Positions 1 to 64,000 of a DNA stretch of 64,000 bases are shown here, piece after piece. The first letter of the stretch is position 1, and the number at the start of each line of letters is the position of its first letter. The notes below the pieces were generated by a model, which was given only the letters and a program-made list of their open reading frames with translations, was not told the origin of the DNA and ran no database searches. The translations under genes were made by a program, and so were the position numbers. Source of the stretch: Neoconidiobolus thromboides FSU 785 (taxonomy: Eukaryota; Entomophthoromycota; Entomophthoromycetes; Entomophthorales; Neoconidiobolaceae); the NCBI GenBank assembly GCA_025603075.1, contig MU626268.1, positions 124,001-188,000 of the forward strand, read 5' to 3'.

Positions 1-1965
1 TAGCTAGAATTATCCTTAACATTCAATAGACCGAATATTGGCTTATAATAAACCTTGCTTTTTATTTTAAGTGCTGTTCATTATAAGTAATTGAATAGAA
101 TAGTTGTTATATAGAATGGAAAGTTATTAATAAAATTAATATTGTTTTGTTTATGTCATTTAATAAAAACTAGATTAGCTTTAAGTTGATTAATTTACTA
201 TTGTTAAGTTGATAGTAATATCATTGTTATTCTACTAATTAATGATTGATAAAAATGAAGGATGTTTATTTTATTTATTTTCATATACCAACTTTAATGA
301 TACTATCATTTTTAAATAATACATGGGGATGTTTTTTTTTGACTTCATCATTTTTTCCATCTTTGAGCACTATTTGAATGGAAAAATTATTAGTAAAATT
401 CTTAAACATAAAAATACATCCCCATATCTAAATATTAAAAGTGAGTTAATTTCTATGAATAAGTTTAAAATTCAAGTTAATATATTTAATTTTCTTATTT
501 AGTTTTCTTAAAGCTCGAATTATGATTTGCTTAAACTAAAAAATCAATAAAATTAAGACAATGTTTTTTCTAGTTAGATTTAACTACTAATTTTTCAATC
601 TCTCATTATATAAAAAATGGCTAAACCATGGGTATGTAAAGAGAATAATTCTTGGTTATTCTAATATTTAACCTCCATTATTAAAATGACATATTGATGT
701 CAATCCCTATTTTAAACAAGTGACTTAATGTTTTTATTTTTAAAATGTTTATCAAATTCACCTGGTTAATTAACAACAAAATAATCAACTAAAATAACTA
801 AAGAAATTAAGATGAGATTGCTTTAACTTTACATCTGCTGAAACTTTATCATGACCTGATTTACAGTAACTTTAGAGTCAGTTGCTGTTTATTTGTTCCT
901 TTTCTAATGCTTAATCTGAAGATTCTAGCATGATTTTGACAGTTTTTTATTCTTGAATAAACAGTTAGTTATGTTGAAATATAATTACAGCAGTTGTATT
1001 GATTTATAGTTAGTATCAATTAAATCCTAGTGAAGAGTAGGAGACTACAAGTCATTTCCCTAATTATTGTTTTTTTTGTTACTATTACTGATTGGACAAA
1101 TAATTCACATTCTTATCCTCATACTTCATCATTAAGGCCAAATTATTATTAATAAAAAGGCTCATTTGAGGTAAATTTGGTTTTAATTATAATATAAATT
1201 GTGGGTCACAAAATGAGTATTTTAAGTGTGGGGTGAAAGCGATCATGTTGGTTCCTTGTCAAACTAATATTGATATTAATAAAAGTAATGATATCCGTTA
1301 TTAGAAGGTTACTAATAATATTAAAAGTAAATTCAATTTATTTATTAAAAAGCAGTAGCTTGTTCATATACGAAAAGTGAACCTATGGTCAACCTATCAT
1401 TATTATTATTATAAAACTATAAAACATCAACAAAAAATTAAGTCATTGATTGTTTATGATCCTCTTGATTTTACATCTATTTAAGCTTAGATGTGTGCTG
1501 ATTAACTACTCATTTACAAAAAAAAAACGAATATTAAGTAACAAATCACCATAACAATATAAATCGCCAAGTATAAAATTTATCACTAATTGTTACACAT
1601 TAGAGATTAACCAATACTATTATTAAATCCTTTTAACAAGCTCATAATTCTTGCATAGTTTATTTATGCTTTTTGTATACAAAAACCGACAAATTCCAAA
1701 ATTCAAGCTTGGATTTTTTAATTTCCAAATGATCATGATGTTATTATTTTGACAAATAATATTAGAACAATTATAAAGCATGAGATTAAATGATTTGATT
1801 ATTCTTATATTTGAATTCATGCTATCTACTTTATGTCTAAATCCATAAACTTTGTTGAATATGGGCTTGTAGTAAAATTAAGGTTAAATGAAGTTGATAA
1901 TAATATAAATATAAATTAAATGAAAGGTTAATATTAATTTTTATTTTGTATTTTTATAATTAATT
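1..1965. other. intergenic, AT-rich
   Basis: No convincing exon is seen on either strand. The stretch holds one copy of the foldback repeat (325-423); the rest is low-complexity AT-rich DNA with dense stops. The 65-codon minus-strand frame at 1623-1820 has no protein-like composition. Confidence 0.6.
325..423 (-). mobile_element. foldback MITE copy 1 (reverse)
   Basis: About 99 bp, starting GGGGATG and ending CATCCCC. It contains the family core (AGCACTATTTGAATGG, then TTAGTAAAATTCTTAA). Orientation is called reverse because the core reads GCACTATTTGA rather than TCAAATAGTGC. Confidence 0.85.
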
Positions 1966-3339
1966 ATGACTAATACTGCATTCAACTCTTTCCGATTAAC
2001 AAAAGATAACTATTCCATGGATAGTCTTCAACTTAAAGATGAACATGTGTCTTTATCATTAAGTAATCAACTTAATGAGGAACAAGATCTCAATAATGAT
2101 ACAATGAAAAACGATAGCAATGAGTTAATATTATCCCAACTATCAACGATAACTTCACAGCAATTGGCTTTTTTTGATAACGATAAAGATACTCAAACAG
2201 AAATTATTCAAGTCCGCCTGGATTATTTTAACGAAACAAAAGATAAAATAGCATTTAGTATTCAACAAAATATTGATATAAAAAATAAGAAAAGCGAGTT
2301 TGAGGGAAATACAAGAAAAATGGAATTTTATTATCCATTTTTAAATAAAGAATGGGATAAGAATTATAGATTGATTAATTTTAATGTACCTGAAATCATG
2401 AAAATGGAATTTAGTTATTTTAATCAAGTTAATAATAATATACTAAATAGCGATAGTAATAATAGTATCATCCTTAACGATGGTTTAAGTAGTATTCAAT
2501 TTCGATTAACTGATAGCCAAGATAGTTTATCTAGTCTATCCAATAAAGAATCATCGGATGATAATTTAGAATCTTATCCCAAATTAATCTTCAAATCTTC
2601 TATTGGCGATAAATCCTCTATGTTGGACAATAATTCGGATTTATATAAAGTATTTGAACGTAGTGTTGAACTGGAAAGTAAAAGTTCGACGAATCGACTG
2701 GATGAGTTTATTTTGTATCAAAATGAAAAAGAACAAGAAAGAAATTCTAAATTAGAATTTCATGACAACTTTAGTTTAACTTCCAATGATGAGGAGTATA
2801 ATATATTTGAAAGAAATATTGAAACTTCCCCCATAATTACAAGTCCAATCATTAGTTTGAATGGCATTGTAGATAGTGTATTAAATAGAGAATCCATACA
2901 TGAAGAGATAATTCTAAAAGATATTAAAAATATACAATCCCCTCGTCATACGGTTGTTATCAATGAAGAGGATTTTAATTCACCTCATTTGTCCTTTGAT
3001 TTACCAAAAATTGATGTGGAACCTTTTAAGCCATTTGAAGAGGAACACACTTTCGATAAACAAAGAAACTCTCAAGATGACTCACTAAAATTAACAATGA
3101 GTTATGATTTAACAGAAGGTTATGCAACTACCGATTTCAGCATCCCATTAAAATTTCAACGATACAATGGCTTATCAAAAGGAGAAAATAACACTGGATT
3201 ATCAACAAGGAATAAGACGGATCGAATTAGTAATCAAAACCATACTAAATTTCATAGTTTAAAACATAAATTCCAATCTCGTCTTTTTAGCTTCAAATTA
3301 TTTAAAAAAAATAAGGTTGGAAATATTCATGAAATTTAA
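1966..3339 (+). CDS. Ser/Asn/Asp-rich protein of unknown function, 457 aa
   Basis: A single uninterrupted frame of 457 codons begins at ATG 1966, just after a T-rich leader. I recognise no domain. The protein is acidic and rich in Ser, Asn, Asp and Glu, with many short SSL/DSN stretches. It ends in a basic, aromatic tail (about residues 425-450: HKFQSRLFSFKLFKKNK) that could be a membrane- or nucleic-acid-binding patch. No signal peptide or transmembrane segment is seen. Such a long open frame in DNA this rich in AT argues that it is translated. It is probably a largely disordered regulatory protein, but no function can be assigned. The next gene (3603) lies 263 bp downstream on the same strand. 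Confidence 0.7.
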   Translation: MTNTAFNSFRLTKDNYSMDSLQLKDEHVSLSLSNQLNEEQDLNNDTMKNDSNELILSQLSTITSQQLAFFDNDKDTQTEIIQVRLDYFNETKDKIAFSIQQNIDIKNKKSEFEGNTRKMEFYYPFLNKEWDKNYRLINFNVPEIMKMEFSYFNQVNNNILNSDSNNSIILNDGLSSIQFRLTDSQDSLSSLSNKESSDDNLESYPKLIFKSSIGDKSSMLDNNSDLYKVFERSVELESKSSTNRLDEFILYQNEKEQERNSKLEFHDNFSLTSNDEEYNIFERNIETSPIITSPIISLNGIVDSVLNRESIHEEIILKDIKNIQSPRHTVVINEEDFNSPHLSFDLPKIDVEPFKPFEEEHTFDKQRNSQDDSLKLTMSYDLTEGYATTDFSIPLKFQRYNGLSKGENNTGLSTRNKTDRISNQNHTKFHSLKHKFQSRLFSFKLFKKNKVGNIHEI

Positions 3340-3602
3340 AGTATAAAAATGACCCAAAATTCAATTATTTCAATTGCTTCTAGTACTATCCACTGTTATC
3401 TATAATTCATTTACACTCTTCTTATAATAATAAAGTAAACCTAATTGTTTATTAATGTCTTACCATTCACATGTTATTAACGCGAAGTTTAAACCTTATT
3501 TTAATAAAAAGTTATAAAAATAAAAATAAAACTCAGTTTCTTTATTAGATTTTTTATATTTTGTATTTTTATATTTTGAGCTTTGATTATTGTCTGTCTA
3601 CT

Positions 3603-4102
3603 ATGGTTTACAACTTCACTTATCAACAAGTCACTACTACTGAACAATTAAATTCAGCTTATTCTATCCGTCATGAAGTATTTTGTATTGGCCAAAACGT
3701 GGATCCAAATTATGAAAGAGATGGGTAAATGCATTACATTCAAATTATAAATTAAAACAATAACTAACTCATTCTCTCAGAATTGATACCACCGCCACTC
3801 ATTTCATTGCTTTAGATGGCAAAAAGGCTGTCGGTACTTTACGCAGTCATCAAATCCCTTCTAGTGAATATCAATTATCCCGTATAGCAGTCTTACCTGA
3901 ATATCAAGGTAAAGGAGTAGGGAAAGGATTAATTTCTTATAGCGAAGAAAAACTAAAGGAAGATTTTGGTAGCGTCAAAATCATTTTAGAAGCTCAAAAA
4001 GAAAAGATTGGATTTTATCAACGTTTAGGTTATGAGCTAAAAGATGCTACTACTTTTCTTAAACAAAATATTGTACATGTAATTATGATTAAAATTTTGT
4101 AA
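3603..4102 (+). CDS. GNAT-family N-acetyltransferase, 147 aa
   Basis: Two exons, 3603-3724 and 3781-4102, joined by a 56-nt GT...CAG intron; neither exon is long enough to stand out alone. The joined frame gives 147 residues. It shows a complete small GNAT fold: an N-terminal SIRHEVF segment as in ElaA-like acetyltransferases, the central strand VGTLRS, then the acetyl-CoA motif A RIAVLPEYQGKGVGKGL (about residues 76-92; the R/Q-x-x-G-x-G/A loop is QGKGVGKG). It ends with a motif B segment, GFYQRLGYEL. Family members move an acetyl group from acetyl-CoA to an amine; the substrate cannot be told. It ends about 100 bp before the convergent Rad54 gene. Confidence 0.88.
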
Positions 4103-4201
4103 AAAAATTGATTCTATCTTGAATTTCAACTTATATTATTTTATTATCAAAAACAAGCTACCAAATATTTTATTAAAAAATCACAAAATACGCTTCCTTC
4201 T

Positions 4202-7200
4202 TTAGTCTTTAAATATCTCTGATACATGTGATTTGTATTGAAATACGTAGCTCAATGCATCAAAATCTTTAGTAGCTTCTTTTAATTCTTTATCGGCTAA
4301 CTTATGGCGACTCTGCTTTGGAAAATGAGACCAAGAAGAGATATCCGGATAGGTAGAATTCTCTCTATCAACCTCGTCACATGATCCTTTACAACCATAG
4401 GTATCATGTGTCTCACACTCCGCTTCATTGATCTTAAATAATTCCCTTAAATCTGTTAATGAAAAATGTCTTTCAGATTGTTCTTCATCTACTACACAAT
4501 TTGATAATGCTTGCTTATGACTTTGTCGTTGAAAGATCTTTTCTTCCAGTGTACCAACTGCAATCAATCGATATATAAAGCATGTTTTCTTTTGTCCATC
4601 TCGCCAAACACGTGCCAATGCTTGCTGATCGGATGCTGGGTTCCAATCGGGGTCAAACAAAAATAATCGGTTGGCGCCTATTAAATTAATACCACAGCCT
4701 CCTGCTTTACTACTCAATAAAAATAAAAATTCATTCCCTTCTGGATCATTAAATTTATCTACTAATTTTTGTCTCTTGTTAATTGTCATCGAGCCATCCA
4801 ACCTTAAAAAAGGGAATCTAAATTAACAAAGCAATTAATATTACTAATATAGTTAATATCATAATTATTACCTTCTCATCTTTGATAACTTTTCAAACAT
4901 ATCCAATGTTTGTGTATAATTTGAAATTAACACCACTTTATCAGTAGTAGTTTTACGTATTAATCTCAACATATTATCCAACAACACTAATTTACTCGAA
5001 TATTCTACGTTTAAATCAGAATACCCACCTCCTCTAACTGCATTACGTGCTGAACGATCATTGGATTGAGCCATATAATATTCTGGTACAATCATTTCTG
5101 CACCTTGGATATCCTCTGGGTATTTTAAAAGAGAAGGATGATTAACTAACTTTTTTAAAATATTGATAGCTTGAAGTGATGTTGCCTTTTGCCCACTTTT
5201 TTCTTCTAGCAAATTTTTTACATTTTTAGAATTAATAAATTTTTGATATAGTGTCTTTTGTGTATCACTTAATTTACAAAATACAATATGCTCATATTTC
5301 GTTGGTAAATATTTGATCAATAAATCATTGGTACGTCTAATAATAATCTTTGATACTTTGGCATTTAACTCCTTTAGTTTTTCATCCCCAATATCTCGAT
5401 CCCTTTGAGTAGCTGCTGCATCTCTTCCTTTTAAAATTGGGTTCTCAAAATTACTACGAAATTCATTCTCACTCCCCAATAAATTGGGGTTAGTAAAAGA
5501 TAATATGGAAAAATATTCAGATAAATCATTCTAGTTAAATGATAAAATATTATTAATATGTTTCATTAATTAATTACTACTTTTTAATTTCTTACTTGAA
5601 TTGGTGTTCCTGATAAAATTACCCTTCGTTTAACATTTAATTGGTTCAATGCTTGAAACGTTTGATTCTTTGAATTTTTTAATCGATGTCCCTCATCACA
5701 TAATAGCAATCCAATTTCTGCATTACCCAATTGAGGTACGACTGACCTTAATGTTTCATATGAAATAATCAAAACTAGATAATTACTTTTACTACTTATA
5801 CTATTATAATTAGTCAATAATTTTACCTTGTGTGGAGCGATATCCTTGATCTTTAAGAAAGCGCAGAAGATCCATACTCAATTGGTCTCTAGCTGAACCA
5901 AGCTGGGCATTTACTTTATAATCACAAACAATGGGATTAACTCTACCTTTACCTAACCACTTTACCAATTCATTGGCCCAATTGTTCACCAAACTGGAAG
6001 GACAAGCAATAACACATCTTTCAGCTGTAGCCTTTCCAGGGGTTGGTGACTGTTTGAGCAACGTCCAAAGCAGGGTTATACACTGTAAGGTTTTACCAAG
6101 CCCCATTTCGTCAGCCATGATACAACCATAGTTATCTTTAACTCTAAGCCCAGTGACACAATCATATAAAAATTTCACTCCCTCCACTTGATGGGGTCTT
6201 AAAACTTTAGCTAATCTTGGATCAACAACCACTGCTATTTCCGGTAACCCTTCGATCTCTTTATTTGATTGCAAAGCCTTAGCTAATTTCGCTTCAAGTT
6301 TTACTTTTTCATTTTCGCTTATCGTTTTACTTGGCCTATATAAAACAAGCGCGCCTTCTCGATCCGGATCATACAATGGCCTCATTAAAGCTCTGAAATT
6401 AAATCTTGGTCTTAATCCCAATGGTACTGAGTTATAATCGAAATTTTTATATTCTTCTTGCATGGCTGGATCACTATATGGTAGTGTATATGGTCTATCA
6501 GGGTTTCCCTTTTCCTCTTTTCCATTAAATCGTATGCCAAGTGGAACATATTGACTTGGATCATCTCGTCTTGCTTCCCATCCCCTAGTTCTTCCAGCCA
6601 TCATTGGATTTACAAATGGTCTATGCACGAATTTTTCTTGACGAGTATAAAAGCTCCTCAAACCTAAAGATCCCATTATTGAGGATTGGCTGACAACACT
6701 CATTTCTTTTACCACATTTCCCTCTTTAGCTCCCTGCTTTTGTCCAATCACTACTGTTATCTTTTTTGCCTTTTTAGCTACTGGTGACTCTTCCTTATCA
6801 CTACCTTTGTATTCCCATTCATCACTATCTTTATCATCTAATTTAGTACTTTCTTTATCATCCAATTTATCACCTTCTTTATCCTCCCATGCTTCACTTG
6901 CAGCCTTTTTTAAACTAGCTAATAACTCATCACTATCCTCTCCACTTGATATGATTAGCTCTTCTTCCACTTCGGCCACTTTATTTGTAGGACTCGCTAA
7001 CTGTTTGTCTGATTCTTGAGAAAGAGGAATATCTACATTCTTATCCACCATCCCGCCCGTTTTAATATGAGAGCTCGCTTTACTCTGAGAAGTCTTTTGA
7101 GAATCTACTTTATTTTGAGAAGATTTTTGAGAATCCACTTTATTTTGGGAAGTTGGTTTTTGCGATGGTGTTTCCTTAACCACCTTTTTAACTGAAACAA

Positions 7201-7432
7201 AATCATCTTCATAGATATCATCGTACATTGTCATGATCTCATCTTCCAAACTAGTACCTGTTGTGTTCAATGATTTTAAGCCATTGTTCTTCACCCTCTC
7301 ACGTTCTCTTTTTCGTAAGGTGCTATAATTATCTGCCTGTATTTCTTCTATCGTTGGCTCGCGATAACTTATCATCATCGCTTTTCGTCGCATTGGTCGT
7401 TCGCCTTTGGTAGGGGTATTGATATCTTTCAT
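4202..7432 (-). CDS. RAD54: Rad54-type SWI2/SNF2 DNA translocase, 1014 aa
   Basis: Four exons on the minus strand: 7432-5827, 5774-5596, 5530-4872 and 4802-4202, with short GT-AG introns. Rad54 is a double-stranded DNA translocase that works with Rad51 in homologous recombination. Residues about 90-225 are low-complexity, with repeated NKVDSQK units. The helicase core follows: LRPHQVEGV (about 411), Walker A DEMGLGKT (441-448), Walker B region [20 protein letters not shown] across the intron 2 junction, and lobe 2 with [37 protein letters not shown] and [30 protein letters not shown] and the C-terminal Rad54 layout separate it from ISWI or CHD enzymes. Rdh54 is the main alternative. The N-terminal part is longer than usual. 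The start at 7432 is the first ATG of the long frame. Confidence 0.93.
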
Positions 7433-8942
7433 TGGTAGTTGATTTTGGAAGCAGTTAATTTTGAAAGTGAGTTAGAATTGGAGATTTGGAAATTTGAAAA
7501 AAGTTGGGCTTTAAACACGATTAGGGCAAATTTATCTCTTTCTCAAAAACTGCGCTTTTATTTGTTTTTTTACGATGATTTACTTGTTTTGAAAGACTAT
7601 AAGCAAACGAATCATTTAGCAGTAATTTACGAGCTCGAGACTTGTAATTAGATAGATTTTTAGTAAAATTCACGTAATTTGCCTTAAGTTCATAGGGAGT
7701 TGAAGCAGTTTTTCGTGATTTTAGAGGATCGTGATTGGTATCGGCGTTTTAATTGGTTATAATGTGACTACAATGGAATTTTTCATGAATTTTTCCATAC
7801 ATGGAAAAAGATTTTGTATTTGATCTATGTCTACAATTCAATTAGTTGAATGAATCATTTAGTATAGCTTAGTTTTTTTGAACATCATTCTTATTTGTGT
7901 TTTAATTGAAGTAAAGTATGCTTTATGTTCAATGTTATATTTTGCATTATGGATTTAGAACGTTCTCTAAACTTTCTTCAATATCATGTGCCACTTGATA
8001 AAGCTTTACCCAAAGTATTAAGAGTATTTAGCTTAAATTAATAGTTTATTAAATTGCCTGTTGTCTATTAAACATATTTAAAGTTAATCTTGTTTTTTAA
8101 TTTTTATTTTAGTCATTATTATTTAAATCCTACTGTCTAATCTGTCTGTTTATTTTATGTAAATTATTATATTTAATGGTTTGTGAATTAACGGAGTATA
8201 ATGAGTTACTTCACCTGGTTTCCACGATGTTAAACTATTATAGGCGATCTGCTTCATCTTTATTTCTACACTAATCGTAACTACTAAACCACTGGTTATT
8301 TGTATTGCTGCTCGACACTGTATGTAGGCTCATAGTATTGTCATGTATTTGTCTTTAATTTTTTAATTCGTTAATTGCCTTTGAATTAATAAGAAGTTAA
8401 TAATTTAAATTTTTGCTTAAATAATTTGATGATCCAAATAACATTAGCACTGTTCTATTTGACTTCCTTGCTATACACAGCTCTTCTATTTATATTTAAA
8501 CTTCTATCATTTTATTATTTTATATAAATGTTATCTTTGAATTTTCTTTAAAAATAGCTTTCTTTTTCCCTCTTGAAGCTAAAGAATGAAATGGGGTTTA
8601 GATGAGTAATGTGATAATATCTATAAAGTTGATCATCTCAATCTGTCATTTTATGTAACATAGTTACTACTATTACCACTCAACATATTATAATTAATAT
8701 AAATATACTATGAAAATAAAGACAAAGTCTAAAAAATCAGATAAAATTACAACTTAAATTTAAATTCTCAACCTTATTTTCTTGGAATAAGTAAGAAAAG
8801 AACAAAATAAGTAAAAAGGTGCTAAAAATGACCATATGAAAAATGTGCCAATTTTTGCTTGCACTGATGATGTTGAGCCAAGATTAGAAACAAAAAAAAA
8901 GAAAATAGGAGATTGTGATTTTTTATGTTGGTTTAAATAAAA
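7433..8942. other. intergenic, Rad54 to RhoGEF
   Basis: A head-to-head spacer that should hold promoters for both flanking genes. It has one 30-codon open frame with plausible codons (7949-8041), which I do not call a gene. No foldback repeat is seen here. Confidence 0.5.
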
Positions 8943-11900
8943 ATGAGTATACAAGAGGTAGGATAGTTAATAAATTAACAAAATTAATCAAATTAACGAA
9001 AAAAAGAGAATTCATACTTTAGAAAAGAAAGTACATTTAAAGAGAGAAGAATTAGCTAGGACAGAAAGTAGGCCAGAAGATAGGGGAGACAAAAAGGAAG
9101 GTTTAAAAAAAGAGATAGAAATAATATATAACAAATACCCATTTTTAAGCGAATGGGATAAAGTATTTAAAGCTGATAATAAGACTAATACAAACTTTGA
9201 GCCGTCAAAAGAGAAGCTTAAAGAGCTAACAACCCGTGCAGATTTGATAAAAAAGGAACTGAGTAAATCATCTATGAATGACAACTCAACATCTAAAAAG
9301 ATTTTAGACTTAAAATATGAGCTGTTCTGCATAAAGGATTCCATTGAATATGGGTACAGTTTAGAGAATTCAAATAGCAACTCGTTTCCAACTTTGAACT
9401 TAACTTCTGGAGACTCTTCGCTATCGAAAAAGACAGCAGCGTTATTGGCACAAAGGATGGAGGCTTTGAAAATGAATTTAAATCAAAACTCGATTCCACA
9501 GGATGCTCTAGATAGAAGGGAGACTTATAAAAGAAAGCTAGAGATGGAAAAAGAAGAGCAGGACGTTAAGTACAAAATTATGAGAGAAGAGTTGGATAGG
9601 ATGGTGATTGAGTTTGATAATAAAGTCAACAAGTCAGGTCTTTCAGCAGTACCATTGAATTCAAATAAGGTGGAAGAACTTAAAAACCAGGCTTTAGCGT
9701 GGAAGAATTTTTCTTTGAAAAGTAAAGAGACCCAAGTGCTTTTAGGTAAACTGACTAGTAATTCTACTAATACCAAAATGTCACACGAGTCTAAAAATAT
9801 TGAAAAAATGAATAATACGCTTCCTTCAAGCTTAAAATATGGTTCAAATACAACACAATACAGTAATAATAATTCGAGGATGACAATCAATAATATGTTC
9901 AATAAGCACAATGAGGTTAATGGGAAAGATACAATAAAAAATGAAGCTAAAAAAGATCCAATAACAAAGCAAAGTCGGTCAATAACCTATAATGATAAAG
10001 AAAAAAGTACTTTTAAAGAACAAAGCCAAACAACAACTTATAATGATAAAGAAGAGAACACGATTGAAAGAGATGAAAAAGAAGGTGGGGATTTTGATTT
10101 AATATCAGACCGTTTAGCAATTGAACAAGCAAGTAAAAAAGCAAGAGAAAAAGCAAAGATGTTTGAAATAGCAAGCAATTCTTATGTGCCTAAACGGCCA
10201 ATGAGTCCCAAACCTCAATTCAAACCACAAGTTAAACCTAAACCTCAACAAATCCAAAATTATAGTAAGCCAGTTATAAACGTAATTCCAGCTGCTCAGC
10301 AAAGTATTAGTAAAGAAAGAGAGAAAAAGGATGAGATAATGAAAAAGCAAGAGCGGGATCGAATACTCCGAGATAAACTTAAAGAGCAAGGAGATAATCA
10401 AAATCAAGAATCAAGTATTGAAGATATTCGAAAAGCAGCTAGGAAAGCAAGATCTCATTTCCAGGATGCACAGAGTGGCAACACTGAAGTTGATAAATTT
10501 GAAGTTAAAAAAGAAAGCAAAGTACCACCTCCAGTTAAAGCTAAGCCCTCCTTCTTGAACAATAGTAGCCTCAAACCAGAAGTAAAAGAGAAGAGTAATC
10601 ATGTTAGAAAAATATCGAATGAAATAAATGAGCATAAAATCAGTTTAAATTCTATAATAACAAAAGAGCATAAAACTGATTTGAGCCCTGTAGTAACAAA
10701 TGATTTAGAAACTAGCAATAGAATAGCTGATGAGCTGAAAAACGAGTTGCAAGATAGCAATAAGTTGGTTGAGGAAGTAGCTAACGAGTCACAAAGTGAT
10801 GATAGAATACCATACAATCAAGCTAATTTTAATGATAAATATGAATTAAATGATAACCATCATACTGCTATGGGAGCAAAGGAAGTATTTGAGCAATTAG
10901 AGCAGAAAGGTGATTATTCAGTGAATAATATTGTGCCATTAAACAATCAAAATAATAACGATAAAACCTCTAATACACAAAATGAAGCCGGCTCAGCCTA
11001 TAAAGTATCAAATCTAAATGATGTTTATGGAAAAGCCACTAAAGAAAATGGTAATTATAATCAAATAGCAAGCGAACATGTTGAACCTGTACAAGAAACA
11101 TCAACCCTAAACCAAGAATATATTGTTGCTACTCAAGATCTACCAAGCTCAGAAAATCCATGGGTTGTACGGGCATTATATGACTATTCAGATTACGGTT
11201 CAGAATTAGGCAGTAATACAGTAGAGATTAAGGCTGGACAAGTTATTTATATCACAAGTTTACCAGAAGATAATATCGAATGGTGTATGGGATACATTGA
11301 AAGTAAAAGAGATTTACTATGTTGGGTACCTACTTCTTATCTAGAGATGCCAGAATCATTTTATAAATTAAAAGAAAGTAAGGGTGAGAATGATAATGAC
11401 AATGAGATTGAGAATGAAGTTGGAATTGAAATTGAAACTCAGAGTATGGAAGCTAATGATCATTTTGCGGATGAGACAAGCCAAATTGAAAATGAAGCTA
11501 CACCTTCAGCTACTTTACTATGTGATTGGGAAGCAGAAGTCGAAGGCGGAGTTACTATGGTTTTTGAACAAGGATTAAGAGTGGATATCCTTGATATTAG
11601 TAACCCAGATTGGTATTTAGCACGTCACCCATCCAATCAAGCGTTAGCCTATTTACCCGCCGACCAATTATTTATATCAAATGATAATCCATTCTATAGT
11701 ATTTCATTAAAGCAAAGCTATGATACAGAAAGCGAACAAGTCTACAACTCGGACTCAGAGCATTTTGATGTCGAATCTAGGCTATCTAAATTAGGAATAA
11801 GTAGAAATTCATCTCTAAGAAAAGTTCAATCTTCTCACAGTCTGTCTACAACTGACTATAACGATATGGATAGAATGAGTGTAAGTAGTTTAAACTAATT

Positions 11901-13167
11901 TTATAAACATTTATATTAACTTTTTGTTAGTCCCCGCATAGGCTAGGTTGGGCTAGCCAAGTTGATCAAGAAGCACTTAACGGGTTGGATCAAAATGAGA
12001 TTAAACGAAGAGAAGCAATCCATGAGTTGATAGCAACTGAAAAAACATATTTAAGGGATATGCAATTAGTAGTTGATTTGTTTTTAACGCCTTTGGAAGG
12101 GCAACTAAATGGTAGCGAAATTAAATTGATCTTTTCGAATTTAAGTACCGTCGTTATGGTTAATACCATGTTTTTATCAGCTTTAGAAGGCATGTGTGGT
12201 GAATTAACTGAGAACACATGCATTGGGGAACTCTTTTTAGAGTACGCTGACCAGTTTGCATGTTACGCAGAATATTGTGGCAATCAAGCAGCCTCATCAA
12301 GGTTTGTGCAAAACAAAATACAAACAGATATCAATTTTTCAACACTCTTGAAGAACATTTCATTCAAGCCAGAGTGTAGGATGCTAACGCTATCCTCCTT
12401 TCTTTTAGAACCAGTTCAAAGAATCACTAGATATCCATTGCTGCTAAAAAATGTAACTAATAGCTTAATTTCTAGTATTATGTTTAACATTTTACTCATT
12501 TAGGTTTTAAAATACACTAACAAAAATCATAGTGACTACGAAGCGTTAGAAAGAGCAATCATCAAGGCTGAGACTATGTTAGAAGATATAAATCGACAAG
12601 CACAAGCATCAGAAAATGCACAGCAACTTTTAGAGTTAAGTAGACAGATTGATTTACATAATTATCCAGATTTCAAGTTAAATGGGCTTACACGTAACTT
12701 GGGGCCGCGTCAAGCCATCATTGATGGACCAGTAAATAAGCATAAGTCTGGTAGACAGCTACATGCCTTTTTGTTTAACGATCTATTACTAATTACACAA
12801 CCAAATTCTAATTCAAATATAGTCAAATATACGTTATATTTACCAGTAAGTTTATTTCACTTTCTTATTAACAACTTAACTTAACTTAACTTTCTTTAGC
12901 CTATGCCTTTAGCTCGACTTAAAATCAGGGATGCTCAAACAGCACAGGGCAGAAGGGGAATATTTTCACCATATGGTAAGTTCATTATGTTAATATTAGG
13001 CTGAGTTATTTATTATTATCTTAGATGATACTTGCTTCCAAATAATTCATATTAAAGAAGTAATAACATTGAAAGCATCAACACCCTCTACTAAAAAGAA
13101 ATGGATATCCGAAGTCACTAAAGCCATCGATCTTGCTGTTAATGCTGAAAAGATGAGCCGATTTTAA
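8943..13167 (+). CDS. intersectin-like SH3-SH3-RhoGEF(DH)-PH protein, 1323 aa
   Basis: Six exons: 8943-8957, 9007-11880, 11931-12452, 12504-12845, 12900-12975 and 13025-13167. Exon 1 (MSIQE) is inferred from phase and splice sites; the rest is firm. The N-terminal third is coiled coil (LEKKVHLKREELAR onwards), followed by a Lys/Glu-rich linker with a Pro-Lys stretch (KPQFKPQVKPKPQ). Then come SH3-1 (ALYDYSDYGSELGSNTVEIK), SH3-2 (LLCDWEAEVEGGVTMVFEQG), a DH domain (IHELIATEKTYLRDMQ...LLEPVQRITRYPLLLKNV) and a PH domain (AFLFNDLLLIT ... KKWISEVTKAI). DH-PH proteins exchange nucleotide on Rho/Cdc42 GTPases. The SH3-SH3-DH-PH order matches intersectin, which couples endocytosis to actin, but no EH domain is present. 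The target GTPase is unknown. Confidence 0.88.
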
Positions 13168-14113
13168 AATGGGTCAATACCTTGTTTTTTTGAAGTTTAC
13201 TAAAAAAAAGTTTTTTATGTTTTAAGTGGAATAAATTTTGTCTTTATTAGATTTTGATTCTCAATTTGAAAATATTACTGTAAAAATATATGAGGTTTTT
13301 TCTATGCTTTTTATAATAATCAAATGAATGTCATGTTCTATGTAAGTTGATGTTATGGTTATCAAAAAATATCAGAAATATTCAATTATATCTACAATAA
13401 TCCTATTGCTTTTATATTAACACTTGAGTGGTTAAGTACATCACTTTAAATGGAAAAAGGTATTATTTTAACTTATTAAAGTTGAAAGAATTTTGTATTC
13501 TAAACTTTATTAAAATTAATATTAGATTTTAACATACATTTAATATATCAACTATATATCTATTATATAGATAAATTGGAACATGAACCTCCTATTATTT
13601 GAAATTAAACTTATGTAATCATTACTTTAAATGTCTACTTTAATAACTAGTTTACATTTGAATTACAGAAAGCCTGTTAAATTTTTTTAATTAAGATAAA
13701 TTTATTTTAATAATTATTCCATTCAGTTTTTTTGCAACTTTCTAAGTGGCAATTTTTGTAATTAAAATATTTATATAGCCAATTTTTAAAGCCTAGTTTT
13801 ATATATATTATTCTAGTTTTAACTTAAATTTTTTCTTAAATGAGCAGTTAATTTAATCTTAAAAAAATTACAACATCTATGAAATTTCTTTTAATAGAAT
13901 AAAACAGGCTAATAAATTCTCCAGAAAAAAACACTTAGATAAAAAAGGAAACTCAGGTTATCGTTAAACCAATAAGACCAGCAACTAGTTAGTAAGCATC
14001 AAGTTATTGGCTTTGCAAAAAACTGAACGGTTAAAGATAGAAAATTATAGATTATATAAAAATAAAACTAGACCAAATATAAAAACCGATCTTTAAATAT
14101 AATAATAACAATA
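13168..14113. other. intergenic, AT-rich
   Basis: Terminator of the RhoGEF gene and promoter of the next gene. I see only AT-rich sequence, no repeat copy and no exon. Confidence 0.5.
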
Positions 14114-15475
14114 ATGAGTAGCTTATTAGAACGGATATTACAAAGATTGATTGATGAAAATTTGACGAAAGCTCATAATTTATTGAATTATGATTTTAAA
14201 AATAAGTTCAATAAATATAATTTAACCGATATAGAGCAGAATGAAAGTACCTTAGAGCCAAGGTAATTAAACTCATTGAAGCTAAGCTTTAAAAAATAAT
14301 GGACATTTTATAGATGGCAAAACTTGTTTTTAGAATATTTTATTGAAAATCAAGACGAAATGAGCGATGATATGTTGTTTTTTGTAAAAAAGTTGAATAT
14401 TCAAGACTTAAGCGACCCTGTTTTTGTGAAACGGAGGCCAAAGCAGGGTAGTCTACCAGGATTTGAAGAAACTATCCTTTGGAAAGAAACTTTTTTTTTA
14501 AATCTAATTGTACAAGTAAGTTCGATTTTATTTAATGTAATCTAAATTCAATTTTAATTATTATTAAGTTAAATTGTAAATTAAGAGTCTCTATTTGCAA
14601 AAGAGGTATCGATCAAAATAAATCAAATAATAATGGTAATTCTGGACCAAGGCTTTTAAAAATGTGTGTTAAAAGGGTATATGCATTACCTTCACGTTCT
14701 AGAGGCGATTTAAAAGAAAGGCAGTGGGAGTGCTCATATCCATTAATTTATTATGCAGTTGAAGATCATGAAGATATGTTTGAGAACCTAGTATTAGGAG
14801 AAGGAGAACATTTATGTGTAGAACTACTATGTTCTTTAAGTAATGACTCTGAACAGGATATTTTGATTTATAGTACAACTTCTTCTGACGAAAATAATAT
14901 TGCTTTTTTGTCTAAAAGGCCTCAAAATACAGTCTCTTTGTTTCAGGGTGCTGCTACTTTCAAATCTTTGTTAACAGTATTAAGACAAAAATTAGCTTTG
15001 AAATCTAATAAGAAAAGTAAAGTAGCCCATCAATTTAATAAATTACCTGAGTATATAATAATGCGCGGACCAGAAGGGAAAGGACATGCTCAAGTAATAA
15101 AAGTTTTAATAATTAATATTAGTGGTAATAATTTCTGTGTTTTTAGGTAGCAATGACATTTTTAAGTAGCCCACCTAATAATAGCTCGAACTGTTTAAAT
15201 AATGATAATAATAATGATGAAGTGATGGTTAAACCACCTACCTCTTTTTTACAATCACTTAAAAGACTTTCATTATCCCCATTAATAGATAAAAACTCAG
15301 AACCTCCATTAGACAGTAATAATATCCCATCATTAATTAATTGCTCTATAACCTTTGTTAATATACCTTGGACTAGTATAATACAGTAATAGAATTTATT
15401 TATCATTGATAATATTTATAACTATTTTTCTCTAGGAACTTATTAAATTACATTGATCAAAAAGGGAGTGAGTGA
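14114..15475 (+). CDS. KIAA0930-like (DUF2045) protein, 384 aa
   Basis: Five exons: 14114-14262, 14314-14515, 14569-15093, 15147-15385 and 15436-15475. All phases agree. Conserved pieces fall on both sides of every junction: RWQNLFLEYFIENQ over intron 1, the ETFFLNLIVQ region joined to KLNCKLRVSICKRG over intron 2, YALPSRSRGD, SYPLIYYAVED, a MRGPEGKGHAQV motif, and a C-terminal SITFVNIPWTSIIQ. This layout matches the animal KIAA0930/DUF2045 family, named from memory, whose biochemical role is not established. There is no signal peptide or membrane segment. Residues encoded by exon 4 include a Ser/Asn-rich insertion. The acceptor of intron 2 (AAG before 14569) was chosen because the other AGs break the frame. 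Confidence 0.8.
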
Positions 15476-16038
15476 TCCAATGATCTAGCTGGTAGTTTTA
15501 ACTTGTATATACATACGTCTTTTGAATTGGAAATATTGTGTAGTTGCTATACTATTTTGTATATATCAAAAAATACTTTTAAATTAATTTATATGGTTTT
15601 TAACTTTTGTTTTTTATACCACCATAAAAGAACCTTTACTATTATTCATTAGAATTATTTATGACCATTTAACAGTATCTATTTATCGTTTACCAAGTTT
15701 ATGTTTATTGTTTAGATATGTTTTGTTAACATTTATTTTTATGATTCTGTTTACTTGAGATAATTGCAGTTTATTATATTTAAAATAAACTTACTTTTAT
15801 AACCAAAATTATTGTTATTCCCTTTTAAAATTTATTAACATCTACAGCAATAATTTATTTTTAATATTTATTGTAATATTTAACGTTTTTGCATAAATTT
15901 AGCTCCCAATTAAAGAAAAATGACGCAAAAAAGTTACATCAGATAAAACGTTTTGAAAAATTACCAGTAATTGCTTAAAACTAATAATAAGTTTAACTTG
16001 TCAACTTATATTTTGTTTTATTTTGTTGAGACACAATA
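15476..16038. other. intergenic
   Basis: AT-rich spacer between two genes on the same strand, with no exon or repeat copy recognised. Confidence 0.5.
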
Positions 16039-16718
16039 ATGAGTTTAAGTATAGATAGTATCATACCAATTATACTAATAATTGGGCCATTGATTTATTA
16101 CTTTTTCACTAAGAAGGAACAAGTAATAAAGGAACAAGTGAGCGAAGCTGTTAATATAGTAGAAGAAAAGAAAGAGACTAGCGGAAGTGGTGGAGGGTAA
16201 TTAAAATATAAATCAAATAAAGTAAGCTTAATTTTTGAAATTATTTAGTATAAGCCCAGGTTCTTTGTTTGGCAACCAAAAAGCAAAAAATGATTTACCA
16301 GAGCCAAAGAATGATATATTTACACCAGAAGAGTTAAAAAAATATGATGGTAGTGACGAATCACTTCCAGTTTATTTAGCTATTAAAGGAAAGGTGTTTG
16401 ATGTATCTGATGCTAGAGAAGCTTATGGACCTGGTGGTAACTACAATTGTTTCGCTGGAATTGATGGTTCTAGAGTAATATTATTAGATACTATTTTATT
16501 AAAATTTCTATCATATTTATTTAGGGCTTAGCTACTTCTTCACTTAAGAAAGCGGATATGTCACATGACTATTCTGATTTAGGACCAGATAAAGTAAGTT
16601 TTGTAGTTAAAAAAGTATTTTAGCTACTTATATATTATAATAGTTGAAAGTATTAGATCATTGGTATAACTTTTATCTTGGTAAATACCCTATCGTTGGA
16701 GTAGTTAAAAGAGATTAA
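16039..16718 (+). CDS. DAP1: membrane-associated progesterone-receptor-type (MAPR/Dap1) cytochrome b5-fold heme protein, 175 aa
   Basis: Four exons: 16039-16196, 16249-16474, 16525-16593 and 16644-16718. An N-terminal anchor (SIIPIILIIGPLIYYFF, residues 6-22) is followed by a charged linker and a cytochrome b5-like fold. The MAPR signatures are present: FTPEELKKYDG, VYLAIKGKVFDVSDAREAYGPGG with the heme-ligand tyrosine region, NYNCFAGIDGSRGLATSS across intron 2, and the C-terminal KYPIVGVVKRD. Dap1/PGRMC proteins bind heme and support cytochrome P450 enzymes of sterol synthesis at the ER membrane. The length is typical of the family. The gene symbol follows the yeast orthologue; orthology is inferred from motifs only. 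Confidence 0.92.
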
Positions 16719-17015
16719 ACTGTTTTGTAACAAAATTTTATCTTATTTTTTATTACAAAAGTATATAATTGAATCAAATACTCTTAAATATATAAAACAG
16801 ATTAAACATCAAATGATTTAATAAATAAAATGCGTTTAACTGTAATATTCTATTTAGTAAAAAAGCATAGCCTTAACCAATATATAACACCAACCTCGTT
16901 CTCAAACTAAATCTGTATTAATTCATTAAATAAACCGACAAGTCTATTTTGAAAACCTCTACTTAATAATCAAAAGATCAACCTAAATTATAATTTTTTA
17001 TTTTACTAAAGTAAC

Positions 17016-17663
17016 TTATTTGGAGACGGCAGCGTTAAGAGCTTCAAAAACTTCAACTTGGATAGAAGCAGTAGCTTTTTCTTCTTCAGTACCATTACCT
17101 GAAGCAATACGTTGAGCTTCAGCTAAGTTATTGTTAATAGTCTAAAAAATGTTTTAGCTTATTTCTTAAAAAGTATCTTTTTGAATTACTTCTTTGTCAA
17201 AAGAGTCGAGTGGGAAAGCTTCGACAGCATTGATGTTGAGTGAAGAATCTGGGTTAATTACGGCAAATCCACCAGAAACTAATATTAACCAATTTAAATT
17301 TCAAAAAAATGCTATGAAACAATTAAAACTTACCAAACCATTTATCAGTTTTAGTAGCATCAGTAATAACTTCAATGACTCCTGGCTTAAGTTGTTCAAT
17401 AGAAGGTACGTGTTGAGCTAAAATACCCATATCTCCGGAGGTGGAGGAAAGGTTAACTTGTTGAACTTCAGCTCCTTTAACGATAGACTCATGTGGAGCT
17501 ACAAAGTTGAGTACAAGCTTGCCACTAGCGCTAGCTTCACTTGCGTAAGAACGAACTAAATCAAGTTTAACTTCTATTATTGCTTAAATATTGACTTTTT
17601 TTTACCGAAACGTGAAGTTCTTAAATAATTGGTAGTACGGAAAGCGTTACGTAAAATTGACAT
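17016..17663 (-). CDS. ATP16: mitochondrial F1F0 ATP synthase subunit delta, 170 aa
   Basis: Four exons on the minus strand: 17663-17606, 17573-17334, 17278-17190 and 17141-17016. The N-terminus (MSILRNAFRTTNYLRTSRF) is basic and looks like a mitochondrial presequence. The mature part matches the F1 delta (bacterial epsilon) fold: KLVLNFVAPHES, the beta-sandwich STSGDMGILAQHVPSIEQLKPGVIEV, VSGGFAVINPDSSLNI and a helical C-terminus, LAEAQRIAS. It forms part of the central stalk that couples proton flow to ATP synthesis. Codon use is richer in G and C than in neighbouring genes, consistent with high expression. It is convergent with the MAPR gene, 297 bp between stop codons. Confidence 0.93.
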
Positions 17664-18033
17664 TTGATTTCTAGCCTCTTTGAACAAGATTTGATTTTAT
17701 ATAAATAGTGATATCGCTAAATCTGATATGATTTTGTTACAAATTATTGGTTGAGATGAGCGTTTTGGTTCGCTAACCAATCATTTTCAAGCTTAAATTG
17801 ACTATTTTTCTTTTGGGATTAATTATGGGAGACGGTGTAAGCAGTAGTAATTTAAAAATAAATTAGTATAGATAATATGCTAATTTAATGACAATGGCCC
17901 CATTGAAATGTTTTTCTTTGTTCTTAGGTACTTTTGTTTTTTAATATAAGCATCAAAAGCTTTTCAAAGAATTGACTACTTCGATATGCTTACTCTATAA
18001 GAATTTTTTGCTAAATTTTCAAAAAGTCGAAAT

Positions 18034-18131
18034 GGGGATATATTTTTATATTTAAGAATTTTACTAACAATTTTTCCACTCAAATAGTGCTTAAAAGACA
18101 GAAAAAGTGATGAAGCCAAAAAAACTTCCCC
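18034..18131 (+). mobile_element. foldback MITE copy 2 (forward)
   Basis: 98 bp. GGGGATATATTT at the left end, core AAGAATTTTACTAACAATTT then CACTCAAATAGTGCTT, right end ending TTCCCC. It makes an inverted pair with the copy at 18371. Confidence 0.88.
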
Positions 18132-18370
18132 AAATCTTAAAAATAGATTGTTTAGAGCATTTAGTTATCCTAAAAAAAACACTTGAACATGATCACAGAC
18201 CCTTTATTAGAAGTGCTATAAGTATTATTCTGTAACTTTGAACAAAGCTTGTGTTTTTAATTGATATTATTATACTCTTTTTAGATACAGGAAAATATCA
18301 CTAAATATATCTAGTTTGCTAACTGTCTTTAGATTGGCACTAAATGTGAATGTTTTTTATTTTAGTGTTT

Positions 18371-18468
18371 GGGGTTGTTTTTTTTGACTTCATTAGTTTT
18401 CCATTTTTTAAGCACTATTTAAATGGAAAGGTTATTAGCAAAATTCTTAAACATAAAAATACATCCCC
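18371..18468 (-). mobile_element. foldback MITE copy 3 (reverse)
   Basis: 98 bp, GGGGTTGTTTT to ACATCCCC, with core AAGCACTATTTAAATGGAAA. The partner of copy 2 lies 239 bp away. Confidence 0.88.
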
Positions 18469-19000
18469 ATTTTATAATTTTTAAATTTTGCGCTACTTAA
18501 AAATGGACAATTAAATAAAAGAATATGCATATATATATTAAAATTAAACTAAATCAAGTTGAAATTTTTTATATTGAGTTTTTAATTTTCTTATATGAAA
18601 AGCAATTACACTTTGAACAACAAAATAATTTCCTTATTTTTTGCTTCTACATAAAATACTTAATAGCATAGAATTCTTTAAGCATTGTTTAATTTAATGG
18701 TGCTAAAAAAAATTGATCAAATATAACTCTATTTTATGATATTACTTGTTAAATCGAAAAATGCAAGATAGCTCTGAGCGAAGATTATTTATATTTTTAT
18801 GTTTTATATTTTTATCCCTATAATAATTCTGAAAAAATCGTTTTTACTATTACATCTGATATATAATTTTATAACTAAAAGTTGGAAATTTTTCCTTTGC
18901 AACATGTTTATTTTATCCAAACATTGTGAAAAAATACAGTCAAGACAAAATTTCCAAAACAACTAAGACAATATAAAATTCTCATGACAAAGTGTTTTAT

Positions 19001-19723
19001 TCATATCGTTTGATTAAGTTCAGGTTTAGCATCGTTAAATGAAGAGATCGTATCTTTAATAATAAATTCTTCATTGTTACAAGTTAGTTTGTTAATAGCT
19101 AAAGGTACATTTTTCACAATGAAATACTGTTTGAATTTCTTATACACAAAGTAAAAATAATTAATAAAATAATCCCTATAAATTCATCAATTGAGCCACT
19201 AGTAATAGCAGATAGTTGAGTCTTTGGCTTTGAATTTTCAACTCTTTTGCTGAAAGTAACCGATTTGCTAAAGTAAAAGTCTTCAAACTGATTATTTGTA
19301 TTATTGTATTTCTTCAAATACATTTCAAAACTGTACATAAGATAACCATTCTAGTTCTAAATAGCCAAAAGTAGAATTAATGAATCCTACAACATAACAT
19401 TTTTCCTAAATAAAATAATCTAAATTTAGAATATAAAGTGAACTATCTAAATAATGTTTTGGGTTATCATCACTGGTGCTATATAATATATAGGAAAAAT
19501 TGTATACTTTTTAAACCAAAACTAGTACGTAGATTTGGAAATTCTCCAGTTGTAGTTTAGTTATACCATTTTTCATCTTTAATATTAAATTTAACAAGCG
19601 TACCACAAATTACATTTCTACCTCCGAATACCATTAACCTTATGTTATTTGTAAGTGACTTGTGATCACCGATCAAATAGTTTTTATTTCCTCCAATAGT
19701 TTTCCATTTGTTATCTTTGCTAT
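19001..19723 (-). pseudogene. decayed kelch-repeat membrane protein fragment
   Basis: Read on the minus strand from 19723, a kelch blade is visible (KWKTIGGNKN, LMVFGGRNVICGTLVKFNIK, DEKWYN). It runs straight into TAA and then resumes as TTTGEFPNLRTSFG, the usual start of the next blade. Further TAG/TGA codons and frame changes follow. A later segment, SDDNPKHYLDSSLYILNL, is another blade, followed by an acidic linker and a transmembrane stretch (EFIGIILLIIF). The tail KFKQYFIVKNV...KPELNQTI lies in a shifted frame and ends at TGA 19001. The 5' end stops at a foldback repeat (19724), which seems to have removed or replaced the N-terminus. No intron model rescues the stops. Related genes would be kelch/galactose-oxidase-like cell-surface proteins; the role is unknown. 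Confidence 0.72.
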
Positions 19724-19819
19724 GGGGATGTATTTTTTTGCTTAAGAATTTTACTAACAATTTTTCCACTCAAATAGTGCTTGAAACATGAAAAGTAATG
19801 AAACTAAAAAAATACCCCC
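19724..19819 (+). mobile_element. foldback MITE copy 4 (forward)
   Basis: 96 bp, GGGGATGTATTT to ATACCCCC, with core CACTCAAATAGTGCTT. It abuts the 5' end of the dead kelch gene. Confidence 0.88.
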
Positions 19820-20042
19820 AATATTAAGAAATATCTTATTAACTATTAATTTTATTTAAAATTTAAAATTTGTTTTAAAGTTTCATTTCTTATCATTTTC
19901 CGTTATTTTATTTATATCTTTCTGTTATATTTGTATTTTTACTAATAGGTTAAATAATTACAATAATTTATATCAGCTATCAAATCATATTTTATAAAAT
20001 AAATACTATAGTTAAGAAGAATTTAGTAATAAATTATTATAA

Positions 20043-20143
20043 GGGGGTGCTTTTTTTTTTTTGCTTCATTACTTTTCATGTTTTAAGCACTATTTGAGTA
20101 GAAAAATTGTTAGTAAAATTCTTGAACACAAAAATAGATCCCC
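20043..20143 (-). mobile_element. foldback MITE copy 5 (reverse)
   Basis: About 100 bp, GGGGGTGCTTTT to AGATCCCC, with core AAGCACTATTTGAGTAG. It forms an inverted pair with copy 4, 223 bp away. Confidence 0.88.
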
Positions 20144-20616
20144 ATATGTTGCTGATTTAATTTACAATAGAACAATTAAAGCTTAAACAAACTTTGGTCT
20201 TATTAATTACTTTATAAGATTTAATTTAATCATATAATATCTATAATACAAAAATTGATAAAATATCATAATATTGACATTCTTAGTTAAAGCTATATTC
20301 TATTATCAACTATATTATTGATTCTTTAACTTTATTTTAAGTTATTATATAGCACAAGTTAACTTTTATTTAATAATGACTTGCAAAATTGATAGTTTAT
20401 AAATATTTAGCAAAATAGTTTATCATTATGATTTTATTTAAATAGTATATAAGTTATCTTTTTAACCTTAACTGAATATAACATTACTTGTTTTTATCTA
20501 TAAAATTTAAAGATATTAGGAGATAGAATAAAATTATTTAAAAAAATTATTAATCAATTACTAATAATCTTATTTGAGTAATGCAAGTATTTAATTATAA
20601 ATTATATACTATTTAT
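20144..20616. other. intergenic, AT-rich
   Basis: Downstream flank of the RecQ gene. Nothing but AT-rich sequence is seen. Confidence 0.5.
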
Positions 20617-23600
20617 TCACTCATCCAAATCTCCCACTTCGAGCTTTTCTTCTGGTAGCTTAATAAAAAACTCCAATTTTAAATCATCTAACATTTGATA
20701 ACCCAAATTAGAAAGCTTTAAATAACTAAAAAAATCCAATATAAAAAACAGTAATATTAATTAAAAAAACGAAATTACGATATAGGCGAATAACTCGTAA
20801 AATGAAATTCTTCCATTAAAATATTATTAGTTAATAATTTTATAATAATTGATTCACAAATCTAAATTATGAATAAGAATATATATAATTTTAGTAACAA
20901 AATATATTATATTATATTATACTACCTCTTTGCTCACTTCTTTTCCTAATGGCAACACCAATTTCCCACTTTCTTTAGCTAATATAATTGGCTTAGGTAC
21001 CCCTCTATTACTTTTAACTTTTAATATATTTACTAACATGTTAAAAGTCACCCTATATTCTTTTATACCATCAATTAATTTCAATACATTTAATATTATC
21101 TTTGCTAATGTGGTACACTCCAATTTTCTAAACCTTGTATTACAATTATCACATTTATTACAATTTGGTATAGACTCATTATTGAAATATTCATTAAAAT
21201 AACTATTTCTACATTTATCAGTAATACCATATTCTATCATTCTATATAATTGATTTAATCCTGATACTTCAGTCACTACCATACCACTTATTTTAAACAA
21301 ATCGCTATTTTTATATAATAAAATACAATTGGATTCATTACCATCTCTACCTGCTCTTCCAGATTCTTGATAATAACCTATTAAATAATCGAATAAATAC
21401 ACTATTATGATATTATTGTAGTTATTGAATAACAAATTACCATCAATAGATTTAGAAATTGTATGATGAATAACAAATCTTACATTTGGATGATTAATCC
21501 CTAAACCAAACGCAATGGTTGCCACTACTATTTTTATCGTTCCATTTCGCCATAATTCATGAATTTTCAATTTTTCTTCCTAACAATATTATCAATATCA
21601 ATCAAATAAGATAAATTATTATTATATCATTATATTATTATTAACTTACATCATTAACCCCAGCATGATAATAAGCCACTGAAATTTGATTGTTTGATTC
21701 TTGAATTATATTTTTGGTTACTTCTTCTGTTTCATTTTTTGAAAAACAATAAATTATACCACATTGATTTTTTTGTTTAGTTAATATATAATTTACTATC
21801 CATTGTATTACATGTAAAGATTTACTTTCTTTTTTTATTACTTGATATTTAAGATTTTCTCCTATTTTAATTTATGTTATTAATATTATTAATAATGTTA
21901 TTAGTATTTACTTATCAATGGTGCTTTAGTTATTATACATCCTTTATTATATCCATCACTACGTTTTAAGTTTAATATTTCTAATACTTGGTTTAAAACA
22001 ATAGTAGAACAAGTAGCCTATAAATAACAACAATAATAATAAATTTATTTTTTGATACTAATTCAAAACTAATTATTTACTGTTAATGCCATAATAGGAA
22101 TCTTTGGAAACAAAGTCTATAAAAGAATAAATTTAATATATAAAATATTAAAAGTATCTTTTTAATTTTATACCTTCAATATATGTAATTTCTAAATTTA
22201 GGATTTAAAATATTAATAAAAATGTTAATAAAGTATGTTATATAGTTTTTGTATTAAAATTACTCGATAATCTGGCCTAAAAAATCCATAATTAATACCA
22301 ATTAAACAATCAATCAGCATTTAAAATTACCTAAAATCATGTCCTAATTGAGAACAACAATGTGATTCATCAATAACAAATCTACTAATATTATTGATTT
22401 CATATCCTTTTTCTAATGCTCTTTTAAACATATTTCCTTTTACTACCTGTTCTGGTGTTACATAAATAAAGCTTGGAATTTTATTTAATCCTAAAATTTC
22501 CAGTTGTTTCAATGTTATTTTCTTAGTGATACAATCCATCACTGCTTTTTTATACAATTTTTTGGTTGGCGTATTCATTTGTCCATATAATCCAACACCA
22601 GGTATTCCTTTCAATTTTAAATCATATAATTGATCTTTAATTAAAGATATTAAGGGGGAGATTACTATTGTAATACGAGAATATTCATCTAATATACCAG
22701 GTAATTGATAACATAAACTTTTACCGCCACCTAAATAAGATATATTAATTTATTGAATTATATTTAATGTACTTAATTCTATTAATAATAATATTCTTTA
22801 CCAGTGGGCATAATAACAAATAAATCTCTATTATCTAATGCTGCATTAATAATCAATTTTTGGTTCAATCGAAATTGATTTGTATTCCAATTTTCATTTA
22901 ATTTTAACATAGTTTCATCTTCCCAACAAAATTTGGTTATTGAATAATATTTGATTTCTTCTAAATACTTGTTAGGCTGTTTTAGTAAATTTAAATCATT
23001 TAGTATCTTCTTTTTCTCTTTAATGAGGTTAGTTTTCTCAAAAGTCAATAATTCAATTTGTTTTTTTATATTAACTAATTCAATATCAATAGAATCAATA
23101 CGTTGGTTTAACAATTGATGTTTTTGTATTGTTTCTTGCTTCAATTCATTACTTGTTTTCATTTCATTATTGTTATCGTTATTTGATTTAATATTCGATG
23201 ATGTATAACTAGTAATTAATTGATCTTTAATTTATTAAAAATAAATTCGATTTACTAAATAATAATATTATTAAAAATACCTAGATCTTCTTTGGTTTCT
23301 ATTTCTTCTTTATTATTTCTCTTTCTTCTATTTTTCTGATTATTTTTAACCAAATCCACTCTTTCTATTTCTTCAATTTTTTTAATTTCCTCCACCTCTC
23401 CCCCAAAACCACCTTTTATCTCTTCAATTTCTTCAATTTCTCCAAAATCGAATTCTATTTCCTCTATTTCCTCTATTTCCTCTATTTCCTCCATCTCACC
23501 AACACTATCTTCAATTTCTTCAATTTCTTCAATTTCTTCATCACTAATAACAATCTTCATCTTGACTTTTTTAACCTCTTTATCTCCATTCATCTCCTCT

Positions 23601-23800
23601 TTCTCCTCTTCATCACTTTCGATTACTTTTTTATGTTTCTTACTTTTCCTGTTTTTTCTATAATTAATAATTTCTTCTTCACTTTCTATCTTCTTTTTAT
23701 CCTTCTTAAAATCAATAAAATCTTCATCGTCACTGTACACTACCACTTTATTTTCGTTAATTTCAGGTGAAGAGACTTCAATTAATTCCACTTGATCCAT
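20617..23800 (-). CDS. RecQ-family DNA helicase, 12 exons, 836 aa
   Basis: Minus-strand exons: 23800-23281, 23224-22802, 22730-22331, 22276-22264, 22191-22174, 22116-22081, 22017-21912, 21861-21650, 21579-21441, 21377-20926, 20861-20779 and 20725-20617. Exons 4 and 5 are only 13 and 18 nt; they supply PDYR and KLHILK, completing the RecQ stretch [20 protein letters not shown]. Residues about 75-150 are an acidic array of EEI units. A coiled coil follows, then motif I MPTGGGKS, motif II IDESHC, motif III ALTATC, motif [12 protein letters not shown] and the zinc module C..CDNC (NCNKCDNC), then an RQC-like segment. RecQ enzymes unwind 3'-5' in recombination and repair. The coiled coil ahead of the helicase suggests the RECQL1 type. 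The 63-nt intron at 21440-21378 has no in-frame stop, so unspliced RNA would insert 21 residues. Confidence 0.92.
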
Positions 23801-23958
23801 GTATTAATTTAAAAAACAAATGAATTAAATAATCAAATCAAAAACATCAAAAATATCAAAAATTTAAAAATATAGTTTATATAATTAATTCAATTTTTTA
23901 GATTCAATTTTTTAGATTCAATTTATTTTAAATATTAAGAACCTTGATATTATGATAA

Positions 23959-26610
23959 TTATAATTCTTCTTCTTCAATAGCTTCTAACTCTTTTAATCG
24001 TGCTTCCAACTTAGGCACTTCGATAAGTTTATGCTCCAACTAAAATTTTAAAAAAAAGTTATTAATAATGCACATTTAATCTTAATATATCGACTAAAAA
24101 CTACTTACATTTTGTTTTTCTTCTTGGAGTGCAAGTCTTTTCTCTGCATCTAATTCCGTAAAAACATAACCCCCTTGTCCGTCATATTGTAATATGTAAT
24201 TATGATATTTCCATAAACTAGGGCGATGAGATACAGTCAAGAAACTGATACCTAATTCTAAAATTACATGTTATTCCATTAATATCACATGTTAAAAAAT
24301 GGGAGGAATTAGAATTAACTTACCAGATGCATGATTATACATAATTTCTTCTAATTCCATTGAAACTGCTGATGTACATTCATCTAAGATAGCAAATTTA
24401 GGTTGATGATAATATAATCGAGCCATGGCGATCTAATTGAATTATTAATGATTATTTTATTATAAAACACTTTAACCTACCCTTTGTTTATCGCCACCAG
24501 AAAGTGCATCTTTCCATTCTCTTTCAGTATCCCAACCACCTTCTCTTTTAACAATATCTTGAAGTTGTACCACTTTTAAAATATCTAATAAATCTTCATC
24601 TGATACTTTTTTTTCCATCATTTCTTTTTTAGTATCTGGATAAATAATTTGATCTCTTAATGTACCCAATGAAAGATATGGTCTTTGTGGTATATAAAAC
24701 ATATCTTTTTTTTTAGGTCGAATTACTTTGCCCCCTTTAACTGGCCATAACCCACCAATAATTCGAAATAGACTTGATTTACCACATCCATTAGGTCCAA
24801 CTATTAATAAATGCATACCTGGTTTCACTTGGAATGATAATGATTTTAATAACACTTCATCGCCTGGTGATATTATAGGTACATTTTCAAATTTAATATA
24901 ATCCCCTTCTTCCCATTCACCTTGACCATTTAAGTCAATTGATAAATCATCTTTATATTCATTTTGACTCACTTTTTTCTTTTCATATTTTCCCAGTTTA
25001 ACTTCTTCAAATACATCTAACAAATCAATTACCTAATATAAAATATTATATTAATAAACATATTCAAACAATATTGTTATTATTTAGATTACTCTAGCAG
25101 TATATCCTGCCAACTCTGAAATTTCTTTATATGAATACAAAACTCGGCCAAAAGCATCTGAAGATTGGACTAATAACCTTCTATTAACCACAAAATCTTT
25201 GGTACGTTCACCAACTTCAGCCATAGCATTAGCACCACTTTTACCAGTACCTAAAAATACTGGAGCGGAGCATAATACTAATCCTAAAGCTCCCCAAAGA
25301 TATTTAATTATGAAATCTTCTAACATGCCATGGAAAATTCCAATTCTAAACGTTTGATTGACATGACGTATTAAGCTATAATATGCTTTTTCAACTAATG
25401 TTTTTTCATTCTTTTGTCCATGATATAAGGCTATTTCTTCCACATTTTCTATAATTCTGGAATGACGTGATCGGAATTCTCCCTAAAAGAAATAAAGTTA
25501 GATCAAACAAAAACTCATACAACTAAATAATATCAATACCTCAAATATCTGTTCTTCAGCAGCCAATTTACCAAAGGGTGGGGTTAGTTTTCTTAATAAA
25601 CCAGAAGAAAGGTTGACCATTAAATTAACAATAAATAACCCCTCACCACCTACATTTCTAGATAGTTGAATATTATAAATTAATGTATCTAATATTGGTT
25701 TAGCTAAATTAGAATAGATACTCGATAATGAATTGCAAAATTTATCAATATCCACAGTAATTAATTGATCTGCATTTTTAATTCGATCATCTAAATTACT
25801 CATTGTATAAAATGTTTTATCACTTAAATATTGCTCATGCACATGATGAGTTAATCTAGTACGAAATTGTATAGCTAATTTACTTTGTAAATAAGTAAGC
25901 TAAAAATGTATGTCATTTATTTTAAATTTTTATATTAATATTAATTTCTACTTACCATACTATTGGTATAAGTAGCTGGTAAAGCAACACTCATCCAATA
26001 AAATATACCTTTAATAAAATCTTGACCTTGGCCACGAACCTATAATTTTAATAACTACATTAAAAACACTATCAAAGTCCAAAATAATATCATTAATTAC
26101 CAAAGCACCAACAATTCGACCATCTAAAGCAGCCACATAAACAGATAATATAGTTCTAAATACTAAAAATAGAATTAACATTAACTAGAATTAATTTTTT
26201 GTAAATAAAATTTTAACTTACCTAAAAAGAAAGAATGTAACATCAATAAACCAAACTCTTGAGATCTTATACCAGGTATAACAATTTTTAACAACCTTCT
26301 TAATCTCATTAAAAACAATTGATTAACCTAAATAAAAATTCATTGATCATCAATCACATCTACAACTCTCATAAAATAATTCGCTTACCTCATATTTCTT
26401 TTTACCCAGCTTACCACTTTCAATTTCATGTTTTAGTCCTTTGATTTTTTTACTTGAAAATAAGTCTTTAATACGAAAGGTAATACCACTTAATATACAA
26501 AATAAAACAAAACGTTTTAAATTCACTCGATGTTGAATATATTCTTGTATAAATCCACGCATCAATTCAGTAGCTACACTGAACTGGGGTTTCGATTGTG
26601 TATTAGCCAT
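23959..26610 (-). CDS. peroxisomal ABC half-transporter, subfamily D, 704 aa
   Basis: Ten minus-strand exons: 26610-26389, 26327-26222, 26162-26101, 26039-25956, 25899-25540, 25482-25093, 25032-24481, 24432-24324, 24257-24109 and 24039-23959. An N-terminal helical region holds the ABCD loop [15 protein letters not shown]. The nucleotide-binding domain has Walker [11 protein letters not shown]-loop [16 protein letters not shown], signature LSGGDKQR, Walker [13 protein letters not shown] and H-loop TVSHRPS, then a short coiled tail. Subfamily D transporters (yeast Pxa1/Pxa2, human ABCD1-3) dimerise in the peroxisome membrane and import acyl-CoA for beta-oxidation. The length is right for a half-transporter. 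The gene lies only 158 bp 5' of RecQ on the same strand, so the RecQ promoter must be short or overlap this 3' end. Confidence 0.94.
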
Positions 26611-28511
26611 AGTTATTTTGCTTTCACTTTTATTGAGAATTTCAAATAGGAAGCAAAAACAATGTATCAAAAAAATCTTATTTTTTCTTAAACCTGAATC
26701 TCCAATCTTCAACGTGAAAATTGAATATATTCTATTCTTTCATTGATTTTTAGTGACTGCCCTTTTTCTCATTTTCAGATGCTTGACTCTTTTTGATGCT
26801 CACTCTTCTAATTGCCATTTGAAGCTTTAATTTTCAACTGATTTGATGAAATTAAGTTTGAAAAGCCAATTAAAAGGTGTTAAATATTCAATATAGAATT
26901 TCGACTTCATAATGTTTTTATTAGAATAGTGCAATAAAACTATTAACAGTTTATTGAACTAGATGTATTTTTCAAAATACAATAATATAGTGTATAAAAG
27001 GTCACAAAGTACGTCTTTTTATTATAGAAACTACTCAGTGTCCTATTTTGAGTGCATGTTTTTCTCATTCAACAATCTTTTCATTTCTTATCTAACTTAA
27101 AATTTAAAATTAAACCTAGTTGAAATACTAAGACAAAAAGATAAAGGATTTCTTATTTGTCTATTTTTGATGGCTTAAAATCTGAAAAATTTCCCAGTTG
27201 AATCTTTAATTAAAAAAACATATTTTTTTAAAATAATGTATAAAAAACATTTGATAAAAGTTTATTGTCAACAATAATAAAAATTTATAATCTTATACAA
27301 TAATACTATAGCCATAAAGATCAAATTTAAATATATTAATATTAAAACCTTAAACCAAAAAATTAATGAACCTTCCATTCCCATTCTATTACAATTTATC
27401 CATTTTTTAAGTAAATATAAATCTAGAAATTCACATCCATAAAACTCTACTATTTTTGATATTTATTAGTTTAGCCTTATAGCCCCAATTCATAATACTT
27501 TCGGCTGTTTTATAGCTTTAATACTCACTTACATGGATTCTATTATACTCGAATTTTAACAGCTATTTCAGCCCTTTTTTAAAGCAGCTAACTATTTATT
27601 TAGAAATAAAATTTAAACTAAAATTAAGGTGAGATATAAGGATTAGGCTTAGAAAAATTAACTTACAAATTATTTACTTATAAAAACTACTGCTAATTAT
27701 TTCTCAATAAAGCTGCAACAACTGAAACTACTTTCCCAAATGCTATTAAAATAGAAAACACTTTTTTATTCACCTCATCATACTTTAGGTTATTTCGCAA
27801 CTTCAATATCCGCTTTCTTCAATTATACAACGCTTTAATATCCGTCCGCTTGGATTTATAACGCTTAAATTTTAATCTAATATTTTTAAAGTTAATTAAA
27901 ACGGAAATCACTTTTTTTAATATCGAGTAATTTGTCCACTTTTCACAAAACTTAGTTTCAAAGTACTTTTAAATTGTAAATAAAATAATATGCTCAAATG
28001 AAAGATTGTATTATTATCCGAAAGAGACTTTATTGATATGACTTACCAATTTCAATATTAAGCTTTATAGCATACCTTTGACTCTCAACATAATGCTAAT
28101 TTTATTATTGCGGTTAAAAATATATTTATATTTTGTTTTATTATCTTAAGGATTGAATACTTTTTCAAAGGGTATAGTTTTTTGTTTGTTCACATTCAAG
28201 TTCAATTAATAAAAATACAACCCCAAATAAAAACATTATTAAATATTATTAAAGTCAACTATATATTTACTCTATAACTCAACTCATAAATGTAATGCTA
28301 AAATCCAAATAAATTTAAAATTAATTTTATTAAAATTTCTAATACTTCATTATTATCTAAGTTGAAATAAGGGTTAAAAAGAAAAAAACATGATAATAAA
28401 CAAGATTTGGGAATTCCGATCCTTCAATTTCATAATTAACTTTATTCTTTAAACAAATCGAGTATAAAAGCTCGATTAAGGGATTACAAAAGTAAAACAA
28501 AATCAACTAAA
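26611..28511. other. intergenic, 1.9 kb
   Basis: Divergent spacer between the ABC transporter and the gene at 28512. I see AT-rich DNA with no exon and no foldback copy. Confidence 0.5.
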
Positions 28512-29252
28512 ATGGTGGGCTCAATAAAACCAAGTAAATTTCAAGTTAGAATGAAAAAATGGGATTGATACTAATATTAAAACTAATATGCTAGAAGAAT
28601 GTAAACAAAATGAAATACCAAGTCATATGGGGGATGTTATGTCTTGTTTAGAGACTTCGTTAATTATTAAAGGTAATTACTCCCCAATAGAAAGGATCGC
28701 ATTGACAGCTAATGGTAATTTACAAAGGATTTTAAGGTAATGAGCTATTATTGTTTATGATGGATAGAGCTAATGCTTCTTTAGTGCTTTTTACAATTCT
28801 AAAATTAAAGTCGAGATAGTAAAAAATGTACAAAGAGATTTAGAACAAGGTTCAGAATCGATTATATTTGATCGTGAAGTTGATTTGGTTTGTAACGATA
28901 AGGTAAAATTGAAATTACAGAACTTTTTCTTATTCCATAGTTAATGAAATAGATATTATGTAGTGCTAAAAGTGTAATAACTGTTGAAAAAGAAGAATAT
29001 AAATCAATGATTAAAAGTCAGCAAGTTGGTGTGGGTCAACTTTTTAGGTAATTTTATACTATTATCCTTTGTAAAATAGATCTTAATTATTTAATTAGAG
29101 TTTTAAGTATTCTACCTAAATTTAGATTAATAGAAGTTGGAAGATTAGATTCAGACAATAGATTATATCGCACATATTCATTAAGTGCTGAAGGCGTTGA
29201 TTGTTTAATTACTGAAACCTTCGCTAAAGATATCTTTCAATTCTCAGATTAA
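28512..29252 (+). CDS. small protein, possibly chorismate-lyase/UTRA-like fold, 176 aa
   Basis: Five exons: 28512-28533, 28595-28736, 28785-28902, 28953-29047 and 29099-29252. The phases agree and give 176 residues. Visible features are ERIALTANGNLQRILSAFYN, VEIVKNVQRD, FDREVDLVCNDK, ILCSAKSVITVEKEEY, then QQVGVGQLFRVLSILPKFRLIEVG, and RLYRTYSLSAEGVDCLITETF. The alternation FDREV, then AKSV, then GQLF, then a final Arg-rich strand recalls the UbiC/UTRA fold seen in small fungal proteins; this is an impression from motif order only. The first exon is uncertain: an ATG at 28588 would give a shorter start (MLEECKQNEI) without intron 1. No signal peptide or membrane segment. Confidence 0.7.
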
Positions 29253-29546
29253 TTTTATGTAGTTTTTAAAAATTTCCTTTTTGATTTATACTAAATTATA
29301 TCAAATAAATTGTTAAATTTTATGTTTAATAAAAAAATTGGATTTCATATTAGTAATGAAATATTACATTAAAAGATGAGCAAAGGATTAGGTTTTAATA
29401 ATATATAAATTATAAAGTAGACGTAAATACAAAAAAGTTATAAAGTTAGATAAAAGGATGAGGTATAGTTAGTAACTAATTCATTAAATGAACAGTATAC
29501 TATTGAAATTCTAAGTCTTAATACAATTTTCTATTTAAACTTGTTA

Positions 29547-31515
29547 TTAAAAATATCGGTTAAGTACATCTTCTGCTCCTGGATTCAAACTATATGGTTC
29601 CGGTTTCCTACTTGGATTCTTTTTAGGTGCTCCAAAAAATAACTTTTTTAAACTGGAACGTGAACTTCCTGAAAGTTCTTTGTTGCTACCCTCAGTTCGA
29701 TTCGAACAATCGGAAGAAGTAGATGGCCTATGTCCATCCATCCTATTGGGACTTACATTCATATGATTTGGTGTATACGTTGGTATCTGTGTCGATATCT
29801 GTGTTGATATCTGTGTTGATACCATTGTAGACTTTGGTTTGGGCTTAGGTTGTCTAATTTCCTTAAATGATTGAGGATTAATATCCAAACCCATTGAACC
29901 CTGTATTGTTTTTTCATATAAATTCATCAATGAACGTGATCGACGTCTAAATGCTTTAGAATCAAGCGGTACTACTGGAGGTGGACAACTCAACTCACCA
30001 AGCCCGTCCGCTTCAACTACTGTTGTTTTTGAAATATTAGGACTTTCTTTCATCTCTGGTTTATTTAATTGTTCATCCGAGTATCTTCTTAATTTAGGTC
30101 CTTCATAATAGTCGTAAGATTTATAATAATTTTCCAAATAAAGCATATCCACAGACATCTTTTTGGGATCTTTACTGCGCTTTGATGGTAAAGATTCTAA
30201 TGGATAATCTTCTAAAAGTAACTCTTCTAAATCATATGTCATATCAAAATTGTGTTTCTCTGAGCTAGGGCAGAAAGGTGGCCTTAACATCTTTTTCTCT
30301 AATAAATCCCATTCAATACCATTAAATAATGGCAACCTTTGAATTGAAAAGAACCCTGTTTTTCCACTTCCTAACCTTTGGTTCGGATTTTTATTTAATA
30401 ACTTTTGAACAAACTCAAAAAACAATGGACTTAATTCAAGCACTGTATGAACATTAAAATCAATATGTTGTTCTAAGATACATTCCTTCTTCCTCGTCCT
30501 TTTGATACTATCATAAAATGGTGTTTTTCCATATATTCCTTCATAAAACGTAATTCCTAATGACCACCAATCTACCCCATAACTATATCCCTGATCACCA
30601 ACCATTTCAGGTGCTATTAAAAATACAATAAATAACTCATTCTTATTTAGCTGACTGAAAATATTCTTAGACTAATGAAATTTAAAATCTGACTTACCCA
30701 TGTATTGTGCTGTTCCTGAATGAGATTTCAATAAATGGTTTGGTTGAATATAAGCAGCAATATTAAAATCTGTTAAATGGGCATGACCTAATTAATTAGT
30801 AAACTGGATTCAAAATTTTAATTTATTACCTTTTTCGTCTAACAATATATTATCTGGTTTAATGTCCCTAAGTTAATATGTATCAAATTTTCAATTTTAC
30901 CCTTAATTAAATTTACCTATGAATAATATTTTTTGAATGAAGGTAGCCAATAGCAGAAGATATTTCAGCAGCTAAAAAGATCAACTCATCTTCCGAAAAT
31001 TTACGACGATGTAAATGAAATCTTAAATCACCTCCCAACATTAAATCCAAGGCCATATACAAATTATAATCATCTTGAAATGCATATCTTAAATTACAAA
31101 CAAAAGGATGTGATAGCCCTTCTAACATATTTCTTTCCCTTATAATATTTTTACTCATTTTTCGTTTGATCAAGTCTTCTTTTGAAAAATATTTTAGTGC
31201 CAACTTTGCTTTTGTTATCTTATGCTCAATTATCCGAACCTATATATTCTAATTTTAATACTCCAATACTTGTGATAGTCTTTAATAAATTTTTAGCTGC
31301 ATGTATGTTGCTAATTTTTAGCCTTTTAGTATACTTACTTTTCCAAAGCTACCTCGGCCAATTGAACGTAACAATTTAAAATGGGTTAGATCCACTTTAT
31401 AAAATAAGAAGGGTTATTAAAATGTCCATAATATACAATGAATTTAAGAGTGTAAATTTAAGTAGAAATATATACCATCTTCATTCATATAAGATTTATT
31501 CTGTTGATTACCCAT
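29547..31515 (-). CDS. YANK (STK32)-type AGC serine/threonine kinase, 537 aa
   Basis: Six minus-strand exons: 31515-31476, 31394-31339, 31239-30917, 30867-30830, 30787-30698 and 30613-29547. The start MGNQQNKS is a good N-myristoylation site. Kinase motifs: glycine loop SIGRGSFGK at the exon 2/3 junction, catalytic Lys in ALKYF, catalytic loop HRDIKPDN over intron 3, DFN in place of DFG (LTDFNIAAYI), and TAQYMAPEM, DWWSLGITFYE and the AGC tail LLEKKMLRPPFCPS. DFN and the gatekeeper segment MALDLMLGGDLRFHL are typical of YANK kinases. The C-terminal 200 residues are low-complexity with a STQISTQISTQI repeat and a basic patch. Substrates of the family are poorly known. Mature protein is probably membrane-attached. 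Confidence 0.9.
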
Positions 31516-33502
31516 TTTATTGAAGGAGTTGATAAAAAAATGTAATGAAAAAAATGGTCTAATGAATATTAACTTTAATTAAAATACCCTTTAGTCTAAA
31601 AATAAATAAAAGCCATTAAAATGAATAAACTCTATCAACCAATTAAACTTGTTATTCACCCCTAGTCAGATCAAACTTAATTGGTTAGATCGGTTTTATC
31701 TGCTACACTCAAGTTGCCTAAGTTCCATGAATTATTATACCATGGTTATTTTAGTACTAAATTTACATATTAAGTAAATCTTCAGCTTACCGTTCAAATA
31801 AATTTCAATCTAAAAATTATGTTGAAAGAATTATACTTTTTTTGAATTTTATTAGTAGTTTTAGGTTTTTAGCTTAATAATGAACAGAAAACTGTAAGAA
31901 AAAAACATTACCATTGTTTTTTTTTGAGATTCTAAGTCTTCCCCTCATTGTTAGTTGTAAGTTTGCGTGACTTCAAGTTAATTTTCGATCTAGATTTTAA
32001 AATTTCAAGAGGTCAATTTAAATAAAGTTAGTAGTAAGATATATAATATATTAAAAAATGGAGTTTATTTTATAAAGAATATATCTAATACATTGCTATT
32101 TTTTACTTTGGTTATTTTTTTGAAATGAAGCAATATTACATCAAATAAACTTCATTAAATTCTTAAAATAGCAATAAATTCACAAGTGGCTTATTAACAA
32201 AATAATACAAATGAAAGGTTAATAGAGGGGAGTTATGATTAAAGCGAAAATGTATCCAGATTTCTTTTGACAAGTTGATAAATTTAAGCTCCAGGATCCA
32301 TATAGCAGCCTTATAATACTCGAGTTTGTTAATTTGAATTGTATACTATGATGCAACAATGAATGAATTATACCTTATAGTATATTAAATAGCCATAAAA
32401 AGCACTTCAATTTTTTTGATATCATTATCTCTTACTCCATTAGATCATAATTTATTTTTAATAAAGTATCTGGGCACATATCGCTTTCAAGCAGTTTGAA
32501 AATATAGTATGGCTCCAATATTTTAGATTTTATTATTGTGCTGAAATTTATAAAAATGCCCCTTATTAAGTATACTGAAGTACCAGCAAATAAAGTTAAT
32601 GAAAACATAACTTCTGGTTTCATTTTTTGTCCATTTTTTATTCGAAAAATAGAAAAGCTATTAAATACTGAAATAAGGTGTTCCTGTACGTTGATAACGA
32701 TTTATTAAACATACATCGAAAACGAGTGTACAAGGTGGTAGAGTAAGTTACTGTGTGGCTATTAAAAACAATAAGCTGTAACTATATAGCAGCTAATGAG
32801 ATCCAATAAATTGTTATTGAAATAGAAGTAGAATAAAGCTCATTAAGACTATTATAGATAACTAGGTGATTGAAATGAATTTATAGGATAAACAAAGTGA
32901 CTCTGAGCCAAAACGCTTTAATAACAAATGAAATATAGTACTAACTGCTCTTGATAAAAAATCATACAAATCGAGTAATTAAACATCACTTTTTTAACAA
33001 ATTCTAATGTTAATATAAAATGAGCAGATGCTATTAAGAAATTCAATAATTTTAGAATTGTTAAAATGGCAAGGGTAATATTAATAGAAAGTTAAAGCAA
33101 AGATGGTTAATGAATTTGTAATTTATTAATAAGTTAAATCAAAAATGTAGTAGTCAGATTCAAGTATAAACGACATTGAAATCATAAATAACAGTAGTAA
33201 ATGAGCTACAAAGATTAATATAAATCTTTACCATTAATCTTAGGATACTCTAGCGCAACCGAATTCATTAAATAAAGTAATTGCGACTCTGAGCTCCTAG
33301 ACATTGTTAAGAGAAATACAGTTATTAGAATTTTGATTTATATACTTTTTTGAAAAGTAAATGTATTGTGATTGGCTATTACAATTTTGTAAAAAAACTG
33401 TGAATGAAATTGAAATCAATGGAGCCAATTAGAGTCGAGATTTGAAAAATTCAATCCCAAAGGGATTATTAATAGAAACGAAAAAGGGATTTTAAAATTT
33501 AC

Positions 33503-33556
33503 TTGAAAATTTTTTCAAACGGAATTTCTATTCTTATGAATTGAAAAAATTTTCAA
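33503..33556. repeat. short inverted repeat
   Basis: TTGAAAATTTTTTCAA at 33503-33518 is the exact reverse complement of 33541-33556, with a 22-base spacer. It sits about 70 bp before a foldback copy; no function is claimed. Confidence 0.6.
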
Positions 33557-33622
33557 TTCAAGTTAAAAATATCTTCAAATAGAAAAAATTGTTGGAAATT
33601 AAAACTCTGGAAACTATAATAT

Positions 33623-33720
33623 GAGGATGTATTTTTGTGTTTAAGAATTTTACTAACAAAATTTCCGCTTAAATGGTGCTTAAAAAACGTAAAAAGTAAC
33701 AAAGTCAGAAAAACATTTCC
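33623..33720 (+). mobile_element. foldback MITE copy 6 (forward)
   Basis: 98 bp, GAGGATGTATTT to ACATTTCC, with core AAGAATTTTACTAACAAA. The apex is diverged (CGCTTAAATGGTGCTT). Confidence 0.82.
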
Positions 33721-35593
33721 ATATATAAAATTTAAAAAAAAAATAACTATTAAAATGTATAAAACTATATAGAAAAATAAGTTACAATCATATACAATTT
33801 TTATTAAAAATGATGCTATCAAATACACTCCTTAATTATAGACTAATATGCTTTTAGATATATGGCTTCAAAAGTACATAATTCATAAAAATATTTTTTT
33901 GTCTAAACCCAAATATTCTAAGAAAAGTGTTGTAAATCTACTATTTTCCTGTGCTTTTTCAATATTATTATTTTACTGATTGTATAACTAGATATATACT
34001 ATAGGATAAATAGTATTTAAATGATGATATATTTACAGATATATAATTCACTGAACTAATAACCTCAGATTATTGAATAGTAAGATATTGATGGCAATAA
34101 CATTTGATAATTTTATTAATATTTCCAAAGGTTTTATATCGAACATTTAAATTATCAATAAAAATATATAGGATCACTGTTGTTAAAAGTATTACAATGG
34201 CTACTGTAAAAGCTAAGCAGATTTTAAATACCCTTGTTACAATAGTAATATACATGCTAAAATTCTAATTTATATACACAAGGCAAAACTTAATACGAAA
34301 TATATTAAGTTGCCAATAATATTTTAAAAAATCAGGATAATCTAAGACATAAATAAGCTAAAATAAACAGTTTTATAAATCACAAATGCTATTCTAGAAA
34401 TGGAATAGTTTAGTAGTATAGTGGTACTTTAACTTCAAATTTGTAAATCAAAGAAGGAGGATTATGTTGTTACTTCATATTTTGGGCAGACAGCTTGATG
34501 TTAGCCAAGTATTATAGGGCTGACCCAAAGATAATTGAATAATTAAAAAATATATAACGAAACTTGATAAAAGGTATATCTTCTCGGGTTTAAATCAACA
34601 TGATTTTATTAAAAGACTAATTAAATAAAGAAGGTACCAACTAAATATAACATTTTTTAATTTGAAAACAGTGATCTAAAGATCAAGCTTCTGGTCATCA
34701 TTGATTGCAAGTATGACTGTATAATTAGCAATAGTTATAATGCTCAAACTATTTCCATACCTTATATGTTATAGTGATTTTTAATAAAATAACAATAGCT
34801 CAATGGTTTGTAGTTTTTTTATATCAAATTTTACTGACCATTTTTAATTTGTCGCTTATTCTTGGAATACCCCTTTGATACATGAAGCCCATTGACAAAG
34901 TTATACTTAGATAATGCCACTATTTAAATAAAATACAAGTAAATTATTATAAGCTACTGGAGATCTTAAGGAGTATGAAGCTCAGATAGTTTATCAGTAT
35001 TAGTGCTCTGCTTTATGCTATCAGATGCCCTATCTGATATGTGGTTAAGTTATATGCTATAGAACTCTGATATTTAGATCATTCTTTTTGAAAAAAACTG
35101 TACTAGTTTTATAATATATAAGTAAAATTATAACTGCAATCAATAATATTGAAGCTTTCGTATGTCAATGTTTATTTTATGTTAAGGTTTTGCTTAATAT
35201 TTAAACCTCAATATTACTATATTGAATACTTAAACTTTCATATTGTTATATTAAATAGTTTTTTGAATCTTTGGGTCTTTATATTGATCACACTTTAACT
35301 TGAGGAAAAAATTTTAAATCGGATTTTTAATGATTATAAAATTTAATGACGATACAGTAAAACAGAGGAAACAAATGAACAGCTCATAAAGCAGGTTTAT
35401 AAAAAGGAAATAGCAGAAAGTGTAATATGGAGCATGACGATCATAAAATTACAGGGGTTGTGTTTTATTTTTTATAATTTGGTTTCTTAAAATCCTTCAA
35501 ATAAAGAAGTTATATTTATATTATTACCTTTGTAGTAGTATGATATACAATCTTTGTTTTTATTGATTTTTTTAAATATTACCTTAAGGATAT

Positions 35594-35690
35594 GAGGATT
35601 TGTTTTTTGTTCAAGAATTTTACTAACAACCTTCCCATTCAAATAGCGCTTAAAAAGTGTGAAAAGTAATAAAGTATATAAAAATAAAAA
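35594..35690 (+). mobile_element. foldback MITE copy 7 (forward, decayed right end)
   Basis: GAGGATTTGTTTT, then CAAGAATTTTACTAACAA and TCAAATAGCGCTT are clear. The right terminal repeat is lost into A-rich sequence. It stops 20 bp before the dead DUF962 copy. Confidence 0.72.
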
Positions 35691-35709
35691 AATATTTTAA
35701 CCTCGAAAG

Positions 35710-36279
35710 GTAAAATCAAATAATAGTAAATTAGCTTATTTTGAGAAGCAATGTATATTTTATGGCTTAATTTATCATGGTAAACAGAACATATTAACTT
35801 ATATCGTCTCTGTTCCCTCACCCTTTAGTCTAGCTATAGTTTATATCGAAAAATAGGGAATATGTTTCAAACTAGGGTATTTAATATTCAAATAGATGTC
35901 AATTTGTTTTTACTAAGTATTCTTTTTTATATAGTATATTATCTAAAGTTAAGGTTTATTACCAAGTTATTTATCATCCCAACCCTAGTATTTTTTACTC
36001 CAGTGCAGGCCAGTTCAACAAAAGTTATCTAGTATTTTCTTTTAAATTAGAACTTTAACTATATCCGTAAAATTATATAGATCAATTTATTTTACATCAT
36101 TACTTTGAGAAAAGATCACCAACCTTTATAGACAAGCTTTTCAATTATTTTCTGTAGCACCATTATTTATACCAAAAGTCATGCTTTACTTTGGTTATAA
36201 TCCTTCTTATAAACATTATACCATGGATGAAGTTTCTAAAGAAATAATTGATTTTAAAAAGAGCAAGGACTACTATTAA
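35710..36279 (+). pseudogene. dead DUF962/Mpo1 paralogue
   Basis: Aligned by eye with the intact gene at 37679, this stretch keeps the same order: AAATAATA...TTATTTTGAGAAGCAATGT, ATAGATGTCAATTTGT, CAGTTCAA, then CATCATTACTTTGAGAAAAGA, and GGTTATAATCCTTCTTATAAA near the C-terminus, ending TAC TAT TAA at 36279. The start codon has become GTA. Reading frames change repeatedly and stops are frequent, so it is not translated. A foldback copy lies 20 bp upstream, where the promoter would be, and another (36434) is 155 bp downstream. It is closer to the 37679 gene than to the 38817 gene. Confidence 0.85.
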
Positions 36280-37678
36280 TTGTAAACAAATTTCCCCGAA
36301 GCTCCCGTTTTTGTTTTAATTACTGATGATAATGATATTGTTTAATAAGTTTAGTTCTTAAATAAAAAAATACGTCCCTATATGAAAAGTTAAAAAAACA
36401 GTTAAGAAATTAACTTCTTATTACATATATATCACGATGTTTTTTTGTCTTCATTAATTTTTCCATTTTTAAGCCCTGTTTGAGTGGAAAGATTGCTACC
36501 AAAATTCTTAAATGAAAAGATACATCCTCATATATATTCTAAGTAGTTTAAAACAACTATAAATTTAACTCCTTTGGAAAAAAATAGCCCTCTATTTTTT
36601 AGCATTTATGCGCAATTATCTTTTTTGCAATAAGTTAATGAGAAAAAAGTTTAGCCCTAGCTATAAATTAATTTGTTACAGTAGTTTATTTTAATGACAT
36701 AATGGTGACTTTAAAGCCGTATAATTTATTGTCACTTTATTAGATCTTCTTTGGTTAATTATTCATGAACTATATATTTGATACTTAATGTTTATTAACA
36801 GAGTTACTCAGAAAGTATAATAAATTATTTCAAATATTCTTAAAAGCCATTAACTTTTGGCACTCCATCAGTACTTATACTTTGCTTTATTTAGTTAAAT
36901 GTATAATATAATATATAAACATCCTATGTGTGACAAACTTCAACATTTGGAAAATTATATCTTTATACTGTATATCTTAGTTCAAATAAAAAAATGGCTA
37001 TATGTATATAACTTAAATAACTATAATAATTAAAAGTTACACAATTTTTGTATAATAAATTATGTTTTATGTAAGGCACTGTTTGGTATTTAGATCCTAA
37101 TATCGTTATAACGTATACTTTTTCAAGTATTAAGTTATATCAAATGTTTTTTTGAACCTTCCAGCAAAAGTTTGAGATTTTCTTAGGCGGTAGAGAATAG
37201 AAATAATACGACAAGGTGGGAGAATAAAGTGATGATCCATAAACAAATCCTTTAAATAAAGTCTACAGCAAAGGATGGTTGAAGAATGTTATATAAAAAA
37301 TTATCGTAAGGTTTTATTTGGTCATTCTTAGATCTCCTTTTTTCTAAAATATCAAATTAAAAGCATTAATTTTATTAATAACATTTTTGTGACTATATAG
37401 CTTATAATACTTACCCCTATTTGGTTTTCAAGATGTAAACATAAGAATATACTTTTAACATATTAGGTAAAATATGTAATTTTAATAATTGGTTATACAG
37501 CGTTTATAATATTTATCACCATACTAATAACATGAAATGATTAACTCATATTGTAACTAATTTCAAAGGATAAAGAACTACTTATAGACTTTGATTCTGA
37601 AACAAAGTCTAAGGGTGAATAAAGCGCATACTTCTGAAAACATATAAATATGTAAATTTTTATTTTAAATTTTAGAAA
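36280..37678. other. intergenic
   Basis: Spacer between the dead and first live DUF962 copies, holding a foldback copy (36434-36529). No exon is seen. Confidence 0.55.
36434..36529 (-). mobile_element. foldback MITE copy 8 (reverse)
   Basis: About 96 bp, CGATGTTTTTT to ACATCCTC, with core TTTGAGTGGAAAGATTG. The left end has drifted from GGGG. Opposite in orientation to copy 7 across the dead DUF962 gene. Confidence 0.78.
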
Positions 37679-38260
37679 ATGAAACCAAATAATAAACTGA
37701 CTTATTTTGAAAAGCAATACATATTTTATGGCTCATTTCATCATGATAAATGGAATATACTGACCCATGTCATCTTTGTGCCACTGATTCTTTGGACTAG
37801 CTTAGGTTTGTTTGAGAAAATTGGAAATATATATGAAACTAAAATATTTAATACCCAAATAGACATCAATTTGTCTTTACTAACAGCTCTTTTTTATATT
37901 GCTTACTATTTAAAACTAGAATTTGTTGCAGGGTTACTCATTACACCAATCTTGCTATTTTTTAATTGGAGTGCAGTCCAGTTCAATAGAAACTATCCTG
38001 TACTTTCACTTAAAGTAGAAATCGGGCTATTTATTGTTAGTTGGGTAGCCCAATTCGCTTCACATTATTACTTTGAAAAAAGGGCACCAGCCCTTTTAGA
38101 TGGTCTTTTTCAAGCACTATCTTTGGCTCCACTATTTGTGTTTTTAGAAATTTTATTTTACCTAGGCTATAACCCTTCTTACAAAGACTATACGATGGAC
38201 ATAATTTCTAAAGAGGTATTTGAGTATAAACAAGAAAAGGCTGCTATTTATTCTAAATAA
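37679..38260 (+). CDS. DUF962/Mpo1-like ER membrane dioxygenase, 193 aa
   Basis: Single exon of 193 codons. The family member Mpo1 of yeast (YGL010w) is an Fe(II)-dependent ER enzyme in alpha-oxidation of 2-hydroxy fatty acids from phytosphingosine. The family marks are clear: YFEKQYIFYGSFHHDKWN and LTHVIFVPLILWT near the N-terminus with the paired histidines, hydrophobic segments around residues 62-120, then QFASHYYFEKRAPALLDGLFQALSLAP and FLEILFYLGYNPSYK. It is a tandem paralogue of the 38817 gene and of the dead copy at 35710. The start is the only in-frame ATG in front of the conserved YFEKQ. Substrate is inferred from the family. Confidence 0.9.
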   Translation: MKPNNKLTYFEKQYIFYGSFHHDKWNILTHVIFVPLILWTSLGLFEKIGNIYETKIFNTQIDINLSLLTALFYIAYYLKLEFVAGLLITPILLFFNWSAVQFNRNYPVLSLKVEIGLFIVSWVAQFASHYYFEKRAPALLDGLFQALSLAPLFVFLEILFYLGYNPSYKDYTMDIISKEVFEYKQEKAAIYSK

Positions 38261-38816
38261 AATCCCCCAAGCTTCAACTTTTGAATTAGTAATGATATTC
38301 ATTGTTTAATTTAATTTAATTCACATGTGAGGTAATTTCATCTTTATTTTAAATTAACAATTTTAACTAGAAATTTTTAAATATTTTGTGTTGTTATATG
38401 ATATGGTTCACTTCTATTTCATACTTACATATTAATACATCTTGATTATACAATTATCTATAATTCTATTGATCTTAATAATATATGCTCATAGAATGAT
38501 TAAGTAATGTGAGTAAATCTTATTTAAATCAGAAACGAATTAATAAAAATGGAAAAGAATGTGACATAATATAAACGATATAATAATCTATTCTCTATAA
38601 TATTATTGCAATTTAGATTCCACTCATTTTTTTAGTCATAGCGCTAGTTATGGTATGTATTACTATAGTGTAAATATATTAAATCCCAATATCAAAATAT
38701 AAGCCATCATAAAATCATACTCTAAAAAAGGAAAGCAGCTACAATTCATCAACTTAGAAAATTATAAATAGATAAAAAAATCAATTTAATCTTTATTTTC
38801 TTCAAAATATAATATC
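38261..38816. other. intergenic with TATA-like site
   Basis: Spacer between the two live DUF962 paralogues. A TATAAATA string at 38763-38770 is placed 47 bp before the next ATG. Otherwise AT-rich. Confidence 0.5.
38763..38770 (+). promoter_or_regulatory. TATA-like box of the second DUF962 gene
   Basis: TATAAATA, 47 bp before the ATG at 38817. In DNA this AT-rich a chance match is likely, so support is weak. Confidence 0.35.
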
Positions 38817-39407
38817 ATGTTAAAAAAGTATTCCAAAGATCAACTCTCTTATTTCGAAAAACAGTTAGTTTTTTATGGTGCATATCACAATACACCTGGT
38901 AATGTAGTCATACATTGTATCTTTGTGCCTTTGATTGCTTGGACAACATTAGGTTTATTGTCTCAAGTAGGTGATGTATTTAGTATCCACCTATTTAATC
39001 AAGTATATAATATTGATCTATCAATGTTATTAACTTTAACTTATGTGACTTACTATATCAAGTCAGAATTTACTGCTGGGGTATTAATTACGCCAATTTT
39101 AGTATTCGTGAACTGGAGTGTTATAAAATATAACCAAGCGAATCCTAAATCTAGTCTAAGTTTTGAGCTTTTATTGTTTATTATTAGTTGGTTAGCTCAA
39201 TTTGCTTCTCACTTTTTTATTGAAAAGAGATCACCAGCATTAATAGACGGTTTCTTCCAAGCCGTATCTTTAGCCCCATTATTTGTCTTCTTGGAAATAT
39301 TATTTCAATTAGGTTACAATCCTTCATATAAACCTAAGGTTATGTCTTTAATTTCATTAGAGATCGGGAGTTTTAAAGCAGAGCAAATAAAAAGCAATAA
39401 ACAATAA
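38817..39407 (+). CDS. DUF962/Mpo1-like ER membrane dioxygenase, second copy, 196 aa
   Basis: Single exon of 196 codons, with the same layout as the gene at 37679: YFEKQLVFYGAYHNTPGN, VIHCIFVPLIAWTTLGLL, SEFTAGVLITPILVFVNW, AQFASHFFIEKRSPALIDGF and FLEILFQLGYNPSYK. The two proteins agree over most of their length but differ at the HH pair (HHDKWN against HNTPGN) and at the C-terminal tail. A tandem duplication in this lineage is the simplest origin. Whether both have kept Mpo1-type dioxygenase activity is unknown; the key histidines in THVIF/IHCIF and ASHxxxEKR are kept in both. Confidence 0.9.
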   Translation: MLKKYSKDQLSYFEKQLVFYGAYHNTPGNVVIHCIFVPLIAWTTLGLLSQVGDVFSIHLFNQVYNIDLSMLLTLTYVTYYIKSEFTAGVLITPILVFVNWSVIKYNQANPKSSLSFELLLFIISWLAQFASHFFIEKRSPALIDGFFQAVSLAPLFVFLEILFQLGYNPSYKPKVMSLISLEIGSFKAEQIKSNKQ

Positions 39408-39931
39408 AATATGTCTTTAAAGGTATAATATTTAATATTCAATATTGAATTTTATTTTTACAATAAAATTTTGTCTTCGGAATAATCCACCCGCTCTTAT
39501 AAGGATCTTATTTATTTTTAATAATATATTTGTGATATTTTCGTAAATTTAACTTTACTCGAAATTAAAAGAGTATAGTTGGATTTCCCACCTATTAGTG
39601 AAAATTTTCCATAAAAAATTATTTTTCGCATCAGTAGTTTTTCAACTAGTTGTATGCTTGAGATAATCTTAGATTGATTGGATATCTGAGGTCCCCTTTT
39701 AATTATTAGATGACGTTTAATTTCACCTACAGATGTTAAAGTTCAATTATGCTCTATCTAGCGTTTACCTTATAATTAACATTTCTATTTAAGTATATCC
39801 TTTAGAGATTGATATTTAACTTTATATTAAAATGAACCACTAGAAACTGCACAATTAAACTTAAAAATTGTATTAGGTACAAATTAAAGACAAAGCAATT
39901 GAAATGAATTAGTAATTAAGTTCAATTCCAA
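39408..39931. other. intergenic
   Basis: AT-rich promoter region of the MscL-like gene; no repeat copy or exon seen. Confidence 0.5.
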
Positions 39932-40838
39932 ATGTCAGAAGAAATTGCTAAAAATAAAGAGATTGAAGAAAAGGCAACATTGACTCACCCAAAAGTTACT
40001 TCTTTAAAACAAGTACGATCCAGTGCTAGTTTAAGTGAAAAATTACCTGGAGAGGAAGATAATATCAATAATCCAGAAGAGCATCAGACTGAAATTCAAC
40101 ATTTTAAAGATGAGATTAAAGCAGGAGTGAATTCAATTTCTAATTTTTGGGACGAATTTAAAGATTATTTGGAAGATGCTGAAATTTTTGATTCCTCAGT
40201 TATTATGGTGACTGGGCAAGCTTTTACTGAAATTGCTAATTCCTTTGTGCAAGATATTATTGTCCCCCTTTTTACTACTCTAATTGGTAATGTTAATTTT
40301 CAATTCATTATCAATCTAATTTTTTTATAGGTAGACCAAATGCAACTAACTATTTTGTGGTATTAAAGAAGGGCAAGTCTTTTAACACCAACTATCGCAG
40401 TGCAAAGCAAGCTATTGCCGATGGGGCCCATATATTTCATTATGGGAAATTTATTCAAGTAAAAAATATGCAAGTAATTATCTATTAGTTTTAAAGTTTC
40501 TTTATAGAAAATAGTCAACTTTGTATTCCTGGGTATAACTTTAATAGGCTTTGTTAGAGGTAAATATATGTTTCGATAATATCAAGTATTTTTAAGTTTT
40601 AGTATTTCGTACTATATTGTTTTTCCGTCGACTCCGAAAACTTAAGGAGGAAGAAAGTACTAAGAAATTGAAACAAAGAGAATGCCCTTTTTGTTTCTCA
40701 ACTATTAATTCTAAAGCTTCTCGCTGTCCTAATTGTACTTCTGCTTTGCCAACTTCTTCACTTTCTAGGAACATATCTCCAACTTTGAAGCCTGCATTGA
40801 TGCCACCTATGTCTGATGATCCAACCTTATTGAATTAA
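39932..40838 (+). CDS. MscL-like mechanosensitive channel with C-terminal zinc ribbon, 256 aa
   Basis: Four exons: 39932-40286, 40331-40458, 40508-40559 and 40603-40838. After a charged N-terminal region of about 75 residues, the MscL fold appears: DSSVIMVTGQAFTEIANSFVQDIIVPLFTTLIG (pore helix TM1), RPNATNYFVVLKKGKS and DGAHIFHYGKFIQ (periplasmic-type loop), and KIVNFVFLGITLIGFVR (TM2). A basic helix, FFRRLRKLKEEE, follows. It ends with a treble pair CPFC...CPNC (ECPFCFSTINSKASRCPNC), a zinc-ribbon motif beyond the usual bacterial end. MscL channels open under membrane tension and release solutes. Fungal relatives are known from memory; the membrane in which this one sits cannot be told. The exons join in phase throughout. 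Confidence 0.87.
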
Positions 40839-40978
40839 TACTCATAAAAGCGTGCTATTTATTCCTATCAAAAACAATTCATATTGATTATAATGAATTA
40901 AATAAATAACTATGTATAAATCACTAGGATATTTTATAAAATACTACAAAAATTTTATTTTGAAATTTTAAATTTAAA

Positions 40979-42547
<1,569 letters not shown>

Positions 42548-42997
42548 TGTGAAGTTCTAATAGTAAAATATATTGAGTCATCTCTTTTACACTCAAATTT
42601 ATAAAGGCTGACTTTGCATTTTAATTGGTTGGAATTATCCTTTTGATCGTTAACCATTTTTGAATTAACCCTATTAGCTTTTTAATTCATGTCACTTTTT
42701 AGACCAGTAATATTCTTTTACCATTGTAAATAGGCTATTTTATTGGATATAATTTAGTCTAAAAGAACCATTTGAAATTTTATCATTTTTGATCAGATAA
42801 AAATTTTCACATTCCACCAATTAATTATCAGGAAATACTTGCATTCATTTGTTTTAGCAAACCATAGATCATTTAGTTATTATTGGCTAAAAATATCACC
42901 AAACACAGTTTTCAGTTTATTGGTCGCGTTTTAAATGAATACAGAATATTTTAAAAAAAATTATAAACTGTTTAAACTCCCAGCCGAGCTTAATATA

Positions 42998-43094
42998 GAT
43001 ATGTTTCTTTCGCCCAAGGATTCTACTGGCAGTCTTTCCACTCAATAGTACTTATACGGTAAAAATAAAATAAAGTAAAATAAAAGACATCTCC
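42998..43094 (+). mobile_element. foldback MITE copy 9 (forward, diverged)
   Basis: Diverged but alignable: GATATGTTTCTTTCG at the left end, AAGGATTCTACTGGCAGTC, CACTCAATAGTACTTA, and ACATCTCC at the right end. It abuts copy 10 with only CATATG between. Confidence 0.68.
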
Positions 43095-43098
43095 ATAT

Positions 43099-43195
43099 GG
43101 GAATGTTTTTTTTGACTTCACTTTTTCTCTATTTTTAAGTACTATCTGAGTGGAAAATTTATTAGTAAAATTCTTGAACACAAAAATAGATCCTC
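43099..43195 (-). mobile_element. foldback MITE copy 10 (reverse)
   Basis: 97 bp, GGGAATGTTTTT to GATCCTC, with core AAGTACTATCTGAGTGG. Back-to-back with copy 9. Confidence 0.84.
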
Positions 43196-43430
43196 ATATT
43201 TAATTTTTTGTAATAACTTAGTAAATTAAAAAATATCAATATAGGTTTGAGCTTGGAATTTACTGTGAGGATGATAATCATTTGCCTAGTTACTATAGAT
43301 ATAGGAAAGTAGTTTACATCCTCATAATATTTTCCAAGCTCAAATCTAAGCCATATAAGATATTATTTTTGCTTGATATCACTCAGTTGCTAAATAAAGG
43401 ATTACATTTTAAACTACTGAATTACTATAT

Positions 43431-43522
43431 GAGAGTGTTTTTTTTGACCACTTTTTCTATTTTTTAAACACTATTTGAGTGGAAAGATTGTTAGTAAAAT
43501 TTTTAAACAAAAACACATCCCC
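43431..43522 (-). mobile_element. foldback MITE copy 11 (reverse)
   Basis: 92 bp, GAGAGTGTTTTT to ACATCCCC, with core AACACTATTTGAGTGGAAA. The flanks read ATAT on both sides. Confidence 0.86.
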
Positions 43523-43921
43523 ATATGTTGAAAGGTAATATTTAAATTAATTATATAACAATATAGTTAACTAATAAATACAAATTTGTAAAGAAAAGGC
43601 TTTAGAGTTAATTTATAAGACTAATAAGTATAAACAAATCGACATAAATAATAAATTAATAGCTAATAATTAAAATTAAATGAATTAACAAAATTGTTAC
43701 TTTTATTTGTATATTAAATCTACGCTATTTACAGTTATTAATTTTATTATTTTATCATTTTTATTATATCTTTATAAATAACTAACTAAGAATTATCATG
43801 ATAAAATGTTTTTGTATAAAATAGCTATTCACTAAAGTTCTTATTTCCATTTATTTAGCTATTATTAATAAAAATAAAACAACTAAATTTTATATAAATT
43901 TTAGTCTTATATTCAATATAT

Positions 43922-44010
43922 GAGGATATATTTGTGTTTAAGAATTTTATTAAGAATTTTTCCACTCAAATAGTGCTTAATGGAAAGTAATAAAGCCAAA
44001 AAAATACCCC
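43922..44010 (+). mobile_element. foldback MITE copy 12 (forward)
   Basis: 89 bp, GAGGATATATTT to ATACCCC, with core CACTCAAATAGTGCTTAA and a small deletion in the right arm. Confidence 0.85.
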
Positions 44011-45318
44011 TATATTGTTTTATTTATGCAGTTTAAAAATAAATAGAAGTTCCTTAGAGTTTTTTATAAATAACCTTAGTTTTCTGATTTAAAAAATAAG
44101 AAAGCTATTGACTATAAGAGCAAATATTATATGCTAAAATATTTATATTACACTTTCAAACTTATTAAATTGTAATTATAGGTTGATTGATTATATAAAA
44201 CAGTTTTGTTGATTAATTTAATATAATTATAAAATGGAATTTATACAAGCCGAAATAAAATTTACAAACCCATTTTTTTATACATATGTTCTTATTAAAA
44301 GAAACAAAAATATTCATTCAAAATAACTACTTATAATAGTAACTAGATTAATGCAAACTTACTGTTTACAATTTATACCATTCTACGCTTTATTAATCAA
44401 TAGTGCTTCAATAATTAATTTTTTGAACTAATTTTATTCTCTTTTTGATGAATAATCCTTCATTTTTTGATAAGAACTTAACTGAAAATTCTTATTAAAA
44501 AGTTAAATTCTTATGTGGTATGATAGTGAATTACTCACTATTCTTCAAGATAAAATTGAATCAAATCAATTACCTGTTAAATCAAAAGAAGTGGTATATT
44601 TGCATTAATAATATACAATATACATTATTAATACAAATTAAGAGTTCATTCAATAACTTTATTCAATAAGTTCAATTTATCTTTAGTATATATAAATTTT
44701 ATTTCATCTAAAAATTACTCACTTTTTAATATCTCTATCTAGTATTTAACTACAACATACATTTATCAATAATCATATGAATGAAAAGTATTATTAAAAT
44801 CCTCGTTTCCTCAAGCACAGTATAATTAACCGTATTATTAGGCTAGAATAACATGACAGTGATTGAATGTGTGTTTTGTCAAAAGTAATATACTAGACCA
44901 AATGGATAGTTGAATTATTTCATACCATAGAAGTTATTTATTTATTTGATTGTGGCTATTCTATTGTATTTTAAAATACGTTTTTTTAATAAAACTAATT
45001 TAAAGCGATAATTAACCTATCATACTATTAATTTATTATGACTTGTAATACTACAATAAACAATCTAGTAGAAACAATAAAACTAATTCAAATAATATAA
45101 TTACTTTAGGTTAAAATTGTATATAAATAAATATTATATAATCTAGATTATCCGATGCCTAATATTTTATTAAAATTAAAACTCAAAATCAAAACCACTA
45201 AGAATTCTATTATATTATTTATTAATATATTAAGATTAGGCTTAAATTTAATTTATTATACAATTATTTTATGGTTTTAAGACAAATAGCCTATGCCAAA
45301 TTAAGTAAATATTTTTAT

Positions 45319-45345
45319 CCAATGAATCAATATGAGTCTATAAAA
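45319..45345 (+). promoter_or_regulatory. CCAAT and TATA-like elements of the DAHP synthase gene
   Basis: CCAAT at 45319-45323 and TATAAAA at 45339-45345, about 120 bp before the ATG at 45466. The pairing and placement are those of a core promoter. Confidence 0.45.
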
Positions 45346-45465
45346 GCAAAATATTTAACAATCAAATCAAATCAAATTCAAAACCAATCGAAATAATTAG
45401 ATAAATCAACTCTCAACTTTTAGACAATTACTCTTTTAATTTAACTTAAATTTTATATTGAAATA

Positions 45466-47004
45466 ATGAGCGAACATACTATCAATACTACTCAAGAAAA
45501 CCTTCATGTCAATGGAAAATGTGCTCCATGGACTCCTTATTCTTGGAAATCAAAGCCAATTAAACAACATGTTGAATATGAGGATCAAGCTGCATTTGAA
45601 AAAGCAAAAGCTAAATTAATTCAACTTCCACCTTTAGTTACTGTTGATGAAGTAATCTATTAACACAAAGATTAATGAAATTTTTTAAACTCTTTAATTA
45701 GGTTAAGAAATTGAAAGTACACCTTAGAAATGTTGCTCTTGGGAAAGCTTTCCTTTTACAAGGTGGTGACTGTGCTGAACTTTTTGATTATTGTACTAAA
45801 GTATTATTTGATTTATAATATTATTTAGATATGTATTAACTGTTTATAGGATCCTATTGAAAATAAACTTAAAGTTCTCATTCAAATGAGTTTAACTCTT
45901 ATTTATGGTGCAAGATTACCAGTGGTTAGAGTAGCAAGAATGGCAGGACAATATGCTAAGCCACGTTCTAGTCCAACTGAAAAAGTGGATGGTGTTGAAT
46001 ACCCAAGTTTCCGAGGAGATAATATTAATGGTTTTTCAGTTGATGAAAGAAAACCAGATCCAGAACGTTTAGTTGATGCTTATTTTCATTCTAGTGCTAC
46101 CCTTAATTATGTACGTTCTTTATTAGCTTCTGGCTTTGCTAATCTTACTCGATTTGATAAATGGGATCTTTCTCATGTTAAATGCTCCTCTGCTCGTAAA
46201 GAATTTCAAGATATTGTGGATCAAATTTTAAATACTATGGATTTTATGGAAGTTATTGGCGCTGTCAACAGAGAACATGAACTTCCACCAGCATTCAATA
46301 CCATTGATATGTTTATGTCTCATGAAGGTTTAGTTCTTGATTATGAAGCTGCTCTTACTCGCCCACATGTTGAAAAACATAGTGGAGAAACACGATATTA
46401 TAATTTAAGTACCCATTACGTTTGGGTTGGTGATCGTACTCGTCAACCGGATGGTGCTCATATTGAATATCTTTCTGGTATTGAAAATCCAATTGGTATT
46501 AAAGTCGGTCCAACTACTGATCCAGATACCCTTATTGAACTCCTTGATAAACTTAACCCACATAAGGAAATTGGTAAAATTACCTTAATTACTCGATTTG
46601 GTGCCGACAAAGTTCACAATCATTTATCTAAATTCATCAAAGCAGTTCAAAAAACAGATCATATTGTTGTCTGGGTTTGTGATCCAATGCATGGAAATAC
46701 AGAAACTAGTACTTGTGGTGTCAAGACTCGTCACTTCAATAATATTATGTCTGAAGTTGCCTCTTGTATCCGTATTCATGCTGAAAACCAATCAAAATTA
46801 AATGGGGTTCATTTCGAACTCACTGGAGAAACTGTAACTGAATGTTTAGGTGGTGGTATGGAATTAGATCATCATAATCTTAATGAAAACTATCAAACTT
46901 ATTGTGACCCTCGTCTTAATTATGAACAATCTTTAGATATGGCTTTCCTCATTGCTCGCTGCTTTGAAAAGGAGAGATCTGGTCTTAAGAAATGTTGCCC
47001 TTAA
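45466..47004 (+). CDS. class II 3-deoxy-D-arabino-heptulosonate 7-phosphate synthase, 479 aa
   Basis: Three exons: 45466-45651, 45702-45800 and 45850-47004. The enzyme condenses phosphoenolpyruvate with erythrose 4-phosphate, the first step of the shikimate pathway to aromatic amino acids. It is the plant/fungal-type (class II) enzyme, not the AroG type. Marks: LQLPPLV-like QLPPLVTVDEV over intron 1, AFLLQGGDCAELFDYC, ARMAGQYAKPRSSP, SFRGDNINGF, MSHEGLVLDYE, YNLSTHYVWVGDRTRQPDGAH, GIKVGPTTDPD, KITLITRFGADKV, WVCDPMHGNT, HFELTGETVTECLGGG and the C-terminal YQTYCDPRLNYEQSLD. It has no plastid or mitochondrial presequence, so it is probably cytosolic. The G/C-richer codons suggest strong expression. 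Confidence 0.95.
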
Positions 47005-47239
47005 ATTTAGGACCAATCCTTCTATCCCTTTATTATTCAACGTTTCTATTCCCCCTTTACTATAGCCAACTCTCTTATTATCTAAAATAAAGTGAATCAT
47101 TGTCCTTTCAATTTGATTTTTTGAAATTTGAAATTTCGAATTTTTTTGTTAGTTTAAGAATTAGTTATAAAAAGATGACTCAGAATTAAAAATATAAATT
47201 CAATTAAGGGGATAATTTTATTAATTAAAGATAATCAAA

Positions 47240-48475
47240 CTAAACAATAGGATTGAATCTTAACATTGTATTAAATTCAGTTCTTAATTGAACAGCTTCA
47301 GCTAAATTTTCCACAAACATACCATCAGCGCCCATTTTAAAAAAGTAATAAAATTCATCTCTGGTATCACCTTTAAAGCAAGTGGATTTACAACCAAAAT
47401 TAGCAGGTTCTCTAGAATCATAAAAAGTATATGGTACTACTTTAAGATTTCTTTGATGACATTCTTTAATAAGATCTTTGGCTTTAATAAACCCACCTAA
47501 ACTTTCAACTTCTTTTGGATCATATGTTACATTACGTGCTTGAAATTCATCCGCAATTTCATTTAAATGAAAATCTTTACGTGTGGAAAACCAAGTGGCA
47601 TATCGAGCTACAATATCTAACCCTTTAGGTGTATAAAACCAAGCATATTTATCTACGAGAGCAACATGTTCGACTTTAGATGGATGGGTAAATTTGGTGA
47701 GATATTTCAAACTTTCGAAATCAAAGTTTTGTAAAACTACTTTACCACAAGGAACTTTAACTTCTTTTTTAGGAGAACATTTGTCTTGAATATCTTTGGA
47801 AATTTTAGCTTGACAGTTTTCAACATCCCCTTCTTTAAGTGGGTACCCATTTTTTCTAAGTATTTCTAATACTTTATCTTCAAAATATCTTGGATTTTCA
47901 GGTCGAAGTGAAGAATGAAGCGCTGCATGTTTAATTTCAGGTACGATTTTAATCGGCTTTTTAAAAAGATATGATAAATGATGAGCATTATCAATAAATT
48001 GTTGAAATGATGGGATCTTAAAAATTTGATTATAAAATTGGGGTCGAGTACCAACAACTGCTTGTTTGACTCGAACTTTACTTAATTCTTTAAAGGTGAA
48101 ATCCGAAATAAAATAAACATCTTTTAAAGTAACAGCAGTATTATCAATAACTCCAGTGAAGTTACGCTTAAGATGATCAAATTCAGGTAATTCTTTAACG
48201 TTAGTACCTTCTTCAATATGTAAATCATGATAACATACTGGTACCCCATCTTTTGTTAAAACTAAATCTGGTTCTAAATAATCCATACCATCCATAACTG
48301 CATTCCAATAGCCTCCAATGGTATGTTGGGGTAAATGAGGCTTCACGCCTCGATGAGAGAAAAGTTCAGTTGGTTTTCCAGAGAGAGTAGGCCATTTTAC
48401 ACCCGAAATATCTTCAATATGAGCGGAAACAAGGTTCAATGTGATAATACCAAAGAAATTAATAAAAGACTTCAT
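47240..48475 (-). CDS. secreted glycerophosphodiester phosphodiesterase-family protein, 411 aa
   Basis: Single exon, 411 codons. The N-terminus MKSFINFFGIITLNLVSAH is a signal peptide with likely cleavage after SAH. The GDPD catalytic TIM barrel follows: FSHRGVKPHLPQHTIGGYWNAV, LEPDLVLTKDGVPVCYHD with the metal-binding Glu-Pro-Asp and His, then a KIVPEIK strand and the C-terminal GADGMFVENLAEAV. Such enzymes split glycerophosphodiesters into glycerol 3-phosphate and an alcohol. Six or more Cys residues fit an extracellular or secretory-pathway protein. A related spider-toxin-like or plant GDPD-like role is not supported by anything I see. Orthologue not named. Convergent with the DAHP synthase gene, 235 bp apart. 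Confidence 0.9.
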   Translation of the reverse strand: MKSFINFFGIITLNLVSAHIEDISGVKWPTLSGKPTELFSHRGVKPHLPQHTIGGYWNAVMDGMDYLEPDLVLTKDGVPVCYHDLHIEEGTNVKELPEFDHLKRNFTGVIDNTAVTLKDVYFISDFTFKELSKVRVKQAVVGTRPQFYNQIFKIPSFQQFIDNAHHLSYLFKKPIKIVPEIKHAALHSSLRPENPRYFEDKVLEILRKNGYPLKEGDVENCQAKISKDIQDKCSPKKEVKVPCGKVVLQNFDFESLKYLTKFTHPSKVEHVALVDKYAWFYTPKGLDIVARYATWFSTRKDFHLNEIADEFQARNVTYDPKEVESLGGFIKAKDLIKECHQRNLKVVPYTFYDSREPANFGCKSTCFKGDTRDEFYYFFKMGADGMFVENLAEAVQLRTEFNTMLRFNPIV

Positions 48476-49655
48476 TTTTTTAATATTGTCAAGTTGATTA
48501 AGCTAGGTTGAACGATCAAATTGAAATTGTAAACTATTTATACATTTTTAAAAAAAAAGATTAATTGCACAACATAGAAATATTTATTACTGTGATAATA
48601 TTTTTGTTTTAATATTAATTTTGTACCTATTGTTTTATCATGCTCACCATCCGATTTACCAATCATATTTTAAGATGAATAATACAATTATGGGTCATAA
48701 TTCTTAGTTATAAAATCTTGGGGTATTTTGAATGTTTATCGAAGTTAAGATTGGCATTTTTAATTAGAAAATCCTAAAGGTTGAAGACTGCAATGGTTGA
48801 AGTAATTATTGAAGTTTTGATATCAATTTTTAAATAAAATAAGTCTTAATTCTTAATATTTTTAACCAAATAAATAATTTACCATTGTAATCAATAACTT
48901 TTACTTTTTTTTAAATCTTAAGATACAAGAACAATTTAAATTAACCATATAGTTAACTAAAGCTAATAACAAACTAGTAAAATTCTTAAAAAAAGAATAA
49001 ATTATACTTCTATATAAAAAGAACATTATAAAGTTTTAAGTAATACAAACGGACTTTATTAGCTAATACAAAGTTGGAAAGTCCGAAGTTTTTAAAAGAG
49101 AGGTGGAAAAGTACTTGATACTTAATAGATAATAAATAGTGTAAAAGTCAATGAAATATTGAGGATTGTGTCTGTAAAAGGAAAGGAACAAAATTAAAAA
49201 AAGGTTCAATTAATTTATTTGATATATAACATTATATTTAGTATTTTAAATATTTCAAAAAAAAAAGGACATTAAAAGTAACAAAAAGATATTAAATAAA
49301 GGATTATTCTATAGTAATTTAAATATTACTATTATTTAGGGTAATCTGGTTTGTGAAAATGATAACTATTAAATCATCTGAAGTTGAGATTGTATTTTAT
49401 TTTTTTAAATTATAAAGAGTACAAATATTGTTTTAGTTTTACGCTAATTGAATATTAATTGAGCTAAAAATAGATGAATAAATAAAATTAAATAATTTGG
49501 ATAGTTAATATAGAAGTTTAATAATATTGTGAATTGATTTATAGCAACATTCTAATTTTCTAAATTGAAAGTTTCGATAATTAGTATAGTTGATAATCAT
49601 TATCAAAAACAAAGTTTAGAATAGTTGAAAATTCAACTATCCGATATTATAATAT

Positions 49656-49754
49656 GAGGATGTTTTTTTTGGTTTCATTACTTTTTCTATCTTTTAAGCG
49701 CTATTTGAGTAGAAAAATTGTTAGTAAAATTCTTATATATAAAAATACCTTCCC
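49656..49754 (-). mobile_element. foldback MITE copy 13 (reverse)
   Basis: 99 bp, GAGGATGTTTTT to ACCTTCCC, with core AAGCGCTATTTGAGTAG. Confidence 0.85.
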
Positions 49755-50379
49755 ACATATATATAATAAGTTTCATAACAGATTAAATGAACTAGTTGTT
49801 TTCTGTATATAATATTAGCAACTTTAATTTGCTTAAATTAAAACATTAAAACATTAAATTATACTTTTAAATAATATAACAACTTTATTATATTCAAATA
49901 TCTATATTTGATTAAATTGTTCTAGATAAATTCAATAATTATTTTTATCTTGAATGATGAATTTTCACCTTCTTCAATTTCAATAATAGAATTTCTAATT
50001 TAATATTAACATTATTTATATAGCTAAAAATATTTATTAAATTTAAACAATTTATAATATTATCTATTATAGCTATACACTCTATTAGGTTTTGATTTTC
50101 AGTAACAAATTATTTTTGATAATACTAATTTCATTGTACCTCTTTTTAACATAAATTTTATAACATAAATTATGTTATTTAAATTAACATTTACTTAAAA
50201 TTACAAATAAAAATATAAAATTAAATTTAAGTAATTTTTCAGATAGTAATAAACAAAATGTTACTATTAATAAAATATTAAGAGTAAAACAATAGAACTG
50301 GATTATAGTTAATTTTAGAATTTAATATTAATTAAGAGCATTTCAAAGTTACATATTTAAATAAAATGTAATAAATATT

Positions 50380-50478
50380 GGGGATGTATTTTTTTGTATA
50401 AGAATTTTACTAACAATCTTTCCACTCAAATAGCGCTCAAAAATGAAAAAAAATAATGAAACCAAAAAAAACATCCCT
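50380..50478 (+). mobile_element. foldback MITE copy 14 (forward)
   Basis: 99 bp, GGGGATGTATTT to ACATCCCT, with core CACTCAAATAGCGCT. A spurious 88-codon frame crosses it. Confidence 0.87.
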
Positions 50479-50805
50479 CTTATTATAAAATTAAGTTTAC
50501 ATCTATCAAAATTAAGCTGGTTTTTCAAAAATCTTATTAAACTGCTTATTTTAACTTTTGATATTTTGATGTGTTTTTATTTCCACTTTTATTTGTATTG
50601 CATCTATCTAAAATTTCTAATAAATATCCTTTCTCATGATTGGTTGATAAACCTACCAATCAGGTTCAAGCTAACCTTCACAATGAGTGATAAACTTCTC
50701 ATAATCTAATTTTTTTAATTCATATTATGACCAAACAAAATTAAAATCATTATCCCCTCCAACGATCAATAATATATATAATAATAATAATAGTAACAAT
50801 AACAA

Positions 50806-53800
50806 ATGAATTATTCCTTACTTGATCCATTTAATATTGGGTTTCCAGATCATATTAAATCCAAAATAGTGTTTACAAATGCAGTGAAATTGAAGTTTAA
50901 TCGTCTAGGTACCTATCTTGCAGCTGGCAATAATAGTGGGGAAGTTGGTATATTTTCTACTGATATATTTACACTAATTAAAAAAATTCAAATCAAAGAA
51001 TCATTTATAACTACGTTGAGGTAGGTTGTTCATTATTGTTAAAGGAATTTGTTTTTAATAAGTGAAATATTGTTTAGTTTTTCTCAAGATAATGAATATT
51101 TAGCTATTGGTACTAAAGAAGGTTATATATCTATTTTTAATTTAATATTGGAAAAAGAAATTTGTTTTATTGAACTAAATTATCCCATTATTGAATTGGA
51201 AATTATACCGGGAAAAAAGTAATTTTAATTTTTTTAAAAAGTTAAGTGGAACTAAATTAATACGTTTTTAATATTTAGAAGTTTAGTTTTTGTTTTGACT
51301 AGAGAATTAGATCCTTTGATTTTAGATATTAAGAGTGATGTTCCAATTCAAACTTATTTAAAAGCAGAGTCGGAGCAAATTTTAGATATTGATTCTCAAA
51401 GATGGTGTGAGTAAGTTATTTCTTTATTATAAAGATTCAAAATATAAATTAAAAAATATTCACAAATATTAGTAAACTTAATTTGAGCTCTATCTAATCT
51501 ATTTTTATTAGTCAAATGTTTGATTTTACTTCCGGTTGTATTGATCGGTTAGGAAAATTTTTAATAGTTGGAACAAGTAAAGGTTTATTAGCAGTTTATC
51601 ATTTTGAAAGTGAGCGTTATGTACATATTGAAAGGAATTCAAGGACAACCATAAAACAAGTATTATTTAATAAAAATTTAAGGTAAAATTTATTTCTATT
51701 ATTAAATAATAATAATTTAATTTAATTTAATTTATATAGTGAAATTTTATTAAATTGTAAAAATCATATTAAAGTAGTTAAATTTAATATTGAATTAATT
51801 GAAAATGAAAATATCAAAGTATCATTCAATTATACAACAAAATATCAAAATCATCTTGATGCAGGAGAATGGCAGTATTGTAATTTTGATAATACAGGGG
51901 ATTATATAGTAGGAGTCTCAGACAAAGATATAGATCGTAAAATACATATATGGGAAAGAAGTTCTGCTCAATTACATTCGTTATTAGTTGGACCAGGAAA
52001 TAAAGTATATGATTTAGTTTGGCATCCGTTAGCACCCACATTAGCCTCTTTAGGTATCAACGGTAAAATTTGGTTTTGGGCACCCACTTATTCACAAAAA
52101 TGGTCTGGATTTTCACCCTTTTTTTCTGAATTAACACAAAATTTAGTATTTAGAGAACCTGAAAATGCATATGATTTACCTTATTCTCACAAAAGTCACC
52201 AAAGGCATGATTCTACTAAAAAATCGTCACCTAAATATAAAGGTAATAGATTAGATACTAATGAAGAAGATGATATTATTGTTGATGTTTGTACTATTGA
52301 TAATCCATTTTCATTGAGTTTAAATCATGATTTCAAAGGTAATTTAAATCAAATTAATTATGATGAAGCATTTGAATTACCTTTGATACCTATTACCGAA
52401 AATATTACATCGCCGGAGTTAAAGGATGAAAATAAATTAAATTTAGAAAATGAAGAACAAACAGATTTAGAAAATGAGAAGCATTTTGAATCTAATAACA
52501 ATAATAACAATAAATTATCAACTCAATCACCAGCTTCTTTGTCAAATGAAAATGATATTATAAAGGAAAATATTATTAAAGATAATTTACTTGATAATAG
52601 TGAATATATTAAAAAAGAAGATGTATTAAAAGATTCAAATGAAAGTGATAAAGTAACAGATGTCATGAAAGAAACAAAAACAAAAATAGAAACAGAAACA
52701 GAAGTAATAGTTTCTAATAATAACGAAAAGAATCAAGATGAAACAACGTATAAGAGATCGCTGTACAATCATTATGATAGCAATGAAAGAATAGATTATA
52801 ATAATCGACGTAGTCCGATAGAAGATTATAATTATAGAAGCTCCTATTATAAAGATAGATATGAAAGAGATTACTATGATAGTTATTATTCTAATCGTCA
52901 ATCATATGATTATCGAAAATATAATAGGGAACGATATAATTTACCTCCAAGAAATCGACATAGATCAAGTTATTATCAATCTAATAGATATTTTAATGGA
53001 GATCATTATAGTCCACAAAGAGATAATGATAGATATGATTATAATGATTTAAGAGATAATAGAAATACATCTGATAAATACAATAATAATAGGGATTACT
53101 ATAATCAACAAGATAACTATAGTAGAAATGATAAATTTTATTACAATTCAAGATACGAAGATAGAAATTATTATAAAGATAATTTAGAAGATAACTATGA
53201 ATTTGATGAGAAAGAGAATAAAACTAAACAACAAAACTCACCTTATAACATCAATAATAGTAATAAACAATCTTATTATGATGATTATAATTATCGAAAA
53301 AGAAGTTCAATAAATGAAACCCATAATAATAATGAAGAAGATGTAAATAATATTGATTATTCAAAAAGTTCTTATGGTGCATTATCAAAAGAAATATACT
53401 CTAATTTCAAATATAAAACAAGGGATGATAGTTATTATAATAAGAAATATAAAGAATATAATGATGAAGAGGATAAAAAAGAGAAAGAAAAACAAAAAGA
53501 AAAAGAGAAAGCTAATTTGAATAAAGAAGAGAATATCAAAAGTGATGAGGGAGAATATTCAGAAGAAGGAATTATTGATGATAACAAAAAAGAAAATCAT
53601 CAAATTGATGAAGAAAATGAAAAGAATCAAGAACATATTAACAAAGATAAAAAGATAGATGAACTTGATAGTTTTAAGAAGGATCATCTTGTTAATAAAA
53701 TCGAAGCTTCAATCATAGTCAATGAAAATCAAGATAATAAAGATATCGTTGAATCAACTAACACCAACATCAATACTAATAAAATGGAAGAATCAAAAAT

Positions 53801-54065
53801 TAATTTAGATATTAATGATACTACTACTACCACTACTACTACTATTCCAATTAATACCTCTATAATTAGTAAATTTTATTCGCCTAATAAAAAACAAGTT
53901 AAAGGAAGTGGGTTATTTATACTAAAAAACAAACAAAATCCATTAAGTAATAGTAATAATTTATCTCATGGAATTGGGAGTAGTAATGTTGTTGTTCAAC
54001 GTAGTAAAGCAGTCCAAGAAGCTTTTGAAGATGGGGAAATTGAAGAGGGAGAAATTGAAGAATAA
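50806..54065 (+). CDS. SWD1: Swd1/RBBP5-type WD40 subunit of COMPASS with long disordered tail, 994 aa
   Basis: Five exons: 50806-51020, 51078-51218, 51279-51410, 51512-51682 and 51740-54065. The WD40 propeller occupies about residues 1-400. The start NYSLLDPFNIGFPDHI, then LKFNRLGTYLAAGNNSGEV, FSQDNEYLAIGTKEGYIS, TSGCIDRLGKFLIVGTSKG, GDYIVGVSDKDIDRKIHIWE, LVWHPLAPTLASLGINGKIW and the WSGFSPFFSELTQN exit segment match Swd1/RBBP5. That subunit scaffolds the Set1/MLL complex, which methylates histone H3 Lys4. The C-terminal 580 residues are unusual: Asn/Glu/Asp-rich, with a run of Tyr-Arg-Asn units (about residues 550-700), then EK-rich stretches, a Thr run, and the end FEDGEIEEGEIEE. Normal RBBP5 is about half this length. 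Confidence 0.88.
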
Positions 54066-54394
54066 GTTTGAATTAATAAATATTTAAGTTTTGAGAATTT
54101 TTGATTGAAATATAAGTTGCATCTCCACTTTTTTATTGTTGTTATTGCTATTGTTATTGAAAGTCGTTAAATTTTATGAGATGGAGGAGCTTTTTTATAA
54201 ACATTAAGTGATTAGTAGTTAATAATTAATCAATTAATTAATTAATATTAGTTAACTGAAGAATTTAATATTTACAATAAAACAAATATTGTTTGATTTT
54301 AATTACTTTTTCAGTTACTATCCTATTTGATATTTTAAATAAATTGAAATTATAAAGCTAACTCTAATAATATTCCAATTCTAATAACCTTTAA

Positions 54395-55508
54395 TTAGTG
54401 AAAGGGAGGTAACCCAAATAACTCAGGTTGAAACTCTTCCATTGAAGTTAAAATTTGAGTTGCACCGATATCACTACCTGCCATTTCTAAAAGTTTAGGA
54501 TCTGGGATCCAAATGGTCTATAAATTTAACATTAATTTTTCAATAATAAAATAAAATAAAGTGGAAAAAGTTCTTACTTTCATTTGAGCATTAACACCCG
54601 CTTGAACTCCCGGTATAGCATCTTCAAAAACTAAACATTTTTTGGAATCTTTAGCTCCCAATTGTTGAGCCGCTTCTAAAAATATATCTGGGGCGGGTTT
54701 ACCATGTAATACATTGGGATTATCACCACAAATAATTTGATCAAATAAACTAAAGAGTTCTTGATTATTTTGAGATTTGACTAAAAATGCTTTGTGATGG
54801 GAACTGGTGGCTACCTAATTGAAGAGAGGATTACTGACTATGGAGGGAGGGAGATACAAAATAATGAAACTTACTGCAATAGGTATTTTATGTTGTTTTA
54901 AATGTTTTATTAATCGCTAGAGTTTGAAGTTTGAGATGTTAATTTTATAATTGAACAGAATGAACAAATATAATGTTATTACCATAACACCAGGTAATGG
55001 TTTACAATGTGGAAATTTTTCATTCTATATTAATATTAATATTAATATTTGTTTAATATTTATTAGATAATAGTTATAAATAATAATTTACTTGTAATCG
55101 GTTTCTTTCAGTTAAATATTCCTCTGCTGTTATGGGTAAATTATGGGTGTCAATAAATAATTTAGTAGCCTAGAACGATGGGAATATTAGTTTTATAATT
55201 CTAAAAACAGATGAAATACTATTTTATTTATTTTACATCTTTTTGATTTCTACCCATCATTTGAGCTTTCAATTCCCAAGTAAACTCTTTCCCATAGCGA
55301 CTAAGGATTTCATCTATGTACAAAAATATATTACTATTTTATAATCTAGTATTGGTAATTGATTTTACTTGATACTTCGGAATATACTCGTTCAGTATCC
55401 TATAGAATTTGAATTAATTGTTATTTAATCAGAAGATTTCAATTTTACAAGTAATAAACCATCCATATCAAAGATACAATATTGAATTGAGTTATCCGAT
55501 TCGGTCAT
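54395..55508 (-). CDS. HAD-superfamily sugar/nucleoside phosphatase (HDHD1/Gpp-Dog type), 229 aa
   Basis: Eight short minus-strand exons, none obvious alone: 55508-55449, 55399-55369, 55313-55237, 55169-55092, 55024-54983, 54916-54875, 54814-54578 and 54517-54395. All phases agree. HAD motif I is FDMDGLLLDTE across intron 1 (catalytic Asp pair DMD). A four-helix cap domain of subtype C1 follows (LSRYGKEFTWELKAQMMGRNQ). Motif II is VATSSHH, motif III is GKPAPDIFLEAA, motif IV is CLVFEDAIPGVQAGVNAQM. Relatives include pseudouridine 5'-phosphatase (PUDP/HDHD1) and yeast Gpp1/Dog2; the overall pattern, with MGRNQKD, is nearest PUDP. The exact substrate is not set by the sequence. Confidence 0.9.
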
Positions 55509-56523
55509 CTTGAATTTTATGAAAGAAAAAAACAATCAATAATCAATTTACATTCTTATTAAATTGATAATTTATTCGCTTTAATTTAGAAATTAATCTT
55601 AAATTTAATTTATTACAATAATATATCATGTTTTTAGTATGTATGTGGACTAAATAAGCTCTCATTTAAGAGCTTTAATTGATTCATTAAGCGCTATCTA
55701 GACACAAGAATTCCATTATTGATTCGAAAAAACATTACTACATAAAACATGTTTGAACTAAAATAACGAAATAATTTCGGTTTTAGAAATTCGAATTATT
55801 GAATTAATACTGTTTTTGGAATCGAGTATTTCTAATATAGAAAAATCGCTTTATAGTCCTCATGTTGAACTAAAGCTGCTATTCGATTCTATGTTAAAAA
55901 TATATAAAATGAAGATTGTATATGGGGATGTATTTTTGTGTTTAAGGATTTTACTAACAAATTTTCTGCTCCAAATAGTGCTTAGAAAATGGAAAAGTAA
56001 TGAAACCAAAAAAACATCTCCCTATTATCTTGATTGTTCTATATTGAATTTTTTAAATGATTAGAAACTATTACTTTTTATTAAAATTAATTTGAGTTAT
56101 TTCTTTATTGGTGTTTTTTATATATACAAGTTTGAATATATTTATTATCTTAATATAAACAATACAGAAATTATTCAAAATAATATATAGTTATTTAAAT
56201 ATTAGCATTAGTAGATAGTAATATATTAAATTTATAAAATTGAAATTAATTGAAATTAGACGCTGCGAAATTTGAACTAAATTTAAATTTTGAACTCAAA
56301 AAAGAATAAAATTAAATCTGTAATAAGAGTAATAAGCTTCTTACAAAAATCAAGGTAAGGCTTGGGTCCTATTATATACCATGTCACATCCATTAAAGAA
56401 TCAATATTGATTTCAACCAAGAAAATAAATTATGTTGGCAATAAATTAACTTTCTTTTTTATTAGCTTGTCTTTAAATTCGGGAGGACCCCTTGAACACA
56501 AGTATTATAAATAATTAACCAAG
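55509..56523. other. intergenic, one repeat copy
   Basis: Divergent spacer between the HAD phosphatase and the P0 gene, holding foldback copy 15. AT-rich, no exon seen. Confidence 0.55.
55924..56022 (+). mobile_element. foldback MITE copy 15 (forward)
   Basis: 99 bp, GGGGATGTATTT to ACATCTCC, with core CCAAATAGTGCTTAG. Confidence 0.87.
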
Positions 56524-57611
56524 ATGTCAAAGGGAGACAAAAAGAATGCCTATTTCGCTAAGCTTCGTCAGCTTTTTGATGAATACACTTCCGTATTCGT
56601 TGTCAACGTTGATAATGTAACTTCTAACCAAATGCATCAAACTCGTGCTTCTTTACGTAAAGATGCCGTTATTCTTATGGGTAAAAACACTATGATCCGT
56701 CGTGCCATGAAGAATTTCTTACCAGAACTTCCACAACTCGAAAAATTACTTCCATTCGTTAGAGGTAATATTGGTTTCGTATTCACTAACTCCGACCTTA
56801 AATCTGTTCGTGATGTTATCCTTGCCAATAAGATTGCTGCTCCAGCTAAAGCTGGAACTATTGCTCCAGTTGATGTCTTTATCCCAGCTGGTAACACTGG
56901 TATGGAACCTGGTAAGACCTCTTTCTTCCAAGCTTTAGGTGTCCCAACCAAGATTACCAAGGGTACCATTGAAATTATCAATGAAGTCCACATTGTCAAG
57001 AAGGATACCAAAGTTGGTCCATCTGAAGCCATTCTTCTTAACATGATGAAGATCTCTCCATTCACTTACGGTCTTACCGTTATTCAAGTTTACTCTGATG
57101 GTAACAACTTCCCATCTTCCGTTCTTGATATTGATGATGAAACCCTTCTTAAGGCTTTCTTCTCTGGTGTATCTTCAGTTGCCGCTATTTCTCTTGCTAT
57201 TGAATTCCCAACTGTTGCTTCAGTACCTCACTCTCTTGTCAATGTATACAAGAATGTTCTTGCTGTTTCCGTTGAAACTGAGTACACTTTCCCAGGTTCT
57301 GAAAAGGTAATTTATTTTTTTCTATTTTATTTGATATTTCAAATGATGAACTATAATTCTTTGAACTTTGTTTTGATATTTAAAAACACACACTCTAATT
57401 TTTTCCTGATCATATTGTTGTTTTTTAAATAATGTGAGAATTTGTTTATTTACTTTTTTATTTTTAGATCAAGGCTTACTTAGCTGATCCATCTGCTTTC
57501 GCTGCTGCCGCTCCAGCTGCTACTGAAACCGCTGCCGCTGCCGCTGCTCCAGCTGCCGTTGAAGAAGAAGAAGATTCAGATGAAGATGCTGACTTCGATC
57601 TTTTCGATTAA
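56524..57611 (+). CDS. RPP0: 60S acidic ribosomal protein P0 (uL10), 308 aa
   Basis: Two exons, 56524-57306 and 57468-57611, around a 161-nt intron, longer than most here. P0 is the base of the ribosomal stalk, holding P1/P2 dimers and recruiting elongation factors. Marks: [104 protein letters not shown], then an Ala-rich hinge and the acidic tail [16 protein letters not shown], which ends in the LFD motif of stalk proteins. Codon use is markedly richer in C-ending codons than in the rest of the window, as expected of a very highly expressed gene. Confidence 0.97.
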
Positions 57612-58382
57612 GCACTTGATTAAAAATATTTAATCTTTTAATAGCATTTTCATTTATGAATTGTTAAACAATTTATTTTTCAAAACTTTTAATTTTCAGA
57701 TCCTTTGTAATATTGCTATAAGTTCATTTACAATAAATATGGTAGATGATTGATTTATTAAGAACCTTCTATCATTTAAGATATACATTGAGTTAAAATG
57801 GCTTGATTACTCTAATATTTGGCATAAAAATTTAAAGTTTAATCTATGAGAGATTAATTTCTAATATATAAAAGCCATAGCTAAAACTATTGTTAATGTA
57901 AAGCAATGAATGTCTTATCTATAAGTTGAATACTAATTCTACAATTATAATATCAAATTCTCTAATGTAATATAGCTATTTTTAGATTGAAATTTTAATT
58001 TAATTTACAACTATTTTTAAATTAAATATTTGTCAATTTAAAACTCCAACTGTGACTATTATCTTCTCTTAATAAATCTGCCACTTAGAAATTTCTTTTA
58101 AGCCAATCTTATACTTCCACTAGATTTTGAATTCAGCAAACCAATCAAGGAAGATTATCTATTGAGTGGAAATTAATGATTTGATACAAAAGTTTGGAAA
58201 GTAGTAGGAGAATTTTAACAGCAACCAATTGGGAGTATATAAAACTTAATATTCACATCAAAATTCAAATTAAAAAAAATCTTAAAAATTGCTTTTTTAG
58301 CAATTTAAATTTAAATTCTATTTAACAAACAGCAACACTTATTTTATCTCTATTACTTATTTAATCAGGTCAAGGAAACGCC
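57612..58382. other. intergenic; HAC1 promoter and leader
   Basis: Spacer between P0 and the bZIP gene. CCAAT at 58225-58229 and TATATAAAA at 58236-58244 lie about 140 bp before the ATG at 58383. No exon is seen. Confidence 0.5.
58225..58244 (+). promoter_or_regulatory. CCAAT and TATA-like elements of the bZIP gene
   Basis: CCAAT at 58225-58229 followed closely by TATATAAAA at 58236-58244. The unusual closeness of the two is noted; chance matches are common in AT-rich DNA. Confidence 0.42.
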
Positions 58383-59278
58383 ATGTTCACTTCAGACTAT
58401 TCACAACCTATCACAAGCAATTGGTCTTTAGAGGACATGGTAGCCCTAGGACAAAACTATGACACCGATAATTATGCACAATACAACAACAATTTATTCA
58501 TTAACCCCAGCCCACAATTACCCTTGTCAGATCACTCCAATCCTATTGTAACCTCAGCCCCTTATTCTTTTGACCCAGTTTCAACAGAACTTATGAATAT
58601 GTCCCAACCAGACTATAACTCTAATCTTTCTGCTTTATTACCAAGCACCGCCTTTGACCATGGCACTCCTAATGCTATGACTGAGTCCATTGCTTTAGGT
58701 AGTGAATCTAGAGACTATTCTACTAGTCCTAGTGAGCTTCCAGAACCCATCAAATTGAAGCCAGGACGTAAACGTAAAGATGAAAAAGTTGATCGAGAAG
58801 CTTTAAAGCGTGATCGTATGATTCGTAACCGTTTAGCCGCCCAAAGATCTAGAGAGCGTAAACGTAAAGAAGTGATTTCAGTTGAAAAAGAGAATTTACA
58901 GTTAAAGGATCGCAATAAGGAGTTAGAGACCAGAGTAAGTACGTTAGAAGCATCCAATCTTGCCTTAATGGAAAGGTTGGATGCCCTTTCGCGTCAGATG
59001 CAAGCTATGCAAGGCCAAATGCAAATGAACAATTTAGGCTCGGTACTTTTCAATCGTTTCGGCGAGACAGCAGCGCTCGTTGATAGGGGCTTTTTACCCC
59101 GTTCCCAGCAGCGGAAGCGATTGAACCAGTATCTAGTACTTCATTATCAAATACTATTAGCCATGCAAACAATGCTTCGGACTTACTTCCTGGTTTGGTG
59201 GACAACCCGTTTATGGGTCATCTCTTCGATCTCCAATGGCCCTCCATTAACGGAGGATATTCTGTGCTTGATAACTAG
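58383..59278 (+). CDS. HAC1: HAC1/XBP1-type bZIP factor, IRE1-spliced form, 285 aa
   Basis: The frame 58383-59070 joined to 59109-59278 after loss of the proposed 38-nt intron. The bZIP domain is at about residues 130-200: basic region RNRLAAQRSRERKR (Asn149 to Arg157 spacing as in HAC1/XBP1), then a leucine zipper (ENLQLKDRNKELETRVSTLE). Before it is a Ser/Pro/Asp-rich N-terminus. The new C-terminus after splicing reads ETAAEAIEPVSS ... SDLLPGLVDNPF, MGHLFDLQWPSING and ends VLDN. It is acidic and hydrophobic like an activation domain and stops at TAG 59278. HAC1/XBP1 factors switch on the unfolded-protein response when IRE1 splices their mRNA in the cytoplasm. The bZIP is seen; the splicing is inferred from the site pair. 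Confidence 0.8.
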
Positions 59279-59420
59279 TGAAGGCAATGAATTTAATTTT
59301 CATACCGTTTCTAAATATCTAGCTAAGTTGGAACCTACTGAGATTGAAGTAGAATTTAAAGACTTTGACCTTGAAGCTAGGGCCAGCTTAAATTTTCCTC
59401 AAAAATGGCTCCCGCCATAA
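58383..59420 (+). CDS. unspliced frame of the HAC1/XBP1-type gene, 345 aa
   Basis: If the 38-nt segment is kept, translation runs on to 59420. Residues 1-229 are shared with the spliced form. After that comes a hydrophobic, Trp/Leu-rich stretch at about residues 249-283 (YLVLHYQILLAMQTM, then YFLVWWTTRLWVI), a short acidic segment (EPTEIEVEFKDFDLE) and an end FPQKWLPP. Animal XBP1u has a hydrophobic region that holds its mRNA at the ER, and a translation pause near its C-terminus. The resemblance is suggestive only. Against it, a hydrophobic stretch can arise by chance from a shifted frame. The region 59109-59278 is open in two frames. Confidence 0.6.
   Translation: MFTSDYSQPITSNWSLEDMVALGQNYDTDNYAQYNNNLFINPSPQLPLSDHSNPIVTSAPYSFDPVSTELMNMSQPDYNSNLSALLPSTAFDHGTPNAMTESIALGSESRDYSTSPSELPEPIKLKPGRKRKDEKVDREALKRDRMIRNRLAAQRSRERKRKEVISVEKENLQLKDRNKELETRVSTLEASNLALMERLDALSRQMQAMQGQMQMNNLGSVLFNRFGETAALVDRGFLPRSQQRKRLNQYLVLHYQILLAMQTMLRTYFLVWWTTRLWVISSISNGPPLTEDILCLITSEGNEFNFHTVSKYLAKLEPTEIEVEFKDFDLEARASLNFPQKWLPP
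59071..59108 (+). other. proposed IRE1-type non-conventional intron, 38 nt
   Basis: The two boundaries each sit in a CAGCAGC heptamer (59068-59074 and 59106-59112), matching the IRE1 loop consensus CNG|CAGC with cleavage after the third base. The left heptamer is flanked by CGAG and CTCG (with one A-G mismatch between stem and loop). The right one is flanked by TTCC and GGAA, giving an exact 7-nt loop. The segment lacks GT...AG. Its length, 38, is 3n+2, like 26 in animal XBP1 and 20 in filamentous fungi, so removal shifts the frame. Confidence 0.8.
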
Positions 59421-59675
59421 CTTTGCTTAAATCTTCTCTTAAAAGTACTCAATTAATTGTAGTGCTCTATATTGTTGTATTAACTGTTATCTTTGTTAAT
59501 CCTATGGCTACCATATTAAACTTAATAAAGAAATGCTTCTTAAATATAACATTTTTGATTTTATACTAGTAAAATTTATAAATAATATTGGTTATTATTT
59601 ATTATTAAAAGAATAGGGGCTTTATTAGATAAAATAAGTTAGTGTTAAAAAGAGTGAAATAAAATTTAAATAAGA

Positions 59676-60263
59676 TTAAGACCAACCACAATAATCAGTT
59701 AACTTTTGAATGAGAGTTTGAGGATCAAACACATTATTATAGTACAAGGTAGGTAATCTACTTGTATCTGACCTGAACTCATCAAACATTTTTCGATTAC
59801 ATGAAGTGCAAATACTTTTTCCAGCTCTTATACCAATATTATTAATATTAACTTCCAACTGCGTTGATATCCTTCTAAAATCATTAAGACACAAAGTTTT
59901 TCCATCATCTCCTAAACCACATACAACGCTTGCTGCTTTAGTATCTGCCCACTTTGAATACGCTTCATAATTGTGCGTTAAAATAGAAGCTCCTTGACCA
60001 ATTCCAAGTTTGCAATGTTGATTAATATAGCTTGATGCATTAATTGTGGCTTCAAGACAAGTACTACTACAGACTGTGGTTAAACTGGTTAGGTAGAGAG
60101 TAGACTCGCCGTAACAATAGTCTAGGATCGGGTATTGTTTTTGAACTTCATCTTTGAGGTTAGAACGATCACACTGACTGTTTTCTATACCTCTTAAATC
60201 GCTACCAAATTGAGAGCTTTCAAGGAAGGTGATGAAGATGAATAACAAATAGATAAATAACAT
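59676..60263 (-). CDS. small secreted Cys-rich protein, 195 aa
   Basis: Single exon, 195 codons. MLFIYLLFIFITFLESSQ is a signal peptide. The mature part has about a dozen cysteines (SQCDRS, DYCYGE, TVCSSTCLEA, QHCKLG, VVCGLG, TLCLND, SICTSCNRK, DYCGWS), enough for several disulphides, and little else. No enzyme motif is recognised. Proteins of this layout are common in the secretomes of early-diverging fungi, often as large families of unknown role. Convergent with the bZIP gene, whose unspliced frame ends 255 bp away. Confidence 0.85.
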   Translation of the reverse strand: MLFIYLLFIFITFLESSQFGSDLRGIENSQCDRSNLKDEVQKQYPILDYCYGESTLYLTSLTTVCSSTCLEATINASSYINQHCKLGIGQGASILTHNYEAYSKWADTKAASVVCGLGDDGKTLCLNDFRRISTQLEVNINNIGIRAGKSICTSCNRKMFDEFRSDTSRLPTLYYNNVFDPQTLIQKLTDYCGWS

Positions 60264-60632
60264 GCTGATACTTGGTTTTAATGACTAAAGTATAAAGTAT
60301 AAGAACTAAGTTTGAAATAATTTAGTTAAATAATTTTCATTTATACACTTACAATTTAAGGTTCAGTTTACTTATAATTGGTATAGTTTATTTTAACGAC
60401 TAAATATGGGTTAGTTCAAACTTAGTTGTTAAACGTTGGGTTTAATAAACTACTACCAATGATATTCAAACTAGACTTAATGAATGTCATAATTCAATCT
60501 CATTATTATAAAATTAATAAGAGTATAGTTTTCGAACCAAAAAAATAAAACTATAAAACTGGATGTTAAAATTATTAAATATTTTAATTATATTTAATAA
60601 ATAAATAAGTTTGTAACCTTTACAAACTCTTC
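60264..60632. other. intergenic
   Basis: Promoter region of the Cys-rich gene; AT-rich, nothing else seen. Confidence 0.5.
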
Positions 60633-61493
60633 CTAAACGTCATTTCTACTAGGGAGGATTCTGATCAATAAAGAAGTAGCAACAAAGCTACTTTGACTAA
60701 AAGCACCAGTTAGGATAGCCATATAAAGATTGATTTTTTTAAAGTCTTGGGACAACGTTAACAGTTCGAAAAATTCATCATACATAGCTGAAATAGAACA
60801 AAAATTAATTCTACAAAAATGTATTTCCCTTTATTTCTCAATTCGTCAATACTATTTTCAAATCATATCAAAACTATAAAAGTTTTAATACTTTATACTT
60901 TAGAAACTGTTCTCAAGAGATCACTTATAACATATAAAAATGATATATCTTTAACACGTCTAACACCTTTGTAAAATCGTAATTATCCTTTTGGCCTAGA
61001 TAAAGTAAATTTATATTTACATCTTTAATTAATTTCATATACTCTGTATTTACATCATTGAATATGTATCTATTATACAAAACAAATACTCTTAAATTAA
61101 TTTATATTGCCAAAACATTTGAGAACACCAAAATCAAAACTTCCACATATTTTAAACAATCTCGATTTAAAGTTTGAAATAAAATTATTTACCTTAAATA
61201 GAATAAATTTCTCTATATCTAATGATAATTTTTTAAACCAAGATTCTTAGTAATATTTAAAACAGTGGAATCAATACTCTCAGATGAAGTTAATTTAAGA
61301 ATTTCTAAATTATTTAAATTTAAAAAAGGTAAAAGATTTTCAATAATCATATTTTTTATATTTAGCTCGAATGTTTAATTTTATTTAAATAGAAATTATG
61401 TTTTAAAGATATGATATTTAGACATAACTCAAAAAATTTCAACTCATTAAGTTCAATTAATTCCAAAATATGACGTGTAGTCATACTTTTCAT
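60633..61493 (-). pseudogene. decayed gene, leucine-rich, unknown
   Basis: On the minus strand, protein-like segments alternate with stops. From ATG 61493: MKSMTTRHILELIELNEL and KFFELCLNIISLKH, ending at TAA. Then in other frames FLNLNNLEILKLTSSESID (leucine-rich), RYIFNDVNTEYMKLIKDV after a plausible GTAAAT...TAG intron, LLYLGQKDNYDFTKVLDVL, then MYDEFFELLTLSQDFKKIN and LYMAILTGAFSQSSFVATSL, ending at TAG 60633. The alternating Leu pattern recalls F-box/LRR proteins, but I cannot name it. A live intron-rich gene with unusual splice sites is possible; stops without nearby GT/AG make decay more likely. Confidence 0.45.
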
Positions 61494-62170
61494 TCCCTAT
61501 CTTATTTATTCTTTAATGTATTTAGTTTGATAAATCATATTTAGTAAATGGGAGTGTCTTTTTTGACTTCATTATTTTTTCCATTTTTTAAGTGCTATTC
61601 AAGTGGAAATTTTGTTAGTAAGATTCTTAAATACAAAAATACATCCCTAAATCATAAATTGAATAGGAAGTAAAACTTAACAGCATCTAGTACAACACCA
61701 AATAAATGCCTACTTAAAAAAAATACCCCAAACAATTCTTTGGGTTGTATCAACTTAAAATTTTGAATAACGAATCCGTTGTTAAAATTTTAGTAATTAT
61801 TTTTAGTTACTTTGTTCTTATTACATTTATTCTTATTTAATGATTTGGCTATTGACTTTTATTTATTTCTAAATAAAATTTTAAATTTTGACTTATTATT
61901 AACAGTTTACCCTCATATCTAATTAAATCTAGGATTTTACTTCTCTTTATATTAATAACATTATTTGTAGTCATATCTTCATCTTCAATCAAATGTACAT
62001 CTTGTTATTTAATTATACTATTATTTTTAACTAATTCAACACTATTGGTAGCTAAACTCTTATTTTTGTCATTCCTAGCTAATTCGTCATCTTTAATTAT
62101 TTTTTTATTTTAACTAATTTAACGTTATCTGTAGTTGATTTTAGACTTTATAAAATATAAAGCTATTATC
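61494..62170 (-). pseudogene. coding-like remnant between two repeats
   Basis: Minus-strand fragments keep protein-like composition: KDDELARNDKNKSLATNSVE, LVKNNSIIK then a stop, QDVHLIEDEDMTTNNVINIK, RSKILDLIRYEGKLL. They are interrupted by stops. They may be the upstream part of the decayed gene at 60633-61493, split by foldback copy 16, or unrelated. Low confidence. Confidence 0.3.
61550..61648 (-). mobile_element. foldback MITE copy 16 (reverse)
   Basis: 99 bp, GGGAGTGTCTTT to ACATCCCT, with core AAGTGCTATTCAAGTGGAAA. It lies 57 bp upstream of the decayed gene's first ATG. Confidence 0.85.
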
Positions 62171-62174
62171 TTGT

Positions 62175-62266
62175 GGGGGATGTTTTTTGAAAAATTTACT
62201 AACAATTTTTCCGCTTAAATAGCACTTAAAAAATGAAAAGAGCGATAAAACCAAAAAAACATCCCT
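62175..62266 (+). mobile_element. foldback MITE copy 17 (forward)
   Basis: 92 bp, GGGGATGTTTTTTG to AACATCCC, with core CGCTTAAATAGCACTTA. The left arm has a small deletion. Confidence 0.84.
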
Positions 62267-64000
62267 TTATTTTTTAATTAATAGCTTATTTTACTTTTTT
62301 TTAGTTGTTTGATATTTTCTTTTTGGCTGTTTACATTTACAGACCATGTTGTTTAAATTGATAAAAAGCGTTGTAACTAAACTTTGTAGCTCACTAATAC
62401 TAAATAATGTGTTATTTGAAAAATGATACAGCTTCTTTTTAGTTAGCCAATGAAATGGTATCTTCTTTTATCAACTAAAATAGTCTAAATGCCAAATCAT
62501 TTATTAATGTTCATAAGTTAAATGAAGTTATATTTGCTACTTAATCAATAAGCTAAATTTTCAATTGAATGTTGTATTAAGTCTATATGAATAATTGAAG
62601 AAAGGTGTAATTTTGTTAGTCATAAATACCAAGCTTACAAGACTTGGGTAGTTTGAATTTTTTAAATATATTAAATATCATTTTTTAATTTAAATTATCA
62701 AGTATTCTGAGGATATACCTTAATGTGAGGTGACAAATACGACCTATGATGAGAGACCCTTAATTATTCCCATGATTTGATAGATACTTTGTATTTGTTA
62801 GTTATATGAATTGTGAGTATCAACTTGTAATATTACATCCTTAGTTGTACAACTATAACCTGTTTGGGTATTTTAGATTAAAAATAATTTTGTTTTATAA
62901 ACAAAAATACTAATAATTTTAATTATGTTACTAATATACATTTTAAATTGTTTTAATAAATTTATATATCAATAGTTAAGCAGTACCCTGTATTTTAAAA
63001 ATCAGACTCCTTATATTTATTAAATATAAAATGAGTTGAGCTTAGTATATTCAAATAACTATCAAAGCAGGCGCTTTAGTAACTAAGAGATGGGGGTGTA
63101 TTTTTTCGTTTAAAAATTTTACTAACAATCTTTCCACTTTTAGGCGCTATTTGAGTGGAAAGATTGTTAGTAAAATTTTTAAGCAAAAAAGTACATCCCC
63201 ATATTAAAGTCAATAACCCATAAAAGTTAATTTGTATAAATTAACAAAAATCTTTTAAAAAAAAGTTAAATTTATGAATTCTATATCAATTAAACAAGAA
63301 CAATGATAAATTCAGTAACTTGGCTATGACTATATGGTACAGTCACTTAGTTTAAATCGTCTAACCTAAGAGCCTATCTTTAAGTTGAAGGATTATATGC
63401 CATTAGTTTCTATCGCTTTTAAGATTCAACAATCAGAATAAACGGACATTGATCATAGTTTCAAAGCGTGAAATCTGGTACTTAGTGATTGGAGTCAAGA
63501 ACAGCTATTGCTAGGTTGACTACACTATAAGTCGAAAGGTCTTAGTTTATGTGACTAAGATAGACTTGAGTTATGAAGAATAGCATGTAATAGGCTACGT
63601 ACTATGTAAGACAAATAGAATAGACAATACTAATGTAAAACCTACGTAAAATATTATTAAGAAAACTTGGTGGCTTTATTAAATGTTCGAGATATCAGGG
63701 AATAATTCAGTTAAAAAGCCTCGAACTACTATACTCTAAAATCTCTTTTATACTCTGAAAAATATAAATATCAAAATGAGAGGACAACATTCTTTAGGAT
63801 GAAGCTAGAAATTCTTATAGCAAATCAAACTAAGAACGTGGGATTGATTTTCTCTAAATTCGAGAACACAACAGCTTAGACGATTATTATGCTATAATTA
63901 ACCATGGGGCTGACAAAGCGATATTTCACAAAAGTGCTACTATAAACTATTATTAAACTAGTGAGGCAGAGGATGAATCCTGCATAATAGTGTTTAGGAT
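62267..64000. other. non-coding tail
   Basis: No gene is recognised. The last 650 bases (from about 63340) are a little richer in G and C and less A/T-tract-like than the rest of the non-coding DNA, but all frames are full of stops. It may be an old, decayed mobile element; see findings. Confidence 0.4.
63092..63200. mobile_element. foldback MITE copy 18, symmetrical palindrome
   Basis: 109 bp made of two left arms facing each other: GGGGGTGTATTTTTTCG...TTTTACTAACAATCTTTCC on one side and GGAAAGATTGTTAGTAAAA...GTACATCCCC on the other. A perfect 27-bp inverted repeat (63113-63139 with 63155-63181) flanks a short apex. Ordinary copies have unlike arms. Confidence 0.86.

Follow-up and report, generated by a model that had tools for sequence, protein, structure and literature searches.

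IRE1-HAC1 splicing is already known. The metazoan XBP1 intron has 26 nt, and the two forms of the protein are XBP1u and XBP1s. The unspliced form of plant bZIP60 is membrane-bound. In yeast, the unspliced message is brought to IRE1 by mRNA elements, and Trl1, the yeast ligase, is a member of the T4 RNA ligase 1 family. Introns of 19 to ~850 nt have been reported, including a class of <50 nt in Saccharomycotina (PMC6222058). The HAC1/hacA/HXL1 introns include those of C. albicans (19 nt), A. fumigatus (20 nt), C. neoformans (56 nt, PMC3154848), and S. cerevisiae (252 nt) (PMC6222058, PMC3154848). In animals, the mRNA is brought to IRE1 by the XBP1u nascent chain (PMC6624018). No paper joining Entomophthorales and Hac1 was found in the open-access collection searched; the nearest paper on early-diverging fungi and Hac1 concerns, in its available part, the anaerobic gut fungi (PMC10512342). 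With the locus described below, the range of IRE1-HAC1 splicing would extend to the Entomophthorales.

The bZIP gene and its two predicted products

The window, which is the whole stretch of DNA analysed, comprises 64,000 nt (124,001-188,000) of contig MU626268.1 of Neoconidiobolus thromboides FSU 785. The HAC1/XBP1-like bZIP gene is located at 58383-59420 on the + strand. Its unspliced open reading frame encodes 345 aa, and the stop codon ends at 59420. Pfam analysis assigned the bZIP domain to residues 141-190 (58803-58952, +), with the bZIP_2 (143-190) and bZIP_1 (141-190) models each above the cut-off; the domain lies upstream of both splice sites. Its basic region presumably resembles that of HAC1/XBP1. 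The unspliced-frame tail has 114 aa (59076-59417, +) and ends in KWLPP. The first-pass annotation had claimed that removal of 38 nt changes the frame and gives an acidic tail, with a stop ending at 59278. The same result was obtained here: the spliced product would have 285 aa, and its second exon (59109-59278, +) encodes an acidic tail of 54 residues after GETAA, with a net charge of -6.

Two bZIP protein searches returned 3 and 7 matches, respectively, and no relative named HAC1 or XBP1 was among them. Three of the 7 matches (P0005-P0007) entered no count. No PDB relative of the bZIP protein was found at 1e-3. The sole Rfam match in 57600-60600, with E up to 5, was snoJ26 at 58919-59036, whose score of 21.4 bits falls short of the cut-off (50). 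No protein named for N. thromboides was among the matches of the two bZIP searches, though its IRE1 is present in the database; therefore, the gene may be absent or mis-modelled in the public annotation.

Several open frames surround the gene. The unspliced tail is overlapped at its end by a 54-aa hydrophobic frame (59405-59569) in the spliced frame; this short frame has no Pfam match. A 195-aa frame on the - strand (59676-60263) also has none; its product, which begins with hydrophobic residues and contains several cysteines, is possibly secreted. The upstream neighbour (56524-57611), which we take to be a gene for ribosomal protein P0, has an acidic end (...DFDLFD) and is apparently broken by an ordinary intron.

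Predicted splice-site motif and its rarity

The two CAGCAGC heptamers, 38 nt apart, were located at 59068-59074 and 59106-59112, and both of the annotated pairs of arms (CGAG/CTCG and TTCC/GGAA) are present. The two splice sites form an 8-nt direct repeat, CAGCAGCG. Both heptamers match CNG|(C/A)NGN, which is given as the specificity of yeast Ire1 in PMC8104961. Cutting as CAG|CAGC takes out 59071-59108 (+), a segment of 38 nt with the ends CA and AG. This segment is the predicted IRE1-excised intron, according to the motif, codon, shuffle, and relative evidence. The initial statement that no GT-AG pair is present is literally incorrect, as a GT...AG string of 30 nt was found inside (59079-59108); its length is a multiple of 3, though, so its removal would leave the reading frame unshifted.

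The heptamer pair by itself is not rare, because a search for CAGCAGC-N12..42-CAGCAGC listed 17 matches in the 23.1-Mb genome (392 contigs), compared with 5 in the reversed control. The pair was therefore dropped as sufficient evidence, and the stems and the frame are also needed. All 17 pairs were examined, and identical ones were merged, leaving 15 distinct contexts. Among these, the pair in the bZIP gene is the only one that shifts the frame and the only one with stems; in the other 14 contexts, the spacing is always a multiple of 3, with <=2 flanking pairs at either site. The combination of two CNGCAGN loops, stems of at least 4 pairs, and a frame-shifting spacing appeared in 1 of 20,000 synonymous-codon shuffles and in none of 20,000 Markov sequences of the gene. 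One mismatch beside the loop was permitted in this stem test, because the observed 5' site needs one.

Computed RNA structure around the predicted splice sites

The 5' splice-site hairpin (59059-59083, +) has a stem of 8 pairs, including 2 G-U pairs, formed by 59059-59066 with 59076-59083. It presents the heptamer at 59068-59074, with the predicted cut between 59070 and 59071. An A-G mismatch (59067/59075) lies between the stem and the heptamer, so that the open loop has 9 nt. The 3' splice-site hairpin (59102-59116, +) has a 4-pair stem and a 7-nt loop, which contains the heptamer at 59106-59112, with the predicted cut between 59108 and 59109. Loops of 7 nt had been expected at both sites; this is correct for the 3' site, but for the 5' site it would hold only if the A-G pair closes the loop. 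Folding also identified an intron-internal GGGG/CCCC hairpin at 59086-59100 (+).

For the segment 59040-59136, the computed folding energy is -36.8 kcal/mol, a stability equalled by only 1 of 200 dinucleotide shuffles (z -4.28) and by none of 1000 synonymous shuffles (z -4.26). In a scan of the gene with 5-nt steps, the 97-nt segment of lowest energy starts at 59038. The minimum-energy fold joins the exon flanks rather than forming the twin hairpins. The twin-hairpin fold, when forced, has -32.7 kcal/mol, which is 4.1 above the computed minimum at 37 C, and its pairs have ensemble probabilities of 0.02-0.12 (5' stem) and 0.007-0.016 (3' stem). The isolated piece 59060-59117 forms the 5', GGGG/CCCC, and 3' hairpins at 25 C, with an extra inner pair in each splice-site loop; at 37 C these three hairpins were not formed. 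For the full stretch, the zipped form is still preferred over the twin hairpins at 25 C.

Without the intron, the exon flanks form 20 pairs at -26.9 kcal/mol in silico, compared with a mean of -11.9 for 3'-flank shuffles, none of which (0/500) was as stable. The 5' exon strand (59042-59063, +) and the 3' exon strand (59111-59133, +) are paired through 59042-59047/59128-59133, 59049-59060/59114-59125, and 59062-59063/59111-59112. This computed pairing may be interpreted as the zipped state after cleavage, as in XBP1, where a zipper-like structure is described as holding the exons (PMC6037481). Pairing of the yeast type between the 5'UTR and the intron was looked for, with the 100 nt before the ATG as the 5'UTR, and was not found: 270 of 500 shuffles paired equally well.

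Codon usage in the two frames

The mean codon log-score of each frame was calculated against a reference of 4745 codons, drawn from IRE1 and from eight further open frames in the window. The reference frames were ATG frames of at least 250 codons, taken mechanically, so that some may not be genes, and one of them (56524-57432) apparently runs into an intron. The common frame is the best one up to 59070, with a score of 0.117. In 59111-59275 the spliced frame ranks first at -0.008 (z 2.84, relative to shuffled bases), followed by the unspliced frame at -0.33 (z 1.24). In 59279-59417, past the spliced stop, the unspliced frame is clearly the best (0.195; z 3.01), a coding signal that the first-pass annotation did not mention. 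Judging from these segment scores, both frames of the gene appear to be coding across 165 nt (59111-59275). The spliced frame is also the best of the three in 59421-59560, beyond both stops, where its score of -0.141 is close to the -0.008 of the second exon; therefore, the codon measure by itself is insufficient for the spliced frame.

Related proteins and the two frames

Two related proteins extend across the splice-site region. At the two sites, P0001 (999-nt contig) shares GE[T/P]A and SQQRK, after which it continues in the unspliced frame. From the site onward, it aligns to the unspliced tail with a score of 63, compared with a shuffled mean of 27.6 (0/2000 as good). The tail after SQQRK gives a score of 50, which was reached by 6 of 5000 shuffles. 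Taken separately, the overlap with the spliced frame was matched in 171/5000 shuffles, and the remainder beyond the spliced stop in 113/5000, so the tail signal is spread and modest. The motif KW[L/F]PP is found at or near the end of both proteins (KWLPP in N. thromboides and KWFPPRLD in P0001). As read from the protein, an intron in the P0001 gene would have 41 nt and the same phase.

P0002 (1167-nt contig) contains GETAAEAVE, compared with GETAAEAIE in the spliced product, and the QQRK site is absent. The diagnostic match consists of four residues, EA[I/V]E, which were picked out by eye. The P0002 tail beyond these residues is like neither frame (989/2000 shuffles as good for the spliced frame and 713/2000 for the unspliced frame). 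Its short acidic tail has a net charge of -5, close to the -6 of the spliced tail. P0002 may derive from a spliced message, or its gene may lack the intron.

For two Syncephalis proteins, P0003 and P0004, the alignment covers 23% and 29% of the query, presumably its bZIP part. The tail of P0003, from Syncephalis fuscata, was also compared with the two unspliced tails, and no homology was found (4417/5000 and 4409/5000 shuffles as good). Scans of viral and genome contig collections found no DNA of the relatives.

IRE1 and ligase

IRE1 has one match in the genome, a single open frame (L006:551-3466) whose 971-aa product carries both a kinase and an RNase domain. Residues 495-970 are 100% identical to the database protein named for N. 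thromboides FSU 785 and share 65% identity with the named relative from Entomophthora muscae and 60% with that from Massospora cicadina. Among solved structures, the closest relatives bear the name IRE1 and are presumably the yeast and human chains. The same genome contains a match to the T4 RNA ligase 1 family, which covers the ligase domain and lies in two pieces in different frames. No match to RtcB was found in the genome; the same search identified RtcB in 9 of 14 control genomes.

When this IRE1 is aligned with yeast Ire1, K992 is replaced by D and Y1059 by K, as in the IRE1 chain 4pl3. These positions were counted back from the chain end, which we take to be residue 1115, and the yeast letters agree. 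According to PMC8104961, D/E together with K/R at these positions is the S. pombe-like pattern, which is also that of both human IRE1s; the K992D,Y1059R variant lets yeast Ire1 cut 9-membered loops, which the wild-type enzyme does not. Since that variant cuts such loops, the 9-nt loop at the 5' site may suit an IRE1 with the D/K interface. With its 9-nt 5' loop and a D/K-interface IRE1, this system would allow the interface model presented there for IRE1 specificity to be tested directly by biochemistry (PMC8104961).

Alternative explanations for the second frame

The unspliced protein might be the only functional product, with the motif being coincidental or decayed. In its favour, the reading frame stays open over 345 codons, and P0001 conserves the tail. 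However, the codon score of the spliced frame is the better one in 59111-59275, P0002 follows the spliced junction, and both the shuffles and the genome counts argue against a coincidence. This explanation is thus unlikely.

The probability is lower still that the second frame results from ordinary spliceosomal splicing or from an incorrectly set gene model. Ordinary introns seem to exist in this genome, as the ligase gene is found in two pieces in different frames, and 22 loose donor-acceptor combinations fit the frame change (donors GTA, GTG, GCA, and GCG; 28-160 nt). There is one consensus donor, GTAAGT, which would give an intron from 58935 to 59086. However, this intron would delete leucine-zipper sequence that is kept by both P0001 and P0002. 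P0002 keeps GETAA and then EAVE, which places the join inside the repeated heptamers. A join like that of P0002 is given by 9 placements of the 38-nt deletion, but none of the nine has GT-AG, GC-AG, or AT-AC ends.

The least probable of the three is a programmed -1 ribosomal frameshift, for which CTTTTTA (59090-59096), ahead of the 3' hairpin, is one possible site: CTTTTTA lies in the intron hairpin within stable RNA structure, its phase allows a -1 shift, and a shift after TTA (59094-59096) would enter the spliced frame to give a 298-aa product, but that product would carry 13 extra residues between GETA and AEAIE, none of which is present in P0002, and the two stemmed IRE1 heptamers would be left unexplained.

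Therefore, the HAC1-like bZIP gene of N. thromboides very probably contains an IRE1-type intron, and its product is likely a regulator of protein-folding stress. The frame-shifting intron proposed in the first-pass annotation is thus supported by several types of evidence, including the presence of IRE1 and a ligase, the exon pairing, the RNA structure, the codon usage, and two relatives. The unspliced protein also appears to be made and conserved.

For cutting, ligation, stress dependence, and activation, we infer the following course. Under ER stress, IRE1 would cut each CAGCAGC heptamer of the mRNA behind its third base. The flanking exon sequences would then zip into one long stem, and the 38-nt intron would leave. 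The exons would be joined by a tRNA ligase of the Trl1 kind. After GETAA, the 114-residue tail would be replaced by the 54-residue acidic tail, which might activate the 285-aa bZIP factor.

A possible targeting role of the unspliced tail

On the octanol scale, hydrophobicity in the unspliced tail peaks over the 19 residues 255-273 (59145-59201, +), a stretch that ends 72 residues before the C-terminus. Its octanol sum is -10.88 over 19 residues; on an insertion-type scale, the value is +4.78, which is unfavourable. The Kyte-Doolittle maximum of the tail is 0.99. An equal hydrophobicity on the octanol scale was found in 30 of 113 out-of-frame chunks, compared with 1 of 68 in-frame chunks. Out-of-frame translation in this AT-rich genome often looks hydrophobic, and the hydrophobicity of the tail is therefore unremarkable by itself; it was dropped as stand-alone evidence.

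In human XBP1u, ~52 residues are described as separating the hydrophobic region from the peptidyl transferase centre, and the residues that are optimal for arrest include W256 and P258 (PMC6624018). W256 is reported to be conserved to Drosophila (PMC4138184). The hydrophobic stretch, its spacing, and the W-x-P near the end of the unspliced tail are like those of XBP1u, which suggests nascent-chain targeting. By analogy, the unspliced tail could tentatively be regarded as an XBP1u-like module, although this is rather doubtful. The hydrophobic segment would emerge while KW[L/F]PP pauses translation, and the mRNA would be carried to IRE1 at the ER. Two sequences (N. thromboides and P0001) are too few to prove nascent-chain targeting. 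In the open-access collection searched, at the level of titles and the starts of abstracts (PMC4138184 and PMC7580959 included), no hydrophobic or targeting role for unspliced fungal Hac1 was found.

If the analogy is true, co-translational nascent-chain targeting would not be an animal invention; it would predate the split of fungi and animals, or it would have arisen twice. The 165 nt of overlap would then be under selection in two frames. An XBP1u-like unspliced tail in a fungus could show which route of the mRNA to IRE1, by mRNA elements or by the nascent chain, is ancestral.

Comparison with known systems

The first-pass annotation had proposed 38 nt as a new size class. This was not borne out, and the predicted intron falls inside the known range of 19 to ~850 nt.

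The locus shares with the fungal HAC1/hacA/HXL1 systems an IRE1, a ligase of the T4/Trl1 type, and a (here predicted) non-spliceosomal intron that is located after the bZIP and alters the C-terminal tail. It differs from them in the long unspliced tail, which is conserved in a relative, and in the 9-nt open loop at the 5' site. Unlike in S. cerevisiae HAC1, pairing between the 5'UTR and the intron does not go beyond chance.

Plant bZIP60 is similar in that IRE1 splicing alters the C-terminal part of the protein, and the unspliced tail in N. thromboides also has a hydrophobic stretch. However, this stretch is only mildly hydrophobic.

Compared with metazoan XBP1, the predicted intron is different in length (38 nt), and the ligase is of the T4/Trl1 kind, with no RtcB match in the genome. 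In both systems, the bZIP is followed by a frame-shifting intron with IRE1 hairpins, both predicted in N. thromboides, and the exons show zipper-like pairing, which is computed here. The two dimer-interface positions of IRE1 are likewise occupied by D and K. The unspliced tail also has a mildly hydrophobic stretch and a W-x-P near the C-terminus, as in XBP1u, where the comparison is one of features and not of tail homology.
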